From: Archangium gephyra
GTDB lineage: Bacteria > Myxococcota > Myxococcia > Myxococcales > Myxococcaceae
Assembly (NCBI RefSeq): GCF_001027285.1
Contig: NZ_CP011509.1
Location: forward strand, 11,928,501-11,992,500
Reading direction: 5' to 3'
DNA: 64,000 bases
Shown: one piece after another, positions 1-64,000 of the stretch
How the letters are laid out: every line of letters begins with the position of its first letter
How positions within the stretch are numbered: position 1 is the stretch's first letter
Notes under the pieces: model-generated
Told to the model about the DNA's origin: nothing
The model's input: the letters and a program-made list of their open reading frames with translations, nothing else
The model's database searches: none
Made by a program: the position numbers and the translations under genes

Positions 1-2
1 GC

Positions 3-809
3 GCGGGCACCTCGTGCAACTGCTGCCCCGGCGGCCTCAAGTGCGCCGCCTCTTCCCCCGGCGCCTCGCCCAGCTGCGTGGAGTGCAGCGGCGACTCGGA
101 CTGCGCCGACGGCAAGAAGTGCGACCTCGCCAACGGCCGCTGCGTGGAAACCATCCCCGAGTGCAACACCTCGGAGCGCTGCGGCTCCCAGTGCACCCGG
201 TGCCCCTCGGACCGGCCCTACTGCATGGACGGCCAGGTGTGCGTCGAGTGCCGCTCGGACCTCGAGTGCGGTGACGGTAGATTCTGCGTCAGTGGCGAGT
301 GCGCCTCGTGCACCACGGACAAGCGCTGCGGTGAGCGCTGCGAGTCCTGTCCCGGCGAGCAGCCCTTCTGCATCACGGATGGAACCAGCCGCGGAAGCTC
401 CTGCGTGGGCTGCCGCAACAACGACGACTGTGGCCCGGGCGGCACGTGCGACTCCTCCACGCATACCTGCTCCGCCTCCACCTGCGCGGTGAGCTGCACC
501 GAGGGCACCATGTGCTACGGCAACGCCTGCGTCCAGTGCTTCGCCGACGCCCACTGCCCCTGCGGCGGTACCTGCGACACCGCCCTCAACACCTGCACCA
601 CCTCCTGCGTCGACAGCAACGACTGCCTCGGCGTCCAGCACTGCTCGGCCAACACCCAGCAGTGTGAGCGCGGCCGGCGCATGCCCGGCACCGAGCCCCA
701 GGGAGGCGGCTTCTGCTGCGGCACCACCGCGGACAGCACTCCTGGCGGCCTCGGCCTGCTGCTCCTCCTGGCCGCCTTCCTCGCCCTCCGCTCGCGAGGC
801 TCTGTTTGA
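3..809 (+). CDS. traA: TraA-like outer membrane exchange receptor, C-terminal part (5' end outside window)
   Basis: The reading frame is open from the window edge, so the N-terminus is missing; 268 residues are visible. They consist of cysteine-rich tandem repeats (about every fifth to eighth residue is Cys, with patterns such as CSGDSDCADGKKC and CRSDLECGDGRFC) followed by a tail with CCG, a hydrophobic stretch (GLGLLLLLAAFLAL) and Arg, which resembles a MYXO-CTERM sorting signal. Myxococcus TraA has the same order (variable N-terminal domain, Cys-rich repeats, MYXO-CTERM) and sits in one operon with traB. The stop overlaps the start of the OmpA-family gene downstream, which is the expected partner. 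TraA is the cell-surface receptor that recognises kin for outer membrane exchange. The variable recognition domain is not in the window, so the kin group cannot be judged. Another Cys-rich MYXO-CTERM protein is possible. Confidence 0.75.
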   Translation, partial: AGTSCNCCPGGLKCAASSPGASPSCVECSGDSDCADGKKCDLANGRCVETIPECNTSERCGSQCTRCPSDRPYCMDGQVCVECRSDLECGDGRFCVSGECASCTTDKRCGERCESCPGEQPFCITDGTSRGSSCVGCRNNDDCGPGGTCDSSTHTCSASTCAVSCTEGTMCYGNACVQCFADAHCPCGGTCDTALNTCTTSCVDSNDCLGVQHCSANTQQCERGRRMPGTEPQGGGFCCGTTADSTPGGLGLLLLLAAFLALRSRGSV

Positions 810-2455
810 AGCGCTCCGCCCGCCTCACCCTCGGACTCGCCCTGGGGCTCGCCGCCTCCGGGCCCGCCTCCGCCCAGGATGCCCGCTTCGACGTACAGGC
901 CTTCCGCCCCGTGGGCGCTCCCCGGGACTTGGTCATCGTCGGCCAGTCGCGCCCCATGGGGGATTACGACCCGTCCCGCCCCCTGGAGCTCGACAAGAGC
1001 ATCGCCGTCTCCGGCGGCGCCTTCTTCAACCTCGCGTTGGATCCGCTGACGCTCGTCGCCGCGGGCACCCACTCCAAGGCCGTGAGCGTGGTGGGCAACC
1101 GCCTCCAGCTCGATGTCATGGCCTCCGTGGGACTCTTCGGCTGGGCCGAGCTCGGCGTGGACATGCCCCTGGTGCTCGCCCAGGCCGGAGACAACCTGGA
1201 GGCCATCGGCACCGAGGGCTTCATCAAGTCCTTCACGCCCGGAGACCTGCGCCTCAACGGCAAGGTGGCCGTCCCCTATCTGCGCCGCAGCAAGCCCGAG
1301 GACGCGGGGTTTGGTTCCGCGCTCACCTTCGGCATGGGCCTGCCCACCGGTCTCCAGGAGGCCTTCGCCGGTGACGGTGCGGTCACCGGCAACCTCGGCC
1401 TCATCCTGGACTACCGCTTCGAATCGGGCGCCCTGCTGGCCCTCAACTCCGGCTTGTGGTTGCGCCCGGACTACGAGTTCGCCGGCGTGCAGTGGGGCAG
1501 CTCCGCCACCTTCGGGCTCGGCGCCGAGCTGCCCCTCATTCGCGGCTGGGGCATCAACGCCGTGGGCATGCTCTCCGGCAGCACGCCCCTGAAGAAGCTC
1601 CCGGAGGACCCTCGGCAGATTCCCGCCGAGCTGCTCGTCGGCTTGCGCTGGTACAACACCGCGCTCGGCCTCCACGTCACCGTGGGCGGTGGCGGCGGTT
1701 GCGGCTGCTCGCTGACGGCGCCCACCATGCGCCTCTTCACCTCCATCCTCTGGGCCCCCGGTCCCGAGACCGCGGCGATCAAGCGCTACATCGATCCTCC
1801 CGAGCCGCCGCCTCCGCCTCCTCCGCCCGTGGACCCCGATGGCGACTCCGTCATTGGCGAGGGCGACCGCTGCCCGGGCTCCGCTGGACCCGTGGAGAAC
1901 GGTGGCTGCCCCGACACGGACCAGGACAGCGATGGCGTGGTGGACCGGCTCGACCGCTGCGTCGCCCACCCGGCCGGCCCGCGGGGCCGCGAGGGCTGCC
2001 CGCTCGCGCGCATCGACGGGAACAAGATCGTCATCCTCGACCAGGTGCACTTCGCCACGGACCAGGACGTCATCCTCCCCGAGTCCTTCCCCATCCTCGA
2101 GGAGGTGGCCGAGGAGCTGCTCAAGCACCTGGAAATCCAGCGCGTGCTCGTCGAGGCCCACACGGACGCGCGGGCCACGGAGGCGTACAACTACGACCTG
2201 TCGCGCCGCCGCGCCGCCAGCGTGATGAACTTCCTGCTCGACAGCGGCATCGCCGTGGAGCGCCTGTGCTCGGCCGGCTTCGGCCGCAGCCGCCCGCTGG
2301 CCGCCAATGACTCCGAGTCGAACATGGCGCTCAACCGCCGGGTCGAGTTCACCATCATGCCCCCCACCGAGGGCTCGCTGCTGCCGCCCTGCCCGCCGGA
2401 CCCCGCCGCCGAGCAGGCGCTGCCCGCCATCAAGCCGACCAAGGGTAAGCGGTAG
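806..2455 (+). CDS. traB: TraB-like OmpA-family outer membrane protein
   Basis: A 549-residue protein starting at TTG, which overlaps the traA stop codon (TTGA), so the two are translationally coupled. It opens with a signal peptide (residues 1-24, cleavage near PASA-QD). Residues about 25-325 look like a beta-barrel, with alternating hydrophobic strands and glycine. A proline hinge (PPEPPPPPPPP) leads to thrombospondin-3-type calcium-binding repeats (DPDGDSVIGEGDRCP, DTDQDSDGVVDRLDRC), then an OmpA peptidoglycan-binding domain (about 400-525) with VEAHTDARATEAYNYDLSRRRA and NRRVEF. Barrel, TSP3 and OmpA in this order match M. xanthus TraB, the partner needed with TraA for outer membrane exchange. 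The assignment rests on domain order and operon context; OmpA proteins are common, so the name is inferred from the pair rather than from this gene alone. Confidence 0.8.
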   Translation: MKRSARLTLGLALGLAASGPASAQDARFDVQAFRPVGAPRDLVIVGQSRPMGDYDPSRPLELDKSIAVSGGAFFNLALDPLTLVAAGTHSKAVSVVGNRLQLDVMASVGLFGWAELGVDMPLVLAQAGDNLEAIGTEGFIKSFTPGDLRLNGKVAVPYLRRSKPEDAGFGSALTFGMGLPTGLQEAFAGDGAVTGNLGLILDYRFESGALLALNSGLWLRPDYEFAGVQWGSSATFGLGAELPLIRGWGINAVGMLSGSTPLKKLPEDPRQIPAELLVGLRWYNTALGLHVTVGGGGGCGCSLTAPTMRLFTSILWAPGPETAAIKRYIDPPEPPPPPPPPVDPDGDSVIGEGDRCPGSAGPVENGGCPDTDQDSDGVVDRLDRCVAHPAGPRGREGCPLARIDGNKIVILDQVHFATDQDVILPESFPILEEVAEELLKHLEIQRVLVEAHTDARATEAYNYDLSRRRAASVMNFLLDSGIAVERLCSAGFGRSRPLAANDSESNMALNRRVEFTIMPPTEGSLLPPCPPDPAAEQALPAIKPTKGKR

Positions 2456-2519
2456 CAGCGCGGTAGCAGCAAGGTGCTCCGGAGCAGCGCTCGAGCGCTC
2501 CGGACGCCCCAAACCTCCC

Positions 2520-2552
2520 AACGGAGCGTGGAGACAGCCCCCATGCTCCGTT
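2520..2552. terminator. Possible bidirectional terminator hairpin
   Basis: An 8-bp perfect inverted repeat (AACGGAGC at 2520-2527, GCTCCGTT at 2545-2552) lies between the converging traB and Big_2 lipoprotein genes. It lacks a long T tract. A 14-bp palindrome (AGCGCTCGAGCGCT, 2486-2499) sits just upstream and could add to termination. Confidence 0.35.
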
Positions 2553-2593
2553 TCACTTCCACGTGCGTAGAAGTGGATTCAGGCCGCGACGGC

Positions 2594-3442
2594 TCAGCGC
2601 TGGGCCGTCTTGACCTCGAAGACGACCTCGGCGGCGGCCTTGCGCCTGCCCGCCGTGGCCGTCACCACCGTGCGCCCCGGCCCCACCGCCGTCACCTGCC
2701 CGGTGGGAGACACCGTCGCCACCGACCAGTCCGAGCTGAACCAGGTCACGGGCACGTCACTGAGCGCCACGCTCCGGTTGTTGAACGTCTTGGCGCGCAG
2801 CTGCAGCTTCTGACCCACCTTGGCGAAGACGAGGTGCGTGGGCTCCACCTCCACCCGCGCGAAGTCCGAGCGCACCACCTGCACCTGCAGGTTGCGGCTC
2901 AGCGGCGGCACCGTGGCCGTGATGGTGGCCTTCCCAGGCGCCACCCCCACCAGCCGCCCGTTCTCCACCCGCGCCACCGTGGGATCACTGCTGCTCCACT
3001 GCGGCGGTACGTCCACCAGCGGCTTGCCCAGCTCGTTCTTCACCACCGCGGAGATGGCGATGGAGTTGCCCGCCAGCAGGAAGTCCGCCCCATCCACCCG
3101 GATGTCCACCAGGCTGGGGATGGACACCTGCACCTCCACCGAGGCCCGCGCCTTTCCGGCCGCGGCGGAGATCTTCGCCTTGCCGGACTTGCGCGCCACC
3201 ACCACCCCGTTCTCCACCGAGGCCACCTCCGGCGCCGAGCTCACCCACCGCAGCTTGGGGTCCTCCACCGGCTGGCCATTCCCATCGAGCGCGACGGCCC
3301 GCAGCACCACGGACTCCCCGTGGGCATGCAGCGGCCGGTTCTCCGGCAGGGCGAGGGTGAGCGACTCGGGCGCCGAGCGGCAGGCGCCGAGCACGAGGAC
3401 GGACAACAGGAGCAGCGAGCGGGCCGACGTCGGGGTCTTCAA
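2594..3442 (-). CDS. Big_2-type Ig-like domain lipoprotein
   Basis: Chosen start is TTG at 3442, giving 282 residues and a clean lipoprotein signal peptide (MKTPTSARSLLLL...LGAC, lipid Cys at residue 21). The upstream frame stays open much further but codes for nothing plausible. Three successive bacterial Ig-like (BID_2/Big_2) repeats follow, each ending in a VxNGxxxxxxxGxAxIxA-type signature: around residues 35-115 (ASVENGVVVARKSGKAKISA), 120-200 (ARVENGRLVGVAPGKATITA) and 205-282 (ATVSPTGQVTAVGPGRTVVT). Such domains act as extracellular spacer or adhesion modules; no catalytic domain is present. It converges on traB, so it is not part of that operon. Its partner is unknown. Confidence 0.8.
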   Translation of the reverse strand: MKTPTSARSLLLLSVLVLGACRSAPESLTLALPENRPLHAHGESVVLRAVALDGNGQPVEDPKLRWVSSAPEVASVENGVVVARKSGKAKISAAAGKARASVEVQVSIPSLVDIRVDGADFLLAGNSIAISAVVKNELGKPLVDVPPQWSSSDPTVARVENGRLVGVAPGKATITATVPPLSRNLQVQVVRSDFARVEVEPTHLVFAKVGQKLQLRAKTFNNRSVALSDVPVTWFSSDWSVATVSPTGQVTAVGPGRTVVTATAGRRKAAAEVVFEVKTAQR

Positions 3443-3586
3443 GGTGGTAGGGGGGCTTGCGGGCGTACGAGCGTGCCACACGAACAAAGGCGCGCATGAC
3501 TGTATTTCGATACGCCCAGTGCGCAATGATTTGCAAGTGCGCCTGTCCGCCCGGCTGCCCTCTTCCGCCGGGTACCCGACGCTGGA

Positions 3587-4402
3587 ATGCACATCTTCGA
3601 CGAGGAGGTTCGAGCCAGGGGGACACCGGCCTTGATCCACAACGTCTTCTCGCTGCTTTCCGTCCTGCCCGCACGCCCTCGCCGGGCCGCCGTGCGCAAG
3701 CTGATGGACACCGTCTGGCACCTGCGCACCAGCGAGGAGGTCCTCGGCCGGGAGAACCTCCCCCCCCCGCCCTGCCTTTTCATCTGCAACCACCTGTCCA
3801 ACGCGGATGGCTTCACGCTCGACCGCGCCCTGAGGCCCCGGAAGGTGCACTTCCTGGCCGGCATCAAGCTGCAGGGCACCGTGATGACCCGGCTCGGCAC
3901 CGAGGCCGTGGACACCATCTTCATCCGCCCCAACTCCTCGGACATCGAGCCCATCAAACGCGCCGTGGAGACGCTCAAGGCGGGCCACTCCGTCCTCATC
4001 TTCCCCGAGGGCGGCCGCAGCCGGACGGGCGCCCTCACCCAGGCCAAGAAGGGCGCCTCCCTCATCGCCCGCCGGGCCGGTGTCCCCATCGTCCCCGTCG
4101 CGCTCACCGGGACGGAAAAGTTCATGCCCATCGATGACCGGGACATGGGCCGGGAGCAGGTGCGCCGCGCCCACCTCACCGTCCGCTTCGGCAGGCCCTT
4201 CCTCCTGGACGAGCTCGAGGCCGAGGCCGCCGGTGCCGAGGACCCGCGCCAGGCCCTCACCGACGCGATGATGCGGCGGGTGGCCGGGCTGCTGCCCCCG
4301 GAGTACCGCGGCGTCTACGCCGACCCCGCCCCCGAGGCCGAGGACGAGGCTCCGGGGGTGAGGCACCCGGCGCCACACGCCCCTCCCGAGCCCGGCCGCT
4401 GA
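3587..4402 (+). CDS. PlsC-like 1-acyl-sn-glycerol-3-phosphate acyltransferase
   Basis: A 271-residue protein with the acyltransferase motifs in the right order: block I NHLSNAD (NHx4D, residues about 67-73), and block III FPEGGRSRTGAL (about 141-152), followed by the VPIVPVALTGTEK strand typical of the family. Family members move an acyl chain to the sn-2 position of lysophosphatidic acid in phospholipid synthesis at the inner membrane face. The Pro/Glu-rich last 35 residues are not part of the domain. There is no strong Shine-Dalgarno sequence before the ATG. It is divergent from the Big_2 lipoprotein (145-bp shared upstream region) and ends four bases from the convergent lipase maturation factor. 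Substrate specificity cannot be read from the sequence, so plsC paralogue is the safe name. Confidence 0.85.
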   Translation: MHIFDEEVRARGTPALIHNVFSLLSVLPARPRRAAVRKLMDTVWHLRTSEEVLGRENLPPPPCLFICNHLSNADGFTLDRALRPRKVHFLAGIKLQGTVMTRLGTEAVDTIFIRPNSSDIEPIKRAVETLKAGHSVLIFPEGGRSRTGALTQAKKGASLIARRAGVPIVPVALTGTEKFMPIDDRDMGREQVRRAHLTVRFGRPFLLDELEAEAAGAEDPRQALTDAMMRRVAGLLPPEYRGVYADPAPEAEDEAPGVRHPAPHAPPEPGR

Positions 4403-4406
4403 GCCC

Positions 4407-6014
4407 TCACTCCCCGGCGTGCCACTGCAACCGGCTCGCCGTGCCCCCCGAGGCCAGACTCAGGGGTGGCAGGTAGAGCCCCAACCGCTCGCGGTTCCAC
4501 CACGCCCCCGTGCGCCGGTGCGTCTCCCGGTCCGTCATCCGGTAGTCGTACAGGGTGGCGCGGATGTAGCGCGGCGGGTGCTCGGGGAAGGGGTTGATGG
4601 CGAGCAGTTTCAGCACCTCCGGAGAGCCCTCCAGCAGGCGCAGCAGGAAGGCGAGCAGCCAGACGGGCGGCGAGCCCAGCGCCGCGAACCACATCTGCCA
4701 GTCCAACCGCGGTTGATGGGGGGCCACCTGCCTCGGGGGCCGCTCCGGATCGCTCACCTTGTAACGGAAGGTGTACTCGTGCCACGTCTCGCCGTCGTCG
4801 GAGCCCTCGATGGCGAGCTCCGGCCGGCGCACCGTCATCACCGCGAAGAGGCCATAGGGATTCACCGCGCGCAGCGGACGCGCCCGCATCTCCAGCCACT
4901 CCAGCCACCGCGGCACGCCGCGCGGACGGTGGAAGCGGGCCAGGATTTCATTCGCCCCCAGGACGAGGAAGGGCGCGGCGGGGAGCCAGGCCCCCAGGGT
5001 GCGCCACCAGGGCCTCGGCCTCGCGGGCGGCGGGGCCGGCAGCAAGCGCCGCAGGGACGTGTCGTCCAGCAGCCACAGGCCGAGCACCAGCGACTGCACG
5101 TTGAAGAAGCCGTAGTTGCCGGTGGCGATGATGACGCCCTGCAACCCGGAGAAGAGCCAGAAGCCCAGCAGCCGCAGCCGCCTCGGTGCGAAGACGAGGA
5201 AGGGCGCCACCGTCTCCAGCGCCAGCACCGCCGCCGTGGAGAAGCGCTGCACCTGGGGCGGCAGGTGGTGCGCGTACCAACCGCCCCGCGTGGGGAGCGG
5301 CGCCGTCTCGTAGTAGTAGTCGCACGCGGTGAGCTTGCGCCACGTCTCATCGCCGGACTTCAGCTTGGACACCCCGGAGCCCAGGTAGAGGCGGAAGACG
5401 AGCGCCCGCCACAGCGCCACCTGCGCCGCGGAGGGCTCATACCGTCCCGCCCCGGGCCTCAGTCCCGCCGGCGCCGTGAGCAGGCCGAGCAGCCCCATCT
5501 CCAGCAGCAGCGCGTCCCACTGGAACGAGAGGAACTCCCGCCCCACCGAGACATACGAGAGGTAGAGGGCCCACAGCGCCGTCAGCGAGGCCTGGGGCGC
5601 CACGCCCGCCATCACCGCCAACGACAGCACCTGGCCGGCGCGCACGCCGCGCACCAGCGTCTTGTCGGACGCATCCAGCCACCACAACGAGGGGTACCAG
5701 AGGTAGCGCTCGTGCCCCATCGCCGTCATCCGGGGCGAGGAGGTCAAATCCTTCACGGGCAGGATGCCGCGCGAGCCATAAAGGCCCCGCACCTGCCGCC
5801 CCAACGAGGAGAAGGCGATGAGGTAGATGCCGCCCAGGGCCCGGAAGAACACCTGGCGCACGAGCCGGTGATGCGGTGGCGCCACCGAGCGCCCGGCCAG
5901 CCTGGCGAGCAGCCCTCCCTTCCCTCTCCGCGCACGCCTGCCCGGCCGTCGGGCGGGTAGCTCACGGAGCATCCGGAAGAACGCCTTGGCGCCCTGGGGG
6001 CGGACAGCACGCAT
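4407..6014 (-). CDS. Lipase maturation factor family membrane protein
   Basis: A 535-residue polytopic membrane protein. The start is supported by AGGAGGGG a few bases upstream. After a basic N-terminus (about 40 residues) comes the family signature RLVRQVFFRALGGIYLIAFS with LYGSRGILP, then multiple hydrophobic segments (for example QVLSLAVMAGVAPQASLTAL, and VIIATGNYGFFNVQSLVLGL), and a soluble C-terminal part with HEYTFRYKVSDPERPPRQVA and DWQMWFAAL, both conserved in the LMF1 family. Vertebrate LMF1 acts in the ER on lipoprotein lipase folding; the bacterial role is not established. Neighbours (acyltransferase, MBL-fold protein) give little further guidance. Confidence 0.85.
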   Translation of the reverse strand: MRAVRPQGAKAFFRMLRELPARRPGRRARRGKGGLLARLAGRSVAPPHHRLVRQVFFRALGGIYLIAFSSLGRQVRGLYGSRGILPVKDLTSSPRMTAMGHERYLWYPSLWWLDASDKTLVRGVRAGQVLSLAVMAGVAPQASLTALWALYLSYVSVGREFLSFQWDALLLEMGLLGLLTAPAGLRPGAGRYEPSAAQVALWRALVFRLYLGSGVSKLKSGDETWRKLTACDYYYETAPLPTRGGWYAHHLPPQVQRFSTAAVLALETVAPFLVFAPRRLRLLGFWLFSGLQGVIIATGNYGFFNVQSLVLGLWLLDDTSLRRLLPAPPPARPRPWWRTLGAWLPAAPFLVLGANEILARFHRPRGVPRWLEWLEMRARPLRAVNPYGLFAVMTVRRPELAIEGSDDGETWHEYTFRYKVSDPERPPRQVAPHQPRLDWQMWFAALGSPPVWLLAFLLRLLEGSPEVLKLLAINPFPEHPPRYIRATLYDYRMTDRETHRRTGAWWNRERLGLYLPPLSLASGGTASRLQWHAGE

Positions 6015-6148
6015 GGGGCTCCCCTCCTGCTTTCCTCAAAGCTGGGAGCACCCCAGAAACCGTGCCCGGAAAGCCCAATCCCTCGCCCCCGAAGGGCCCG
6101 AGCGGCCGGGCTCCACGCTCCGTGTACGCGGGTGCCTAGCTTTGCGGC

Positions 6149-6802
6149 ATGAGCGAGCCCAAGGAACGAGCCCACCGTACGGTGCAGGTGCTCCCCGGCA
6201 TCCACCGCTGGAGTGTCCGCGATGACCGCATCGGCGGCATGGAGAGCGAGGCCTACGCCGTGGTGGCCGAGGACGGCGCCGTCACCCTCATCGACCCGCT
6301 GCCCATCGACGACAAGGCGCTGCGCAAGCTGGGCCGGGTGGAGGCCATCGTCCTCACCGCCGGCAACCACCAGCGCGCCTGCTGGTACTTCCGTAAGCTC
6401 TTCGGCGCTCCCGTGTGGGCGCCCCAGGATGCCTACGGCCTCGAGGACACGCCGGATGCCACCTACGGCGCGGGCGACAACCTCCCCGGCGGCCTCGTGG
6501 CCTACCACACCCCCGGCCCCGTCGAGTCCATGTACGCCCTCTGGATGGAGCGGCCCCGGAGCGTCATCTTCCTCTCGGACCTCCTCACCCACTTCAACAC
6601 CGGCACGCCACGCTTCGTGGAGAACCAGTACCAGGACGAGCCCGGCCGCACCCGGATGAGCATCCGGCGCATCCTCGACCACCTGCCCATCGAGGTGCTC
6701 TGCTTCGCGCACGGACGCCCCATCCTCCAGGACGGCGCGTCCGCGCTCCGGCGTGCCCTCGACGAGGACACCGACGCCCCCACTCCCTCCGAGCCCCGCT
6801 GA
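6149..6802 (+). CDS. Metallo-beta-lactamase-fold protein with degenerate metal site
   Basis: A 217-residue protein with the MBL scaffold: an N-terminal strand pair (GGMESEAYAVVAEDGAVTLIDPLPI), a central stretch IVLTAGNHQRACWYFRKLFGAPVWAP, GPVESMYALWM, FLSDLLTH and a C-terminal CFAHGRPIL. In active hydrolases the central stretch carries HxHxDH; here it reads TAGNHQRA, with one His only. D161-like (SDLL) and the last His (AHGRP) remain. This places it with the noncanonical MBL proteins that keep the fold but may bind one metal or none. It lies alone between a divergent lipase maturation factor and a convergent lipoprotein whose end is three bases away. Function is unknown. Confidence 0.75.
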   Translation: MSEPKERAHRTVQVLPGIHRWSVRDDRIGGMESEAYAVVAEDGAVTLIDPLPIDDKALRKLGRVEAIVLTAGNHQRACWYFRKLFGAPVWAPQDAYGLEDTPDATYGAGDNLPGGLVAYHTPGPVESMYALWMERPRSVIFLSDLLTHFNTGTPRFVENQYQDEPGRTRMSIRRILDHLPIEVLCFAHGRPILQDGASALRRALDEDTDAPTPSEPR

Positions 6803-6805
6803 GCG

Positions 6806-7522
6806 CTACTTCGTCACCGCGTCCAGCCGGCAGCTCACCGCCAGCGAGAGCACCACCTCGTCCACCGACTCCGGCTCCTGCTTCACCGCGCCCGGGGGCT
6901 CGCAGGCGACGAGCTGCAGCGGGGCCCGCTCGGACTGCGCCTGGGCGCTGAAGCCCCGCGCCCGCTCCACCCAGCGCTTCAGCAGCTCGTCCCGGCGCGC
7001 CTCCGGGTCTCGCACCTGCGCCACCGGGAAGCCGAACGTCGCCCGCAGGCCCGTGTTCGCCTTCTCCGCCGCGGCCGCCTCCTGGCTCCCCACCTTCACC
7101 AGCGTGGCCACCAGCGCCGTGCGCGCCCAGAAGTCCTGCGCCTCGGGCAGCGCCACCTCCAGCACGCCGTGCGCCATCGTCTCGTTCCCCGCCATCCGCT
7201 TGCCCGACGCCAGGCCCACGCCCTTCATCTTCACCGCCACCTCCACCTTCGAGGCCTCGGCCGCCGCGCGCACGTACCGCTCCACCGCCGCCTTCACCTT
7301 GGGCACCGCCTGCTCCAGCGACTCCGCCTCCTGCCGGAAGGCGAAGGACACCCGCAGCACGTCCGGCCGCACCTTCAGCCCCTCCTCCACCGCCTTGATG
7401 GGGGGAACGGTGTCGGACTCGTACGAGCTGGCCACGGCACTCGAGACCGAGGAGCGGCCACACGACGTCCAGAGACAGGCGAGCACCACACAGCCAGGGA
7501 AGACAAGGGGACGCAGTTTCAT
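6806..7522 (-). CDS. SIMPL/DUF541-like lipoprotein, paralogue of the divergent neighbour
   Basis: A 238-residue protein with a lipoprotein signal (VVLACLWTSC, lipid Cys near residue 21). No enzyme motif is visible. The body has the alternating strand/helix look of SIMPL (DUF541) proteins (LKVRPDVLRVSFAF..AESLEQAVPKVKAAVERYV), which is a suggestion only. It shares blocks with the next gene on the other strand: DFWAR..LVATLVKV against DFWAR..RVGSLVRV, and APLQLVACEPPGAVKQEP against APLHVVDCAPAGAVEQAP, followed by a similar LSLxVxCRLxxV end. The pair therefore arose by duplication with inversion or divergent rearrangement; only this copy has an export signal. Confidence 0.75.
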   Translation of the reverse strand: MKLRPLVFPGCVVLACLWTSCGRSSVSSAVASSYESDTVPPIKAVEEGLKVRPDVLRVSFAFRQEAESLEQAVPKVKAAVERYVRAAAEASKVEVAVKMKGVGLASGKRMAGNETMAHGVLEVALPEAQDFWARTALVATLVKVGSQEAAAAEKANTGLRATFGFPVAQVRDPEARRDELLKRWVERARGFSAQAQSERAPLQLVACEPPGAVKQEPESVDEVVLSLAVSCRLDAVTK

Positions 7523-7581
7523 GAGGGGACTCCAGCAGGATGTGCCACCCAGCTTGCCAGCAGGTAGGCTCGCCGTCCGCT

Positions 7582-8244
7582 ATGTCCCTCTCCTATAAAG
7601 AGAAGTACGCGCCCTCCCTGCATGAGCCCGCCCCCATCCGCGCCGAGCTCGTCGTGCGGCCAGATCAGCTGCGCGTGGCCTTCTCCGTCTCCCTCGAGGC
7701 CGAGGGCATCGAACAGACCCTGCCCCTCCTGCAGCGCGCCTGCGAGCAACTCCAGCGCCGCGCCCGCGAGGCCACCGGCACCGAGGTGACGCTCCGGCCG
7801 CGGGACACACGCTTCAACCGCTCGGCCCCCAAGAAGCTGTCGCTCCCAGAGGACGAGGACCGCACCTTCGTCGCCGTGGATGGGCTCCTGGTGCTCCCCC
7901 TCCCCGCCGAGCTGGATTTCTGGGCGCGCGGCTCCCGCGTGGGCTCGCTGGTGCGCGTGTGCCATGAGGTGGAGCGCGACAGCCGCGAGGTGAAGAAGCA
8001 GCCCCGCTTCAGCTTCGGCTCCGTGGAGGCCTTCGTCTCGCAGCCCGAGCTTCATCGCGCGGAGCTGCTCCGCCGCTTCGTCGAGCGCACCCGCGAGGTG
8101 GCCTCCGCCCTCGGCTCGGCCGAGGCTCCGCTTCACGTGGTGGACTGCGCTCCCGCGGGTGCCGTGGAACAGGCCCCCGTCTCCCTCGAGGAGGTGGGCC
8201 TGTCGCTCCAGGTGCACTGCCGCTTGGAGGTGGTGCGCGAGTGA
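7582..8244 (+). CDS. SIMPL/DUF541-like cytosolic protein, paralogue of the divergent lipoprotein
   Basis: The start is placed at the ATG at 7582 (MSLSYKEKYAPSLHEP), giving 220 residues; an in-frame ATG at 7540 would add an unlikely Cys-containing leader that reaches into the neighbour's upstream region. There is no signal peptide. It has the strand-rich opening IRAELVVRPDQLRVAFSVSL and the same DFWAR, RAELLRRFVERTRE and APLHVVDCAPAGAV blocks as the minus-strand lipoprotein. The two are divergently transcribed from a gap of about 60 bp, so their expression may be linked. Function is unknown; the intracellular form of the same fold as the lipoprotein is the most that can be said. Confidence 0.75.
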   Translation: MSLSYKEKYAPSLHEPAPIRAELVVRPDQLRVAFSVSLEAEGIEQTLPLLQRACEQLQRRAREATGTEVTLRPRDTRFNRSAPKKLSLPEDEDRTFVAVDGLLVLPLPAELDFWARGSRVGSLVRVCHEVERDSREVKKQPRFSFGSVEAFVSQPELHRAELLRRFVERTREVASALGSAEAPLHVVDCAPAGAVEQAPVSLEEVGLSLQVHCRLEVVRE

Positions 8245-8247
8245 AGA

Positions 8248-8281
8248 GCGGCCACCGTGGGACAAACCACACGGTGGCCGC
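8248..8281. terminator. Strong bidirectional hairpin between convergent genes
   Basis: A perfect 12-bp stem (GCGGCCACCGTG at 8248-8259, CACGGTGGCCGC at 8270-8281) with a 10-base loop sits right after the stop at 8244 and before the convergent stop at 8294. There is no T tract, but position and strength fit a two-way terminator. Confidence 0.7.
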
Positions 8282-8293
8282 CCTCGTGACGGC

Positions 8294-9001
8294 TCAGGGA
8301 ATCAACACGGGCGGCTGGCCCTCCAGCACGCACAGGTTGGTGCTCTCGTCACAGGTGATGGGGAACGCTGGATCCATCGACAATCCCGGCCGCGGCTGCT
8401 TGCAGACGCGCGGGTCTCGAACGTTGACGGGCTTCCCGTCCGCCCCTGTCTCCTGACGCACGCACAGGATGGCCGGGAACACGCCCACCGCCTCGTACGT
8501 GGCCGTGCAGTCTCCCTCCGAGTAGGTCAGCTCCGCCGTCCACTGCGTGCCCGGAATCGCCGCCTGCCCCTGGATGCGCAGGCCGCTCCACCGGTAGCTC
8601 CACTCCGTCGTCCCGGACTCCGAGCTCACCGTCTGCCGCGCCTCGGACAGCTCCGGCACCACGCACACCCCGTCGTCCGTCGGGTACTCGGTGGTGAAGT
8701 TTCCCAACGACGTGACGGAGTGCGAGGGATTCGCATCCTTCCCCTCGTTGTCCGCCAGCGGCTTCGGCTTCAGCACCAGCGAAGGAGGAATGCCGGAGCC
8801 GGGCTCGCGGAACACCTGCGCGCCGACGATCTCCGCCGTCTTCAGGGCGCATGCGCCCGTGCCCGTCTTCAACGTGTAGCGCACGGCATGGTCGCCGCGG
8901 CCCACGGTGCACTGGGGCGCCGGCTGCTCCGCGCCGCATGCGCCCAGCCACGCCGCGCATCCCAGCGGCACCATCCATACAAGGGCTCGATGTGTCTTCA
9001 T
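8294..9001 (-). CDS. Lipoprotein downstream of the Oar-like receptor, function unknown
   Basis: The ATG at 9001 gives 235 residues with a lipoprotein signal (MKTHRALVWMVPLGCAAWLGAC). The mature part holds about eight Cys (CTVGRGDH, GACALKTAEI, GVCVVPEL, EGDCTATY, AILCVRQE, RVCKQPR, ITCDES, LCVLEG), probably in disulfides, and looks like a beta-rich periplasmic or surface domain. I do not recognise a family. It starts 14 bases after the receptor gene and reads the same way, so the two are probably one transcript and the product may be a surface-exposed partner of the receptor, as lipoproteins often are for TonB-dependent transporters. Confidence 0.75.
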   Translation of the reverse strand: MKTHRALVWMVPLGCAAWLGACGAEQPAPQCTVGRGDHAVRYTLKTGTGACALKTAEIVGAQVFREPGSGIPPSLVLKPKPLADNEGKDANPSHSVTSLGNFTTEYPTDDGVCVVPELSEARQTVSSESGTTEWSYRWSGLRIQGQAAIPGTQWTAELTYSEGDCTATYEAVGVFPAILCVRQETGADGKPVNVRDPRVCKQPRPGLSMDPAFPITCDESTNLCVLEGQPPVLIP

Positions 9002-9015
9002 GATGGGGGCTCCGG

Positions 9016-12000
9016 TCAGAACGTGACGCGCGCGCCGAAGCGGATGCTGCGGGGCGTCTGGTAGGAGAGGGGCTTTCCGTAGTTGGGGTTGAGGGCCGGC
9101 GTTTCGCCGCTCCGGTTCTTCACGTTCGCGAGGTCCTCCGGCTTGCCGCCCACCAGCGCGTCGATGTTGTCGAAGGTGTAGTTCTGGTCCCGCGACGTGA
9201 CGGCCTGGAAGTTGAACAGGTTGAAGCTGTCCAGCGTCAGCGTGCCGGTGAGTCCCCGGCCCAGCTTGTAGTTGAAGCCCACGTGGGCATCCACGTTGTG
9301 CACCCAGGGCAGCCGGCCACCACTGCCGCGCGGCAGGATGAAGCTGTTGCCCGCGCCGTAGAGGTAGTGCGTGCCCTGCACGTTGAGCGGCGCGCCCGAG
9401 GTGCCACGGTACGACAGGCCCACGTCGAGGCTCGTCGTGGGGGAGAACACGAACTCGCGGGCGCCGAACACCTTGATGGCGTGCGTGCGGTCCAGCGGCA
9501 GCGGGCCCTCCTTGTTCTGCATCATCGAGACGAGGTCGAAGTCCGAGGTGACGTTGGGCGCGAGCTGGTTGGCATCCGGGCGGTAGAGGCCCGAGTAGTT
9601 CCCGCGCAGAGAGGACCAGGTGTAGCTGGCCTGCACGAGCCACAGGTCCGCGAACGCCTTGTTGAAGTAGACGGACACGGCATCGTAGTCACGGACCGCC
9701 TTGTCGAACGACTCGGCGATGCCCCGGCCCGGGTTGCCGATGAAGTAGTTCGTCGTCTCGTTGATGGACATGTCCTCGATGACGTCGTTCATGTAGCGCC
9801 GCGTGTAGCTGGCGCCCAGGGTCCCGCGCGGGACCACCTCGTACTCGGCACCCACGACGAGCTCGTCCGAGGACTGGGGCTTGAGGTCAGGGTCCACCGG
9901 GCTGTTGATGGCGAACGTCTGGTTGTACAGGCGGCTGATGGTGGTGCTGCCGCCGCTGGGGATGATGTTGCGCGTGTCGGCGCAGTCCGTATAGGGCGCC
10001 GCCTGGGTGAGCGGATCACACCCCGGGCCGCCGCCGAGGGGCGCGCGGCTGCGCGTGGCGCGGATGCGGGTGATGTTGGAGAACTGCGAGTTCACCATGG
10101 CCAGCACGGCGTTCTGGTAGTAGCGCGCGTAGCTGGCGAAGAGCTTGGAGCGGCCCTTCTGGGTGAAGTCGTAGACGAGCCCCACGCGCGGGGAGAGCTG
10201 GTTGGGCAGCTCGAAGGCCACGTCGCCGCCGGTGCCGTAAATGGTCTGCGTGTCGTAGCGCAGGCCCGCGTTGAGGGTGACACGGTCCATGATGCTCCAG
10301 CTGTCCTGCAGGAAGGCGCCCACGGCGTCGGCGCGGGTGGAGGTGTCCACCTGCGGCTGGATCTCCACCTGGTCCGGACCCGTGAGGAAGCCGAACGCGC
10401 GGAAGTCCGTGAAGGTCTTCCCATCCGTCGCCTCCTGGATGAGGCGCCTGCCCGAGTACGCACGCGTGTCCACGTTGGTCATCACCTCGGCGTCGAGACC
10501 GGCCTTGATGACGTGGTGGCCGAGCGCGTTGAGCAGCAGCGTGCCCACGGCGTTGGCCTGGTAGCGGTTCACGGTGCGGTCCAGCAGGAAGCCGGGGCCG
10601 CCCAGGAGGTAGTTGGCCACCGGGCAGCGCACGGCGTTCGTCGTCCCGGCGGGGTCGCACACCGACGGGTCGGCCAGCTGCTCGAAGTCGTTGATGGAGT
10701 AGTAGGTGGGCACGGCGCGAGTGCCGGTGCGGCGCATCTCGAACTGGGGCGTGCCAGACAGGCCCGCGCCCTGGCCGATGCCGCTGCCATCCACGGGCAG
10801 CGTGTTGTCGTACTGGTGGTGCCAGCCCACGTTCGCGTCGAGCAGCACGCGCTTGTCCAGGAAGGACGAGGTCAGCTTGAGCGAGATGTCACGCGCGTCC
10901 TGCTCATAGCTGTGGGCGAGCGCGCTGTAGGCACCGTTGAGGTTCTCCACCTCGACGGCGCCGTTGTCGATGTTGTAGCCGAAGCGGCCCTCGCCACCCG
11001 AGCTGCTCGGCGTGCCATACACCGACAGGGAGAGGCTGTGGTCGGTGTGCACCTGCCAGGTGAGCTTGCCGAGGTACTGCACGGAGCGCTGGTCCGCGAA
11101 GTAGCGGGTGGCGCCGTTGGGAATGGGGGTGGTGAGGGAGAAGCCGTTCTTGTCCTTGAGGGGCTTGCCGTCCTCGCCGAGTACGAAGGCGTTGAGGCTG
11201 CGGTCGAGCACCCGGCGCGTGAAGGAGGGCGCCACGCCCGCGAAGAACCACAGCTTGTCCTGGACGAGGGGGCCACCGAGGGTGGCGCCGAAGTCACCCA
11301 GGTTCCACAGCTGCTGGCGCGTGGTGATGACCGTGCCCTCGCGCGCGATGGGGGTGGGCGTGCCCTCGAGGAAGCCCGGGGCGAGGTTGCCGAACACCGA
11401 GCCGTGGAGCTGGTTGGAGCCGGACTTCGTGACGGCCGTCATCACGCCACCCGTGGAGCGGCCGAACTCGGGCATGAAGCCACCGGTGATGACGTTCACC
11501 TCCTGGATGAACTCGGCCGACAGCGGCGTGCCGAGGATGCCGAGCGCGGGGTTGCCGGTGGACAGGCCATCCACCAGGAAGCCGTTCTCCGGCGAGGTGG
11601 TGCCACCAATGGACACGCCATAGGCGTCCGCGTTGGCGCCGGGGGCCAGCTCGGCGAGGCTCTCGAAGGAGCGGGACGCCGAGCCCTTGGAGCCGGGGCG
11701 CACCACGGCCAGGCGGTTCATCAGCTCCGTGTCCACGCTCACGCCGGTGCGGGTGGAGCCCACGTCCACGGCGGGCGCCGCGGCCACCACGTCCACCGTC
11801 ACGGACATGCCCTCGGGCAGCAGCTCCGCGTTGAAGCGCACGGTGCTGTTGAGGCGCAGGGTGACGCCGTCGCGCGCGAGGACCTGGAAGGCCTCCTTCT
11901 CGAAGCGCACCGTGTAGATGCCGGGAGGCAGCTGCGGCAGCCGGTAGAGGCCGGTGGCGTCGGTGACGGCGATCTGCTCACCCTGGAGGCTGGGAGAGGT

Positions 12001-12171
12001 CGCGGTCACCACCACATCCGCGACGGGTTGCTTGTTGCTGGCGTCCACCACCGTGCCGGTCAGCACGGAGGTGCTCTGCTGCGCCAGGGCGGGTGGCATC
12101 CACATGCACACGCCCAGCGTCAGCGCGGCCACGAGGACGCGCGCCTGGGTTGTCTGGAGACGTCGATTCAA
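9016..12171 (-). CDS. Oar-like TonB-dependent receptor with carboxypeptidase-regulatory domain
   Basis: A TTG start at 12171 (GAGG about eight bases upstream) gives 1051 residues and a good signal peptide (MNRRLQTTQARVLVAALTLG...ALAQQ). The frame is open further upstream without meaning. Residues about 30-115 form a CarboxypepD_reg domain (GTVVDASNKQPVADVVVTAT, GLYRLPQLPPGIYTVRF). A plug domain follows (about 125-260: NGFLVDGLSTGNPALG, FIQEVNVITGGFMPEFGRSTGG), then a large barrel ending in FGARVTF with a terminal Phe, as in outer membrane barrels. M. xanthus Oar, needed in development and in export of a protease, has this size and order. Ligand or cargo is not predictable. Followed by a co-directional lipoprotein gene. 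Confidence 0.85.
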   Translation of the reverse strand: MNRRLQTTQARVLVAALTLGVCMWMPPALAQQSTSVLTGTVVDASNKQPVADVVVTATSPSLQGEQIAVTDATGLYRLPQLPPGIYTVRFEKEAFQVLARDGVTLRLNSTVRFNAELLPEGMSVTVDVVAAAPAVDVGSTRTGVSVDTELMNRLAVVRPGSKGSASRSFESLAELAPGANADAYGVSIGGTTSPENGFLVDGLSTGNPALGILGTPLSAEFIQEVNVITGGFMPEFGRSTGGVMTAVTKSGSNQLHGSVFGNLAPGFLEGTPTPIAREGTVITTRQQLWNLGDFGATLGGPLVQDKLWFFAGVAPSFTRRVLDRSLNAFVLGEDGKPLKDKNGFSLTTPIPNGATRYFADQRSVQYLGKLTWQVHTDHSLSLSVYGTPSSSGGEGRFGYNIDNGAVEVENLNGAYSALAHSYEQDARDISLKLTSSFLDKRVLLDANVGWHHQYDNTLPVDGSGIGQGAGLSGTPQFEMRRTGTRAVPTYYSINDFEQLADPSVCDPAGTTNAVRCPVANYLLGGPGFLLDRTVNRYQANAVGTLLLNALGHHVIKAGLDAEVMTNVDTRAYSGRRLIQEATDGKTFTDFRAFGFLTGPDQVEIQPQVDTSTRADAVGAFLQDSWSIMDRVTLNAGLRYDTQTIYGTGGDVAFELPNQLSPRVGLVYDFTQKGRSKLFASYARYYQNAVLAMVNSQFSNITRIRATRSRAPLGGGPGCDPLTQAAPYTDCADTRNIIPSGGSTTISRLYNQTFAINSPVDPDLKPQSSDELVVGAEYEVVPRGTLGASYTRRYMNDVIEDMSINETTNYFIGNPGRGIAESFDKAVRDYDAVSVYFNKAFADLWLVQASYTWSSLRGNYSGLYRPDANQLAPNVTSDFDLVSMMQNKEGPLPLDRTHAIKVFGAREFVFSPTTSLDVGLSYRGTSGAPLNVQGTHYLYGAGNSFILPRGSGGRLPWVHNVDAHVGFNYKLGRGLTGTLTLDSFNLFNFQAVTSRDQNYTFDNIDALVGGKPEDLANVKNRSGETPALNPNYGKPLSYQTPRSIRFGARVTF

Positions 12172-12296
12172 AGGAAGTGCCCTCGGTCGGGCGCCGGCCC
12201 ACGGCATGTGGGCCAGCACCACGGTCTTGCGTGCTACACTGCGATTCCACGGAAAGACAAGCTGGGCGTCTCCGGAAGGCCCGGAGCGCGGCCTCG

Positions 12297-13571
12297 CTAC
12301 TCCATGCGCAGGACGGCCACGTCGGGCTCCATCTTCTTCACCGCCCCGGGCACCACGGACAGCTCCCCGTTCTTCACCCCGCACGTGGCCTCCGCCGCGG
12401 GCACCACGCGCACGGGGTTGAGCGTCTCGGGCCGGCCGAACTTCACCGCGCTGGTGGCGAGCATCCGCTCCTGCTTCTTCCCGCTGTCGCTGTCGCTGTA
12501 CACGACGCTGATGGCCTGGAAGGGCGTGGGCAGCTTCAGCTTCATCCGGTAGCCCTGCTTGCCGGGCAGCTCGGCGCGCTCGACCTGGAGCGTCTGCTGG
12601 GGCGAGCCGAAGGCCGGGAACACCTTGCCATCCACGATGCGGATGCCCCACTGCGAGGGCAGCTGCGCGGCCTCGGGCTTGCCACAGCCGGTGAGCTCCT
12701 GGGGCGGCCGCGGGGCCAGCCACAGCTCCAGGTGGTCATCGTTGAGCCACTTCGCGCTCGGGCCCGTCCACTTGTTGTCCCGCACCTCGACGAGCAGGGT
12801 GTCCGGCGCCACCAGCAGCGCCTTCAGCCCCGCGTCCTTCGGATTGTCCTGCGTGCCCAGCAGGAAGTTGCCCGCCTCGACGCCGCACGCGCCGAGCCCC
12901 GCCTGCTTCCACCCTCCCTCCAGGTACGCCTTGTCCACCTGCACCTGGGGCAGGAACGGCAGCGTCCGCTCTCCCAGGGACGTCTGCCCCTCCTCGCACT
13001 CGGGAGCGGCCTGGACGACCTCGCCGCGCAGCTGCTCGACATCCCAGTAGTCACCACTCTCCCCAGCGTCGTCGGCCAGGGAGTCGGAGTTCCGATGGCC
13101 CACGGTGACCAGCCGCAGTGGGGAGAGCTGCAACGTGCGCGAGACGGACCAGCGCTCACGGCTGCCGCCGCTCTGCTCGTGGGTGAAGCGGTTGTCCGCC
13201 ACCGTCACCGAATCCTCGCCCACGCCCGCCATGCCATAGCCGTTGTTGCACACGGACAGCAGCAGCTGGGCGGGCTGGGACGGACGCACCAGCCACCACT
13301 CGGCGGCGTCGCACTGGCCCTCCGCGCGAGAGCCCTCCGCCTTGCGGCCACCCGGGCCGAACTTGCGCCCGACGAACTTGTCCGACGTGTCCGCGTCCGC
13401 CCACCCGAGCTCCAGGTGTTTCACCTGCAGGGGGCGGCCCTGCGCGTCCTTGCCCGCGTCGAGCGTCTCCGTGACGCGGCAGGGCTCGCGCTTCGCGCAG
13501 AGCGGATCATTGGAAGAAGCGGGCGGAGCGCCCAGCAACGACAACACCAACACCGTGGCGGTAGGGTTCAT
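12297..13571 (-). CDS. Secreted protein of unknown function
   Basis: The ATG at 13571 gives 424 residues with a signal peptide (MNPTATVLVLSLLGAPPASS). In the mature protein, paired Cys (CAKREPC, QCDAAEWW, SVCNNGYG, PECEEG, GACGVEAG, TGCGKPE, ATCGVKNG) suggest disulfides. A middle part (LLVEVRDNKWTGPSAKWLNDDHLELWLAP) resembles carbohydrate-binding-like beta-sandwich modules of the family 9 type, but the match is weak. No catalytic motif is seen. It shares a 91-bp divergent upstream region with the carbonic-anhydrase-like gene, and is separated from the receptor start by 125 bp in which I see nothing else. Confidence 0.7.
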   Translation of the reverse strand: MNPTATVLVLSLLGAPPASSNDPLCAKREPCRVTETLDAGKDAQGRPLQVKHLELGWADADTSDKFVGRKFGPGGRKAEGSRAEGQCDAAEWWLVRPSQPAQLLLSVCNNGYGMAGVGEDSVTVADNRFTHEQSGGSRERWSVSRTLQLSPLRLVTVGHRNSDSLADDAGESGDYWDVEQLRGEVVQAAPECEEGQTSLGERTLPFLPQVQVDKAYLEGGWKQAGLGACGVEAGNFLLGTQDNPKDAGLKALLVAPDTLLVEVRDNKWTGPSAKWLNDDHLELWLAPRPPQELTGCGKPEAAQLPSQWGIRIVDGKVFPAFGSPQQTLQVERAELPGKQGYRMKLKLPTPFQAISVVYSDSDSGKKQERMLATSAVKFGRPETLNPVRVVPAAEATCGVKNGELSVVPGAVKKMEPDVAVLRME

Positions 13572-13662
13572 GGCGGCGCAGCTTGCACCAGCTGGCGGGG
13601 CGGATTGAACCTTCGGTGTGAGGGATCGGGCCTCCCGGGCGGGCCCGGAGTAGCGTGGGGGC

Positions 13663-14124
13663 ATGTCCGCCCCTCCCTTCATCTCCCACGTCCCCTACGA
13701 GGCCCATCATCCCCACGTGCTCGCCGTCTACTGCTCGGACGGACGCTTCACGGACGCGGTGGAGGACCTGGCGCGGCACCTGGGCCATGACCGCATCGAC
13801 ACGCTGACGCTCCCAGGGGGCCCCGGGCTGCTCAACCGGTGGTCCGCCGACTACCTGGAGAGCGACATGGTGACGCGCGCGGCGCACTTCCTCATCCGCG
13901 GCCACCACATCTCCGAGGTGCTCCTGCTGGCCCATGCCGGCTGCGGCTACTACCAGGCCCGCCACGGCTCGCTCGGTCCGGACTTCGTCGCCGAGCAGCA
14001 GCTCACGGACCTGCGCACCGCCGCCTCGGAGCTGCGCAAGGCCTTCCCCACCATCACCGTGCACCTCTACTTCGTGCGCCCTCACGGGACGGCCATCCAC
14101 TTCGAGCCCATCCCGGAGGTTTGA
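13663..14124 (+). CDS. Carbonic anhydrase-like protein, short
   Basis: A 153-residue protein with both halves of the beta-carbonic anhydrase zinc site: CSDGR (CxDxR, residues about 24-28) and HAGC (HxxC, about 86-89), plus the strand HLYFVRPHG near the end. Beta enzymes normally have about 200 residues or more; the helices that build the dimer active site are short here. It may hydrate CO2, or be one of the carbonic-anhydrase-like proteins without that activity. GGGGG lies just before the ATG. It is followed after 158 bp by a histidine kinase on the same strand; no clear link is visible. Confidence 0.75.
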   Translation: MSAPPFISHVPYEAHHPHVLAVYCSDGRFTDAVEDLARHLGHDRIDTLTLPGGPGLLNRWSADYLESDMVTRAAHFLIRGHHISEVLLLAHAGCGYYQARHGSLGPDFVAEQQLTDLRTAASELRKAFPTITVHLYFVRPHGTAIHFEPIPEV

Positions 14125-14282
14125 GATTCCCGGGCCGTCCTGCCCCTGATGGCTCCCCTGGACAGCAGGCGGGCACTCCCAGCGCTTTGAAGGAAAACGC
14201 CCCCCTCGGCTGGTTCATGCCAGGAGGAAGCAGGCGTCTCGAGCCTCGAGAACGCGTGAGCACCCCAGGAGAACCACCGCCC

Positions 14283-15377
14283 ATGGAGACCCAGCTCCCG
14301 TTGGAGCAATACCGGCTGCTGGTCGAGCACGCCCCGACGATGGTGTGGCGCGCGGGGTTGGACGGCCTGTGCAACTACTTCAACGCCACCTGGCTGCGCT
14401 TCACCGGACGCACGCAGGAGCAGGAGGTGGGCAACGGCTGGGTCTCGGGCGTCCACCCGGACGACATGAAGCGCTGCATGGAGATCTACCTCTCCCACTT
14501 CGAGCGGCGCCAGGCCTTCGAGATGGAGTACCGGCTGCGGCGCCACGACGGCGTCTACCGCTACATCTTCGACCGGGGCGTGCCCTTCACGGATGACGCG
14601 GGCCAGTTCGCGGGCTTCATCGGCAGCTGCGTGGACGTGCACGAGCGCCGCGAGGCGGACCGGGCCAAGGCGACCTTCCTGGCCCTCGCCACCCATGAGC
14701 TGCGCACTCCCCTCACCTCGATGCAGATGTACCTGGAGGCGGTGCGCCGGCAGCTCGCCCAGGGGGAGCCGGTGGCGAACGGCGCACTGACGCGGCTGGG
14801 CGCCCAGCTCGAGCGCGTCTCCGCCCTGGTGCAGGACCTGGAGGACACCGGGCGCCTGGACGCGGACATGCCGCTCGTCCTGCGCAAGGAGGAGCTGGAC
14901 CTGGCCGCGCTCGTCGAGCCCCTCGTGGCCCACCACCGCGAGGCCAATACGTTCCGGTCCCGCGGCCGGCAGCGCCACTCCATCGAGCTCTCCCTGGGCC
15001 CGGGCCCCTGGCGTGTCCTGGCGGATCGCCAGCGCCTGGAGCAGGTGGTGAACAACCTGCTCACCAACGCCCTCAAGTACTCGCCCCAGGGAGGCACCCT
15101 GCGCGTCACCCTCGCCCGCGCGGGAGACGTGCTCGAGCTGTCCATCTCGGACCCGGGCATCGGCATTCCCGCCGCCGACATTCCCCTGCTGGGCCGGCGC
15201 TACTTCCGCGCGAGCAACGTCTCCGCCGAGAACTTCTCCGGACTCGGGCTCGGGCTGTCGCTCGTCAAGGACATCCTGGAGGCGCACCAGGGCGGGCTTC
15301 GCATCCAGAGCGAGCAGGGACGGGGAACGACCGTCACCGTCTTCCTTCCGGAAGCGCCCACCGGAGGACGCTCATGA
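14283..15377 (+). CDS. PAS-domain sensor histidine kinase
   Basis: The ATG at 14283 follows AGGAGA by about ten bases and gives 364 residues. No membrane segment is seen, so the kinase is soluble. A PAS domain (about 8-125, YRLLVEHAPTMVWRAGLDG to FAGFIGSCVDVHERREA) is followed by HisKA with the phospho-acceptor His in ATHELRTPLTSM (about residue 140), and a HATPase_c domain with N box NNLLTNALKYS, G1 DPGIGIPAAD, G2 GLGLGLSLVKDI and the closing GRGTTVTVFLP. The stop overlaps the start of the response regulator (ATGA), so the two form a translationally coupled two-component pair. The signal seen by the PAS domain is unknown. Confidence 0.9.
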   Translation: METQLPLEQYRLLVEHAPTMVWRAGLDGLCNYFNATWLRFTGRTQEQEVGNGWVSGVHPDDMKRCMEIYLSHFERRQAFEMEYRLRRHDGVYRYIFDRGVPFTDDAGQFAGFIGSCVDVHERREADRAKATFLALATHELRTPLTSMQMYLEAVRRQLAQGEPVANGALTRLGAQLERVSALVQDLEDTGRLDADMPLVLRKEELDLAALVEPLVAHHREANTFRSRGRQRHSIELSLGPGPWRVLADRQRLEQVVNNLLTNALKYSPQGGTLRVTLARAGDVLELSISDPGIGIPAADIPLLGRRYFRASNVSAENFSGLGLGLSLVKDILEAHQGGLRIQSEQGRGTTVTVFLPEAPTGGRS

Positions 15378-15898
15378 AGCGCGTCCTCGTCGTCGATGAT
15401 GACCCGGACATCCTCGACTCCCTCATGATGCTGCTGGAGACGCGCTACGCCGTCACCCCCGCGGAGGACGGTGATGTCGCGCTGGAGTTGCTGGGCCAGC
15501 AGACGTTCGATGCCGTGGTGCTCGACCTGATGATGCCCGTGCTCGACGGCACCCGCGTCCTCCAGGAGATGCGCCAGCGGGGCCACACGCTTCCCGTCAT
15601 CCTCATCTCCGCGCACCGGGACCTCGACAGACAGGAGGAGCGGCACCGCGAGCTGGGCGCCTTCGCCTCCCTGCGCAAGCCCTTCAACATCCAGGAGTTG
15701 GAGAAGCAGCTCGAGCAGGCCCTGGGCCCCTCCAGCGGCCCGGGTGGCCCACGAGGCCCGCAGGGGACGGGCAATTCCCTGCGCACGGGCACGAGCCCCG
15801 CTCCTGTGACACCCGTGACGGGCGGCGAGAAGTCCCGGTCCGCCCGCCACTGGCGGCCCGCGGTGCCCTCCGGAAAAGACATGCCGCCGGCCTCGTGA
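15374..15898 (+). CDS. Single-domain response regulator with disordered tail
   Basis: A 174-residue protein: a receiver domain (1-118) with the acidic pair DDD (8-10), phospho-acceptor Asp51 (VVLDLMMPV), switch Ser/Thr in LISAH, and Lys in LRKPFN. The remaining 55 residues are Gly/Pro/Ser-rich and carry no output domain. It most likely receives phosphate from the kinase with which it overlaps by four bases, and passes it on by protein contact rather than DNA binding. Confidence 0.9.
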   Translation: MKRVLVVDDDPDILDSLMMLLETRYAVTPAEDGDVALELLGQQTFDAVVLDLMMPVLDGTRVLQEMRQRGHTLPVILISAHRDLDRQEERHRELGAFASLRKPFNIQELEKQLEQALGPSSGPGGPRGPQGTGNSLRTGTSPAPVTPVTGGEKSRSARHWRPAVPSGKDMPPAS

Positions 15899-15900
15899 CG

Positions 15901-15923
15901 GGTCCGGCATGGAACCCCGGACC
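15901..15923 (+). terminator. Hairpin after the two-component operon
   Basis: A perfect 7-bp inverted repeat (GGTCCGG at 15901-15907, CCGGACC at 15917-15923, 9-base loop) directly follows the response regulator stop and precedes the next start by 20 bases. There is no T tract. Confidence 0.4.
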
Positions 15924-15943
15924 GCTCTGGTACACTGGGGCGC

Positions 15944-16561
15944 ATGTTCCTCAAGGACGTCGAGACGCACGAAGGCACGGGCCCCTATTCGGAGCTCATC
16001 CGGCGCGCACGCGGCAGCGGAGTGCCTCCCTCGGGGCTGTGGCACCTGCTCGCCTTCAAGCCGGAGATGACGGAGGCGCTGACGCAGTTCACGCAGGCGG
16101 CGATGCGCGGCCCCTCACCGCTCCCCGCGGGCATGCGCGAGCTGATCGCCGCCTTCACCTCGCGGCGCAACCAGTGTGTGTTTTGAACGAACTCCCACGC
16201 CGCGGTCGCGGCGCGAATGCTGGGCGATGAGCAGAAGGTCCAGGCCATCCTGGAGAACCTCGACACGGCTCCCATTCCGGAGGCCGAGCGGGTGCTGTTC
16301 CGTTTCCTGGAGAAGGTGAACCGCGAGCCGGAGCACATCCGCCCGGAGGACGTGGAGGCGGTGAAGGCGGCGGGCTGGACGGATGAGGCCGTCTATGACG
16401 CCATCACCGTCTGCGCGCTCTTCAACTTCTACAACCGGTGGGCGGATGCCACGGGCGTTCGCGAGCACCCCGTCGAGGTCTACGAGCGCAGCGCCGAGCG
16501 GCTCGCCCTGGGAGGCTATGTCGCGTCCCCACCGCCCGGAGGAGGGAAGAAGACGCCTTAG
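15944..16561 (+). CDS. Probable selenoprotein: AhpD-like / carboxymuconolactone decarboxylase family, TGA (16184-16186) read as selenocysteine
   Basis: Two open frames (15944-16186 and 16217-16561) lie in the same phase, parted only by one TGA. Read through, they give one 205-residue protein of normal length for the peroxidase-related CMD/AhpD family. The TGA falls exactly on the second redox residue of the family motif SxxNxCxxCxxxH: visible is S73, N76, C78, V, F, U81, T, N, S, H85. The expected residue is Cys, so C78-xx-U81 would be the selenenylsulfide/thiol centre used in peroxide or organic hydroperoxide reduction. A GC hairpin with a GGTC loop begins 11 bases after the TGA and fits a bacterial SECIS element. 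The downstream half (MLGDEQKVQAILENLDTAP onward) keeps family-like sequence and so is not decaying. If not Sec, the gene would be a nonsense mutant at one codon. It overlaps convergent cheB by four bases. Confidence 0.8.
16184..16224 (+). promoter_or_regulatory. UGA codon plus SECIS-like hairpin
   Basis: Directly after the TGA at 16184-16186 there is a perfect 6-bp stem (CGCCGC at 16198-16203, GCGGCG at 16208-16213) with the loop GGTC (16204-16207), which starts 18 bases past the TGA. A lower helix CCCA (16194-16197)/TGGG (16221-16224) is possible. Bacterial SECIS elements sit within the coding region just 3' of the UGA, with a G/U-bearing apical loop at about this distance, where SelB binds. 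Assignment is by position and shape, not by a folding calculation. Confidence 0.65.
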
Positions 16562-17628
16562 TGCGCGCGGAAGCGGCGGGCGCGGCGCAGCACCGCGTCC
16601 GTCATGGCCGTGATGGAGACGACCTCGTCCACCGCGCCGCGCTGGATGGCCGCGCGCGGCATGCCGAACACCACGCAGCTCGCCTCGTCCTGGGCGAGCG
16701 TGTCCGCGCCGGCCTGCTTCATCGCCAGCAGCCCGTCCGCGCCGTCCTCGCCCATGCCCGTCAGCAGCACGCCGATGGCGTTCTCCCCCGCCGCTCGCGC
16801 CACGGACTGGAAGAGCACGTCCACGCTCGGCTTGTGGCCGGACACCCGCCCTCCGTCCATCAGCTCCACCTGGTAGTGGCCACCGCTGCGCCGCACCCGC
16901 AGGTGCCGGTTGCCCGGCGCGATGAGCGCCCGGCCCTGCTGCACCTGGTCTCCCTGCTCCGCCTCCTTCACCTCGATGCGGCACAGCTGGTGCAACCGCT
17001 TCGCGAAGGCCGAGGTGAACTGCTCCGGCATGTGCTGCACGATGACGATGCCCGGGCAGTCCGGAGGCATCCGCTCCAGCAACTGCCGCAGCGCTTCCGT
17101 GCCTCCCGTGGAGGCCCCCACCGCCACCACCCTGTCCGTCGTCACCGTGAGCATCGAGGGCGGCGGCCGCTCCGGGCGCTCCGGCTCCTCCTTCATGGGA
17201 GTCCCCCGCCGCACCAGCCGGGAGCGGGCCCGGGCCGCGTCGCGCAGCGACTGCACCAGCCGCGTCCGGGACTCCCGCAGGAACTCTCCGACGCCGAGCT
17301 GGGGCTTGGGGATGATCTCCAGCGCGCCCTCCTGCAGCGCGCGCACCGCCGTCTCGGTCCCCGGCCCCGCCAGTCCCGAGCACACCACCACCGGCACCGG
17401 CTCCTGCTCGCGCATCAGCTCGCGCAGGAACGTCAGCCCGTCCATGCGCGGCATCTCCAGGTCCAGCAGGATGACGTCCGGCCGGCGGCTCTTCATCTTC
17501 TGCTTCGCGATGAGGGGATCCGACGCCACCTCCACCACCATGCCCGGCACGTTCTCCAGGAGCGTGAGCACGCCCTGACGCACCACCGCCGAGTCATCCA
17601 CCACGAGCACTCGCAACACGGCGGCCAT
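16558..17628 (-). CDS. cheB: CheB protein-glutamate methylesterase
   Basis: A 356-residue protein with the standard two domains. The receiver (about 5-115) carries DDS and phospho-acceptor Asp56 (LLDLEMPRMDG). A linker rich in Arg/Pro follows, then the esterase with catalytic Ser (VGASTGG), His (QHMPEQFTSAFAKRL) and Asp (MGEDGADG). CheB removes methyl groups from chemoreceptors as the adaptation arm of the system, activated by CheA phosphorylation. It starts three bases after cheR ends and is the last gene of the minus-strand chemosensory cluster. Confidence 0.95.
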   Translation of the reverse strand: MAAVLRVLVVDDSAVVRQGVLTLLENVPGMVVEVASDPLIAKQKMKSRRPDVILLDLEMPRMDGLTFLRELMREQEPVPVVVCSGLAGPGTETAVRALQEGALEIIPKPQLGVGEFLRESRTRLVQSLRDAARARSRLVRRGTPMKEEPERPERPPPSMLTVTTDRVVAVGASTGGTEALRQLLERMPPDCPGIVIVQHMPEQFTSAFAKRLHQLCRIEVKEAEQGDQVQQGRALIAPGNRHLRVRRSGGHYQVELMDGGRVSGHKPSVDVLFQSVARAAGENAIGVLLTGMGEDGADGLLAMKQAGADTLAQDEASCVVFGMPRAAIQRGAVDEVVSITAMTDAVLRRARRFRAH

Positions 17629-17631
17629 GGC

Positions 17632-18537
17632 TCACCCTCGCCGGGTGGCATCCCGGGGCAGGGGCCTTGGCGCATAGACGGTGGGGATGACCGTGCGCAC
17701 GCCCCACCCGGGGCCCGTGAGACTCTCGGAGTGTCCGAGGAACAGCAGCCCCTGGGGGGACAGGTGGCTCAGCAGCCGCTCCACCGCTCGCGTCTTCGAG
17801 GCCATGTCGAAGTAGATGAGCACGTTGCGGCAGAAGATGAGGTCGAAGCGTCCCACCACCCCCTGCCCGTCATTCAGGTTCACCCGCTGGAAGCGCACCA
17901 GCGAGCGCAGCTCCGGGCCCGCCTTCATCTTCCCTTCCTGGCTGCCCACCCCGCGCAGCATGTACGCCCGGAGATAGCTCTTCGGAATCTCCTCCGCCTT
18001 GTCCACCGGCCAGAGCGCCTGGCGCGCCCGCTCCAGCACGCGCGTGGACAGGTCCGTCGCCAGGATCTGGATGTCCCAGCCCTCCTCGGCCGGCAGGTGG
18101 TGGCGCAGCACCATGGCCAGGGAGAAGGGCTCCTCGCCCGAGGAGCACCCCGCGCTCCACACCCGCACCTGGCGCCCCTCGCCCATGCCGGTGTCCCCGT
18201 GCGCCCGCCACCGGGGCAGCACCTCGCGCTCCAGCAGCTCGAAGTGCCGGGGCTCGCGGAAGAAGTGCGTCTCGTGCGTGCAGAGCGCGTCCAGCAGCCG
18301 CACCCGCTCTCCCTCGTCCTCCTCCGCCCGCCGCAGGTAGTCGCCGAACGACAGCCCGCCCAGCTCGCGCAGCCGCCGCGACACCCGCCCCACCAGCAGC
18401 GCCTTCTTCGCCTCGGACAGCCAGATGCCCGCCTCGCGGTAGACGAGCCGCTGGTAGCCGGTGAACTCCCGCTCCGTGGGCGGCGCGAACTCGCGCGGCA
18501 GCACGGGGGTGCCCTCTTCCCGCTGCGTCTCACTCAC
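17632..18537 (-). CDS. cheR: CheR chemoreceptor methyltransferase
   Basis: A 301-residue protein: N-terminal helical domain (about 20-90, [21 protein letters not shown]) and a SAM-dependent methyltransferase domain with [13 protein letters not shown], the SAM loop [19 protein letters not shown] and [13 protein letters not shown]. It methylates glutamates of the cluster's receptors using SAM. Its start overlaps the stop of the first mcp (ATGA). Two of the three receptors in the cluster end in EFKRF, a possible docking tail for CheR. Confidence 0.95.
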
Positions 18538-20117
18538 GCCGCACGCTCCTGTCCGCGCCCGGTGCCGGCGACAGGCGCACGCCGCGGCGGATGAGCCACC
18601 CGCGCGGAGCCCTCCCCCAGCTGGAAGAAGGACACCACCCGCCGCAACGCCTCCGCCTGGGAGGACAACTCCTCGGCCGTGGACGCCAGCTCCTCGGACG
18701 CCGACGCGTTGCGCTGCGTCACCTGGTCCACGTACTCCATCGCCTTGCCCATCTGCGTCACTCCCGTGGCCTGCTCCGCCGACGCCACCACCACCTCCTG
18801 CACCAGGTCCGCCGTCTTGCGAATCGACGGTACCAGCTCCTCCAGCAACTGCCCCGAGCGCGTCGCCACCTTCACGCTGCTCGTCGCCAGCCCTGAAATC
18901 TCCTTGGCCGCCGTCCGGCTGCGCTCGGCCAGCTTGCGCACCTCCGTGGCCACCACCGCGAAGCCCTTGCCGTGCTCTCCCGCACGGGCCGCTTCAATCG
19001 CCGCGTTGAGCGCCAGCAGGTTCGTCTGGTAGGCGATCTCCTCGATGATGGAGACCTTCTCCACGATGGAGCCCATGGCCTCCACCGTCTGCTTCACCGC
19101 CCGGCCCCCCTCCTCCGCGTCCTGGGCGCCCTGCACGGCCATCCGCTCCATCTGCCGGCCATGCTCCTGGTTCTGGGTGATGCTGGCCGTCATCTGCGTC
19201 AGGCTGGAGGTGCTCTCCTCCACGCTGCTGGCCTGCTCGCTGGTGGCCTGCGCCAGGCTCTGCGAGGAGGCCGCGAGCTGGGAGGACGCCGAGGCCACGG
19301 AGTTGGCGCCCTCGCGCACCTCGCCGATGACCTCGGCCAGCCGGTGCACCATGTCGCGCAGGGCCGCCAGCAGCCGGCCCGTCTCGTCCTGGTCCGTCTC
19401 CTCGATTCGCACGCCCAGGTCTCCCCCGGCGATGCGGCCCGCCACCCCCACCGCGCGGGCCAGCGGACGGGAGATGGAGCGGGCCACGAAGACGCAGAAC
19501 AGCACGCTCACGGCGAGGCAGGCCCCCAGCACCCCGAGAATCCACTGGCGAGCGCTCTCGTGCGTGGCGTTGGAGTTCGCCACCGCCTTCATGCTGGCCT
19601 TGTAGTGCGTGTCCCGGAGCTTGCGCAGCTGGGTGTTCGCCGCGAAGAAGTCATGGTGCGAGCCGTTGGCGATGAGATCGTGCGCCTGGTCGATCCGCCC
19701 CGCACGCGAGAGCGCGATGATCTCGTCATGGGAGGCCGAGTACGTCTTCCAGAGGCCCTTGAACGCCTCGAACTCGCGGCGCTCCTCCTCGGAGACGGCA
19801 TGCGGTGCGAACTGCTCGAGGCTGTGCTCGAACCTGGAGAGGTCCTCGAGCATCCGCCGCTCGTAATCATCCCGGACCCTGGCATCCCGGGTGACGGAGT
19901 GCAGCAGCTCGGCTCGGCGGAAGCTCGCGAGCCGATCCGTCGCGTCCGCGAGGTGGAGGATGCTCGGCAGCCTGTCCGTGGACACCTCATCGGACGCGCC
20001 GCGCATGGCGTCCATGCACGCGAGGGCGAAGAAGCCCAGGAAGGCGGTGAAGCCCAGCAGGACGCCAAAGGCGACGAGGAGCTTCGAGGAGATCCTCAGG
20101 TTGCGGAACCAGTTCAT
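18534..20117 (-). CDS. Methyl-accepting chemotaxis protein 1
   Basis: The ATG at 20117 gives 527 residues ([20 protein letters not shown]). Order: TM1 (about 11-32), a helical periplasmic sensor of the four-helix-bundle type (about 35-190), TM2 ([21 protein letters not shown]), HAMP ([19 protein letters not shown]) and a long MCP signalling coiled coil with the hairpin [20 protein letters not shown]. Unlike the other two receptors of the cluster it lacks the EFKRF ending and stops in an Arg-rich tail ([10 protein letters not shown]). The signalling part is nearly identical in DNA to that of mcp 2 and mcp 3. It lies between cheW and cheR, overlapping the latter by four bases. The signal sensed is unknown. 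Confidence 0.9.
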
Positions 20118-20133
20118 GGACGCAAGTGCCTCG

Positions 20134-20652
20134 TCAGGAGGTGCTGGACGGAGCGTCCACCGGGGCCCGGAGCGCGCTGGCGGCCAGCACCTCCTGGCCG
20201 CTGAGAACCTTGTCGATGTCCAGCAGCAGGACGAACTTCCTGCCCGTGCCCAGCCGTCCCATGCCCAGCAGGTAGTCCCCATGGATGGGCGTGCCGAAGG
20301 ACGGCGGCGGCACCACCGCTCCGGGCTCCAGCTCGATCACCTGCCCGATGGCGTCCGACAGCAGCCCCAGCACCACGCGCTCTCCGCCCAGCTTCACCTC
20401 CACCACCACGATGCAGCTCCACCGGCTGAGCACCGAGGGCGCCATGCCCAGCTTCACCGCCAGGTCCACCACCGGCACCACGCTGCCACGCAGGTTGAAC
20501 ACCCCTCTCACCCAGACGGGCGTTCCGGGCACACGCGTCACCGTGTCGTACTCGATGATCTCCTTCACCTGCAGGATGCCGAGCGCGTACTCCTCCCCGG
20601 CCAGGATGAAGCTGAGGTACTGCGAGGATGCTGCCGTCGTCTGTGTGCTCAT
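20134..20652 (-). CDS. cheW: CheW coupling protein (copy 1)
   Basis: The ATG at 20652 ([17 protein letters not shown]) gives 172 residues covering one CheW/SH3-like domain: [45 protein letters not shown] and SCIVVVEV. It couples receptors to CheA. It starts ten bases after mcp 2 and ends 16 bases before mcp 1. The DNA is nearly the same as the cheW at 24326-24889 over the first 150 codons, so one is a recent copy of the other; the extreme C-termini differ. Confidence 0.93.
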
Positions 20653-20662
20653 CTGCGGGTAC

Positions 20663-22354
20663 CTAGAAGCGCTTGAACTCGCGGTCCTCATCCGGGTGCA
20701 CGGCGGGAAGGGGAACCTGGGTCGCCGGAGCCAGGGAGCCCAGCCCAGCGGCCGCGGCCTTCAGCCCGTGCGCCGCGGAGGGAGCTCGCCCACCCGGGTA
20801 CCCGGTGGGAGGAGGCCGGGACGCCGGGCGCCAGCCACGCTCGGAGGCCTCCTCCACGTGGAAGAAGGACACCAGCTCGCGCAGCGCCTGCGCCTGGGAG
20901 GACACCTCCTCGGCCGTGGATGCCAGCTCCTCGGATGCCGACGCATTGCGCTGCGTCACCTGCTCCACGTGCTGCATCGCCTTGTTCATCTGCGCCACGC
21001 CACTGGTCTGCTCCGCCGACGCCGCCACCACCTCCTGCACCAGGTCCGCCGTCTTGCGAATCGACGGCACCAGGGCCTCCAGCAACTGCCCCGAGCGCGT
21101 CGCCACCCCCACGCTGCTCGTCGCCAGCCCTGAAATCTCCTTGGCCGCCGTCCGGCTGCGCTCGGCCAGCTTGCGCACCTCCGTGGCCACCACCGCGAAG
21201 CCCTTGCCGTGCTCCCCCGCCCGCGCCGCTTCGATCGCCGCGTTGAGCGCCAGCAGGTTCGTCTGGTAGGCGATCTCCTCGATGATGGAGATCTTCTCCG
21301 CGATGGAGCCCATGGCCTCCACCGTCTGCTTCACCGCGCGGCCGCCCTCCTCGGCGTCCTTCGCGCCCTGCACGGCCATCTCCTCCATCTGCCGGCCATG
21401 GCTGCGATTCTGACCGATGCTGGCCGTCATCTGCTCCAGGCTGGAGGTGGTCTCCTCCACGCTGCTGGCCTGCTCGCTGGTGCCCTGCGACAGGCTCTGC
21501 GAGGAGGACGACACCTGGGAGGACGCCGAGGCGAGCGCACTGGCGCCCTCACGCACCTCGCCGATGACCTGGGCGAGCTTGCGCACCATGCGCTCCAGGG
21601 CCGTGAGCAACAACCCCACCTCGTCCTCGCGCCGCACGTCGATGCGGACGGTGAGGTCCCCCTCGGCGATGCGGTCCGCCACCGCCACGGCGTCGCCCAG
21701 TGGCCGGGAGATGGAGCGGGAGAGCACGAGGCCGATGACCACGAAGAGGAAGCTGGAGAACACGCACATGGCCAGGATCGAGTTCCGCATCGCCTCATGG
21801 GCGGCTTCCGCGCGCTGGGTCGCCTCCTTTCCAGACCTGGCATTGAAGGCCACCAGCTCATCCAGCTTGAGCGAGAGGGCCTCGAAGCCCTGCTGCCTAC
21901 GCTCACGGGCGGACAGGAGCGCCCCCTGGCTGTCCTTCTCCCGCGCGAGCGCGACGACCTTCTCGTGCTCCGCCAGGTAGTCCGTCCACCTCACCCGGAT
22001 GTCCTGGAACAGGCGGCGATCCTCCTCCAGCTGGAGGGTCGCCTCGTACTGCGTCAGGTTGCGCTCGACCTTCTCCTGCTCGGCACGGAGCCGCTGCTCG
22101 CTCTCGGCCTTCCGCGAGGCGTCACCCGAGGAGACGAGTTGCTGCTCGGCGATGTGGAAGTCCGAGATGTTGCTGTTCGCGTCCGAGATGTAGTGGATGC
22201 CGGGCAGCCAGCTCGTGGTCACCTCGTTGGTCGCGAGACGTATCTGCTCCATGTGTCCGAGGGCCACGGTTCCCATCACGCCGGCGTTGCCGCACAGCAG
22301 CAGGACGGCGACGAGGAGCTTGGAGGTGATCTTCAGGTTGTCGAACCAGGTCAT
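20663..22354 (-). CDS. Methyl-accepting chemotaxis protein 2
   Basis: The ATG at 22354 gives 563 residues ([20 protein letters not shown]). TM1 is at about 11-33, the periplasmic helical sensor at 35-185, TM2 near 190-212 ([20 protein letters not shown]), then HAMP ([21 protein letters not shown]) and the MCP signalling domain ([20 protein letters not shown]). A Gly/Ala/Pro-rich linker follows, ending in DEDREFKRF. The last five residues fit the x-aromatic-x-x-aromatic pattern of CheR/CheB tethering pentapeptides. Starts 23 bases after cheA. Confidence 0.9.
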
Positions 22355-22377
22355 ATCGTCGTCGAGGGCAACGGGAG

Positions 22378-24033
22378 TCAGGCCACGGCGGCGGGGGGGG
22401 GAACGGCCTTCAAGGCCTGTTGGAGGAGCGCGGGCACATCCAGGATGAGGGCCACGCGGCCATCTCCCATCAGGGTGGAGCCGGCCAGTCCGGGCAGTCC
22501 CTGGCACGGCTTGCCCAGGGGTTTGATGACCGTCTGGCCCTGGCCGAGCAGCATGTCCACGGCGATGCCCGCCCGGCCCCGGCCATGGCCGATGACGACG
22601 ATGCTCTCGCGCGGCGGAGGCGCGCCCCCGAGCGAGAAGTGCTCACGCAGGCGCAGGTAGGGCAGCGGCTCGCCGCGCAGGTTGAAGACGCCGGTGCGCC
22701 CGGGGCGGCACTCGCCGGGCGGCAGCTCCACGCACTCCACCACGTGCTCCAGCGGAATCACGTACGTCTCCTCCCCCATCCCCACCGAGAAGCCCTCGAT
22801 GATGGAGAGGGTGAGCGGCAGCCGCAGGCTGAACGTGGTGCCCTTGCCGGGCGTCGTGTCCACGGAGATGGTGCCGCGCAGCTGCTCCACGTTGCGCTTC
22901 ACCACGTCCATGCCCACGCCCCGTCCCGACAGCTCCGTGACGCGCTCGGCGGTGGAGAAGCCCGGCTCGAAGATGAGGCGGAAGAGCGCATCGTCCTCCG
23001 GCGTCTCCTCGGGGCCCACCAGCCCGCGCTCACGCGCCCGCGCCAGGATGCGCGCGCGGTCCAGCCCGGCCCCGTCCTCGGCCACCTGGATGATGATGCT
23101 GCCCGCCTCGTGGAAGGCGCGCAGGGCGAGCGTGCCGGTGGGCTCCTTGCCCCGCTCCTCCCGCACCTCGGGCGTCTCCATCCCGTGGTCCATCGCGTTG
23201 CGCACCAGGTGGGTGAGCGGATCGCGGATGAGCTCGGTGACGGTGGTGTCCACCTCCACGTCCTGGCCGCTCACCTCCAGCCGCACCCGCTTGCCGGTGG
23301 CCAGGCACAAATCCCTCACCGTGCGCGTGAAGGGCTGGAAGGTGCGGCCAATGGGCACCATCCGCACCTTCATCACCAGCTCCTGCAAATCCAGGTAGAG
23401 CGCGTCCGCCCCGCGGTGCGCCTCCAGCAGTTGCTCGGGCGTGTAGCGGTGCGCCTGGGCGAGCATGGTGGTGAGCCGCCCGCGCGCGATGGCGATCTCC
23501 CCGGTGAGGTCCAGCATCCGGTCCAGCCGGTCCAACCCCACGCGCAGCGTGCGCTCCCGGGACGGGGACGGCTCGGCGGGCTCGGCGGACGTCTCCGGCC
23601 CGTGCCACTCCGCGCCCACGGACGCCGGGCCCGTGCCCACGGGCCGCGAGGCCGCGACGGTGGAGGCCAGCAGGCTGTGCACGTCACTCGCCGGCAGGCG
23701 CAGGTCCGGCTCGGCCACGGGCCGCAGGCCCACCAGCTCGCGCAACGCGTCCACCGACTGCAGCAGCAGCGTGCCCAGCCCTGAATGCAGCACCAGCACC
23801 CCGGCCTCCAGCCGGGTGAGCAGCTCCTCCAGCGTGTGGGCCAGCTCCACCGCCGCGGAGTAACCCATCACGGCGGTGCCACCCTTCAGGGTGTGGACGG
23901 TGCGGAAGACCGCTCGCAAGGTCTCCGGTCCGGGAGACGCCTCCAGCGCCAACAGCTCCTGCTCCAGGCTGACGAGCTGCTCTTCCGTCTCGGTGAGGAA
24001 GACGGCGTGAACCTTCTCCAACTCGGGATTCAT
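22378..24033 (-). CDS. cheA: CheA chemotaxis histidine kinase (no P2 domain)
   Basis: A 551-residue kinase. P1/Hpt (1-105) has phospho-acceptor His47 in [15 protein letters not shown] short Pro/Ser-rich linker replaces the usual P2 response-regulator-binding domain. The P3 dimer helices ([20 protein letters not shown]) lead to the P4 ATPase with N box [38 protein letters not shown] and [19 protein letters not shown], then the P5 CheW-like domain (about 410-545). Lack of P2 means slower or different hand-over to CheB or another receiver protein. No stand-alone cheY is in the cluster. A sigma-54-type promoter block lies just upstream. Confidence 0.93.
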
Positions 24034-24047
24034 CTGCCCGCGTCAAC

Positions 24048-24063
24048 AGCAAACCCCACGCCA
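24048..24063 (-). promoter_or_regulatory. Sigma-54-type (-24/-12) promoter before cheA
   Basis: On the minus strand the sequence TGGCGTGGGGTTTGCT has GG and GC ten bases apart, as RpoN promoters require (TGGCACG-N4-TTGC type). The -12 GC lies 16 bases before the cheA ATG, so the transcript would have a leader of only a few bases, and indeed no Shine-Dalgarno is present. The 292-bp gap 24034-24325 between cheW 2 and cheA holds this site and an upstream repeat, and otherwise nothing I can read. Confidence 0.55.
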
Positions 24064-24133
24064 TTGTTCAGCGGGTGACAACTCCCCGGAATTGCGTCTC
24101 GGGCCAGCGGCTTCGCGTGCGGCGTCCAACATC

Positions 24134-24159
24134 CGGATTCCGGATTCCAGAATCCAGAC
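24134..24159 (-). promoter_or_regulatory. Possible activator site (GGATTC repeats) 85 bp upstream of the cheA sigma-54 promoter
   Basis: Tandem GGATTC copies (CGGATTCCGGATTCCAGA, then inverted GAATCC) lie 85 bp from the -12 element. The same repeat stands at the same 85-bp distance from the promoter before mcp 3, which suits an enhancer bound by an NtrC-family activator. Confidence 0.45.
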
Positions 24160-24325
24160 ACGAGGCCCTTTTCTCCATGCCGCTCACACACGGAGCAAGC
24201 AGCGGAGCGACTCCCAGGAAACCTCCTCGTCCTGGACGGACCATGACGAGCCGGTGTGCCTCCGCCTGGTGAGCGGCGAGGGCGCGTGCGCCGCGCCCGC
24301 CTCCCCTGCTCCCAGACGGCCGGGC

Positions 24326-24889
24326 CTACGTGGGCACGCTGGAAGAGTCCACGACGCCCGTCCCGGCAGCCACCGCGGGCGGCTCGGTGACGGCCACCGG
24401 AGTCTTCAGCGCACTGGCCGCCAGGACTTCCTGGCTGCTGAGCACATGGTCGATGTCCAGCAGCAGGACGAACTTCCTGCCCGTGCCCAGCCGCCCCATG
24501 CCCAGCAGGTAGTCCCCGTGGATGGGCGTGCCGAAGGACGGCGGCGGCATCACCGCTCCGGGCTCCAGCTCAATCACCTGCCCGATGGCGTCCGCCAACA
24601 GGCCCAGGACGATGCGCTCCCGGCCCAGCGTCACCTCCACCACCACGATGCAGCTCCACCGGCTGAGCACCGAGGGCGCCATGCCCAGCTTCACCGCCAG
24701 GTCCACCACCGGCACCACGCTGCCGCGCAGGTTGAACACCCCTCTCACCCACGCGGGCGTTCCGGGCACACGCGTCACCGTGTCGTACTCGATGATCTCC
24801 TTCACCTGCAGGATGCCGAGCGCGTACTCCTCCCCGGCCAGGATGAAGCTGAGGTACTGCGAGGATGCCGCCGTCGTCTGTGAGCTCAT
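24326..24889 (-). CDS. cheW: CheW coupling protein (copy 2)
   Basis: The ATG at 24889 ([17 protein letters not shown]) gives 187 residues; an ATG three codons earlier is possible. It is a single CheW domain with the same blocks as copy 1 ([40 protein letters not shown]) and a different, Ala/Val-rich tail. It starts ten bases after mcp 3. The gene pair mcp 3-cheW 2 mirrors mcp 2-cheW 1, so a two-gene unit was duplicated. It lets the extra receptor couple to the single CheA. Confidence 0.93.
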   Translation of the reverse strand: MSSQTTAASSQYLSFILAGEEYALGILQVKEIIEYDTVTRVPGTPAWVRGVFNLRGSVVPVVDLAVKLGMAPSVLSRWSCIVVVEVTLGRERIVLGLLADAIGQVIELEPGAVMPPPSFGTPIHGDYLLGMGRLGTGRKFVLLLDIDHVLSSQEVLAASALKTPVAVTEPPAVAAGTGVVDSSSVPT

Positions 24890-24898
24890 CGCGGGCAC

Positions 24899-26605
24899 CT
24901 AGAAGCGCTTGAACTCGCGATCCTCGTCCGGGAGCGCGGCGGGAGCGGGAGCGGGAGCGGAGGCTCGAGGCGCCGGAGCCCCGGGGTGGCCGAGCGCCCC
25001 CGCCGCCGCCTTCAGCGCGTGCCCCGCGGATTGAGCGCCTGGCAGGGAGCGCCCTCCTCCCATGGGCCGTGGCGCCTGGCGCCAGCCACGCTCGGGGCCC
25101 TCCACCATGCGGAAGAAGGACACCAGCTGGCTGAGCGCTTCCGCCTGGGAGGACAGCTCCTCGGCCGTGGACGCCAGCTCCTCGGACGCCGACGCGTTGC
25201 GCTGCGTCACCTGGTCCACGTGCTGCATCGCCTTGTTCATCTGCGCCACGCCACTGGTCTGCTCCGCCGACGCCGCCACCACCTCCTGCACCAGGTCCGC
25301 CGTCTTGCGAATCGACGGCACCAGCTCCTCCAGCAGCTGCCCCGAGCGCGTCGCCACCTTCACGCTGCTCGTCGCCAGCCCTGAAATCTCCTTGGCCGCC
25401 GTCCGGCTGCGCTCGGCCAGCTTGCGCACCTCCGTGGCCACCACCGCGAAGCCCTTACCGTGCTCTCCGGCCCGCGCCGCTTCGATCGCCGCGTTCAGTG
25501 CCAAGAGGTTCGTCTGGTAGGCGATCTCCTCGATGATGGAGATCTTCTCCGCGATGGAGCCCATGGCCGCCACCGTCTCCTTCACGGCCCGGCCGCCCTC
25601 CTCGGCGTCCTTCGCGCCCTGCACGGCCATCTCCTCCATCTGCCGGCCGTGGCCGCGGTTCTGGGTGATGCTGGCCGTCATCTGCTCCAGGCTGGAGGTG
25701 GTCTCCTCCACGCTGCTGGCCTGCTCGCTGGTGCCTTGCGACAGGCTCTGCGAGGAGGACGACACCTGGGAGGACGCCGAGGCGAGCGCACTGGCGCCCT
25801 CGCGCACCTCGCCGATGACCTGGGCGAGCTTGCGCACCATGCGCTCCAGGGCCCCCAGCAGCCGGCCCGTCTCGTCCTGCGTCTCCGCCGTGATGCGGAC
25901 GGTGAGGTCCCCCTCGGCGATGCGGTCCGCCACCGTCACCGCCTCGTTCAGCGGCCGCGAGATGACCCGGGCGATGAGGACGCTGAGCAGCAGGCCGAGC
26001 ACCAGGCTGACGCCCATGGCGGAGAGGATCCACCCGCGCGCGAGCGCATGGGTGGTATCCGAGTAGTCCGAGGCCTTCCTGGAGGCCTTCTGGAGGACGA
26101 CCACCAGCTCCTCCAGGCTGTTGATGGCCGCCGAGTAGGCGGGCCGCGAGCGCTCGTTGTAGAGGACGCGCGCCGCCTCCTGCTGGCCCGAGCGCGAGAG
26201 CGCGACGACCTTCTCGTGCTCCAGCAGGTAGTGCTTCCAGTCCCGGCTGAAGTTCTCGTACAGGCGCCGCTCATCCTCCAGCCGGATGAGGGGCACGTAC
26301 CTGGAGAGTCCCTGGTTGATCGTCTCCAGCAGCTGCTGCATCTCCCGCTCGTACTGGGCCATCTGCATGGGGTCCGTCGAGAGGACGTGCTGCAGCTCGG
26401 CGATGAGGAAGTCCGAGGTGTCGGTGTTCGCGTCCGAGACGTAGGAGAGGCTCGGCACCAGGATGTCCGTCACCTCATCCGTCGCGTCGTTCATCACCTC
26501 CATCTGACGGAGCGCGAAGACCCCCAGCAGCAGGGTGAAGGTGCTCAGGGCGAGGAAGGCAACGAGCAGCTTGGAGGCAATCTTCAGGTCGTGGAACCAG
26601 GTCAT
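24899..26605 (-). CDS. Methyl-accepting chemotaxis protein 3
   Basis: 568 residues ([20 protein letters not shown]). TM1 is at about 11-33, a four-helix-type periplasmic sensor at 35-185 (different from those of mcp 1 and 2), TM2 ([21 protein letters not shown]), HAMP ([21 protein letters not shown]), and a signalling domain with [20 protein letters not shown] that is nearly identical to mcp 2. The tail is Ala/Pro-rich and ends in DEDREFKRF, the CheR/CheB docking type. It is the first gene of the receptor cluster, behind its own sigma-54-type promoter and after the sigma-54 activator gene. Confidence 0.9.
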
Positions 26606-26622
26606 GGCGTGGGGCTGTCAAC

Positions 26623-26638
26623 AGCAATTCCCACGCCA
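26623..26638 (-). promoter_or_regulatory. Sigma-54-type (-24/-12) promoter before mcp 3
   Basis: On the minus strand, TGGCGTGGGAATTGCT has GG-N10-GC spacing and matches the cheA site in 13 of 16 positions, with further shared blocks around it (GTCAACAGCAA on the plus strand, ATTGT, GACAA, TCCC, GGAAT). The -12 GC is 19 bases before the mcp 3 ATG, again implying a very short leader and no Shine-Dalgarno. Confidence 0.6.
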
Positions 26639-26708
26639 TTGTCGACTCGAGGACAAATCCCTGGAATCACACCCAGAAGCCCTGTCCCGCCGGCCCGCGT
26701 CCAGGGCC

Positions 26709-26721
26709 CGGATTCTGGATT

Positions 26722-26727
<6 letters not shown>
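26709..26727 (-). promoter_or_regulatory. Possible activator site (GGATTC repeats) upstream of the mcp 3 promoter
   Basis: The repeat CGGATTCTGGATTCTAGAC overlaps the stop codon of the sigma-54 activator gene and sits 85 bp from the -12 element, the same distance as its counterpart before cheA. Confidence 0.45.
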
Positions 26728-28072
<1,345 letters not shown>

Positions 28073-28101
<29 letters not shown>

Positions 28102-29296
28102 TCGGCTCTCCCTCGGCCGGGAGATACACCCGGACCTCGGCTCCACCCTCGGCGCCATTGCCCACCGAGACCGAGCCGTGATGCTCCTGAACGATACGTT
28201 GGACGATGGGCAGGCCCAGGCCCACCCCCCCGGGCCGCTGGGAGTAGAAGGGCTCGAAGACGCGTGGCAGGTGCTCGGGGACGAAGCCGGGCCCCTGGTC
28301 CATCACCATGCACTCCACCCGGGTGTGGCCCTCGTCCACGAGCCGCCGCGCGGTGAGCCGCACGGTGGAGCCGCTCGGGGAGTGCTGCAACGCGTTGGCG
28401 AGCAGGTTCTGGAACACCTGGACGAGCCGGCCCGGATCCATGGGGACGCGGGGCAGCGCCGGCTCCACGCTCAGCTCCACGTGCACCTCGCGCTCGCGGG
28501 CGAGGGCGGCGGTGACGTCCATGGACTCGGCGAACACGCTGGAGAGCGAGCAGGGATGGAGCTCGGTGCCCGGCGGCCGGCCATAGGTGAGCAGCTCGTG
28601 CATGAGGTGGTGCAGGCGCGACACCTCGCGCCGGAGCGTGGAGAGGAAGGGCGCGTGCTCCGGGGAGTGGCCGAAGCGGGCCTCGAAGGCATCCAGGGTG
28701 GCGGAGATGCCGAAGAGAGGGTTGCGCACCTCGTGGGCCACGCCGGCCACCAGCGAGCCCATGTCGGACAGGCTCTCGTGACGGCGCAACGCGTCCCGCG
28801 CCTCGCGCAGCTGGAGCTCCGTTTCCCGGCGGGCGGTGATGTCGCGCCCCAGGCCGGTGAAGCCGCGCAGCCGGCCCTCGGCGTCGCGAATCGCGGTGAT
28901 GAGGATGAGGGCGTAGAAGCGGGTGCCGTCCCGCCGCAGCCGCCAGCCCTCGTCGCGCACCTTGCCCAGCTGCTCCGCCTCGTCCAGCAGACGCTGGGGC
29001 AGGCCCGCGGCGACGTCCTCCTCGAGGAAGAACAACGAGCAGTGTCTCCCGAGGACCTCCGCGGCGCGGTAGCCCGTCATGCGCTCGGCGCCCACGTTCC
29101 AGCTCGCGACGCGTCCATCCGGCTCGAGCATGTAGAGGCCCACGTCCTCCACGCTCTCCACCAGGAGGCGGAAGCTCGCGTCGGAGCCCGGGGGAGAGGG
29201 GGGCGGGAGGGGACAGGGAAACGAGCCCTCGGTGGGCTTCTCACCCGGCGTCGAGCGAAGGGGGCGGGCCAGGGTGTCGGATGGATGAAGCGGCAT
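28073..29296 (-). CDS. PAS-domain histidine kinase (NtrB-like)
   Basis: The ATG at 29296 (GGAG seven bases upstream) gives 407 residues; upstream open frame is noise. There is no membrane segment. PAS with PAC (about 40-165: FRLLVESVEDVGLYMLEPDG, GFTGLGRDITARRETELQ); HisKA with VAGVAHEVRNPLFGISATLD (acceptor His about 195); HATPase_c with NLLANALQHSPSG, DQGPGFVPEHLPRVFEPF and GVGLGLPIVQRIV. This is the NtrB-like class that usually pairs with an NtrC-like regulator, and the regulator gene overlaps its 3' end. Together they probably control the following chemosensory genes. Confidence 0.9.
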
Positions 29297-29467
29297 GAAT
29301 GGCTCGGCTCCGATGTATGAGGTGAAACCAACAATGCAGGGCCCGAGTGCCATTCCACCGGGCACCCGGCCCCTCCTCCCGCCGTCCGCTCTGGAGCTGT
29401 GACCCGGGCTCCCCCTCAACGACCACGCGCCTTGCCCTCGTTCGAAGGGCAATGTCATGAAGGGGGC

Positions 29468-31246
29468 ATGTCCTTCCTGCAACAGGCGCTCATCTTCCTG
29501 GCGGCGGCGGTGGTGTCCGTCCCCCTCTTCAAACGGCTGGGCCTGGGTTCCGTGCTGGGCTACCTCGCCGCGGGCATGGTCATCGGGCCGTGGGGCGTGG
29601 GGCTCATCTCCGACGTGGAGAGCATCCTGCACTTCGCCGAGCTGGGCGTGGTGCTGTTCCTGTTCATCATCGGCCTGGAGTTGCAGCCCGCGCGCCTGTG
29701 GGAGCTGCGCAAGTCGGTGTTCGGCCTGGGCGGGGTGCAGGTGGTGGCCACGGGGGCGGTGCTGGCGGCGGTGGGCATGGGGCTCGGGCTGAAGCCGGCC
29801 ACCGCGCTCATCGCCGGCCTGGGGCTGTCGCTGTCCTCCACCGCCTTCGCGCTGCAGCTGCTCGCGGAGAAGAACGAGCTGACCACGGAGCACGGACGGG
29901 CCTCCTTCGGCATCCTCCTGTTCCAGGACCTGGCCGTCATCCCGCTGCTGGCGCTGCTGCCCTTTTTGGGCGAGCCGGTGGCGCAGTCCACGGAGCCCGG
30001 GTGGGTGTCGGCGCTCAAGGTGGTGGGGGTGCTGGCCGGCGTGGTGCTGGGAGGCCGCTACGTGCTGCGGCCGGTGTTCCGCTTCGTGGCCTCGCTGCAC
30101 AGCCAGGAGCTCTTCACCGCCACGGCGCTGCTGCTGGTGGTGGGCACCGCGCTGCTGGTGAGCAAGGTGGGGCTGTCCATGGCGCTGGGCGCCTTCCTCG
30201 CCGGCGTGCTGCTGGCGGACTCCGAGTACCGCCACGAGCTGGAGGCCGACATCGAGCCCTTCAAGGGCCTGCTGCTGGGCCTCTTCTTCATGGCCGTGGG
30301 CATGTCGGTGAACATCGGCCTGCTGGCCAACGGGCCGGTGCGCGTGGTGGCGCTGGTGCTCGGGCTGGTGCTGGCCAAGGCGCTGGTGCTCTACGCCCTG
30401 GGCCGCTGGGCCTTCAAGAGCAACGAGCCCTCCCTGAGCCTCGCGGTGGTCATCTCCCAGGGCGGCGAGTTCGCCTTCGTGCTCTTCGGGCTCGCGGTGG
30501 GCTTCCGGGTGATGGAGCGGGAGATGGCGGACCTGCTGGTGGTGGTGGTGAGCCTCTCCATGGCCGTCACCCCGGTGCTCTTCCTCGTGTATGACCGCTT
30601 CGTCCGGCCGCGCTTCCACAAGAAGGAGCAGCGCGACTTCGACGTGGCGGCCGAGGAGGACCACCCCGTCATCATCGCGGGCTTCGGCCGCGTGGGGCAG
30701 GTGGTGGGCCGGCTGCTGCACGTCAAGCACATCGGCTTCACCGCCCTGGACGCCAGCCCCGAGCACATCGACTTCCTCAAGAAGTTCGGCAACACGAAAA
30801 TCTATTACGGGGACGCCTCGCGGCTGGACTTGCTGCGGGCGGCGCGGGCGGACAAGGCCAAGGTGTTCGTGCTGGCCATCGACGACATCGAGGCCTCGGT
30901 GCGCACCGCGGAGACGGTGATCCAGCACTTCCCCCACCTCACCATCTTCGCGCGCGCCCGCAACCGGCAGCACGCCTACCAGCTGATGAACCTGGGCATC
31001 CAACACGTCATGCGCGAGACGTACGCGGGCAGCCTGGAGATGACGGGCGACATCCTCCAGGAGCTGGGCCTCACCTGGTCGGAGAGCAAGACCGCGATGG
31101 AGCGCTTCCGCCAGCACGACGAGGCCCTGCTGCAGACCTCGTACAAGCACCACGGAGACGTGAAGAAGCTCACCGAGCTGGCGAAGGCGGCGCGGCAGGA
31201 TCTGCAGGAGCTCTTCGAGAAGGACGAGCAGAAGAAGTCGGCCTGA
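29468..31246 (+). CDS. KefB/KefC-type monovalent cation:proton antiporter
   Basis: The start at 29468 (MSFLQQALIFLAAAVVSVPL) follows AAGGGGG; 592 residues. About 12 membrane segments (residues 3-395) carry the family elements LGYLAAGMVIGPWG, GLGLSLSSTAFALQLL, FQDLAVIPLLALLPFLG and GAFLAGVLLADSEYRHELEADIEPFKGLLLG. A cytosolic TrkA-N/RCK domain follows (about 405-525: IIAGFGRVGQVVGRLLHVKH, YYGDASRLDLLRAA) with a charged coiled tail. Such proteins expel K+ in exchange for protons under regulation by nucleotide or glutathione adducts. Converges on a second antiporter whose end is nine bases away. Confidence 0.92.
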   Translation: MSFLQQALIFLAAAVVSVPLFKRLGLGSVLGYLAAGMVIGPWGVGLISDVESILHFAELGVVLFLFIIGLELQPARLWELRKSVFGLGGVQVVATGAVLAAVGMGLGLKPATALIAGLGLSLSSTAFALQLLAEKNELTTEHGRASFGILLFQDLAVIPLLALLPFLGEPVAQSTEPGWVSALKVVGVLAGVVLGGRYVLRPVFRFVASLHSQELFTATALLLVVGTALLVSKVGLSMALGAFLAGVLLADSEYRHELEADIEPFKGLLLGLFFMAVGMSVNIGLLANGPVRVVALVLGLVLAKALVLYALGRWAFKSNEPSLSLAVVISQGGEFAFVLFGLAVGFRVMEREMADLLVVVVSLSMAVTPVLFLVYDRFVRPRFHKKEQRDFDVAAEEDHPVIIAGFGRVGQVVGRLLHVKHIGFTALDASPEHIDFLKKFGNTKIYYGDASRLDLLRAARADKAKVFVLAIDDIEASVRTAETVIQHFPHLTIFARARNRQHAYQLMNLGIQHVMRETYAGSLEMTGDILQELGLTWSESKTAMERFRQHDEALLQTSYKHHGDVKKLTELAKAARQDLQELFEKDEQKKSA

Positions 31247-31255
31247 GAGGCCGGC

Positions 31256-32734
31256 TCACTCGTCCATCTGCTGGCCGAGGAGGAGGTGGACCTCGGCCAG
31301 CTCCGCGGGCTTGCAGAAGACGTAGACGTGGTCGCCGGACAACAGCTGGGTGGCGCCCTTGGCGGGGACCAGGTCCTTGCCGCGCACGATGAGCGTCACC
31401 ACGGCGGAGCCGGGCAGCGGCAGCTCGGCGATGGTGGCGCCCACCACGGCGGAGGCCGGGTCCACGTAGAAGGGCACCACCTCGCCGTCGAGCTGGTGCA
31501 TGGACGTCAGCTCCAGCGTGGCCGGAGGTGGAGGCGGCGCGAGCGAGACGAGCCCCAACCGGCGGGTGAGCCACGGCACGGTGGCGCCGGGGACGAGCGC
31601 GTTGACCACCACGATGAAGAACACCACGTTGAAGATGGAGAAGGCGCCCGGCGCGCGGGCCAGCACGGGGTAGGTGGCGAGGATGACGGGCACCGCGCCG
31701 CGCAGACCCACCCAGCCCACGTAGAAGGACTCCTTGAGGGGGAAGCGGAAGGGCAGCAGGCAGAGCATCACCACGAGGGGCCGGGCGAGGAAGGCCAGCA
31801 CCAGGCCCAGCCCGGTGCCCACCCAGGCCACCTCCACGAGCTTCGTGGGGAAGGCGAGCAGCCCGAGCATGAGGAACATGCACACTTGGGCGAGCCAGGC
31901 CATGGCGTCGTGCACGCGCAGCAGGCCGCTGCGGTAGGGGAAGGACTGGTTGCCCATCACCACGGCGGCGACGTACACGGAGAGGAAGCCACTGCCCTCG
32001 AAGAGCGTGGGCAGGCCGAAGGCGAGGAAGGCCAGCGCCAGGGTGAGCACGGGGTAGAGGCCACCGGCGGCCAGGTGCACGCGCGAGAGCAGGAGCCGGC
32101 CCGCGTAGCCGAAGGCCACGCCCAGGGCCGCGCCCACCATCATCTGCACGGCGGCATGCAGCAGGAGGTGCCAGCTCAGGGGGTCGCCGCTCACGAGCGC
32201 CCCGGTGAGCGCCATGGTGAGGATGACGGCCATCGGATCATTGAGGCCGGACTCCAGCTCCAGCGTCACCCCCACGCGGCGCTTGAGGTGCAGGCCGCTG
32301 CCGCGCAGCACGGAGAAGACGGCCGCCGCGTCCGTGGAGGAGACGATGGCCCCGAGCAGCAGCGCCTGCTTCCACTCGAAGCCGAAGAAGTGCGCGGCCA
32401 CGCCGGTGACGGCCGCCGTGCCCATGACGCCCACGGTGGCCAGCAGCGCCGCGGGCTTGAGGCCCTGGCGCATGGCGGACAGCGGGGTGTTGAGGCCACC
32501 ATCGAAGAGGATGAGCACCAGCGCCACGGTGCCCAGGCGGAAGGTGAAGCCGTAGTTCTCGAAGGCGATGCCCCCAATGCCCTCGGAGCCGCCCAGCACC
32601 CCCAGGAGGATGAAGAGCAGGGCCACGGGGACACCGAAACGTCCGGCGGCACGGCTGAAGAGCGCGCTCCCGCCCATGAGCACACCGAGCGCGGTGAGCA
32701 GGAAGGCCGTCGCCGTGGGCTCGTAGAGCTGCAT
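31256..32734 (-). CDS. NhaP2/CvrA-type K+(Na+)/H+ antiporter
   Basis: 492 residues: about 12 membrane segments (1-390) with the CPA1-type core ILLGVLGGSEGIGGIAFENY, LVLILFDGGLNTPLSAMRQG, GAIVSSTDAAAVFSVLRG and LELESGLNDPMAVILT, then a TrkA-C/RCK_C domain (about 415-490: VVGATIAELPLPGSAVVTLI). It exchanges K+ or Na+ for protons at the inner membrane. The end-to-end pairing with the KefB-type gene suggests a local ion/pH homeostasis pair, although they are on opposite strands. Confidence 0.92.
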   Translation of the reverse strand: MQLYEPTATAFLLTALGVLMGGSALFSRAAGRFGVPVALLFILLGVLGGSEGIGGIAFENYGFTFRLGTVALVLILFDGGLNTPLSAMRQGLKPAALLATVGVMGTAAVTGVAAHFFGFEWKQALLLGAIVSSTDAAAVFSVLRGSGLHLKRRVGVTLELESGLNDPMAVILTMALTGALVSGDPLSWHLLLHAAVQMMVGAALGVAFGYAGRLLLSRVHLAAGGLYPVLTLALAFLAFGLPTLFEGSGFLSVYVAAVVMGNQSFPYRSGLLRVHDAMAWLAQVCMFLMLGLLAFPTKLVEVAWVGTGLGLVLAFLARPLVVMLCLLPFRFPLKESFYVGWVGLRGAVPVILATYPVLARAPGAFSIFNVVFFIVVVNALVPGATVPWLTRRLGLVSLAPPPPPATLELTSMHQLDGEVVPFYVDPASAVVGATIAELPLPGSAVVTLIVRGKDLVPAKGATQLLSGDHVYVFCKPAELAEVHLLLGQQMDE

Positions 32735-32852
32735 TCCCGGACGCCTCTAGCATGAATCAACGCAAGAGCATCTGCCCCTCGCCGCCGCCTGTCATGGCCC
32801 GGGCATTCACCGAGGGCGTAGAGTACCGGGCGATCCCCACACAGGAGTGTTC

Positions 32853-33023
32853 ATGAAGAACGGGAAGAAGGTCCTTCTGCGTTGGTTGGTGGCCGCTGGA
32901 GCCGCAGGAGCCCTGCTGAGCGGCGCGGCGTATGCAACGAGCACACGCGAGTGCTGGACGTGTAGACCCTGCCGCACCGCGGATGGCGGCGGCACGATGT
33001 GCTGCGAATCCCACCCCTGTTAG
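32853..33023 (+). CDS. Tiny secreted cysteine-rich peptide
   Basis: A 56-residue gene with AGGAG eight bases before the ATG. A signal peptide (MKNGKKVLLRWLVAAGAAG...AYA) would leave a mature peptide of about 24 residues, with six Cys (ECWTCRPCRTADGGG, then TMCCESHPC). Six Cys in so short a peptide suggests three disulfides or metal binding. It ends one base before the start of the DUF2380 lipoprotein, so it is in the same operon and probably translationally coupled. I recognise no family. It could be a helper of the lipoprotein toxin (small accessory genes are known ahead of some sitAI pairs), a secreted peptide in its own right, or an unrelated passenger. Confidence 0.75.
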   Translation: MKNGKKVLLRWLVAAGAAGALLSGAAYATSTRECWTCRPCRTADGGGTMCCESHPC

Positions 33024-33024
33024 C

Positions 33025-34557
33025 ATGCGCGCTGACTCGTCAGGGGCGAGGGGGACGGGGCTGCTGCTTGCCCTGGCCCTTCTGTCCAACGCCTGTGTGT
33101 CACTGACGCCACCACCTGGCCCGGGGCGGAGCCTGCGCTACACCCCACAGGGCGCCACCGGGCACCGGGCCCACGGGGAGTCGCCGCTCGTCCTTGACTC
33201 CCAGCCGCCCTCCTCTCCTGAGCCCGAGGCACCGGAGCGGTTGCACCGTCGCCGCGGTTCCCAGGAGGCGGTGACGGGGGCGGACCCTGGTAGCGCCGAC
33301 GCGACTGTGTGGCGGAGCTCCCTCGCAGCCCACCTGGCCTTTCGCAGGGGCGTGGGCGAGGTGTCCGGCTCCACCCGTCGCGTTTCCAGCGAGCTCTCCA
33401 GACTTGGGGTCAGTTCCTCGGGCATTGCCGGCGCGGGCAACGGCATCTTCATCCGCTACGTCGAATATGGGGAACGTCAGGTGCGGTGGATTGACGCCGA
33501 CCTTGCCGCCGCCACGGAACTCGCCGCCGAGGTGTCGGAGGTGGAGGACCCGGACATGCAACTCGCCCTGCTGCGCCTCGCTGGAGCACGGCTGGAGGCC
33601 GCCATGATGGGCTCCATTCTGCTGGCCGTGTGGGTTGACTTCCTCTCCCTCACCGACGCCGCACTCTCCCGGCGCCTCAATAGCGTGGAGGCGCTGTTCA
33701 TGAGGATGGACGGCTGGCAGAAGATGCTGGAGCCCGCCATGACGGCGCTCTCGTCCCTGGAGCCGGAGCAGGTGGAGGCAGCGGCGCGGGACATGCCCGC
33801 GCTGGTGGGCCACCTCACGCGCGAGCTCGCCGCGCACCTCGAAGCCATGCACAAGGGGGCGAAAGTCCTCGAGGCGGCGCTGGTGTTGAAGGAGTCCATG
33901 GAGGCGCTCACCCTCCTGTCGGCGCTGAAGTTCACCTTGCCCGCGTTGCGCGCGGCGGCGCCCGTCACGCTCGGCGTGGGCCTCGTGGTAGGCCCCAACG
34001 GGGTGATGATGGGGACGCGGATGGTGGTGTCCGCCGAGTGGGTGGAGATGATGCGCCAGTTGGTGCGCGCGGGCGTCCTCTCCCTGCCCGCCGTCAGCGC
34101 CGCGGTGCGGATTCAGGCCGGCCACGTGATGATGTCACAGGGACACGGCGACCTCCCCCAGGGCGTGCGCGACGCGCTGGGCGATGCGCCCGAGGTGCGG
34201 GCCATGCGCGTGACGGGCAAGACGGGCGCGGGCATGGCCGAGCCCCCACGCCACCACGTCATGCCAAAGGAGTTCCGCGAGTGGTTCGAGAAGCGCGGCT
34301 TCACTGGAAAGATGAGCATCGAGTGGTTCTGCGTCACGCTCCAGCAGCCACACCACCAGGCGATTCACGGTGGTGGAAGCTGGAAGCTGGGGCGCCAATG
34401 GCGCGGCGAATGGAACCAGATGCTCATGAAGGCGCTGCGGGACGCAGAGGTTGAAGCTGGCCAGCTCTTGACGCGGAATGAGATCCTGGAGATCGTCGCG
34501 GAACGTATGGGATTCTACGGCATCCCGATGAACTTCGTCCGCTGTCGTGGAAAATGA
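33025..34557 (+). CDS. DUF2380 (TIGR02269-type) lipoprotein, candidate SitA-like polymorphic toxin
   Basis: The ATG at 33025 gives 510 residues and a lipoprotein signal (GTGLLLALALLSNAC, lipid Cys near residue 25); the longer open frame lacks this. A disordered Pro/Arg part (30-85) precedes helical segments (150-360) with a glycine-rich hydrophobic hairpin (APVTLGVGLVVGPNGVMMGT). The C-terminal 110 residues carry HHVMPKEFREWFEKRGF, QQPHHQAIHGGGSW and WN, a His-rich pattern like HNH/AHH nucleases, matching the Myxococcus paralogous lipoprotein family DUF2380. Lipoproteins with toxic C-termini and adjacent immunity genes are the SitA cargo of TraA/TraB exchange. Toxicity and the family number cannot be proved here. 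Three bases separate it from the next gene. Confidence 0.8.
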   Translation: MRADSSGARGTGLLLALALLSNACVSLTPPPGPGRSLRYTPQGATGHRAHGESPLVLDSQPPSSPEPEAPERLHRRRGSQEAVTGADPGSADATVWRSSLAAHLAFRRGVGEVSGSTRRVSSELSRLGVSSSGIAGAGNGIFIRYVEYGERQVRWIDADLAAATELAAEVSEVEDPDMQLALLRLAGARLEAAMMGSILLAVWVDFLSLTDAALSRRLNSVEALFMRMDGWQKMLEPAMTALSSLEPEQVEAAARDMPALVGHLTRELAAHLEAMHKGAKVLEAALVLKESMEALTLLSALKFTLPALRAAAPVTLGVGLVVGPNGVMMGTRMVVSAEWVEMMRQLVRAGVLSLPAVSAAVRIQAGHVMMSQGHGDLPQGVRDALGDAPEVRAMRVTGKTGAGMAEPPRHHVMPKEFREWFEKRGFTGKMSIEWFCVTLQQPHHQAIHGGGSWKLGRQWRGEWNQMLMKALRDAEVEAGQLLTRNEILEIVAERMGFYGIPMNFVRCRGK

Positions 34558-34560
34558 ACG

Positions 34561-35031
34561 ATGGCCGACGGACGTTCCTGGGAGGGCAGCTGGAAGGTAC
34601 GCCTGTACGAGCGGGTTCGTGAGCGAGGTTACGATTCGCTCACCGCCTTCGCCGAGGCGCGCCCCACCGCTTCGCTGGTGGCGCTGGCCGAGGAGTTGGG
34701 TCCGGACGACATCGCTGGCGTACAGCTGTACAACGAACTGCTGGCCGAAGCGGAGCGGCGCAAGCAGGTCACACGCCTCGTGCGCGGCCAGCTCGTACGA
34801 GAGCTCTGGGCGTGTCTCCCAAACGGCTGGCCAGCCGTGCGCGACGACGCAAACCGCTTCAAGGTCGCCAAGGCACTCGGATTGTGGAGTTCCCTGGCAC
34901 CCATCACCCATGAGAAACGCGTCGAGCAGGCCAGGGCGGCACTCCGGGCCACACCACCACCACCCGGTTGGCTCCCGCGCGGGCCTGACGACGAACTGCT
35001 GCTCACGCTCCTGCCAGACGAAAAAGTCTGA
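34561..35031 (+). CDS. Putative immunity protein for the DUF2380 toxin candidate
   Basis: 156 residues, no signal peptide, so cytosolic. Mostly helical (VRLYERVRERGYDSLTAFAE, DIAGVQLYNELLAEAERRKQ), ending in a Pro-rich part (ATPPPPGWLPRGPDDELLL). No enzyme motif can be seen. It starts three bases after the lipoprotein stop in the same operon. A small cytosolic protein coded directly behind a lipoprotein toxin candidate is the standard place for a SitI-type immunity factor; the role is inferred from that alone. Composition is slightly lower in GC at third positions than in neighbouring housekeeping genes, as often seen in polymorphic toxin cassettes. Confidence 0.65.
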   Translation: MADGRSWEGSWKVRLYERVRERGYDSLTAFAEARPTASLVALAEELGPDDIAGVQLYNELLAEAERRKQVTRLVRGQLVRELWACLPNGWPAVRDDANRFKVAKALGLWSSLAPITHEKRVEQARAALRATPPPPGWLPRGPDDELLLTLLPDEKV

Positions 35032-35128
35032 GCTTCACCCCTGGGGGGACCATGAGCGAGGGCCGTTTGCCCGCCATCGTGGCCTCGCCGAGGATACGAG
35101 TGCCCACTGAAGGAAAGGTGCCACCGCT

Positions 35129-36892
35129 TTGGACTGTGCACCGGCGCACTCCTTGGCGAGTCTTGGGCCCGTGAACCCCCCGACCGACGCCCTGCCCGAC
35201 CCCGACGCGCTCCAACCGCTGCTCTCCGCCGCGCTGGCCCTGCCCGCCCTCAAGCCCCAGGCGGCCCGGCTCGAGCGGTTGCGCCAGGACTACGCGCGCG
35301 GCCTGGAGCGCAAGGACGCGCCCCTCACCGTGGCCCTGGTGGGCGCCACCGGCGCGGGCAAGTCCACCCTGCTCAATGCTCTGGCGGGCCAGGCACTCGC
35401 GCGCGAGGGCGAGGACCGGCCCACCAGCACCGCCGCCACCGTCTTCGCCCCCGAGGGCACGGGGCTCGAGGACCTGGCCCAGGTGGGTGCCCGCGTGGTG
35501 CGCTACACGCCGGGCCCCCAGGGCATGTGGAGCGGCCAGGTGTTCATCGACACGCCGGACCTCAACAGCGTGGCCACCGTGCACCGCGAGGTGGCCCGCG
35601 CGGCCCTGGAGCGCGCGGACGTGGCGCTGGTGGTGATGCACCGGGGCAGCGTGGCCGAGGCCACCCAGGCCGAGTTCCTCGCCGGCTTCGCCCGGCGCCG
35701 CTCGCTCGTGTTCCTCATCAACTTCGCGGACGAGCTGTCGGCCGAGTCGCGCGAGGCCCTCAAGTCCCAGGCGCGCCGGCTGGCCGCGGAGCAGTACGGA
35801 CTGCCGCTGGACTCGGTGCCCATCTTCGCCATCAGCGGCCGGGCGGCGCAGCGGGGGGAGGATCCCTCCGGCGAGTTCGGCGCCTTCCTCTTCCACCTCA
35901 AGTCCCTGGGCACGCAGGCCGTGGCCGAGCGGGTGCGCCGCTCCAATGCCCGGGGCGCGCTGGAGGAGCTGGCCTCGCGCGTGGAGGCGGCGCTGAAGGA
36001 GACGGAGGACACGTTGGCCCGGACGCGCGCCGCGCTGGAGTCCGGGCTGGCGCGCACCTCGGAGGGGCTGAGGACGGACTTCGAGTCGCGGCTGGAGCTG
36101 GCGCAGGGCCACCTGGCCTCGGAAGTCCGCAACCAGGCCGCGGGGCGCTTCTGGGGCCCGGCGGCGTGGGGCATGCGGCTGTCCTACGTGGGCGCGGGAG
36201 GCCTGGGCGCGGCGACGCTGCTCGCGCGGCGCAGCCTGCCGGTGGGACTCGCGGTGGCGGCCACCTCCACGGTGCTGGACGCCGTGCGGGACAAGACGCG
36301 GGCCCGCGCGGCGGAGACGGCGGTGGTGGAGCCCTTCGAGGATGACATCGCGGTGGAGGGAGCGGCACGCGCCGCGCTGACGGAGGCCCGGAGCCTCGCG
36401 CACGCGAGCGGCCTGTCGCCGGAGTCCCTGGGCCTGCCGGACGTGGACACGGTGCTGGCGGAGCTGAAGTCCGCGCGGGCGAGCGCCTGGCGCTACACCG
36501 TCACCACGGCGGTGGGTGAGACGGTGGCCCGCTGGTGGCGCACGGCGCGCTGGCTGCTGCTGCCCCTCATCAACCTGCCCCTGCTGGCGCTGCTGGGGCA
36601 CGTGGGCTACCGCGTGGTGCGCGCGTACCTCGAGGGCCCGCTGCTGGGCCTGGACTACTTCCTCAACGCGGGAGCCCTCTTCGCCCTGCTGGCGGGAGCC
36701 GGGGCACTGCTGGCCTCGGCGAGCCTCGCGGGCACCACCCGGGGCGTCCGCCGCGCGGGCCTCGAGCACTTCCTCACGCGGCTGGGCGCGCTCGGCACCC
36801 GGCTGGGAGAGACGGTGCAGGACAGCCTGCGTCCCCCGCGCGAGGCGGCCCGCGCCCTGCTCGCCCTCACCCGGCGGGGCACCGGCGGATGA
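35129..36892 (+). CDS. Dynamin-like/YfjP-type GTPase with C-terminal membrane hairpin
   Basis: Shown from TTG at 35129 because AAGGAAAGG stands ten bases upstream (587 residues); a GTG at 35171 (MNPPTDALPDPD) would also fit the family. The G domain (about 60-260) has Walker A GATGAGKST, switch region with TSTAATVF, G3 DTPDLNS and a degenerate G4 LINFADEL in place of NKxD. Helices follow, and two hydrophobic stretches near the end (LLLPLINLPLLALLGHVGY and LFALLAGAGALLASA) suggest membrane attachment. Dynamin-like bacterial GTPases act in membrane shaping or stress; nothing in the context narrows this. Confidence 0.8.
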   Translation: MDCAPAHSLASLGPVNPPTDALPDPDALQPLLSAALALPALKPQAARLERLRQDYARGLERKDAPLTVALVGATGAGKSTLLNALAGQALAREGEDRPTSTAATVFAPEGTGLEDLAQVGARVVRYTPGPQGMWSGQVFIDTPDLNSVATVHREVARAALERADVALVVMHRGSVAEATQAEFLAGFARRRSLVFLINFADELSAESREALKSQARRLAAEQYGLPLDSVPIFAISGRAAQRGEDPSGEFGAFLFHLKSLGTQAVAERVRRSNARGALEELASRVEAALKETEDTLARTRAALESGLARTSEGLRTDFESRLELAQGHLASEVRNQAAGRFWGPAAWGMRLSYVGAGGLGAATLLARRSLPVGLAVAATSTVLDAVRDKTRARAAETAVVEPFEDDIAVEGAARAALTEARSLAHASGLSPESLGLPDVDTVLAELKSARASAWRYTVTTAVGETVARWWRTARWLLLPLINLPLLALLGHVGYRVVRAYLEGPLLGLDYFLNAGALFALLAGAGALLASASLAGTTRGVRRAGLEHFLTRLGALGTRLGETVQDSLRPPREAARALLALTRRGTGG

Positions 36893-36907
36893 GGGCACCC
36901 GGACGGC

Positions 36908-37636
36908 TCACACCGCCGTCCAGCCTCCGTCCACGTCGAGCACCATGCCGGTGGCGTACGCGCACGTGGCCAGGAAGAAGGCCGCGTCGGCCATGTCGTG
37001 GGCCGTCCCCGGGCGCTTCATGGGGACGTTGTTGGAGAGCCCGGCGAGGAACCCGGGCACCGCCTCGGGCGGCACGCCCCAGTCGATGGCCGTGTCACGC
37101 GTCAGCCCCGGCGACAGGACGTTCACCCGGATGCCCCTGGGCGCCAGCTCGATGGCGAGCGAACGCCCCATGGCGTTGACCGCGCCGCACAGGCCCGCGC
37201 CCCCCGCGTAGTTCGCCAGGGCCGCGTGGCCGGCGATGCCCGAGCAGAACATGATGGAGCTGCCCGGCTTCATCTTCGGCACCGCGTAATGACAGGCGGA
37301 GAGCTGTCCGAAGAAGCGGCCCTCGAACAGCTCGCGCCAGGACTTCGTGGGGACCTGCTCGACGGGGCCGAACACCGCCCCGCCCGCGCACGTCACCAGG
37401 ATGTCGAGCGCCTCCACCGAGTCGATGAGCCGCTTCACCTGGGCCTCGTCCGCGACATCCGTCTGCACCGCGCGGGCGTCACGTCCCAGCTTCGCCACCG
37501 CCGTCTCGAGCCGCTGCATGCTGCGCCCGGCGATCACCACCTGCGCGCCCTCGCGCACGAAGCGCTCGGCGATTCCCAAGCCAATTCCAGAACCGCCCCC
37601 CGTGATGATGGCCGTCTTTCCGTCCAGTGCGCCCAT
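36908..37636 (-). CDS. Short-chain dehydrogenase/reductase with atypical active site
   Basis: The ATG at 37636 (MGALDGKTAIITGGGSG) is favoured by GGAG seven bases upstream, giving 242 residues. The Rossmann part is complete: TGGGSGIGLGIAERF, AGRSMQRLE (Arg favours NADPH), TDVADEA, VTCAGGAVFGP. The catalytic Ser is present (IMFCSGIAG), but the usual YxxxK reads NYAGGAGLCGAV, with no Lys at the expected place; cofactor-binding continues with GIRVNVLSPGLTRD. It may be a binding protein or use an altered mechanism. Divergent from the acetoacetate-decarboxylase-fold gene (216-bp gap). Confidence 0.85.
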   Translation of the reverse strand: MGALDGKTAIITGGGSGIGLGIAERFVREGAQVVIAGRSMQRLETAVAKLGRDARAVQTDVADEAQVKRLIDSVEALDILVTCAGGAVFGPVEQVPTKSWRELFEGRFFGQLSACHYAVPKMKPGSSIMFCSGIAGHAALANYAGGAGLCGAVNAMGRSLAIELAPRGIRVNVLSPGLTRDTAIDWGVPPEAVPGFLAGLSNNVPMKRPGTAHDMADAAFFLATCAYATGMVLDVDGGWTAV

Positions 37637-37852
37637 GCGTTTCTCCATGTGAGGTGTTGCGAGATGAGAGCCAATGATGACTGAAACACATTCGCCCTCC
37701 AGAATCCGTTCCAATCCTTCACAGCCTCCGCCGGCGTCCCGCATTCAATGACAACCCGGGCAGGAGCAGCTTTCCCTGCAATCCATCTCATCAACCCATC
37801 GCCCAGGCGGAACCGCTAGGCTCCGGGCACCTTCTCACGCAGGGGAATCACC

Positions 37853-38554
37853 ATGGACAGCCAGCCTTCCTCAGCGCCCCAGGCAGTGCTCAACGACTAC
37901 CCGCCCTCGCCCTGGACGCTGCGCGGGCAGGCGTACATGTCCGCCTGGAGCGTGCCCGTCCACCGCTGCTCGGTGAGAGTGGATCCCGTGTTCGAGCCCG
38001 TCGTCGTCGCGGGCCGCCTGTTCGTCACCGGGGCCTTCGTGGACTACGCGCCGGGCAGCACGCTGACGTATGGCGAGCTCGCCATGGGCATCGTCGTGAA
38101 GCAGCGAGGCGCCCGGCGCTACGGCTCCGCCACGCCTCTCCTCTGGGTGGACAGCGAGCAGTCCCTGCGCGGCGGACGCGCCCTGTGGAACCTGCCCAAG
38201 GAGCTGGCCCGCTTCGAGCTCGACCGGAGCCCTCCCGGCGGCGGCTTCTCGGGCGCTGGGTGGGATGAGCGGGGGCAGCTGCTGGGGAAGGCCCGCTTCG
38301 AGCTCCTCCCCGGCCTGCCTCGCCGCGTCCGGCTGCCGTTCCTCCTGCCGGACCTCTATTCCATCCGCGGCCAGGTGTGCGAGACGAAGGACGACTTCTC
38401 CACCTCGCTCCGGCTGCTGCGGGGCGCCTGGTCCATCCCGGACAGCAGCCCCCTGGCGGCGCTCGGCCTCGCGGGACAGCAGCCCCTGCTGAGCTTCTGG
38501 ATGCGGGACTTCGCGCTGACGCTGCCAGCGGCCACACCCGTGGTGGACCGCTGA
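37853..38554 (+). CDS. Acetoacetate decarboxylase-fold protein
   Basis: 233 residues with the ADC fold: SVRVDPVFEPVVVAGRLFVT, VDYAPGSTLTYGELAMGIVV, and LWNLPKELARFELDRS, where the Lys of LPKE corresponds to the Schiff-base Lys in the GxPKK motif of clostridial acetoacetate decarboxylase. Because the Lys is kept, chemistry on a small keto acid or aldehyde is possible, but many family members are not decarboxylases. It is divergent from an SDR, which is a common pairing for small-molecule metabolism. The 216-bp upstream region shows no distinct operator that I can support. Confidence 0.8.
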   Translation: MDSQPSSAPQAVLNDYPPSPWTLRGQAYMSAWSVPVHRCSVRVDPVFEPVVVAGRLFVTGAFVDYAPGSTLTYGELAMGIVVKQRGARRYGSATPLLWVDSEQSLRGGRALWNLPKELARFELDRSPPGGGFSGAGWDERGQLLGKARFELLPGLPRRVRLPFLLPDLYSIRGQVCETKDDFSTSLRLLRGAWSIPDSSPLAALGLAGQQPLLSFWMRDFALTLPAATPVVDR

Positions 38555-38563
38555 CGGAGCGCG

Positions 38564-39331
38564 TTAGCGGGAGCCGCCCGCACCGTCCGAGGCACGCGCC
38601 TCGGGCCGCTGCTCGCGCTGACGGGCGGACTCGGAAGCCGTGCGCGAGACCTTCTCCAGGATGGAGCGGGCCCCGGACGGGATGCCACCGGCGGCCTGCT
38701 CGCCCTCACGCATCACGTCCGTGGCGGGCGCGAGCGGCTCGTTGCCACGCGGATCGTTGGCGGCCATCACCGGCATGTCCTGGTTCTTGCCACACGCGGG
38801 CGCGGCGATGAGCGTGTCGCGCACCGGATCTCCATAACCGGCGATGAGGGCGGGAACGGAGGGGTTGTTCCACCCGGAGCCCACGGCGCGGGCCACCTTG
38901 AAGTGCAGGTGGGGGCCGCAGGACCAGCCCGTGTTGCCCGAGTAACCGAGGAGCTGACCCTTGCGCACCTGCTCGCCGGGCTTCACCACCACGGCGCTGA
39001 AGTGCAGGTACTGCGTCTCCACGCCACCCGAGTGGGCGACGACGACGTAGTTGGCGTACTGCGCCATCTTCGGGTCACACGCACCCTGGGTGCTGTCGCC
39101 ACGCGCCATGCGCACCGTGCCGTCCTCGGCGGCCACCACGGGCGTGCCCACGGGCATGCGGAAGTCCCAGGCATAGGTGTCGTTCTGCAGGTGGCTGCCC
39201 GTGTCGTGCCCCTGGCTCACCGGAAACACACGGCCGCAAGCGAAGGGAACGCCAATCTCGGGGGCCACGGTGTTGCGAGCGGGGGGAACTGCCGGAGCGG
39301 AAGCGAGAAGGAAGATCGTGGGCAGGATCAT
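38564..39331 (-). CDS. Secreted M23-family (LytM) peptidase
   Basis: 255 residues with a short signal peptide (MILPTIFLLASAPAVPPA). The peptidase domain (about 40-165) has zinc ligands in SHLQNDTYAWDF (HxxxD), QYLHFSAVVV and GPHLHFKVA (HxH), with the GQLLGYSGNTGWS turn. It would cut cross-links or bridges in peptidoglycan. The C-terminal 75 residues are charged and disordered (REGEQAAGGIPSGARS and an Arg/Ala/Glu end). All metal ligands of the class are present, so activity is likely. Confidence 0.9.
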   Translation of the reverse strand: MILPTIFLLASAPAVPPARNTVAPEIGVPFACGRVFPVSQGHDTGSHLQNDTYAWDFRMPVGTPVVAAEDGTVRMARGDSTQGACDPKMAQYANYVVVAHSGGVETQYLHFSAVVVKPGEQVRKGQLLGYSGNTGWSCGPHLHFKVARAVGSGWNNPSVPALIAGYGDPVRDTLIAAPACGKNQDMPVMAANDPRGNEPLAPATDVMREGEQAAGGIPSGARSILEKVSRTASESARQREQRPEARASDGAGGSR

Positions 39332-39480
39332 GGGTAGGCCGCGCGGAAACGGCGGAAGACCCTTGTACTATTCCAAATCATTTCCAGCCCCGCTGCTCGC
39401 CCGCTGGTCCCGGGAACAAGCCAGCAGGCAAGCGTGTTCGCGTCCCGCCCGGGCCCCCCGGGCGCAGGGGGAGCAACGAC

Positions 39481-40938
39481 ATGCGGCGAGAGACACGGCG
39501 GCCCCGAGGCATGGCCCTCGGCCTGGCGCTCTGGATGACGGGGTGCGGCATGGCCCACCCGTCCGTGAAGGCGGAGGCACCGGCGAAGGACACGGTGGCC
39601 TTCGTGGACGTGAACGTGGTGCCCATGGACTCCGAGCGCCTGCTCGCCCACCAGACGGTGGTGGTGCGAGGGGAGCGGATTGTCGCGCTGGGCCCGGTGG
39701 ACGCCACGCCGGTGCCCGTGGGCGCGGCGCGGGTGGAGGGCCGGGGCCGCTACCTCATGCCGGGGCTCGCCGACATGCACCTTCACCTGGTGCCGGGCAC
39801 GGGCCAGCCGGAGGACCCCGCCGGACAGGTGCTCGCCCTGCTGCTGGCCAATGGCGTCACCTCGGCGCGGGCGCTGGGCGGACCCAAGGACACCTCGCGG
39901 CTGGTGAGGGACCGGGTGGCGCGGGGCGAGGTGCTCGGCCCCACGCTGCGCGTCGCGGCGCCGTCGCTGCACGGCAAGTCCGTGCAGGGCCCCGAGCAGG
40001 CGCGCCAGCGGGTGCGCGAGTACAAGGCGGCGGGCTACGACTTGCTGAAGACGCACGGCTCACTCGGCCGCGAGACGTACGACGCGATGATGAGCGAGGC
40101 ACGCGCGCAGGGGCTCGCGGTGAGTGGCCACGTGACGCCGGACGTGGGCCTTTTCCACGCGCTGGAGTCGGGGCAGCAGATAGAGCACCTGGATGGGTAC
40201 CTGAACGAGCTGCTGCCGGAGAACGACAGCGCGCGCCAGGAGGTGGGCCAGGTGGAGGTGGGCGAGCCGCTGGAGCGGATGGAGCCGGCGCGCATCCCCG
40301 CGCTGGCGGAGGCCACGAGGAAGGCGGGCGTGTGGAGCTCGCCCACGCTGGCGCTCTTCGAGACGGTGACGAGCCCCGAGGGAGTGGAGTCCCTGCGCAC
40401 ACGTCCGGAGCTGCGCTACGCGAAGCAGGCGTCCGTGGAGGCGTGGACGCAGATGCTGGCCAATGACTCGCAGATGACCAGCGCCCCGGCCGGGCGCAAA
40501 CACAGGTTCGCCGAGCTGCGGCGGCAGGTGACGCGGGGGCTGTACACGGCGGGGGCGAAGCTGCTGGTGGGCTCGGACTCGCCGCAGCTCTTCATGGTGG
40601 CGGGCTTCGCGGTGCACCGGGAGATGGAGGCGCTGGCGGCGGCGGGGATTCCGCCCTACGGCGTGCTGGAGGCGGCCACGCGCAACGCGGCGGAGTACCT
40701 GGGCGAGGCGGGCACCTGGGGCACAGTGGCCGAGGGCCGGCGCGCGGACCTGCTGCTGCTGGAGGCCAACCCCCTCGAGGACGTGAAGCACACGCGGGAC
40801 ATCGCCGGGGTGATGGTGCGCGGACAGTGGCTGCCGAGGAGCGAGCTGGACGCGATGCTGGAGCGCACGGCGGTGGTGGCCAACGCACCGCCCCGGGTGA
40901 ACAAGGGCGTGGCCACCGCGACGTCCGCGGCGCCATGA
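39481..40938 (+). CDS. Amidohydrolase-family lipoprotein
   Basis: 485 residues with a lipoprotein-type signal (GMALGLALWMTGCGM). The amidohydrolase barrel has metal ligands in MPGLADMHLHL (HxH), the bridging Lys in DLLKTHGSL, His in VSGHV and QQIEHLDGY, and the Asp in LLVGSDSPQ, followed by the IPPYGVLEAATRNAAEYLG and GTVAEGRRADLLLLEANPLE blocks of the imidazolonepropionase/prolidase-like branch. It probably hydrolyses a cyclic amide or dipeptide outside the cytoplasm. Substrate unknown. A TfoX-like gene follows after 23 bp. Confidence 0.88.
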   Translation: MRRETRRPRGMALGLALWMTGCGMAHPSVKAEAPAKDTVAFVDVNVVPMDSERLLAHQTVVVRGERIVALGPVDATPVPVGAARVEGRGRYLMPGLADMHLHLVPGTGQPEDPAGQVLALLLANGVTSARALGGPKDTSRLVRDRVARGEVLGPTLRVAAPSLHGKSVQGPEQARQRVREYKAAGYDLLKTHGSLGRETYDAMMSEARAQGLAVSGHVTPDVGLFHALESGQQIEHLDGYLNELLPENDSARQEVGQVEVGEPLERMEPARIPALAEATRKAGVWSSPTLALFETVTSPEGVESLRTRPELRYAKQASVEAWTQMLANDSQMTSAPAGRKHRFAELRRQVTRGLYTAGAKLLVGSDSPQLFMVAGFAVHREMEALAAAGIPPYGVLEAATRNAAEYLGEAGTWGTVAEGRRADLLLLEANPLEDVKHTRDIAGVMVRGQWLPRSELDAMLERTAVVANAPPRVNKGVATATSAAP

Positions 40939-40961
40939 TGGGGTGAAACGGAGGACACCGC

Positions 40962-41399
40962 ATGGCGCGCATGGACAGCTACGTGGAGTACACGCTGGAG
41001 CTGCTGGAGCCCCTGGGCCCCGTGCAGGCGCGCCGCATGTTCGGTGGGTGGGGCCTGCACCACGCAGGGAGGATGATGGGCCTCATCATCGAGGACCGGC
41101 TCTACCTGAAGACGGACGACACCTCGCGCCCCACCTTCGAGGCCGCGGGAGGCGAGCCCTTCGTCTACGACGCGGCCAAGGGCCGCAAGGTCACCACGTC
41201 CTACTGGACGCCTCCGTCAGACGTGAGCGACGACGCGCACGCGCTGCTGCCCTGGGCCCGCCGCGCGGTGGAGGCCTCGTTGCGCGCCGCGCAGAAGCAG
41301 AAGAAACCAGCCGCGAAGAAGAAGCCCGCTCCGGCGAAAGCGAAGACGGCCACGCCCAAGAAGAAGCCCGCGGCGAAGAAGTCCTCGCGACGCGCGTGA
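40962..41399 (+). CDS. TfoX N-terminal domain protein with histone-H1-like basic tail
   Basis: 145 residues. Residues 1-105 form a TfoX/Sxy N-terminal domain (YVEYTLELLEPLGPVQARRM, FGGWGLHHAGRMMGLIIEDR, LYLKTDDTSRPTFEA). The last 40 residues switch to a Lys/Ala/Pro repeat (KKPAAKKKPAPAKAK, KKKPAAKKSSRR) like the tails of histone H1 and of myxobacterial and AlgP-type DNA-binding proteins. TfoX helps competence regulation in gamma-proteobacteria; the single N-terminal domain has no agreed role. The basic tail suggests binding to DNA or RNA. Confidence 0.85.
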   Translation: MARMDSYVEYTLELLEPLGPVQARRMFGGWGLHHAGRMMGLIIEDRLYLKTDDTSRPTFEAAGGEPFVYDAAKGRKVTTSYWTPPSDVSDDAHALLPWARRAVEASLRAAQKQKKPAAKKKPAPAKAKTATPKKKPAAKKSSRRA

Positions 41400-41541
41400 A
41401 GAGAGCTGCCCGCCTCCACCACGGGCAGTGAAGCTGTCCGGAAATGGGATGGCGTCCCAGGAGCGCACACGACGCGCGGAGACGAGCGGACGGCCGCGCC
41501 GCGTGGCAGGCTACGGGCCCTCAACCAACCCGAGGGACTCG

Positions 41542-43722
41542 ATGCAACAACGCCTCAAGCCGGCCATCGCCGCGCTGTCGCTGATGCTTCCGCTCACGTC
41601 GCTGGCCGGTGCCAAGGGGGCCGTGCCTCCGGCGCCCGTCGCCGCCAAGAAGGCCGTGGCGGACACCTACCACGGCACGAAGGTGGACGACCCGTACCAG
41701 TGGATGGAGAAGAGCGACGACGCCGAGGTCCGCAAGTGGGTGGAAGGACAGACGGCGCACATGCGCGCGGTGCTGGACAAGCTGCCCTCGCGCGACGCCA
41801 TCCGCGCGCGCATCACCACGCTGCTCTCCCACAAGTCCGCCGCGCACTTCGCGATGGTGCAGCGCGGTGGCGTGATGTTCGCCATGAAGTTCCAGCCGCC
41901 CCGGCAGCAGTCCATGCTGGTGGTGCTGCCCTCGGTGGACGACACCTCCAGCGCCCGCGTGCTGGTGGACCCGATGGAGCTGGATCCGAGCGGCCACACC
42001 ACCATCGACTTCTTCGTGCCCTCGCAGGACGGGAAGAAGGTGGCCGTGTCGATGTCGAAGGACGGCACGGAGAGTGGTGACGTCACCGTGTACGACGTGG
42101 CCACCGGCAAGGCGCTGCCCGGCGAGGTGGTGCCGCGGGTGAATGGCGGCACGGCGGGCGGCGGCCTCACGTGGAACGGGGACGGCACGGGCTTCTTCTA
42201 CACGCGCTACCCGCGCGGCGAGGAGCGTCCGGCCGTGGACCGGGACTTCTTCCTGCAGGTGTACTTCCACAAGCTCGGCACGCCCACGGACCAGGACACC
42301 TACGAGCTGGGCAAGGACGCCCCGCGCATCGCCAACTACCAGCTCGAGACGTCCGAGGATGGCAAGCACGTGCTGGCCGTGCTGGGCAACGGCGACGGAG
42401 GCGAGTACGCGCTCTACCTGCGCGGGCCGCAGGGCACCTGGACGCAGCTGTCGACGTTCGAGGACAAGCTCACCGACGCGACGTTCGGCAAGGACGTGCT
42501 CTACGTGCTGTCGCGCAAGGACGCGCCGCGCGGCAAGCTGCTGAGGATTCCGCTCGCCACGCCCGCGCAGGACAAGGCCACGGTCCTCATCCCCGAGGGC
42601 GAGGCCTCCCTCGTGGGTGTCCGCCCCACGGCCACCCGGCTCTACGTGGTGGAGCAGCTCGGCGGCCCCACGCGGATGCGCATGCTGGACCTGGACGGCA
42701 AGGAGCTGGGCGTGGTGCCCACCCCGCCCGTGTCCTCCGTGGGAGGCACGGTGTACCTGGGCGGGGATGATGTGCTGTTCGGCACCAGCAGCTACACCGA
42801 GCCGTCCGCCGTGTACCGCTACACGGCGAAGGACGGGAAGCTGGCGAAGACGGCGCTGGGCCGCACCTCGCCCGTGGACACCCGCAACGTGGTGGTGGAC
42901 CGGGTGATGTGCACCTCGAAGGACGGCACCCAGGTGCCGCTCAACATCCTGCACGCCCGCGGCACGAAGCAGAACGGCAACAACCCCACGCTGCTCACCG
43001 GATACGGCGGCTTCAACGTCTCCCTGTCGCCGGGCTTCAGCCCGATGAACTTCGCCTTCATCGAGCAGGGCGGCGTGGTGGCCATCGCCAACCTGCGCGG
43101 CGGCGCGGAGTTCGGCGAGGAGTGGCACGCCAACGGCTCGCTGACGAAGAAGCAGAACGTCTTCGACGACTTCTACGCCTGCGCGAAGCTGCTGGTGGAG
43201 CAGAAGTGGACGAAGCCCGAGCGCCTGGCCATCCAGGGCGGCAGCAACGGTGGCCTGCTGATGGGCGCGGCGCTCACGCAGCATCCGGAGATGTACCGCA
43301 CGGTGCTCGCGCACGTGGGCATCTACGACATGCTGCGCGTGGAGCTCACGCCCAACGGCCAGTTCAACATCCCCGAGTACGGCACGGTGAAGAACCCCGA
43401 GCAGTTCCAGGCGATGTATGGCTACTCGCCGTACCACCACGTGAAGGACGGGGTGAAGTACCCCTCGGTGCTCTTCACCTCGGGAGAGAATGATCCGCGC
43501 GTGGATCCCTTCCACTCGAGGAAGATGGTGGCGCGGATGCAGGCGGCCACGGGCTCGAAGCGGCCGGTGCTGCTGCGCACCAACAACATGGGCCACGGCA
43601 TGGGCACGCCGCTGGGCGAGAAGATCGAGGAGTTGGTGGACGTCTACTCCTTCGTCTTCAACGAGCTGGGCATGAAGTACAAGCCGGTGGACGGCAAGCT
43701 GCCCGCCCCGGCCGCGAAGTAG
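41542..43722 (+). CDS. Secreted prolyl oligopeptidase-family serine peptidase (S9)
   Basis: The ATG at 41542 follows GAGGGA and gives 726 residues with a signal peptide (IAALSLMLPLTSLAGA). The N-terminal seven-bladed propeller (about 75-430) follows the opening block DTYHGTKVDDPYQWME, and the alpha/beta hydrolase domain holds the triad Ser568 (QGGSNGGLL), Asp651 (ENDPRVDP) and His685 (NMGHGMG). It cleaves short peptides after proline in the periplasm or outside the cell, as expected for a peptide-feeding predator. All catalytic residues are intact. Confidence 0.93.
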   Translation: MQQRLKPAIAALSLMLPLTSLAGAKGAVPPAPVAAKKAVADTYHGTKVDDPYQWMEKSDDAEVRKWVEGQTAHMRAVLDKLPSRDAIRARITTLLSHKSAAHFAMVQRGGVMFAMKFQPPRQQSMLVVLPSVDDTSSARVLVDPMELDPSGHTTIDFFVPSQDGKKVAVSMSKDGTESGDVTVYDVATGKALPGEVVPRVNGGTAGGGLTWNGDGTGFFYTRYPRGEERPAVDRDFFLQVYFHKLGTPTDQDTYELGKDAPRIANYQLETSEDGKHVLAVLGNGDGGEYALYLRGPQGTWTQLSTFEDKLTDATFGKDVLYVLSRKDAPRGKLLRIPLATPAQDKATVLIPEGEASLVGVRPTATRLYVVEQLGGPTRMRMLDLDGKELGVVPTPPVSSVGGTVYLGGDDVLFGTSSYTEPSAVYRYTAKDGKLAKTALGRTSPVDTRNVVVDRVMCTSKDGTQVPLNILHARGTKQNGNNPTLLTGYGGFNVSLSPGFSPMNFAFIEQGGVVAIANLRGGAEFGEEWHANGSLTKKQNVFDDFYACAKLLVEQKWTKPERLAIQGGSNGGLLMGAALTQHPEMYRTVLAHVGIYDMLRVELTPNGQFNIPEYGTVKNPEQFQAMYGYSPYHHVKDGVKYPSVLFTSGENDPRVDPFHSRKMVARMQAATGSKRPVLLRTNNMGHGMGTPLGEKIEELVDVYSFVFNELGMKYKPVDGKLPAPAAK

Positions 43723-43747
43723 CCCCGAGCCCAGGGCCCTCCAGGGT

Positions 43748-45001
43748 TCACCTCCGCGGCGGCGTGGACGGTGGACCCTGGACGGAGCGAGCGGACCAGG
43801 AGCCGAACCAACGCCCGCCCTGAGCGTCCACTGCGCTGACCACTCCGCGCAGTTCCCCCTCCACGAGCACCGCGCGCAGTTGCAGCGGGGCCTCGAGGAG
43901 GGTGGCGTCCTGGAAGGAGAACGACAGCACCTCGCCTTCGAGGCGCGGTGCCACGTCGGCCTCGAGGGACGCGCCTTGGGGAAACAGGATGCGCCCCCTG
44001 CCAGCGAGCGGAGCCCCCCGGGTGTCCAACGAGAGCTGGAAGGGCACGGGAGCCATGCCCCGCTCCTCGGGGTAGAGCGCGAGCGTCCCCTGCCATTCAC
44101 CGGCCACCTGCCCGGCCTCCAGAGGAACGCCGCGCGGAAGGCGGGGGAGCACCGGGGCGGGAGGAGCGGCAACGTCCGTCTCGGGAAGCCCGGTGGCGAG
44201 TCTCACCTCGGAGCCCACCTGCTGGAGGTAGCGCGCGGTGTCCTCCGGGAGCGCCACCAGCGTCTCGGTGCGCGAGGTGTCGAAGGCCGTGTCCATCCAG
44301 GGCGCTCCGGTGAGGGAGCTCGGCGCGCCCAGACAGGTCTGGTGGAAGAGCGAGGTGAAGAGCACACACGCCGCCAGGTACGTGCCCGCGGGACCCGGAT
44401 GGCGGCCGTCCTCGACATACAGCTCCAGCTCGGGCCGCTCCCGCCGCACCCGCTGCCAGGCCAGACCCACCGGGGAGAGCACGCCCTGCTGCTCGCGCGC
44501 GAGGCTCGCATAGGCGTGTGTGAGCACCTGCTGGGCGGGCAGGTCCGCCTTGCGCGACCACGTCATGTAGAAGACCGGCCGCGCTCCGGCGGTCTTCACC
44601 TCCTGGGCGAAGAGGCGGCCGTAGGGGAAGAAGATCTCCGCGGGGTCGTTCATGTACGCCACGCCGTTGATGCGCAGGCCGCCCAGCATGCTCTGCTCCT
44701 GCAGCACGACGTAGTTCCAGGAGCCGTCGTGGATGAGCGTCCTCGCCTGGCCCTGCTTCCAGAGGGACTCGAGCGTCGCGCCGCCCATGAGCACCGAGCC
44801 GGTCTCCAGGCGTTTCCCTGGAGCCAACGCCTGGGCGAAGCCCTCGAGCATCGCCGGAAGGTTGTTGTAGTAGGTGTAGCTGTTGCCGATGAAGAGCACG
44901 CGCACGGGGCGGCTCGAGTCAGGGCTGGGGGACGGAGACGGGGTGCCCGCACAGGAGACGCACCCCAGCAGGACGAAGAGCCAGTGGACCGGACGGAACA
45001 T
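43748..45001 (-). CDS. SGNH/GDSL-like hydrolase lipoprotein
   Basis: 417 residues with lipoprotein signal (LFVLLGCVSCAG). The SGNH-like domain (about 30-265) has block I VLFIGNSYTYYNN with the Ser, Gly in MGGATLES, NYVVLQEQS in place of the usual GxND block, and DGRHPGPAGTYLAA with the Asp/His pair. It is thus likely an esterase or acyl-hydrolase acting outside. The C-terminal 150 residues form a beta-rich part without known motifs (GEWQGTLALYPEERG, LSFSFQDATLLEAPL). Divergent from the toxin-candidate lipoprotein at 45110. Confidence 0.85.
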   Translation of the reverse strand: MFRPVHWLFVLLGCVSCAGTPSPSPSPDSSRPVRVLFIGNSYTYYNNLPAMLEGFAQALAPGKRLETGSVLMGGATLESLWKQGQARTLIHDGSWNYVVLQEQSMLGGLRINGVAYMNDPAEIFFPYGRLFAQEVKTAGARPVFYMTWSRKADLPAQQVLTHAYASLAREQQGVLSPVGLAWQRVRRERPELELYVEDGRHPGPAGTYLAACVLFTSLFHQTCLGAPSSLTGAPWMDTAFDTSRTETLVALPEDTARYLQQVGSEVRLATGLPETDVAAPPAPVLPRLPRGVPLEAGQVAGEWQGTLALYPEERGMAPVPFQLSLDTRGAPLAGRGRILFPQGASLEADVAPRLEGEVLSFSFQDATLLEAPLQLRAVLVEGELRGVVSAVDAQGGRWFGSWSARSVQGPPSTPPRR

Positions 45002-45109
45002 GGGCGGCGATTCTAGTGGAGGGGCCCGCCCCCACCATCACTGGCGTGCGCATGGCCATCTACCTCTCACGTCCTTCTGGATTCCACGCGAGTCCTCCAC
45101 CGTGGCGTC

Positions 45110-46381
45110 ATGCGACCAAAGTTGCGGGAGCTCCACGGATTGAGCCGGCTTGCGCTCCTGTTGCTTCTCACGGGATGCGCAGCGAGCCCCTCGTTGGGGA
45201 AGCCCCGATGGTATGGGCAGACACGTTCTGTCACGGCCCAGGACGTCACTGATACGGCGAGTGCCTGGCGTCAGACTGTTGATGTCGACTTCGAGGTACC
45301 CACGCCGCAGCGGGCAGAGGCGTTGCGCCAGAGCGGCGTCCAGCTACCCCAAGTCTCCTCGGAGATAGCCGAGCCACGAACACATCGGGATTTCGTCGAC
45401 CTGCGTGTGACCGCCGTGGGCTTTGGCATCACCGAGGGAGGCTATCTTCTCTACTGCGAAGGGGTGCCACTGCCGGTGCTCGTTCCCGAGTCGCATGTCG
45501 ACCTCGGACTCACGAGCGCGGTGCCACGGAATGCGTCCATCTACCCGGATCGGGACACGGCCCTCGCGGACATGGCGGAGGCTGCCCACGACTCAGGACG
45601 CGCGACGTATGCCTATTACCGTGCAGCGGGGGGCGCGCTCATCGTGCCCACCCTCTTCTCCCCGGCCACTACACCGCGCATTGCCCGGACGATGCTCGAG
45701 GTGCGGAAGCACCTGACGGAGACACTCCAGCGCGAGCTGAAGGTTCTGTTGCTGAGCCTGACGGGGACCAAGGTCCTGCAGGGGGTCTTCTCGCGAGTGG
45801 TGCGGGTGAGCGCGGAGCCAGGGTTCCGTCCACCGGCCCGCAGGGAGGGACTCGGAGGCGAGGCTCCGGCGGCGCGACAGCCAGTGACGCGAAACACGGG
45901 ACCCGAGCCTGAACCCGCTCCCGCGCCAGCAACGATCGCTCCATCAGCGCCAGTTCCCGCCCCCACTTCACCCGCTCCATCACCGGCACTGGTCCAGGCG
46001 CTCGCAGGCAACAATTCGACCCGGCCAATCGCTCCTGGCTCTCGCTTGCCACAGGATGTCGCGGTCAGCCCGGAGGTGCCCAAGGTACGTCAGATGAAAC
46101 GGCCTATCAGCTCCAGCCCCAGCCAGAACGAACAGCTCCAAGCGGACATCGAATACCTGCGGGAGCTGGGCGCCAGAAACATCCGGGTGAACCAGCAGCA
46201 GGTCACAGTTCGCAACCTCCAACGCGTGGGAACCAATCGACCGGACCTGCAGTTCGACTATAAAGGCCGCCGCTACCATGTGGAGTACGACACGCCCACG
46301 TCGGGCCGTGGCCCTGGCCACCAGTCGCGCATCACGTCCAACGATCCGAATGCGGAGACCATCCTCCTCATTGTGCCCTGA
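45110..46381 (+). CDS. Lipoprotein with restriction-endonuclease-fold-like C-terminus, candidate SitA-like toxin
   Basis: 423 residues with lipoprotein signal (LSRLALLLLLTGC). An N-terminal domain (35-235) is followed by a Pro/Ala-rich linker (about 240-305: EPEPAPAPATIAPSAPVPAP) and a C-terminal module (about 330-423) with ELGARNIRVNQQQVTVRN, RPDLQFDYKGRRYHVEYD, RGPGHQSRI and NDPNAETILLIV. The D-x14-ExD layout is like a PD-(D/E)xK nuclease site. Lipoprotein plus linker plus variable toxic end, with a cytosolic partner gene 15 bases on, is the build of SitA-type exchange toxins. The module is not one I can name; toxicity is inferred. Its codon use is less GC-biased than that of its neighbours. 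Confidence 0.7.
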   Translation: MRPKLRELHGLSRLALLLLLTGCAASPSLGKPRWYGQTRSVTAQDVTDTASAWRQTVDVDFEVPTPQRAEALRQSGVQLPQVSSEIAEPRTHRDFVDLRVTAVGFGITEGGYLLYCEGVPLPVLVPESHVDLGLTSAVPRNASIYPDRDTALADMAEAAHDSGRATYAYYRAAGGALIVPTLFSPATTPRIARTMLEVRKHLTETLQRELKVLLLSLTGTKVLQGVFSRVVRVSAEPGFRPPARREGLGGEAPAARQPVTRNTGPEPEPAPAPATIAPSAPVPAPTSPAPSPALVQALAGNNSTRPIAPGSRLPQDVAVSPEVPKVRQMKRPISSSPSQNEQLQADIEYLRELGARNIRVNQQQVTVRNLQRVGTNRPDLQFDYKGRRYHVEYDTPTSGRGPGHQSRITSNDPNAETILLIVP

Positions 46382-46396
46382 AGCGAGGCCCGACCG

Positions 46397-47128
46397 ATGA
46401 CCGAGAACATGAAGGGATTGCTGTTGGATGATCGCTGGGCGCCGATCACTTCGGAAATGGGGTTCCTGGAGACCGATGCGGAGCACGCCGCCCGCGCTTT
46501 CGCGGCGTGGCAGGCAAGGCTGATGGAACCCCGAGGCATCGCCGTGGAGGTGCGTCCGGTCTCGGGCTCACTGGAGCAAGTCCTCTCCTCTTTGCTGCCA
46601 ATAACCAGTCCGGAGTCGCGGCGGGACCTCTTCATTCCGACACGAAGCCCCTGGACCGCGTACGTCGAAAATGGATGGGGAGGGACCGATGCCGCGAGTT
46701 CCATGGGTTACATGGCCAAGACAGTCGGCTGCCGGGGCATGCGTGTGGTCGCCGTGCCCCACACCTACCGGAACGGACAAGGCCGCTATGGCGCCGTGAT
46801 GCTCGAGGTGTACGGCCCGCACCAGACGGATTGGCTCAACTACGTGCGCGCACTGGGCGCCTCCAATGACGGGGGCCGCTGGGTCTTCGACCAGACCGGC
46901 GAGCCCTTCCCCTTCGAGAAGCTGGAGCAGTACCAGGCGCGCCGGGTGAGGGACCGGTTCACCTTCGACATGCTCAAGGAGTACCTGCGTCACCTGGGGC
47001 TGTCCCCCTTCGAGGAGGACTTCTACCTGCCGCGGGGCGCCCCCGCGTGGCTGGTGGAGAAGTCAGGCACGTTCGTCCCGGCCCAGACGGAGTACACCCT
47101 CGCCCAGGCCCGGGAGCGCATCCTCTGA
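46397..47128 (+). CDS. Putative immunity protein for the second toxin candidate
   Basis: 243 residues without signal peptide. Visible blocks: WAPITSEMGFLETDAEHAAR, RDLFIPTRSPWTAYVENGWG, GTDAASSMGYMAKTVGCRGM, VVAVPHTYRNGQGRYGAVML and DFYLPRGAPAWLVEKSG. No catalytic motif or known domain is recognised. It starts 15 bases after the lipoprotein and is probably co-transcribed, so a SitI-like immunity role is the likely one, by position only. It ends eight bases from the convergent oxidoreductase. Confidence 0.6.
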   Translation: MTENMKGLLLDDRWAPITSEMGFLETDAEHAARAFAAWQARLMEPRGIAVEVRPVSGSLEQVLSSLLPITSPESRRDLFIPTRSPWTAYVENGWGGTDAASSMGYMAKTVGCRGMRVVAVPHTYRNGQGRYGAVMLEVYGPHQTDWLNYVRALGASNDGGRWVFDQTGEPFPFEKLEQYQARRVRDRFTFDMLKEYLRHLGLSPFEEDFYLPRGAPAWLVEKSGTFVPAQTEYTLAQARERIL

Positions 47129-47135
47129 CCCGCGC

Positions 47136-48659
47136 TCAGGACCCCTGCTTCTTCTGTTTGCGCAGCTCGTCGTAGAGCGAGACACGTCCGGCCACCGTGC
47201 CCGCCACCGCCTGCTCTAGCGAACGCAGCACCTGCGGCAACGGCAGCACCGTCCTCATCCTCCGCCGTACCTCGTCCTCCACCAGTCCGCGCAGCACCTC
47301 GGACTGCACCCGTGCCATCGGCGGTGGCCACCACGTGGGTGCCCCCTCCACCGGTGCGTCCTCCGGCCTCACCACCTTCATGTGGTGCACCGCCAGGTCG
47401 TAGAAGCTCCGCCGCGCGAACTCACTGTCCTCGAACGGGAACTCCCCTCCGAGCGCCCTTCCCACTGCCAGCCCTGACGTGAACGCCATCTCGTGCCCCG
47501 AGATGAACCCCACGTACTCCCCGCAGAAGTACGTCCGCCGCTTGCCCTGGATGCGGTGCAGCTCCGCCGAACGCACCGGGTGCATCCCGTCGCACACCAG
47601 GTGCTGCCAGCGCATCGTCTTCACCACCTTCGCCGGGTCGATCAACCCCTCGGGCGGGTTGCACGTGGCGAACAGGTCCCCCTCCGCCCAGTCCTGCAGC
47701 GCCGGCAGGTAGTAATTGTAGTGCGCCCGCGTGAAGGGCCCTCGCGCCTCGGACGTCACGTACGTGTACGCCGCCCACAGGCTCCGGTCCTCCGGCATCA
47801 CCCGCGGATCCGTGTGCAGCACGATGCTCGCCGGCTCGTACTCCACCTCGCCCAGCAACACGGCCTCGTCCGAGCTGGGATCCTCCAGCAGCTTCAGCGC
47901 CGTGCCCGCCTCCGTGGCCAGCACCACCTGGTCGAACCGGTGCACCCCGCCGTCCGCGCTCGTCACCGTCACCCCGTCCCGCTCGCGGCGGATGGAGCGC
48001 ACTCCACAGCCCGTCCGCACGCCCGCGGCGAAACCCGCCGACAGCCGGCGCACGTACTCGCGCGAGCCCTGCTTCACCGTGCGCCACGGCGTGGGCCCCT
48101 CCAGCGCGTAGCCGCTCACCGGCCCGAAGGTGGCCGCCACCATGAACATCGACATCTGCAGCAGGCCGATGCGCGTGACGAAGAGCACCGACAGCAGCGG
48201 CGCCACCACCTTGTGCTTGAAGTCCTCCGAGTACCCTTCCTGATCCAGGTACTGCTCCACCGTCATCGGCATGTACTTCTTCGGATTCGAGACGAGCTCC
48301 GGCAGCGCGAGCTGGAAGCGGTCCACCTCGTGCCGCACGGACTCCCAGAACGCCGAGTCCCGGCCCGTGCGCCAGTGGCCGCCCTGGAAGTGGATGGACA
48401 GCTCGAGGCCCGGCCGCAGCGGCTGCGTCTCCACGCCCAGCTTGCGGAAGAGCGCCGACAGGTTCGGGTACACCCACGGGTGGTAGATGAGGAAGCCGAT
48501 GTCCACCGGCACCGTGCGGCCCTCGCGCGTCACCTCCACGGTGTGCGCATGGCCGCCCAACATGGGCGACTCCTCGAAGAGCGTCACCTCGTGCCGGCGG
48601 TGCAGGCTGTAGGTGGCCCCCATCCCCGCGATGCCACCGCCAATGACAGCGACCTTCAT
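47136..48659 (-). CDS. FAD-dependent amine oxidase/desaturase-type oxidoreductase
   Basis: 507 residues starting with the dinucleotide-binding motif MKVAVIGGGIAGMGATYSLH and the acidic strand end LFEESPMLGGHAHTV. The middle (MPMTVEQYLDQEGYSEDFKH, PLLSVLFVTRIG, VKQGSREYVRRLSAGFAAGV) and end (YFCGEYVGFISGHEMAFTSG) fit the amine oxidase/phytoene-desaturase/hydroxysqualene-dehydroxylase branch. It would oxidise a C-C or C-N bond of a lipid-like substrate. It is the last gene of the nine-gene operon and overlaps the fatty acyl-AMP ligase by four bases, so it probably acts late on the operon's product. Confidence 0.85.
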   Translation of the reverse strand: MKVAVIGGGIAGMGATYSLHRRHEVTLFEESPMLGGHAHTVEVTREGRTVPVDIGFLIYHPWVYPNLSALFRKLGVETQPLRPGLELSIHFQGGHWRTGRDSAFWESVRHEVDRFQLALPELVSNPKKYMPMTVEQYLDQEGYSEDFKHKVVAPLLSVLFVTRIGLLQMSMFMVAATFGPVSGYALEGPTPWRTVKQGSREYVRRLSAGFAAGVRTGCGVRSIRRERDGVTVTSADGGVHRFDQVVLATEAGTALKLLEDPSSDEAVLLGEVEYEPASIVLHTDPRVMPEDRSLWAAYTYVTSEARGPFTRAHYNYYLPALQDWAEGDLFATCNPPEGLIDPAKVVKTMRWQHLVCDGMHPVRSAELHRIQGKRRTYFCGEYVGFISGHEMAFTSGLAVGRALGGEFPFEDSEFARRSFYDLAVHHMKVVRPEDAPVEGAPTWWPPPMARVQSEVLRGLVEDEVRRRMRTVLPLPQVLRSLEQAVAGTVAGRVSLYDELRKQKKQGS

Positions 48660-50406
48660 GCTGCTTCCTCCGTCACCCGTTGCAGGCCGCGCTCCAGGTA
48701 CGCGCGCCGGGCCGCCTGCCGTTGAATCTTGCCACTGGACGTCTTGGGCACACTGCCCGGCTTGAGGAACACCAGCTCGTGCAGCCTCAACTGGTACGCC
48801 TCGTTGATGGCCTGCCGCACGGTGGCCGCCGCCGCCTGGAGATCCAGGGACTCACCACCCTGCTGCCGCCGCGTGTCCACCTCCGCCACCACCACCAGCC
48901 GCTCCTCCCCGTCCACGTCCACCGAGAAGGCCGCGCCGCACCCGGGCCGCACCTCCGGCAACGCCGCCTCCACCGTCCACTCGATGTCCTGCGGATAGTG
49001 GTTGCGCCCACCGATGATGATGAGGTCCTTCCTCCGGCCGGTGATGTACAGCAGCCCGTCCCGCAGGAAGCCCAGATCCCCCGTGCGCAGCCACTCGCGC
49101 GAGTCCTCCCCGCGGATGCGCGCATGGAAGGTCTCCTCGGACAGCTCCGGCTTGCGCCAGTACCCCTGGGCCACACTCGGGCCGTACACCCAGATCTCCC
49201 CCACGCGTCCGTCCGGCAGGCGCTCGCGGGACTCCGGTTCCACGATGGCCAGGCCGTAGCCCTCCTCGGACTCGCCGCAGGAGACGAGCTCCGTGGCCTG
49301 CGCATCGCCCGTGGGCAGCGGCACCGCCTGATCCGCCTCCAGCGCCTTCTTGTCCACGCTCAGCGTCACCACGCCGCGCCCCTGCCGGCCCGGTGCCTTC
49401 AGCGTCGTCTCCGCCAGACCGAACACCGGGAAGAGCGCCGAGGCGGAGAAGCCCCGGGGAGAGAACGTCTCGAGGAAGCGCCGCATCGTGCCCGCGCGCA
49501 CCGGCTCGGCGCCACAGTACGCGCTGCGCCACGAGGACAGGTCCAACGCGGACAGGGCCTCTGGCGTCGCCTTGCGCACGCACAGCTCGTAACCGAAGTT
49601 GGGCCCCCCGAGTGCGTCACCCGGAAGGCCGTCACCGCCTGCAGCCAGCGCAGCGGGTGCTTGAGGAAGTCCGCCGGAGACATCAGGTACACGGGGTAAC
49701 CCGAATAGAAACCCTCCAGCAGCCCGTCCACCAGGCCCATGTCATGGAAGGACGGCAGCCACGTCACCGAGCACGAGTCCTCGCCCAGCTCCACGCTGCC
49801 GCGGATGTGCGCGAGGTTGGCCAGCAGGTTGCCATGGCTCACCATCACGCCCTTGGGCGACGAGGTGGAGCCCGAGGTGTACTGGAGGAAGGCGAGCTGC
49901 TCGCTCCGGGCGTCGGCGGGAGACGCCAGCGGCACCACGCCCAGGTCCTCATCGTCGGTGGCGAGCCACTTCAGCTCGCCCAGTCCGGGCACCTGCGCGG
50001 CGAAGGCCGCCGCCAGGTCGCGGATCTCCTTCGTGGCCAGCACCACCTTGGGGCGGCAGTCCGCGATGATGCCGAGCAGCCGGCCCAGGGTGCGCTCCAG
50101 GCGCGTCGGATCCGGCGGATAGGCGGGCACCGCCACCGTGCCCGCGTAGAGGCAGCCCAGGAAGGACTCCACGTACTCCGCGCCCTGGGGGTAGAGCAGC
50201 AGCGCGCGCTCGCCCTCCATGCCGTGGGCCTTGAGCAGCGCGGCGATGGTGCGGGCCCGCTGGTCCAGCGCGGCGAAGGAGTACGCCTTGTGCTGCTCGG
50301 TGCCGCGCACGAGGAAGGTGAGGGCCCGGCGTTCCGGGTGGCGCCCGGCGCGCCGGTGGAGGATGTGCGCGAGGGACGTCGCGCCCGAGATGCAGTCAGA
50401 AACCAT
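48656..50406 (-). pseudogene. Fatty acyl-AMP ligase (FAAL), split by one frameshift
   Basis: Two overlapping frames make up one FAAL of about 583 residues. The first (from 50406) has LLYPQGAEYVESFLGCLYAG, VAVPAYPPDP, AMP-binding YTSGSTSSPKGVMVSH and WLPSFHDMGLVDGLLEGFYS, up to RVTHSGGP. The second continues NFGYELCVRKATPEAL, PVFGLAETTLKAPG, EIWVYGPSVAQGYW, RTGDLGFLRDGLLYITGRRK, DLIIIGGRNHYPQDIE and SSGKIQRQAARR to 48656. The break is at 49601-49609 (GGGCCCCCC on the plus strand), where one added C restores the frame. All motifs are otherwise intact and the overlap with the next gene is kept, so a base-call error in the homopolymer is as likely as a real mutation. FAALs activate a free fatty acid as adenylate and load it on a carrier protein. 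Confidence 0.85.
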
Positions 50407-50444
50407 GGGTGTCGTCTCGAAATGGAGGGGTGAGGGCCGAGCCC

Positions 50445-51626
50445 TCAGTGACGCTCGGGCAGCGGGGTGCCGTCATTGCCATCCGCGATGCCAGTGACGT
50501 TGGCGTACTCCTCGTCTCCCGCGGTGGGACGCTCCGCCTTACCGGCGGCGAGCTGCTGCCGGAAGCGGGGCACCGCGTCCACGTAGGAGGAGACGATGCC
50601 CACCGCGTGCAGCAGGCGGATGAAGAGGAAGCACGAGTCCACCTGGGCCGGCACCAGTTGCAGGTTGGCCGAGCGGGGGAACTTGTGGTGGTTGTTGTGC
50701 CACTCGGAGGCGAAGACGCCGTAGAAGATCTGGTTGAGGGCGAGCGTCCGCGTGTCGAACTCCCACCCCTGGCGCTTCGCCCGCTGCCGCCGGCCGCCAT
50801 GGCCGAGGTAGTTGAAGTCGCGCACGAGGAAGGTGACGAAGAACACCGCCGCGTACCAGGCCAGCACGCACGGAACGCCGCCCACCGCGTACGCCAACCC
50901 ACTCCACAGCGCCTGCGCGAAGGCCGTCCGCACCGCCAGGTGCCCGGCGTGCTCCACCGTCCCCGTGCGCCGGAACTGCGCGTACGTGCTGAGCGGAAAG
51001 CCGATGTGGCTCACCGTCTTCGTCAGGTGCTCGTACTGCTCCGGCGACATGTCCGTGTTGAGCTTCGTCACCGACTCGATGGCCAGATAGCTGCCGATGC
51101 GGCCCAGGTGGGGGCCGTACGGGTCCCCTACCCTGTCCGTGCGCTGGTGGTGCACGCGGTGGGGAATCGCATAGGTGTCCTCGCGGATGGCCATGCCATT
51201 GAGCCAGAGGAAGACGCGCGCCAGCCACGGGCTCCGGAACTCGAAGGCCCTGTGTGAGCAGTAGCGGTGCAGCCAGGCCGTGTGCGTCACCGTGGCCAGG
51301 AAGAAGGCGGACGCGGAGAAGTACAGGGCGCTCGTCCACGACAGGTGCCAGCCCACCAGCGCCACCAGGCACCCCAGTGTCGCCACGTGGAAGGCCGCGT
51401 GCAGCGCCGACGGCAGCCGCCGCAGGTCGGCGAAGAAGTTCACCGCGTCCCACCACTCACGCAGCGCCTCGCCCACCGTGGGCTCCTTGGGCGCGCCCTC
51501 CAGCGTGGCCCACCCGAAGACGGGCTCCCGCAGCACCCAGCCCGTCCTGTTGCCCACGGGCGCGGGGCTCCCGGGCGGGGACGGCTCGCGCTCCTCGGGG
51601 CTCCACTTCCGGGCGGCCTCAGCCAT
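50445..51626 (-). CDS. Membrane acyl-CoA (acyl-lipid) desaturase
   Basis: The ATG at 51626 gives 393 residues and overlaps the diiron gene by eight bases. Four membrane segments (for example FHVATLGCLVALVGWHL and SGLAYAVGGVPCVLAWYAAV) frame the three His boxes of the stearoyl-CoA desaturase family: HRYCSH, HRVHHQ and HNNHHK, plus NYLGHGG. It inserts a cis double bond in a fatty acyl chain using a diiron centre, O2 and electrons from a partner reductase not coded nearby. In this operon the likely substrate is the FAAL-loaded chain or its CoA ester. Confidence 0.9.
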   Translation of the reverse strand: MAEAARKWSPEEREPSPPGSPAPVGNRTGWVLREPVFGWATLEGAPKEPTVGEALREWWDAVNFFADLRRLPSALHAAFHVATLGCLVALVGWHLSWTSALYFSASAFFLATVTHTAWLHRYCSHRAFEFRSPWLARVFLWLNGMAIREDTYAIPHRVHHQRTDRVGDPYGPHLGRIGSYLAIESVTKLNTDMSPEQYEHLTKTVSHIGFPLSTYAQFRRTGTVEHAGHLAVRTAFAQALWSGLAYAVGGVPCVLAWYAAVFFVTFLVRDFNYLGHGGRRQRAKRQGWEFDTRTLALNQIFYGVFASEWHNNHHKFPRSANLQLVPAQVDSCFLFIRLLHAVGIVSSYVDAVPRFRQQLAAGKAERPTAGDEEYANVTGIADGNDGTPLPERH

Positions 51627-52353
51627 GGACCACCTCGCGCTCGCCCGAGATGCGGGCACCGCACACCTTCTCGAACTTGCGCTTGAGCTGGAGCACGGTG
51701 GTGAAGTCGTTCTCCACCGCCACTGGCAGCTCGCACACACGCCAGCCGTAGTGCTCGAAGTTGCTCGCCGCGCGCAGCACCTCGGGCCGCAGCTCCGGCT
51801 TGCGCTCCAGCATCCTGGCGAGAATCTGGTAGCCCCCTTCCGCGTGGCGGAACTCGTCCACGGAGATGAAGCCCAGCAGCTTCGCCAGCACCGGCTCCTT
51901 GCACTGCGCGCCCAGCTGCCGGGCGAAGTAGCCCGCCGCGTGCTCGGACCAGATGAAGTTCACCAGCTCCTGGACGGTGTCCTCGGGCTTGTAGTCCACG
52001 TTCTCGACGTTGCGCCGGCGGATGTCCACCAGCTCCTCGTCGGTGATGCGCGGCTCGAAGCCCACCACGTCCAGGTAGCGCCGCAGGCTCCAGAAGTGAC
52101 GGAAGCCCTCGAAGCACTCCACCTGGAACACCGAGGTGGCGTCGATGTCCTCGTGGAACAGCCGGATGAGCGCGACCGTCCCCATCGCGTGGTAGGACTC
52201 GATGAGGGCCGTGCGCCGCACCTTGTCGAGGATGTCCGGCTGGCTCAGCGCGAGCTCGCGGTCGATCTCCTTCCAGGGGATGTCCTTCTCCACGTTCCAG
52301 CGCGACTCGGATTTGGAACCGAAGAAGTCGTAGTAGTAGCGCTCCGCCGTCAT
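51619..52353 (-). CDS. Ferritin-like diiron protein (acyl-ACP desaturase/oxygenase-like)
   Basis: 244 residues, soluble and all-helical. Carboxylate-His iron ligands appear as IESYH (ExxH, about residue 52-55), the Glu in VECFEGFRHFW, SEHAAGYF and DEFRHAEGG (ExxH), which is the pattern of ferritin-like desaturases and oxygenases. Such enzymes act on acyl chains bound to carrier protein. A membrane desaturase with a different type of diiron centre directly follows. Overlaps both neighbours (ATGA with the ligase gene upstream). Whether it desaturates, hydroxylates or makes an N-oxide cannot be told. Confidence 0.75.
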   Translation of the reverse strand: MTAERYYYDFFGSKSESRWNVEKDIPWKEIDRELALSQPDILDKVRRTALIESYHAMGTVALIRLFHEDIDATSVFQVECFEGFRHFWSLRRYLDVVGFEPRITDEELVDIRRRNVENVDYKPEDTVQELVNFIWSEHAAGYFARQLGAQCKEPVLAKLLGFISVDEFRHAEGGYQILARMLERKPELRPEVLRAASNFEHYGWRVCELPVAVENDFTTVLQLKRKFEKVCGARISGEREVVHG

Positions 52354-53348
52354 GGCGCACCTCGCTTGGGTGGGGGTGGAAGTTCAGAGGAAGGAAGGAC
52401 CTCGCGCCACGCGGCGGGGTCCGCGCCGTGGTACGCGGTGAAAGCGGCCACCCAGCGCTCCAGGCCAAAGGCGATGCAGCCCGAGCTGGCCAGCTGCCCA
52501 TCCGGCAACGAGAGGCCGAAGGCGCGGGAGAACGAGTCCCCGTGCAGGTTGAAGGACGCGATGGCGAGGTCGCCGCCCGGCTGCCCGGTGACATCCACCA
52601 CCAGCTCGTACTTGAGCGACTGCGCCCGTTGCAGCAGCGTGCGCGCCCGGCCCTCCACCCCGCCGAAGAAGGGGTCCGAGGCCACCGCGATGCGTCCGGA
52701 GAGGCCATGCGCCTTGGCGAGCTCCACCACCTCGTGCAGCAGCACCCCGCGCAGGCGGGCGATGGACTCCTCGGTGCCCAGGAGGATGAGCTCCCGCATG
52801 GTGAACTCCCACTGGCGGCGCAGCGGGGCGAACTCCCCGTGCTCGTAGCGGAAGCACCGGCCCTGGGCGGTGAGCACCCGCGGCTCTCCGGTGAAGGTGT
52901 GTCCCTCGAACTCCGCGTAGCAGTGGTAGCAGACGGCGCTGGACAGCATGGCGCCCGCCGGGCGCGCCCGCGGCGACAGCGCCTCCTCCACGCGCTCGCT
53001 CCCCTTCACCGCGTCCACGAACTGGCGCAGGGACGTGGTGTCCCGGTCCAGGCACATGGCGAAGGTGGCGTGGTGCGGGAAGGACTTGAAGTAGTCCGTG
53101 CGCTCCATCACCGAGACGGGCATCAGCGTGGGGTACTCACGCTCGGAGGCACCGTGCGCGAGCGCCAGCGCGAGGAACCGGCGCTCGAAGTAGCGGAACA
53201 GCCACAGCGCGGGCCCGGACATCCCCAACGTGCCGTTGTCGTACGAGCGCAGATCCCCGCGCTCCATCAACTGCCCCAGGACCTCGGGCCGGGGCTTGCG
53301 TCCGGAGCTGAACGAGAAGCGCTCCGGCTCCACCGTCAGCGCGCTCAT
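52350..53348 (-). CDS. Amino acid--[acyl-carrier-protein] ligase (class II aaRS-like)
   Basis: The ATG at 53348 overlaps the carrier-protein stop (ATGA) and gives 332 residues. It is a class II aminoacyl-tRNA synthetase core without a tRNA-binding arm: REYPTLMPVSVMERTDYFKS, SSAVCYHCYAEFEG, RVLTAQGRCFRYEH, RQWEFTMRELILLG and SSGCIAFGLERWVAAF. The Cys of AVCYHC, the Glu of MREL and the Cys of SSGC match the zinc ligands known from Bradyrhizobium enzymes that are close to archaeal-type seryl-tRNA synthetase and load Gly or Ala on a carrier protein. The adjacent carrier gene supports this. The amino acid used cannot be read. Confidence 0.85.
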   Translation of the reverse strand: MSALTVEPERFSFSSGRKPRPEVLGQLMERGDLRSYDNGTLGMSGPALWLFRYFERRFLALALAHGASEREYPTLMPVSVMERTDYFKSFPHHATFAMCLDRDTTSLRQFVDAVKGSERVEEALSPRARPAGAMLSSAVCYHCYAEFEGHTFTGEPRVLTAQGRCFRYEHGEFAPLRRQWEFTMRELILLGTEESIARLRGVLLHEVVELAKAHGLSGRIAVASDPFFGGVEGRARTLLQRAQSLKYELVVDVTGQPGGDLAIASFNLHGDSFSRAFGLSLPDGQLASSGCIAFGLERWVAAFTAYHGADPAAWREVLPSSELPPPPKRGAP

Positions 53349-53611
53349 GCCTTCGCCTCCCCACCGGTGGGGCAGAACGTGTCGGCGATGATCCGCGGCG
53401 TGCGGAAGAAGTTCATCGTCAACTTGTCCTCGGGCACCTCCAGCGAGAGCTCGCTCTCGATGAAGCCCATCAGGTCGATGATGCGCATGGAGTTGATGAG
53501 GCGGTTCTCGAACAGCGCGGTGTCCTGGCCGATGTCGGCGGTGATGCCGTTCTCCCTGCACAGCTTGCGGATGAACGTCAGCAACCGCTCCTCGAACTGA
53601 TTCCTGTCCAT
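53345..53611 (-). CDS. Acyl/aminoacyl carrier protein
   Basis: 88 residues. Helix-rich carrier protein with the phosphopantetheine Ser41 in RLINSMRIIDLMGFIESELS; the usual Asp before the Ser is Asn here (NSM). Helices LLTFIRKLCRENG and SMRIIDLMGFIE are typical. It overlaps the amino acid ligase by four bases and is followed by a longer hydrophobic C-terminus (PRIIADTFCPTGG). It most likely receives the amino acid from that ligase. Confidence 0.88.
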   Translation of the reverse strand: MDRNQFEERLLTFIRKLCRENGITADIGQDTALFENRLINSMRIIDLMGFIESELSLEVPEDKLTMNFFRTPRIIADTFCPTGGEAKA

Positions 53612-53624
53612 GATGGGTTCCTCG

Positions 53625-54752
53625 TCAGCTCCGGTTGCGTCCCCAGCCGGTGGCCACGCAGTGGCGCAGCACGTCGCGCAGCAGCCGCCGGGGAGGGGGC
53701 GGCTTCACCTGCTCGCCGATCAGCGCGTGCACGGACCGGGTGTCGAACACCTGCGCTGCCAGCAGGTGCCCATACATGGTGTCCCCCAGGCGGATGACCT
53801 CGTGGGAGCGTGGGTTCTGCGTCTGCAGCAGCGTGCGGCGCAGCAGCGTGTACGTGTCCTCGTCCACCACGTCCGGGGGAAGGAAGACGCCCTGGGCCCA
53901 GCGGCGCTCCGTCTCCGCGGACACCTCCGTCATGGTGTCGATGAAGTCCTGCAGCCGCAGCGCGCCGTCCCCATTGCCGAGGTGCCAGGTGCGCCCCGGC
54001 TCGAAGTGCCCCAGGAAGAGCGTGAGCAGGGCGGAGGCCACGTAGTCGGTGGAGGACAAGTCCATCCGAGACTCGGGCGTGCCGGGAAAGGCGCCCACGT
54101 GCCCCTCGTAGAAGAGCCGCATGAGCGAGTGCATGGAGTTGTAGCGCGCCACCTCGCCGTCGTCCCGGCCGATGAGGTAGGCCAGCCGGTAGATGGAGAG
54201 GGGCAGCTCCTTCATCAGCCCACGCACCAGGTGCTCCGCCTCGTACTTGCTCTGCTCGTACGGATTGACGAAGCCCGCCTCGTGCACCGCGTCCGTCTCC
54301 AGGAAGCGGCCCGGCCGCTGGCCCGCGACGAAGAGGGTGCTCACGTACCCGGCGCGCTCCAGCCGGGGGAAGGTGCGCACCACGTCGAAGACATGGCGCG
54401 TGCCGTCCACGTTGGCCTGCCGGGCCTCCGGCAGCGGCGCATCCAGCTCCACGTTGGCCGCCGAGTGCAGGACATGTGTCACCTCGCCGGCCAGCCGCGC
54501 CGCGTCCTCCGGTGACAGTCCCAGCCCGGGCCGGGAGATGTCGCCCAGCACGGGGATGAACTGGCCCTCGGGCGGGCGCGCCAGCGGATCCGGCCACAGC
54601 TTCGCCGCCAGCTTCTTCCACCGTGCCATGAGCACGACGGGCGAGGGGGCACGAATGAGCGCGTAGACGCGCGCCTTGGGCGTGTTGAGGGCAATCCACC
54701 GCGCCAGCTCCATGCCGACGGCACCGGTGATTCCCGTGAGGAACAATTTCAT
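53625..54752 (-). CDS. NAD(P)-dependent thioester/fatty acyl reductase-like protein
   Basis: The ATG at 54752 gives 375 residues. Extended SDR of the NAD_binding_4 type: MKLFLTGITGAVGMELARWI, VTHVLHSAANVELDAPL, GYVSTLFVAGQRPG and the catalytic YxxxK in NPYEQSKYEAEHLVR, then IYRLAYLIGRDDGEVARYN. This branch contains the reductase domains that release carrier-bound thioesters as aldehydes or alcohols. It stands 13 bases ahead of the carrier protein. Possible roles are reductive release or reduction of a keto group of the product. Its start is preceded by a G-rich repeat region. Confidence 0.85.
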   Translation of the reverse strand: MKLFLTGITGAVGMELARWIALNTPKARVYALIRAPSPVVLMARWKKLAAKLWPDPLARPPEGQFIPVLGDISRPGLGLSPEDAARLAGEVTHVLHSAANVELDAPLPEARQANVDGTRHVFDVVRTFPRLERAGYVSTLFVAGQRPGRFLETDAVHEAGFVNPYEQSKYEAEHLVRGLMKELPLSIYRLAYLIGRDDGEVARYNSMHSLMRLFYEGHVGAFPGTPESRMDLSSTDYVASALLTLFLGHFEPGRTWHLGNGDGALRLQDFIDTMTEVSAETERRWAQGVFLPPDVVDEDTYTLLRRTLLQTQNPRSHEVIRLGDTMYGHLLAAQVFDTRSVHALIGEQVKPPPPRRLLRDVLRHCVATGWGRNRS

Positions 54753-54753
54753 G

Positions 54754-54852
54754 AGGGGGCCTCTTGGGGGGAGAGGGGGCCTCTGTGGGGGGACGGAAGA
54801 ACGAGGGCCTCCTGGGGGGAGAGGCGCCTCGTGGGGGAGAGAGAGGAGGGGT
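54754..54852. repeat. Four imperfect G-rich direct repeats in an intergenic leader
   Basis: The gap between the KAS III-like and reductase genes holds copies of a unit of about 21-24 bases, GGCCTCTTGGGGGGAGAG, GGCCTCTGTGGGGGGAC, GGCCTCCTGGGGGGAGAG and GCGCCTCGTGGGGGAGAG. In the mRNA they become C-rich, with repeated AAGAGGCCCCCTC leader copies up to the ATG at 54752. Slippage duplication of a leader or translational tuning are possible. Confidence 0.7.
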
Positions 54853-54867
54853 GAAGCGGGGCAGGCG

Positions 54868-55845
54868 TCAGATCTGGAGGATGCTGCAACCCCAGTGGGC
54901 ACCGAGCCCGAAGGAGAACATCATCACGTGGTCGCCCGGCTTCACGAGGCCCTGGTCGATGACGTCCTTGAGGTTGATCCAATTGTCCGCCGCGACCGAG
55001 TGGCCCTTGGGGCGGATGTTCTCCGTGTAGATCTTCTCCAGGGGAATCCCGGTGAACTTGCTGAGGATCTCCCAGCTGCGCAGGCTGACGTTGTGGGGGA
55101 TGAGGAGCTTGATGTCCTCGCGCGTCAGGCCGCTGGCCTTGAAGGTCTTCTCCAGCACGCGCTTGCCGGTGGGGAAGTAGGCGGCGAGCAGCTCGTTCTG
55201 GTGGCCGTCCGGGTCCCAGTAATAGCCACGGGTGAGCGTGTGGTACGTCTTGAGGCGGATGCCCTCGGGGTTGCGCGACAGCAGCACCGCGCATGCCGAG
55301 TCACTGCAGACGTTGTAGACGACCTCGCGCTTGATGCCCTCGGGGAAGACGTCCGCGTTGACGCAGAGGGCGTACTGGAGGTCCTCCATCTCCATGATGG
55401 CGTGGGCCAGCCACACCGCATGGGACAGGGACACGCAGCCCAGCTCGCTCAGGCCCACGGTGCGCGCGTTGGACAGGCCCAGCTCGTCCTGGAGGCGCGT
55501 GCTGGAGAAGCGGAACAGCCCCAGGTGCGCGTTGTCCCCGGTGGGGTACTCGGCGAGGGCCTCGCCGTGCGGCACCAGCGCACTGGTGGGCAACACGCTC
55601 GCGTTGATGAGGAGCCCCACGTCCAGCGGCTCCACCCCATGGCGCTCCAGCAGCGCCTTGAGGGTGGCCGAGGCCAGCTGCGTGGCCGGCACGGTGGACA
55701 CCCGGCAGTCACCGAAGCCGAAGTCGCGCATCGTCTCGGGCGAGCTGATCAGCCGGCCTTCCGCGGCGAGCTGCTCCAGGCCGACCCGCCGCTCGGGCAG
55801 CGTGTAGTGGATGCCGTGGATGCGAATGGAGGAGGACGGATTCAT
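54868..55845 (-). CDS. KAS III-like 3-oxoacyl-ACP synthase
   Basis: 325 residues with a thiolase fold and the KAS III triad: Cys137 (GLSELGCVSLSHA), His251 (LLIPHNVSL) and Asn288 (GHSVAADNWINL), and FSFGLGAHWGCSILQI at the end. Overlaps the phosphopantetheinyl transferase by four bases. KAS III enzymes start chains by condensing an acyl group with a carrier-bound unit, and some make C-N or C-O bonds. In this operon it could join the FAAL-loaded acyl chain with the aminoacyl carrier protein; that is inference. Confidence 0.88.
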   Translation of the reverse strand: MNPSSSIRIHGIHYTLPERRVGLEQLAAEGRLISSPETMRDFGFGDCRVSTVPATQLASATLKALLERHGVEPLDVGLLINASVLPTSALVPHGEALAEYPTGDNAHLGLFRFSSTRLQDELGLSNARTVGLSELGCVSLSHAVWLAHAIMEMEDLQYALCVNADVFPEGIKREVVYNVCSDSACAVLLSRNPEGIRLKTYHTLTRGYYWDPDGHQNELLAAYFPTGKRVLEKTFKASGLTREDIKLLIPHNVSLRSWEILSKFTGIPLEKIYTENIRPKGHSVAADNWINLKDVIDQGLVKPGDHVMMFSFGLGAHWGCSILQI

Positions 55846-56516
55846 GAGCGGACGACGGCGAGCAGGTGATGGCGCATGACGTGGAAGGTGAAGGCGAACT
55901 CCCGCTCGAAGGGCGGAGGCAACCGGAGCACGCCCTCCTCGATTTCAGGGACCAACGCGCGCAGCGGCACGGGCCGAGGCGGACGGAGGGCCTTGTAGAG
56001 CGCCTCCTTCAAGACCCACAGCCGCAGGGCCAGCGCCGGCTCCCGCTCACAGCGGGCCCTCTCCCCGGGCGAGAGGAAGAAGTGCCACAGGCGCTCCTCC
56101 ACGGGAGCCACGGGCTCCACGTCCACCCCGACGCGGCCATGCGCGGTGACGGCCGCCACCGAGAGCACTCGCGCATGGCTGAGCGACACGTCCAGCGGTC
56201 CCATGCCCTCCGGTCCATGGAGTCGGGGAACACCCTGGGGGTCCGGCAGGACCTCCACCCGGCGCGCCACACACTCCGGGCCGAGCAGCTCTCGCACCAC
56301 CTGTTTGCACACGTGACGCCCCCGCAGCCACTCGGGATGGCGCTGGGGCAGCACCGTCTCCTCCAGGAGGACCCGCTCCCTGGGAGACAGGAAGTACTTC
56401 AGGAGAGGCCCATCCAGCCGCTCCTCCAACACGCCAACCCCCACCCCACTCCACGACAGGAACGTGAACCCCTCCGGATGAGCGATCGCCGTGCGCTGCA
56501 TCACCCCAGAGTCCAT
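55842..56516 (-). CDS. 4'-phosphopantetheinyl transferase (Sfp type)
   Basis: 224 residues. The Sfp-type motifs are in place: LSHARVLSVAAVTAHGRVGV, GVDVEPV (Mg2+ ligands) and LWVLKEALYKAL. It moves phosphopantetheine from CoA to the Ser of carrier proteins. It is the first gene of the minus-strand operon, so it probably serves the two carrier proteins at 53345 and 56988. The 73-bp region between this gene and the divergent HIT gene must contain both promoters; no box is clear enough to list. Confidence 0.9.
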   Translation of the reverse strand: MDSGVMQRTAIAHPEGFTFLSWSGVGVGVLEERLDGPLLKYFLSPRERVLLEETVLPQRHPEWLRGRHVCKQVVRELLGPECVARRVEVLPDPQGVPRLHGPEGMGPLDVSLSHARVLSVAAVTAHGRVGVDVEPVAPVEERLWHFFLSPGERARCEREPALALRLWVLKEALYKALRPPRPVPLRALVPEIEEGVLRLPPPFEREFAFTFHVMRHHLLAVVRS

Positions 56517-56589
56517 GCTTAGTGTGTAAAGTAGACCTGCCCGGTAAGCAAGGGAGTACCGACTTTTCCATCAACACGGAGAGTGCCCA

Positions 56590-56991
56590 ATGGCTGAAAA
56601 CAACATCTTCGCGCGCATCGTCCGAGGCGAAATCCCCTGTCACAAGGTCTGGGAAGACGACCGGCACCTGGCCTTCCTGGACATCCGGCCAGTGAAGCCC
56701 GGGCACACGCTGGTGATTCCCAAGGCGGACGGGGACTACCTCTTCGACCTGGAGCCGCAGCGGTACACGGAGCTGATGCAGGCGGTGCGCACGGTGGCGA
56801 AGCTGCTCAAGGAGCGCACCGGGTGCAAGCGCGTGGTGGAGGTGGTGCTGGGCTACGAGGTGCCGCACGCGCACGTGCACCTGATTCCCACCGACTCCAT
56901 GGCGGATCTGCCGCCCATCGTGGGGACGCCGGCGGAGCAGTCGGAGCTCACCGCCATGGCGGCCCGCCTGCGCCAGGGCGCGGCGAAGTGA
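56590..56991 (+). CDS. HIT family nucleotide-binding protein
   Basis: 133 residues of the Hint type, with NIFARIVRGEIPCHKVWEDD, FLDIRPVKPGHTLVIPK and the histidine triad HAHVHLIP. Hint proteins hydrolyse AMP-lysine and aminoacyl-adenylates among other adenosine phosphoramidates. GGAG precedes the ATG. It overlaps the downstream carrier protein by four bases (GTGA). In a setting with two adenylate-forming enzymes, clearance of stray acyl- or aminoacyl-AMP is a fitting guess. Confidence 0.9.
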   Translation: MAENNIFARIVRGEIPCHKVWEDDRHLAFLDIRPVKPGHTLVIPKADGDYLFDLEPQRYTELMQAVRTVAKLLKERTGCKRVVEVVLGYEVPHAHVHLIPTDSMADLPPIVGTPAEQSELTAMAARLRQGAAK

Positions 56992-57224
56992 AGGCCGAGG
57001 ACATCCAGCGCTGGCTGGTGGAGCGGGTGGCCGCCTCGCTGGAGCTGACGCCCGCGGACATCGACGTGCGGGCGCCCTTCCAGCACTACGGCCTGGACTC
57101 GATGGAGCAGCTGCGCATCATCGGCGAGCTGGAGACGTGGCTGCGGCGGGAGCTGGAGGAGACCCTGCTGCGGCGCTACCCCACCATCGAGGCGGTGGCG
57201 GCCTTCCTCGCGAAGGCCGCCTGA
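56988..57224 (+). CDS. Second acyl carrier protein
   Basis: A GTG start at 56988, within the HIT stop (GTGA), gives 78 residues. It is a standard carrier protein with the phosphopantetheine Ser38 in YGLDSMEQLRIIGELE and ELTPADIDVRAPF before it; PTIEAVAAFLAKAA closes the last helix. This is the PKS/FAAL-partner type. With the carrier at 53345 it gives the locus two distinct carriers, consistent with one for the fatty acid and one for the amino acid. Confidence 0.88.
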   Translation: MKAEDIQRWLVERVAASLELTPADIDVRAPFQHYGLDSMEQLRIIGELETWLRRELEETLLRRYPTIEAVAAFLAKAA

Positions 57225-57243
57225 GGAGACGCGTGGCTCAGGC
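57219..57243. terminator. Hairpin shared by converging gene ends
   Basis: GCCTGAG (57219-57225) and CTCAGGC (57237-57243) form a 7-bp stem with an 11-base loop that spans both stop codons of the converging carrier-protein and acyl-CoA synthetase genes. Confidence 0.35.
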
Positions 57244-59055
57244 CGCGCGCTCGCCGTTCTTCTCGGCCTCGCGGTACAGCTCCTCCACCGCCTCGCCGAA
57301 CTTCTTGAGCACGTTGCGCCGCTTGAGCTTGAGCGAGGGCGTCAGCATGTCGTTGGCGGTGGTGAAGTCCTCGCTGATGAGCAGGAAGCGCTGGGGCTTC
57401 TCGTAGCCCTTCGCCGCGTCCTTGCAGAACTCGTTGATCTGCTCGCGGTAGAGCTGCTGCACCTCGGGACGCTTGAGCAGCTCGGGGATGGAGCTGGTGT
57501 CCAGGCCCTTCTCGGCCGCCCACTTCTTCAGCGAGTCCATGTCCGGGACGATGATGGCCACGTTGAAGGGCTTGTTCTGCCCGTGCAGCATCACGTTGGT
57601 GATGAAGGGCGAGAGCTGCAGCGCCTGCTCGATGGGCACCGGCACCACGTACTTGCCGTTCTCCAGCTTGTACTGCTCCTTGATGCGGCCGGTGATCCAC
57701 ACGTAGCCGTTGTCATCGAGCATGCCCATGTCGCCGGTCTTGAAGCCGCCATCGGCGGTGAAGACCTTCGAGTTCTCGTCGGGCAGGTTGTAGTAGCCCA
57801 TCATCACGTTGTGGCCGTAGACGACGATCTCCCCCTGCTTGGGGTCACCCGTCTCGGAGCGATCGATCTCCACGCGCGTGCCGGGGATGGGCCGGCCCAC
57901 CGAGCCGATCTTCCGGTGGCCGGGGTAGTTGGCGGTGGCGATGGGGGACGTCTCGGTGAGGCCGTAACCCTCGTAGACGGTGATGCCGAGGTTGTCGATG
58001 AACTCGGCCACCTCGCGCGAGATGGCCGCGGCGCCGCTGAAGGCGTACTTGAGCCGGCCGCCGAAGCGGGCGCGCACCTTGGAGAAGACGACCCTGTCGA
58101 AGAAGGCGTGCTGCGCGTCCAGCAGGAGGCTGCTCTGGTTCTTCTCGGCCAGGGCCTTGCGCTGCTTGGCGACCTCGATGCCGCGGTTGAACATCATCCG
58201 CTTGATGGGCTTCTCCGCGGCCATGCGCTTCTGCAGCCCGTCATAGATGCGGTTGAAGATGCGCGGCACCGAGAAGAGCAGCGTGGGCTGCACCTCGGAG
58301 AGGTTGTCGACGATCTTGTCCACGCCCTCGGCGATGCCCATGGAGGCGCCCATGGAGATGAGCGCGTTGAGCTCCACGTTCTGCCCGAAGGAGTGCGCCC
58401 ACGGCAGGAAGGCCAGCGAGCGGTCCTCCTTGCTCATGGGGAAGACCTCGTGCATGGCGCACACGTTGCGGGCCAGGTTCGAGTGGCTGAGCATCACGCC
58501 CTTGGGGTTGCCGGTGGTGCCCGAGGTGTAGATGAGGCCGGCCAGGTCCGAGGGCTTGGGCGTGGTGACGGGGCTGGGCGTATCGGCGCCGCGGCGCATC
58601 AGGCACGCGAAGGTGTCCGCCTCGGTGGCGGTGCCGGTGAAGCGGATGATGTGCTCGAGCTTGGGCAGCTCCGGCTTGATGGCCTTGAGCTTGGCGGCGA
58701 TGGCGTCGGTGGCGGCGAACACCACCTTGGCGCCACAGTCATTGAGGATGTAGGCCCACTCCTTGTCCAGCTGGGCCTCGTACATGGGGACGTAGGCGGC
58801 GCCCAGCGTGTAGCAGGCGTAGGCGCCCACCGCCCACTCATGGCGGTTGTTGGAGATGACGGCGACCCGGTCTCCCTGCGTCACGCCCAGCTGCGCCAGG
58901 CCTCCGCGCAGGTCATCCACCATCTGGCCGAACTGGATGTACGTCATCCAGTTCCACTGGCCGTTCTTCTTCTCACCGAAGAGCGGCCGCGGGCCAAAGG
59001 AAGCAATGCTCTGCAGGAAGATGTCGACCAGCGTCTCGAACTTGGGGCTCGTCAT
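57238..59055 (-). CDS. Long-chain fatty acid--CoA ligase (FadD15-like)
   Basis: 605 residues. AMP-binding motifs: IYTSGTTGNPKGVMLSHSNL, the linker GYGLTETSPIATANYPG, TGDMGMLDDNGYVWITGR and KEQYKLENGKYVVPVPIEQ. It activates long-chain fatty acids to CoA thioesters at the membrane. It converges on the carrier-protein gene and has its own upstream region (59056-59258, about 200 bp, no clear motif), so it is not in the nine-gene operon, though it could supply acyl-CoA to the desaturase there. Confidence 0.92.
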   Translation of the reverse strand: MTSPKFETLVDIFLQSIASFGPRPLFGEKKNGQWNWMTYIQFGQMVDDLRGGLAQLGVTQGDRVAVISNNRHEWAVGAYACYTLGAAYVPMYEAQLDKEWAYILNDCGAKVVFAATDAIAAKLKAIKPELPKLEHIIRFTGTATEADTFACLMRRGADTPSPVTTPKPSDLAGLIYTSGTTGNPKGVMLSHSNLARNVCAMHEVFPMSKEDRSLAFLPWAHSFGQNVELNALISMGASMGIAEGVDKIVDNLSEVQPTLLFSVPRIFNRIYDGLQKRMAAEKPIKRMMFNRGIEVAKQRKALAEKNQSSLLLDAQHAFFDRVVFSKVRARFGGRLKYAFSGAAAISREVAEFIDNLGITVYEGYGLTETSPIATANYPGHRKIGSVGRPIPGTRVEIDRSETGDPKQGEIVVYGHNVMMGYYNLPDENSKVFTADGGFKTGDMGMLDDNGYVWITGRIKEQYKLENGKYVVPVPIEQALQLSPFITNVMLHGQNKPFNVAIIVPDMDSLKKWAAEKGLDTSSIPELLKRPEVQQLYREQINEFCKDAAKGYEKPQRFLLISEDFTTANDMLTPSLKLKRRNVLKKFGEAVEELYREAEKNGERAA

Positions 59056-59258
59056 CGGGCTTCGGGCTCCTGGGGTTCTGTGGGAAGTGGGCGGTGGTCC
59101 TGGGACCCCCCCTGTGTCTCAGAACCCCGGAAGCTACCCCAAACCCGGGCCCTACTGGATGGGTCCAGAAGCGCTTTCGCCCACACCCCAGGTGGAAAAC
59201 TCCGCCAGTCCTCGGAGGTAGAGCCTTCCTCCCCGGGGTTGACCCACTGCGTCACGGA

Positions 59259-60080
59259 CTAGAAGACGCCGCCGTTGCAGAGTTTGTTGGGCGTCTTGGT
59301 GTTGTTGTTGGGGCTGTTGGTGGTGAAGAGCACCGTCTGGGTGGCGCCCGGGTTGAGCAGGCTGGTGGGATCGGAGTAGTTCCACTTGCCGGTGGTGCGG
59401 TTGCTGAAGAGCTCCCAGCGCACCCAGCCACGGCCGCGGGCGAACCAGAAGCGCTCGGCCTCGGGGCTGTTGTAGTACTGCGCCGAATTCGGGTCGTCGG
59501 AGATCCAGTGGTACCGGTCGATGATGACGACGTCGATGGTGCCGAGGCTGCCGCCCATGGCCATGGGCCCCTGGTAGCGCAGGAAGTGGCGGCCGTACGT
59601 CCAGGGATCCTGCCGGCCGGTGTAGCGGCAGGTCGTCTTGTCGAACCACTTGATGGTGGTGCTGAAGGACGTCTCCTGGCCCACCGTCCAGCTGCGGGGC
59701 ATCCACATGCTGCCGTGCGGAGCGGCGTCGTAGGAGTTGTTGGGCGAGCCCGGAGGCGCGGTGGTGTCGCGCTCGAGCGCGATGGCGGTGTCGGTGATGC
59801 CGAAGCGCTCCCAGAACGTCGTGTTCGTCTGCTTGACGTAATAGAGCTTGTTGATCGGCGCGCCCTCGAAGAAGTCCTGTTGGATCTGATTGGGATCCGC
59901 GGCGAAGTGCAGGGCGTCGCCGTTGTTGAACATGTACTCGATGACCAGGTCATACACCTGGCCGGTGTCGGTGGTGGTCGGGGCGAAGCGGGTGCCGGCG
60001 TGCGCGGCGACGGGGTTGAGCGCCGTGCCGAGCAGGGCGGCGGCCAGCGTGGCGGCCATTCGCTTGAAGGAAGCCTTCAT
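59259..60080 (-). CDS. Secreted protein, unknown family
   Basis: The ATG at 60080 (GGAGAA six bases upstream) gives 273 residues with a signal peptide (RMAATLAAALLGTALNPVAAHA). The mature protein is rich in Trp, Tyr, Asn and Thr (WFDKTTCRYTGRQDPWTYGR, DRYHWISDDPNSAQYYNSPE, RGWVRWELFSNRTTGKWNYS), a composition typical of carbohydrate-binding or lyase-type beta-jelly rolls. No motif is clear enough to name. It is followed 65 bp upstream by another gene of unknown function on the same strand. Confidence 0.75.
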   Translation of the reverse strand: MKASFKRMAATLAAALLGTALNPVAAHAGTRFAPTTTDTGQVYDLVIEYMFNNGDALHFAADPNQIQQDFFEGAPINKLYYVKQTNTTFWERFGITDTAIALERDTTAPPGSPNNSYDAAPHGSMWMPRSWTVGQETSFSTTIKWFDKTTCRYTGRQDPWTYGRHFLRYQGPMAMGGSLGTIDVVIIDRYHWISDDPNSAQYYNSPEAERFWFARGRGWVRWELFSNRTTGKWNYSDPTSLLNPGATQTVLFTTNSPNNNTKTPNKLCNGGVF

Positions 60081-60145
60081 GGGGATTCTCCGTGGGGAAA
60101 CAGCGGGGTTGTCGGGGAGGGAGCTGGGCTTGAAAGGGGATGAAG

Positions 60146-60895
60146 TCAGGGAGCCTCGACCTCGCGGAAGAGCAGCTCGCGCTCCACCTTGAACTTCACC
60201 GGCTTGTCCTCGAGCAGCGAGCCCTTGGGCGCGTCTCCGAGTTGCAGCCTCGCGCCCTTGACGTTGGGACGGTCCTCCACGTCCACCAGCAGGCCGCGCG
60301 AGAGCTCCTCCTGGGTGAAGCGCCGGTCCTTGAACTTCACCTGCACGACGTGGTGGAAGTCCGGGCTGCCGGACAGCTCGTGCACGAGGAACGTGGCGCC
60401 GGGCGAGCCGAAGACGCGGTAGAGCAGCCGCGGCACCGAGGCGCTGTTGGGCACGAGCTGGGTGTGCCAGGGCACGGACTTCACCTGGAGCTCCACGTCC
60501 TTCCATTCCGGGCTGGCCGCGCCCGCCTTGGAGATGGAGACCTTGAGGCGGGTGAGCGAGCCCTCGCGCACGGCGGAGAGCTCGAACGGGGTGGCCGCCT
60601 CGAGGAGGTAGCTGCCCGAGGAGAAGTCCGGCTTGCGCTTCTTCCAGGCGGGATGGGCCAGCTGCGCCGAGATGACCATCTGCTCGGTGTCCGGCGGGGT
60701 GAGGGTGGCCAACGGCCAGAGGAACGCCGCTTCCGGGGTTCCAATCACCAGCATGGGGTGGGTGCCCGACAGGGATTGCGAGCGCACCTCGGCGGCCGGC
60801 TGGGGAGGAACCTCGAGCCGCTGCGAGGCGGGAGGCGTGGGGGCCTGGGCCAGCACGAGGTGATGGGCGGGGGGAACGTCGGCGTACATGGTCAT
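60146..60895 (-). CDS. Hypothetical protein
   Basis: The ATG at 60895 (MTMYADVPPAHHLVLAQAP) gives 249 residues; a start six bases later is possible. No signal peptide is evident. It has beta-rich blocks (HPMLVIGTPEAAFLWPLATL, ATFLVHELSGSPDFHHVVQV, KFKDRRFTQEELSRGLLVDV) but no motif that I know. It lies between two exported-protein genes read in the same direction, with gaps of 65-70 bp. Confidence 0.65.
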   Translation of the reverse strand: MTMYADVPPAHHLVLAQAPTPPASQRLEVPPQPAAEVRSQSLSGTHPMLVIGTPEAAFLWPLATLTPPDTEQMVISAQLAHPAWKKRKPDFSSGSYLLEAATPFELSAVREGSLTRLKVSISKAGAASPEWKDVELQVKSVPWHTQLVPNSASVPRLLYRVFGSPGATFLVHELSGSPDFHHVVQVKFKDRRFTQEELSRGLLVDVEDRPNVKGARLQLGDAPKGSLLEDKPVKFKVERELLFREVEAP

Positions 60896-60965
60896 GTCCA
60901 ACAGGGCGCGGGAAGACGGCGGGGGCCGGAGCGCGCTCCAGCCCCGGTGGGAACGGCGGAACGGC

Positions 60966-61589
60966 TCAGAGGACCTTCTTGCGGACCGGCCAGTAGGTGC
61001 GGCCGTCGGCCACCCAGCGCAGCGAGCCATCGGCGTTCTTCACGAACGGGATGTTCACGTCCTGGGCCCTGAGGCCGCACTTGAGCTCCTGGAACACGCG
61101 GGCCGAGCCGTCGGCGTTCCAGCCGTGGAAGATCATCGTGTGGCCGGTGGTGCCGTTGTGGGTGGTGATGGCGTCACCCATCTGCATGTCCCAGTAGCCC
61201 ACGCGCTGCGTCTGCGTCGTGTCGTTGTAGATGGTGTTGGTGTTCCAGCCCGGAGCGGCCACGCCCCACGCCCAGGAGACCAGGCCCGAACAGTCCGAGC
61301 GGTACGGGTTCCACTGCGTGGTGTTCGCGGCGCCCGTGCGGCTGCACGTGTAGCCACAGAAGCTGTCCCACTGGTTGTTGGGGACCTGGCAGTACAGCAT
61401 GCCCACGTTGACCCACTGCCAGGCGCGATAGTCCACGTCCCCGCGGGTCAGCCCCTGGGGAATGGAGGCGATCTCCTCCGCCGCCTGGGCCGGCGCGTAG
61501 TCGCCATCCGGCAGGTCCATGTCCGAACCGCCACAGCCAAACAGAGACAACGACGCCACGGCCAGCAGGCCCGCGTTCTTCATGAACAT
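60966..61589 (-). CDS. NlpC/P60-like (CHAP-type) lipoprotein
   Basis: 207 residues (MFMKNAGLLAVASLSLFGC; the ATG at 61583 also possible) with lipidation at Cys19. The C-terminal domain has a candidate catalytic Cys in YRSDCSGLVSWAWGV and His in TGHTMIFHGWNAD, the layout of NlpC/P60 amidases and endopeptidases. Extra Cys pairs (LYCQVPNNQWDSFCGYTC) suggest disulfides. It would cut cell-wall peptides or related amide bonds at the outer surface. A well-formed sigma-70-like promoter and a dyad lie upstream. Confidence 0.75.
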   Translation of the reverse strand: MFMKNAGLLAVASLSLFGCGGSDMDLPDGDYAPAQAAEEIASIPQGLTRGDVDYRAWQWVNVGMLYCQVPNNQWDSFCGYTCSRTGAANTTQWNPYRSDCSGLVSWAWGVAAPGWNTNTIYNDTTQTQRVGYWDMQMGDAITTHNGTTGHTMIFHGWNADGSARVFQELKCGLRAQDVNIPFVKNADGSLRWVADGRTYWPVRKKVL

Positions 61590-61632
61590 TCTTTTCTCGC
61601 TTGGATTTGCTCGTCAGGTGAGGAGCGCGGCC

Positions 61633-61678
61633 AAACTAGACGAAAACCCGCCAACGTCAACAGCCCCGCTTTCGTCTA
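61633..61678 (-). promoter_or_regulatory. Sigma-70-like promoter overlapped by a 9-bp dyad
   Basis: On the minus strand TTGACG (61660-61655) and TAGTTT (61638-61633) are 16 bases apart, about 45 bases before the ATG at 61589. A perfect inverted repeat TAGACGAAA (61637-61645) / TTTCGTCTA (61670-61678) with 24 bases between overlaps the -10 and flanks the -35, as an operator would. The region is AT-rich against the genome background. Confidence 0.5.
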
Positions 61679-61748
61679 TTTATCGTGAAAATCCGTTGCG
61701 GTTGCGAGTGATGAAGCCTGAAAGGACGCCGTAAGGCCGTGTAAGGCG

Positions 61749-61782
61749 ATGTTAGGGAATGTTAGGGAATGCGTGGGAATGG
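61749..61782. repeat. Three tandem 10-bp repeats
   Basis: ATGTTAGGGA occurs twice in a row (61749-61768), with a degenerate third copy ATGCGTGGGA (61769-61778) and a start of a fourth. One helical turn per unit, in the 311-bp gap ahead of the STAND ATPase gene, is compatible with a protein-binding array. Nothing else is seen in the gap besides the promoter/dyad near its left end. Confidence 0.6.
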
Positions 61783-61900
61783 CCTGTCCTGGAGCCCGTG
61801 ACACGGCTGGCACAATGCACGGCCCCCTGGGCGGCGGCGTGCTCCGGGCCGGGCCGCGTTGTCTCCGGCGGGGACGCCATGACACGATGCGCCAGCCCCT

Positions 61901-64000
61901 ATGCATCGACGTGTGCCGCCACCATCTCCCATCTGGGTGGGCCGCCAATCGGAGCTCGAGCGCCTCCAGGTGATGCTCCTGCACCTGCCCGTGGCGCTCG
62001 TGTACGGCGTCGGGGGTGTCGGCAAGTCAACGCTCGTCTACGCCCTGGCGGCGGGCCGCGGAGGCCCCGTCGTCTACGACAGCGTGTCCGCCGGGGAGCC
62101 GCTCGCCGCGCTCGTCGACGATGTACGCCGGCAGCTGGCGCGAGGTGCCGTCCCCGAGGCCATGGATGATGAGGAGCGGTTGAGGGACCTGGCCGAGCGG
62201 CTCGATGAGAGCGGGGCGCTCTGGGTGCTGGATGACCTGCACCGGCTGGAGGAGAACGCGCGCATCCGCCTGGTGGATGCCCTGGGCCGGGAGCTGCGGA
62301 ATGGGCGCTTCGTGGCCACCTCGCGCGAGCTCGTCCCGATGCTCGGGGGCACGGCGGACCGCTTCGAGCTGAAGCTCGGCGGGCTCGACGAGCAGAACGC
62401 CCGGGCGCTGTGGGCGAACCTCGACACGCTCTACGGCCCCTCCTCCGGCTTCGACGTGGCGTGGACACGCAGCCGGGGCAATCCCTTTCACCTGCGGCGC
62501 GCGCACGCGGGCGGCGTGCACGAGGAGGATCCCCTCTCCGCCGCCCTCCGCACGCTGTCCGCCGACCAGCGCCTCATCGCCACCGTGCTCGCGCTCTCGG
62601 CGTTCGACATGAACGTGACGCTGGTGGAGCGGCTGCTGCCGGAGCCCCGGGCCCGCGCCGCGCTGCGCGAGCTCGTCGTGCGGTTGATTCTCGAGGTGGA
62701 CGGCAGCGGCCGCTGCATGCTGCACGACATCCACCGCGATGCCCTCCTGGCGTCGCTGAGCGGCGAGGAGCTGCGGGAGCACCACGCGCGGATCGCCGAG
62801 CTGCTATCCACGGCCGAGATGGATCCCGTGGTGCGGGTGCGCGAGCGCTGCCGCCACCTGTGCGCCTGCGAGCGTTTCGCGGAGGCGGGCCAGTTGCTGC
62901 TGGAGTCCGGCGCGGAGCTCATCCGCCTGGGCGTGGCGAGCGAGCTCTTCCGCGGCTTCGAGGCGCTCCCCCCCGAGCACCGCACGCCGGAGATCATCCA
63001 TGCCCGGGCGCGCACGCTCGCGCGCCTGCTCGACGTGCGCCGCGCCCATGAGGAGCTCATCCGGCTGGACGTGAGCAAGGCCCGCGAGCCGCTCGACATC
63101 CAGGCCTCGCTGGCGCACGTGTCGATGCTCGCGGGTGACCTGGCGGCCGCCGAGCACCAGGCCCGGGCGGTGCTGGAGGATCCACGCGCCACCGACGCAC
63201 TCCGGATGCGCACGGGGACGGTGTTCGCGCTCACCCGCACCTACCGTGGCTTCGGTGACGAGGCGCGCGCCTTCATCGACGCCGCCGAGCGCAGGGCGGC
63301 CTTGCCGGTGCACCTGGGCTTCCTGCGCTTCACGCGCGCCTTCACCTTCTGGCTCGACGAGCGCAACGCCGAGGCCGTGGAGGCCATGGGGAGCGCGCGG
63401 GCCGTTGCCAGGGATGCGCCGCCCACGTTCCGCGCGGGCGTGCTCGGGCCCATGTTCTACGCGGGCCTGCTCTCGAGCACCGGACGCTTCGAGCGGGCCG
63501 GGGAGCTGCTGAAGCAGACCGAGTCCCTGGTGCGCCACGAGCAGGACCCGCGCCTGCGCGTCTCCTGGCACGCCATGCACGCGATGTTCCTCCACGAGCG
63601 CGGCGAGCGCGCGGCGGCGCTGGCCGAGCTGCGGACGCTCGAGGACGCCTTCCACCGCTCGGGCGAGCTGCTGGGCGAGCTGTGGGCGCGCGTGTGGATT
63701 GGCCGCGAGCTGATGCTGCTGGGTCAGTGCGCGGAGGCCGAGCGCCTGTTGGGGGAGACGGACGCCCTGGCCCGGGAGCGCGGCATCCTCGGCATCTGTG
63801 CCGCGGTCGAGCGTTCCCGGCGCGAGGAGCCACTGTTGCGCCTGCGCGAGGAGCGCGTCGAGACGCCCCACCCCGAGAAGCGGGGCGAGGTGACCCGGGC
63901 GAAGGCCATCACGGCGCTGCTGTCGGTGGCGGCGGGAGACACGGTGGCCGCACGGGGGGCGATCGAAGCGGTGCGCGCGGCGGCGCTCGGCACGGACTAC
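61901..64000 (+). CDS. STAND-type ATPase with helical repeats (3' end outside window)
   Basis: The ATG at 61901 opens a frame of at least 700 codons that runs off the window, so no end is known. It begins WVGRQSELERLQVMLL and has Walker A (VYGVGGVGKSTLVYAL) and Walker B (ALWVLDDLHRL), and a sensor region (GRFVATSRELVPML), typical of NB-ARC/AAA_16-like STAND proteins. From about residue 290 there are TPR-like helical repeats (RCRHLCACERFAEAGQLLLE, RFERAGELLKQTESLV, ERAAALAELRTLEDAFHRSG). Such proteins are signal-sensing switches, often MalT- or LuxR-type regulators; any output domain would lie outside. No Shine-Dalgarno is evident. Confidence 0.8.
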   Translation, partial: MHRRVPPPSPIWVGRQSELERLQVMLLHLPVALVYGVGGVGKSTLVYALAAGRGGPVVYDSVSAGEPLAALVDDVRRQLARGAVPEAMDDEERLRDLAERLDESGALWVLDDLHRLEENARIRLVDALGRELRNGRFVATSRELVPMLGGTADRFELKLGGLDEQNARALWANLDTLYGPSSGFDVAWTRSRGNPFHLRRAHAGGVHEEDPLSAALRTLSADQRLIATVLALSAFDMNVTLVERLLPEPRARAALRELVVRLILEVDGSGRCMLHDIHRDALLASLSGEELREHHARIAELLSTAEMDPVVRVRERCRHLCACERFAEAGQLLLESGAELIRLGVASELFRGFEALPPEHRTPEIIHARARTLARLLDVRRAHEELIRLDVSKAREPLDIQASLAHVSMLAGDLAAAEHQARAVLEDPRATDALRMRTGTVFALTRTYRGFGDEARAFIDAAERRAALPVHLGFLRFTRAFTFWLDERNAEAVEAMGSARAVARDAPPTFRAGVLGPMFYAGLLSSTGRFERAGELLKQTESLVRHEQDPRLRVSWHAMHAMFLHERGERAAALAELRTLEDAFHRSGELLGELWARVWIGRELMLLGQCAEAERLLGETDALARERGILGICAAVERSRREEPLLRLREERVETPHPEKRGEVTRAKAITALLSVAAGDTVAARGAIEAVRAAALGTDY

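Follow-up and report, generated by a model that had tools for sequence, protein, structure and literature searches.

The open reading frame at 15944-16561 on the forward strand of the analysed window (the whole 64,000-nucleotide stretch of DNA) very probably encodes a selenoprotein of the AhpD-like, or 'peroxidase-related', family, and the genomic and comparative evidence leaves little doubt that selenocysteine (Sec) would be inserted at its codon 81. The frame runs from ATG to TAG over 205 residues and holds a single internal TGA (16184-16186, + strand), which occupies the place of the second cysteine of the CxxC motif in the frame translation and in the homologue alignment. The motif accordingly reads C78-V-F-U81-T-N-S-H85, with 124 codons downstream of U81. 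An earlier sequence-only reading had placed one in-frame TGA at the second redox Cys, with 124 codons after it; frame translation reproduced these coordinates exactly, and in the alignment with Cys homologues the TGA lies opposite the redox Cys.

With C substituted for U, the window protein scored 113.1 bits against the NCBIfam model TIGR01926 'peroxidase-related enzyme' (cut-off 81.8) and 48.2 bits against Pfam CMD (cut-off 23). TIGR01926 was also matched by all 11 rows of alignment A1, with E values up to 1e-5. The window protein did not reach the equivalog cut-off of NF041238 AhpD_rel_CFYUT (61.5 versus 175 bits), the match being confined to positions 223-338 of the 357-position model, nor the cut-off of the YciW-related (seleno)protein model NF053654 (19.6 versus 310 bits). 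Since the cut-offs of the two NCBIfam (seleno)protein models that it resembles lie so far above its scores, it is plausible that automatic annotation splits such genes or calls them broken.

Conservation of the in-frame TGA

The TGA recurs throughout the phylum. Among 195 Myxococcota genomes we found 40 full-length homologues (E at most 4.1e-98, the window gene counted), and the active-site DNA of all 40 was read: each match holds one TGA, and in 40 out of 40 it is at this site. A first search of relatives, covering 59 genomes including the source genome, had already returned nine genomes (source included) with a nearly full-length homologue of at least 55% identity, and the TGA was present in 9/9. 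Archangium violaceum Cb vi76, of the same genus, is among the strains that have it. The genus mate G003, which is rated 100% complete, gave no match to the gene despite carrying SelA and tRNA-Sec. A sequencing error is very unlikely because the same TGA is found in every full-length homologue of the phylum, and the error that the sequence-only reading had named as a possible refutation was thus not borne out by the data.

The gene is also present in named metagenome-assembled genomes (MAGs) of Gemmatimonadota and Acidobacteriota, and two outer-group samples centred on these MAGs comprised 396 and 395 genomes, respectively. The Acidobacteriota group yielded 13 full-length matches (E at most 1e-64), all of which were read, nine as Sec and four as Cys. 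The Gemmatimonadota group yielded 24 (E at most 1.3e-72); all 20 entered in the counts are Sec forms, as is one further match in G671 that stands outside the counts, so that 21 of the 24 were read altogether. The core clade over the three phyla comprises 73 rows, with TGA at the site in 69 and TGC (Cys) in four. A second TGA is absent from the aligned stretch of all 69 core Sec rows. The freely obtained counts are 40/40 and 69/73; the 69 out of 69 in the synonymous-site set described below holds by selection.

Residues on both sides of the TGA are conserved as well. In all 69 core Sec rows we found Glu at position 66 (codon 16139-16141), Cys at position 78 (16175-16177), the first residue of CxxU, and His at position 85 (16196-16198), all on the + strand; by spacing, Glu66 and His85 take the places of Glu118 and His137 of Mycobacterium tuberculosis AhpD. 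Position 80 is Phe in 67 of these rows and Tyr in two. Outside the CxxU motif, Cys157 (16412-16414) is conserved in 66/69 and might serve as an extra resolving residue. We compared the window gene with 19 of the 45 other representatives, 18 of them in the core, and in 18 out of 18 core rows dN was lower than dS on either side of the TGA. The nineteenth row, L025, which falls outside the core, is saturated, and its dN exceeds dS upstream of the TGA.

These observations bear on the rival reading in which the TGA really ends translation or stems from a sequencing error, leaving either a pseudogene or an 80-residue N-terminal piece followed by a 114-residue C-terminal piece re-initiated from the ATG at 16217. 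Open reading frames of exactly 80 and 114 residues do exist, and a relative, A. lansinium, carries a broken fragment (L036). Set against this are the recurrence of TGA at the same codon in 40/40 phylum homologues and 69/73 core rows with no second TGA, the low dN after the TGA, the conserved residues on both sides of it, and a hairpin that accompanies the TGA and is not kept in the nested Cys forms. We rejected pseudogene, stop and sequencing error on this conservation and consider them highly improbable.

The core-clade counts above derive from a 93-row set defined by the pattern C/S/T-x-x-U/C-x-x-x-H, to which no core row of the 73 was lost. Excluded from the set were duplicates of genes already included (L051, L052, L055-L061, L082, L105 and L125), remote CMD loci (L026-L035 and L037-L039), the fragment L036, L102, and two loci with TGA at the site that escaped the pattern, L022 and L085. 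Several apparent candidates were dismissed on inspection. The second match in the source genome (5087676, L102) reads C-A-F-C and its TGA is an ordinary end; in L030, L038 and L039 the single TGA scored also ends the frame, the motif again being C-A-F-C; and that scored in G186 is terminal, with TGC at the active site.

A bSECIS-like hairpin downstream of the TGA

The sequence-only reading had noted a hairpin with a GGTC loop 11 bases past the TGA, and we recovered it as a bSECIS-like stem-loop at 16198-16213 (+ strand), in which 16198-16203 pairs with 16208-16213 over six pairs. The spacer between the TGA and the stem is 11 bases (16187-16197), and the stem opens with the last base of the His85 codon. 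The apical loop, GGTC (GGUC in RNA), lies at 16204-16207 on the same strand, 17 bases after the TGA, and has G in its first two positions. With the T of the TGA numbered 0, positions 14-19 pair with 24-29 and the loop is 20-23. The bSECIS model in the available portion of a 2026 review has an apical loop of 3-9 nt with G in the first two positions, an upper stem of 4-16 bp and 16-37 nt from the UGA to the apical loop (PMC13188914). The window hairpin, with a loop of 4, a stem of 6, the loop GGTC and a distance of 17 nt, falls within these published limits.

The folding energy is nothing out of the ordinary: among 5000 draws of synonymous codons, 14% were equally stable when 24 bases were folded and 38% when 37 bases were, and we therefore discarded folding energy as proof of the hairpin; pairing of this kind can arise by chance in G+C-rich DNA. 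The hairpin stands out by its conservation, not by its energy. The identical 18 bases of the stem-loop, CACGCCGCGGTCGCGGCG, occur in 61 of the 69 core Sec rows, and most of the variants departing from them retain pairing. All six pairs form in 67 rows and five in the remaining two (L109 and L111).

Covariation points the same way. The set of 53 distinct Sec rows takes in the remoter rows L019-L021 and L086-L089; 99.1% of its cells are paired, with two-sided changes at five of the six pairs (15 cells). None of 500 shuffles attained any of the five measures. When the register was slid by 1-3 columns, pairing fell to 17-79%, and the covariation score, 0.182 in the original register, did not exceed 0.056. 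L025, a remote Sec row whose loop is shorter by one base, was for that reason excluded from this alignment; in the common register it has one of the six pairs, and it folds into an eight-pair stem of its own instead.

Synonymous sites are also constrained where the hairpin lies. Across 40 representatives under 90% identity, synonymous differences averaged 0.12 over codons +4 to +9, compared with 0.46 over 171 other columns, and the six-codon window of the hairpin had the lowest value among 172 windows. Conserved Ala columns gave 0.10-0.19 for the four within the hairpin, compared with 0.50-0.58 for six elsewhere.

Selenocysteine machinery and the cysteine forms

The sequence-only reading had proposed a search for the Sec machinery, and all four components are encoded in the source genome (12.49 Mb, a single contig): selA (E 4.3e-144), selB (327.3 bits versus a threshold of 242.25), selD (378.4 versus 125) and a tRNA-Sec (selC) with anticodon TCA (73.2 bits versus 47). 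Its proposal of Sec readthrough is accordingly supported by the machinery, the recurrence of the TGA and a hairpin within bSECIS limits. The SelD gene of the source genome (G000:C1:4081289-4082215) has an in-frame TGA of its own (A-N-C-A-G-U), and its downstream hairpin also carries GGTC.

Sec machinery accompanies the Sec form across genomes. SelA together with a high-scoring tRNA-Sec was found in 9/9 genomes that have a homologue of at least 55% identity (the source included), full-length SelA (E below 1e-100) in all 27 Sec-form genomes tested from the two outer groups, and SelA in both named MAGs bearing the Sec form (Gemmatimonadota and Acidobacteriota). Sixteen genomes have remoter Cys-type relatives alone, of which seven were read as Cys and nine were termed Cys-type because no stop lies inside the match; full-length SelA was present in two of them (G530 and G564), and the rest gave no match or short weak ones. 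The SelA test covered 47 genomes plus G195 and G196, out of 89 outer-group genomes with a match (32 and 57 in the two groups), and 40 matching genomes, for example G210, G352 and G437 of the Acidobacteriota group, lie outside it. In two genomes of the Gemmatimonadota group, G671 and G835, the CxxU AhpD-like gene lies immediately 5' of selA, followed by selB on the same strand (G671:C4:452500-461500, where selB was scanned from an internal start, and G835:C1:728000-738500), and tRNA-Sec is found a few kilobases further on, on the opposite strand. A GTPase adjoining the locus L054, considered as a candidate SelB, proved to be LepA.

Decoding of the UGA as Cys or Trp, through a near-cognate tRNA or a changed code, would yield a readthrough product that is indistinguishable at the DNA level. 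This explanation does not fit the covarying bSECIS-like hairpin after the UGA, the distribution of full-length SelA (27/27 Sec-form genomes versus 3/20 Cys-type genomes tested) or the position of the gene directly 5' of selA-selB in two genomes, and we regard it as extremely improbable. Insertion of Sec at codon 81 remains our preferred reading.

The tree of 93 rows (77 Sec and 16 Cys) requires four Sec/Cys changes; it was rooted at the midpoint, and the long-branch warning concerns mainly rows outside the core, and also L111, L114 and L117. The four core Cys rows, L114-L117 (G282, G413, G566 and G555), all from the Acidobacteriota group, form one branch with support of 100/97, nested in a supported Sec-plus-Cys group of 11 (100/100). 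We read this branch as a single Sec-to-Cys replacement within the core clade. These nested Cys rows encode near-identical peptides after the motif (HAAVAA, HAAVSA, HAAVAS and HAAVTS) through other codons, and retain three to four of the six pairs. Among the 12 remote Cys rows, 11 have two to four of the six pairs and one, L122, has five. Full-length SelA was found in one of the four core Cys-form genomes (G282), the other three being without it. The nested Sec-to-Cys change, with the hairpin not kept and three of four genomes without full-length SelA, offers a compact natural experiment on bSECIS loss, and the nearly fixed hairpin of the Sec forms could readily serve to report SelB specificity in the three phyla.

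Predicted chemistry and relation to known systems

The predicted structure of the window protein (pLDDT 85.5) is helical; Cys78 immediately precedes helix 79-93, and Sec81 falls close to the beginning of that helix. Its best sequence matches in the PDB are the peroxidase-related structures 3c1l, 6k40, 2pfx, 2prr and 2oyo (E 2e-18 to 2e-15), and the same five are the best fold matches of the predicted model (TMq 0.66-0.70). Cys133 is the attacking Cys of AhpD. The available text of PMC3141380 describes the AhpD proton relay as Glu118-Cys130-Cys133-His137 in M. tuberculosis, with His132 as a fifth residue, and that of PA0269 as Glu36-Cys48-Cys51-His55, with Tyr50 as the fifth. Measured against the relay so described, Glu66, Cys78, Sec81 and His85 of the window protein are in place and the middle His is Phe80.

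These positions suggest how the protein could work. UGA codon 81 would be decoded as selenocysteine by SelB and Sec-tRNA, directed by the hairpin 11 bases downstream, and Cys78 would form a CxxU redox pair with Sec81 at the N-terminus of a single helix. Glu66 and His85 may activate the selenol, much as in the AhpD proton relay, with Sec81 as the probable attacking residue. The protein would then reduce an organic hydroperoxide, or hand electrons to a peroxidase; Cys78 would close a Cys-Sec selenenylsulfide, which a cellular dithiol could subsequently reduce. On balance we favour such peroxide or thiol-relay chemistry, with moderate confidence.

An alternative is that Sec is inserted and the enzyme is no peroxidase: it might act as a thiol-disulfide oxidoreductase that depends on Sec, or carry out reductive dehalogenation as Bmp8, a debrominase of the CMD family, does. 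Sec in the iodothyronine deiodinases is a chemical precedent for a dehalogenase, Bmp8 is itself among the sequence matches (E 1.1e-6) and the fold matches (E 6.7e-4), and no peroxide-defence gene was found among the scanned neighbours. We nevertheless consider this alternative unlikely: 3c1l, 6k40, 2pfx, 2prr and 2oyo are far ahead of Bmp8 by both sequence and fold, and the Glu-Cys-Sec-His set has the spacing of the AhpD relay as far as the latter is set out in the available source. A more speculative proposal, which we think quite doubtful, is that the gene represents a Sec-dominated subfamily, as yet without a name, which in some soil bacteria is linked to the Sec machinery itself and performs a selenolate reaction at which CxxC relatives are poor (for example lipid hydroperoxide reduction by one enzyme or, in aerobes, reductive dehalogenation), and that the stem-loop reports the sequence preferred by SelB of these three phyla.

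The genomic neighbourhood was set aside as a clue to the substrate. Ahead of the window gene stand a PAS histidine kinase and response regulator, as a pair, and the gene converges with a chemotaxis cluster of the opposite strand (CheB and CheR). Little of this context is kept across the flanks of 28 loci: CheB adjoins the gene solely in four genomes of the same genus (G001, G002, G004 and G005), and only G001 has the kinase and regulator beside it. The 3' ends of the window gene (TAG, + strand) and cheB (TAA, - strand) overlap at 16558-16561. We found no peroxiredoxin or AhpC among the four window neighbours scanned, and no peroxide-defence gene among ten ORFs beside the four homologues L053, L054, L017 and L107; three of the ten ORFs matched no family. 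The A. lansinium fragment (G001:C1:1571724-1574984) is a second, truncated copy in that genome, spanning approximately residues 120-202 with 83% identity and without the Sec half, and an ORF near it resembles a transposase.

AhpD-like CxxU selenoproteins have been published, as the available portions of the sources attest: 27 sequences from the Sargasso Sea (PMC1088965) and 299 'AhpD-like 1' proteins in the Global Ocean Sampling set (PMC2398784). They are listed under COG2128 in the available text of a 2022 review (PMC9312934) and under TIGR01926 in that of the 2026 review, where NF041238 is also given as CxxU (PMC13188914). The window gene would therefore belong to a known kind, and the claim of the sequence-only reading that such proteins are among the bacterial selenoprotein families agrees with these listings. 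What the present analysis adds is a selenoprotein subfamily with good support, its members here coming from Myxococcota, Acidobacteriota and Gemmatimonadota. A search of the open PMC literature found no title on myxobacterial selenoproteins and found TIGR01926 in PMC13188914 alone, and neither 'Myxococc' nor 'myxo' occurs in the main text of PMC13188914, PMC9312934, PMC1794560, PMC12013277 and PMC5029168. We found no description of the window clade with its nearly fixed hairpin in the open literature; this silence is weak evidence of absence, since it concerns main texts without supplements and open papers only. The occurrence of Sec in an aerobe was given no weight as a surprise, because the sources, in the portions available, differ: aerobes are said to retain selenoproteins only seldom (PMC13188914), whereas in a 2016 survey 40.4% of Sec users favour aerobic conditions (PMC5029168).

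Compared with AhpD itself, the overall fold match is weak (1lw1, TMq 0.41). Glu, Cys, Cys (Sec in the window protein) and His have the same spacing in M. tuberculosis AhpD, in PA0269 of Pseudomonas aeruginosa and in the window protein; the latter differs in having Sec for the second Cys and Phe80 for His132/Tyr50, the AhpD and PA0269 residues being those in the available text of their description. Among the peroxidase-related structures, 2oyo and 2pfx, whose alignments were examined, have Cys at the second motif position. NF041238, the 'alkylhydroperoxidase-related (seleno)protein' model, has the AhpD-like core in common with the window protein, and its name implies C-x-x-U, but it spans 357 positions against 205 residues and the score is far below its cut-off. 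The closest likeness is to the AhpD-like CxxU family of TIGR01926/COG2128, which, as represented in the available portions of the reviews, shares with the window protein the family model, the CxxU motif and a bSECIS after the UGA. Unlike that published family, the window clade has been sampled in Myxococcota, Acidobacteriota and Gemmatimonadota and carries a nearly invariant 18-base stem-loop.
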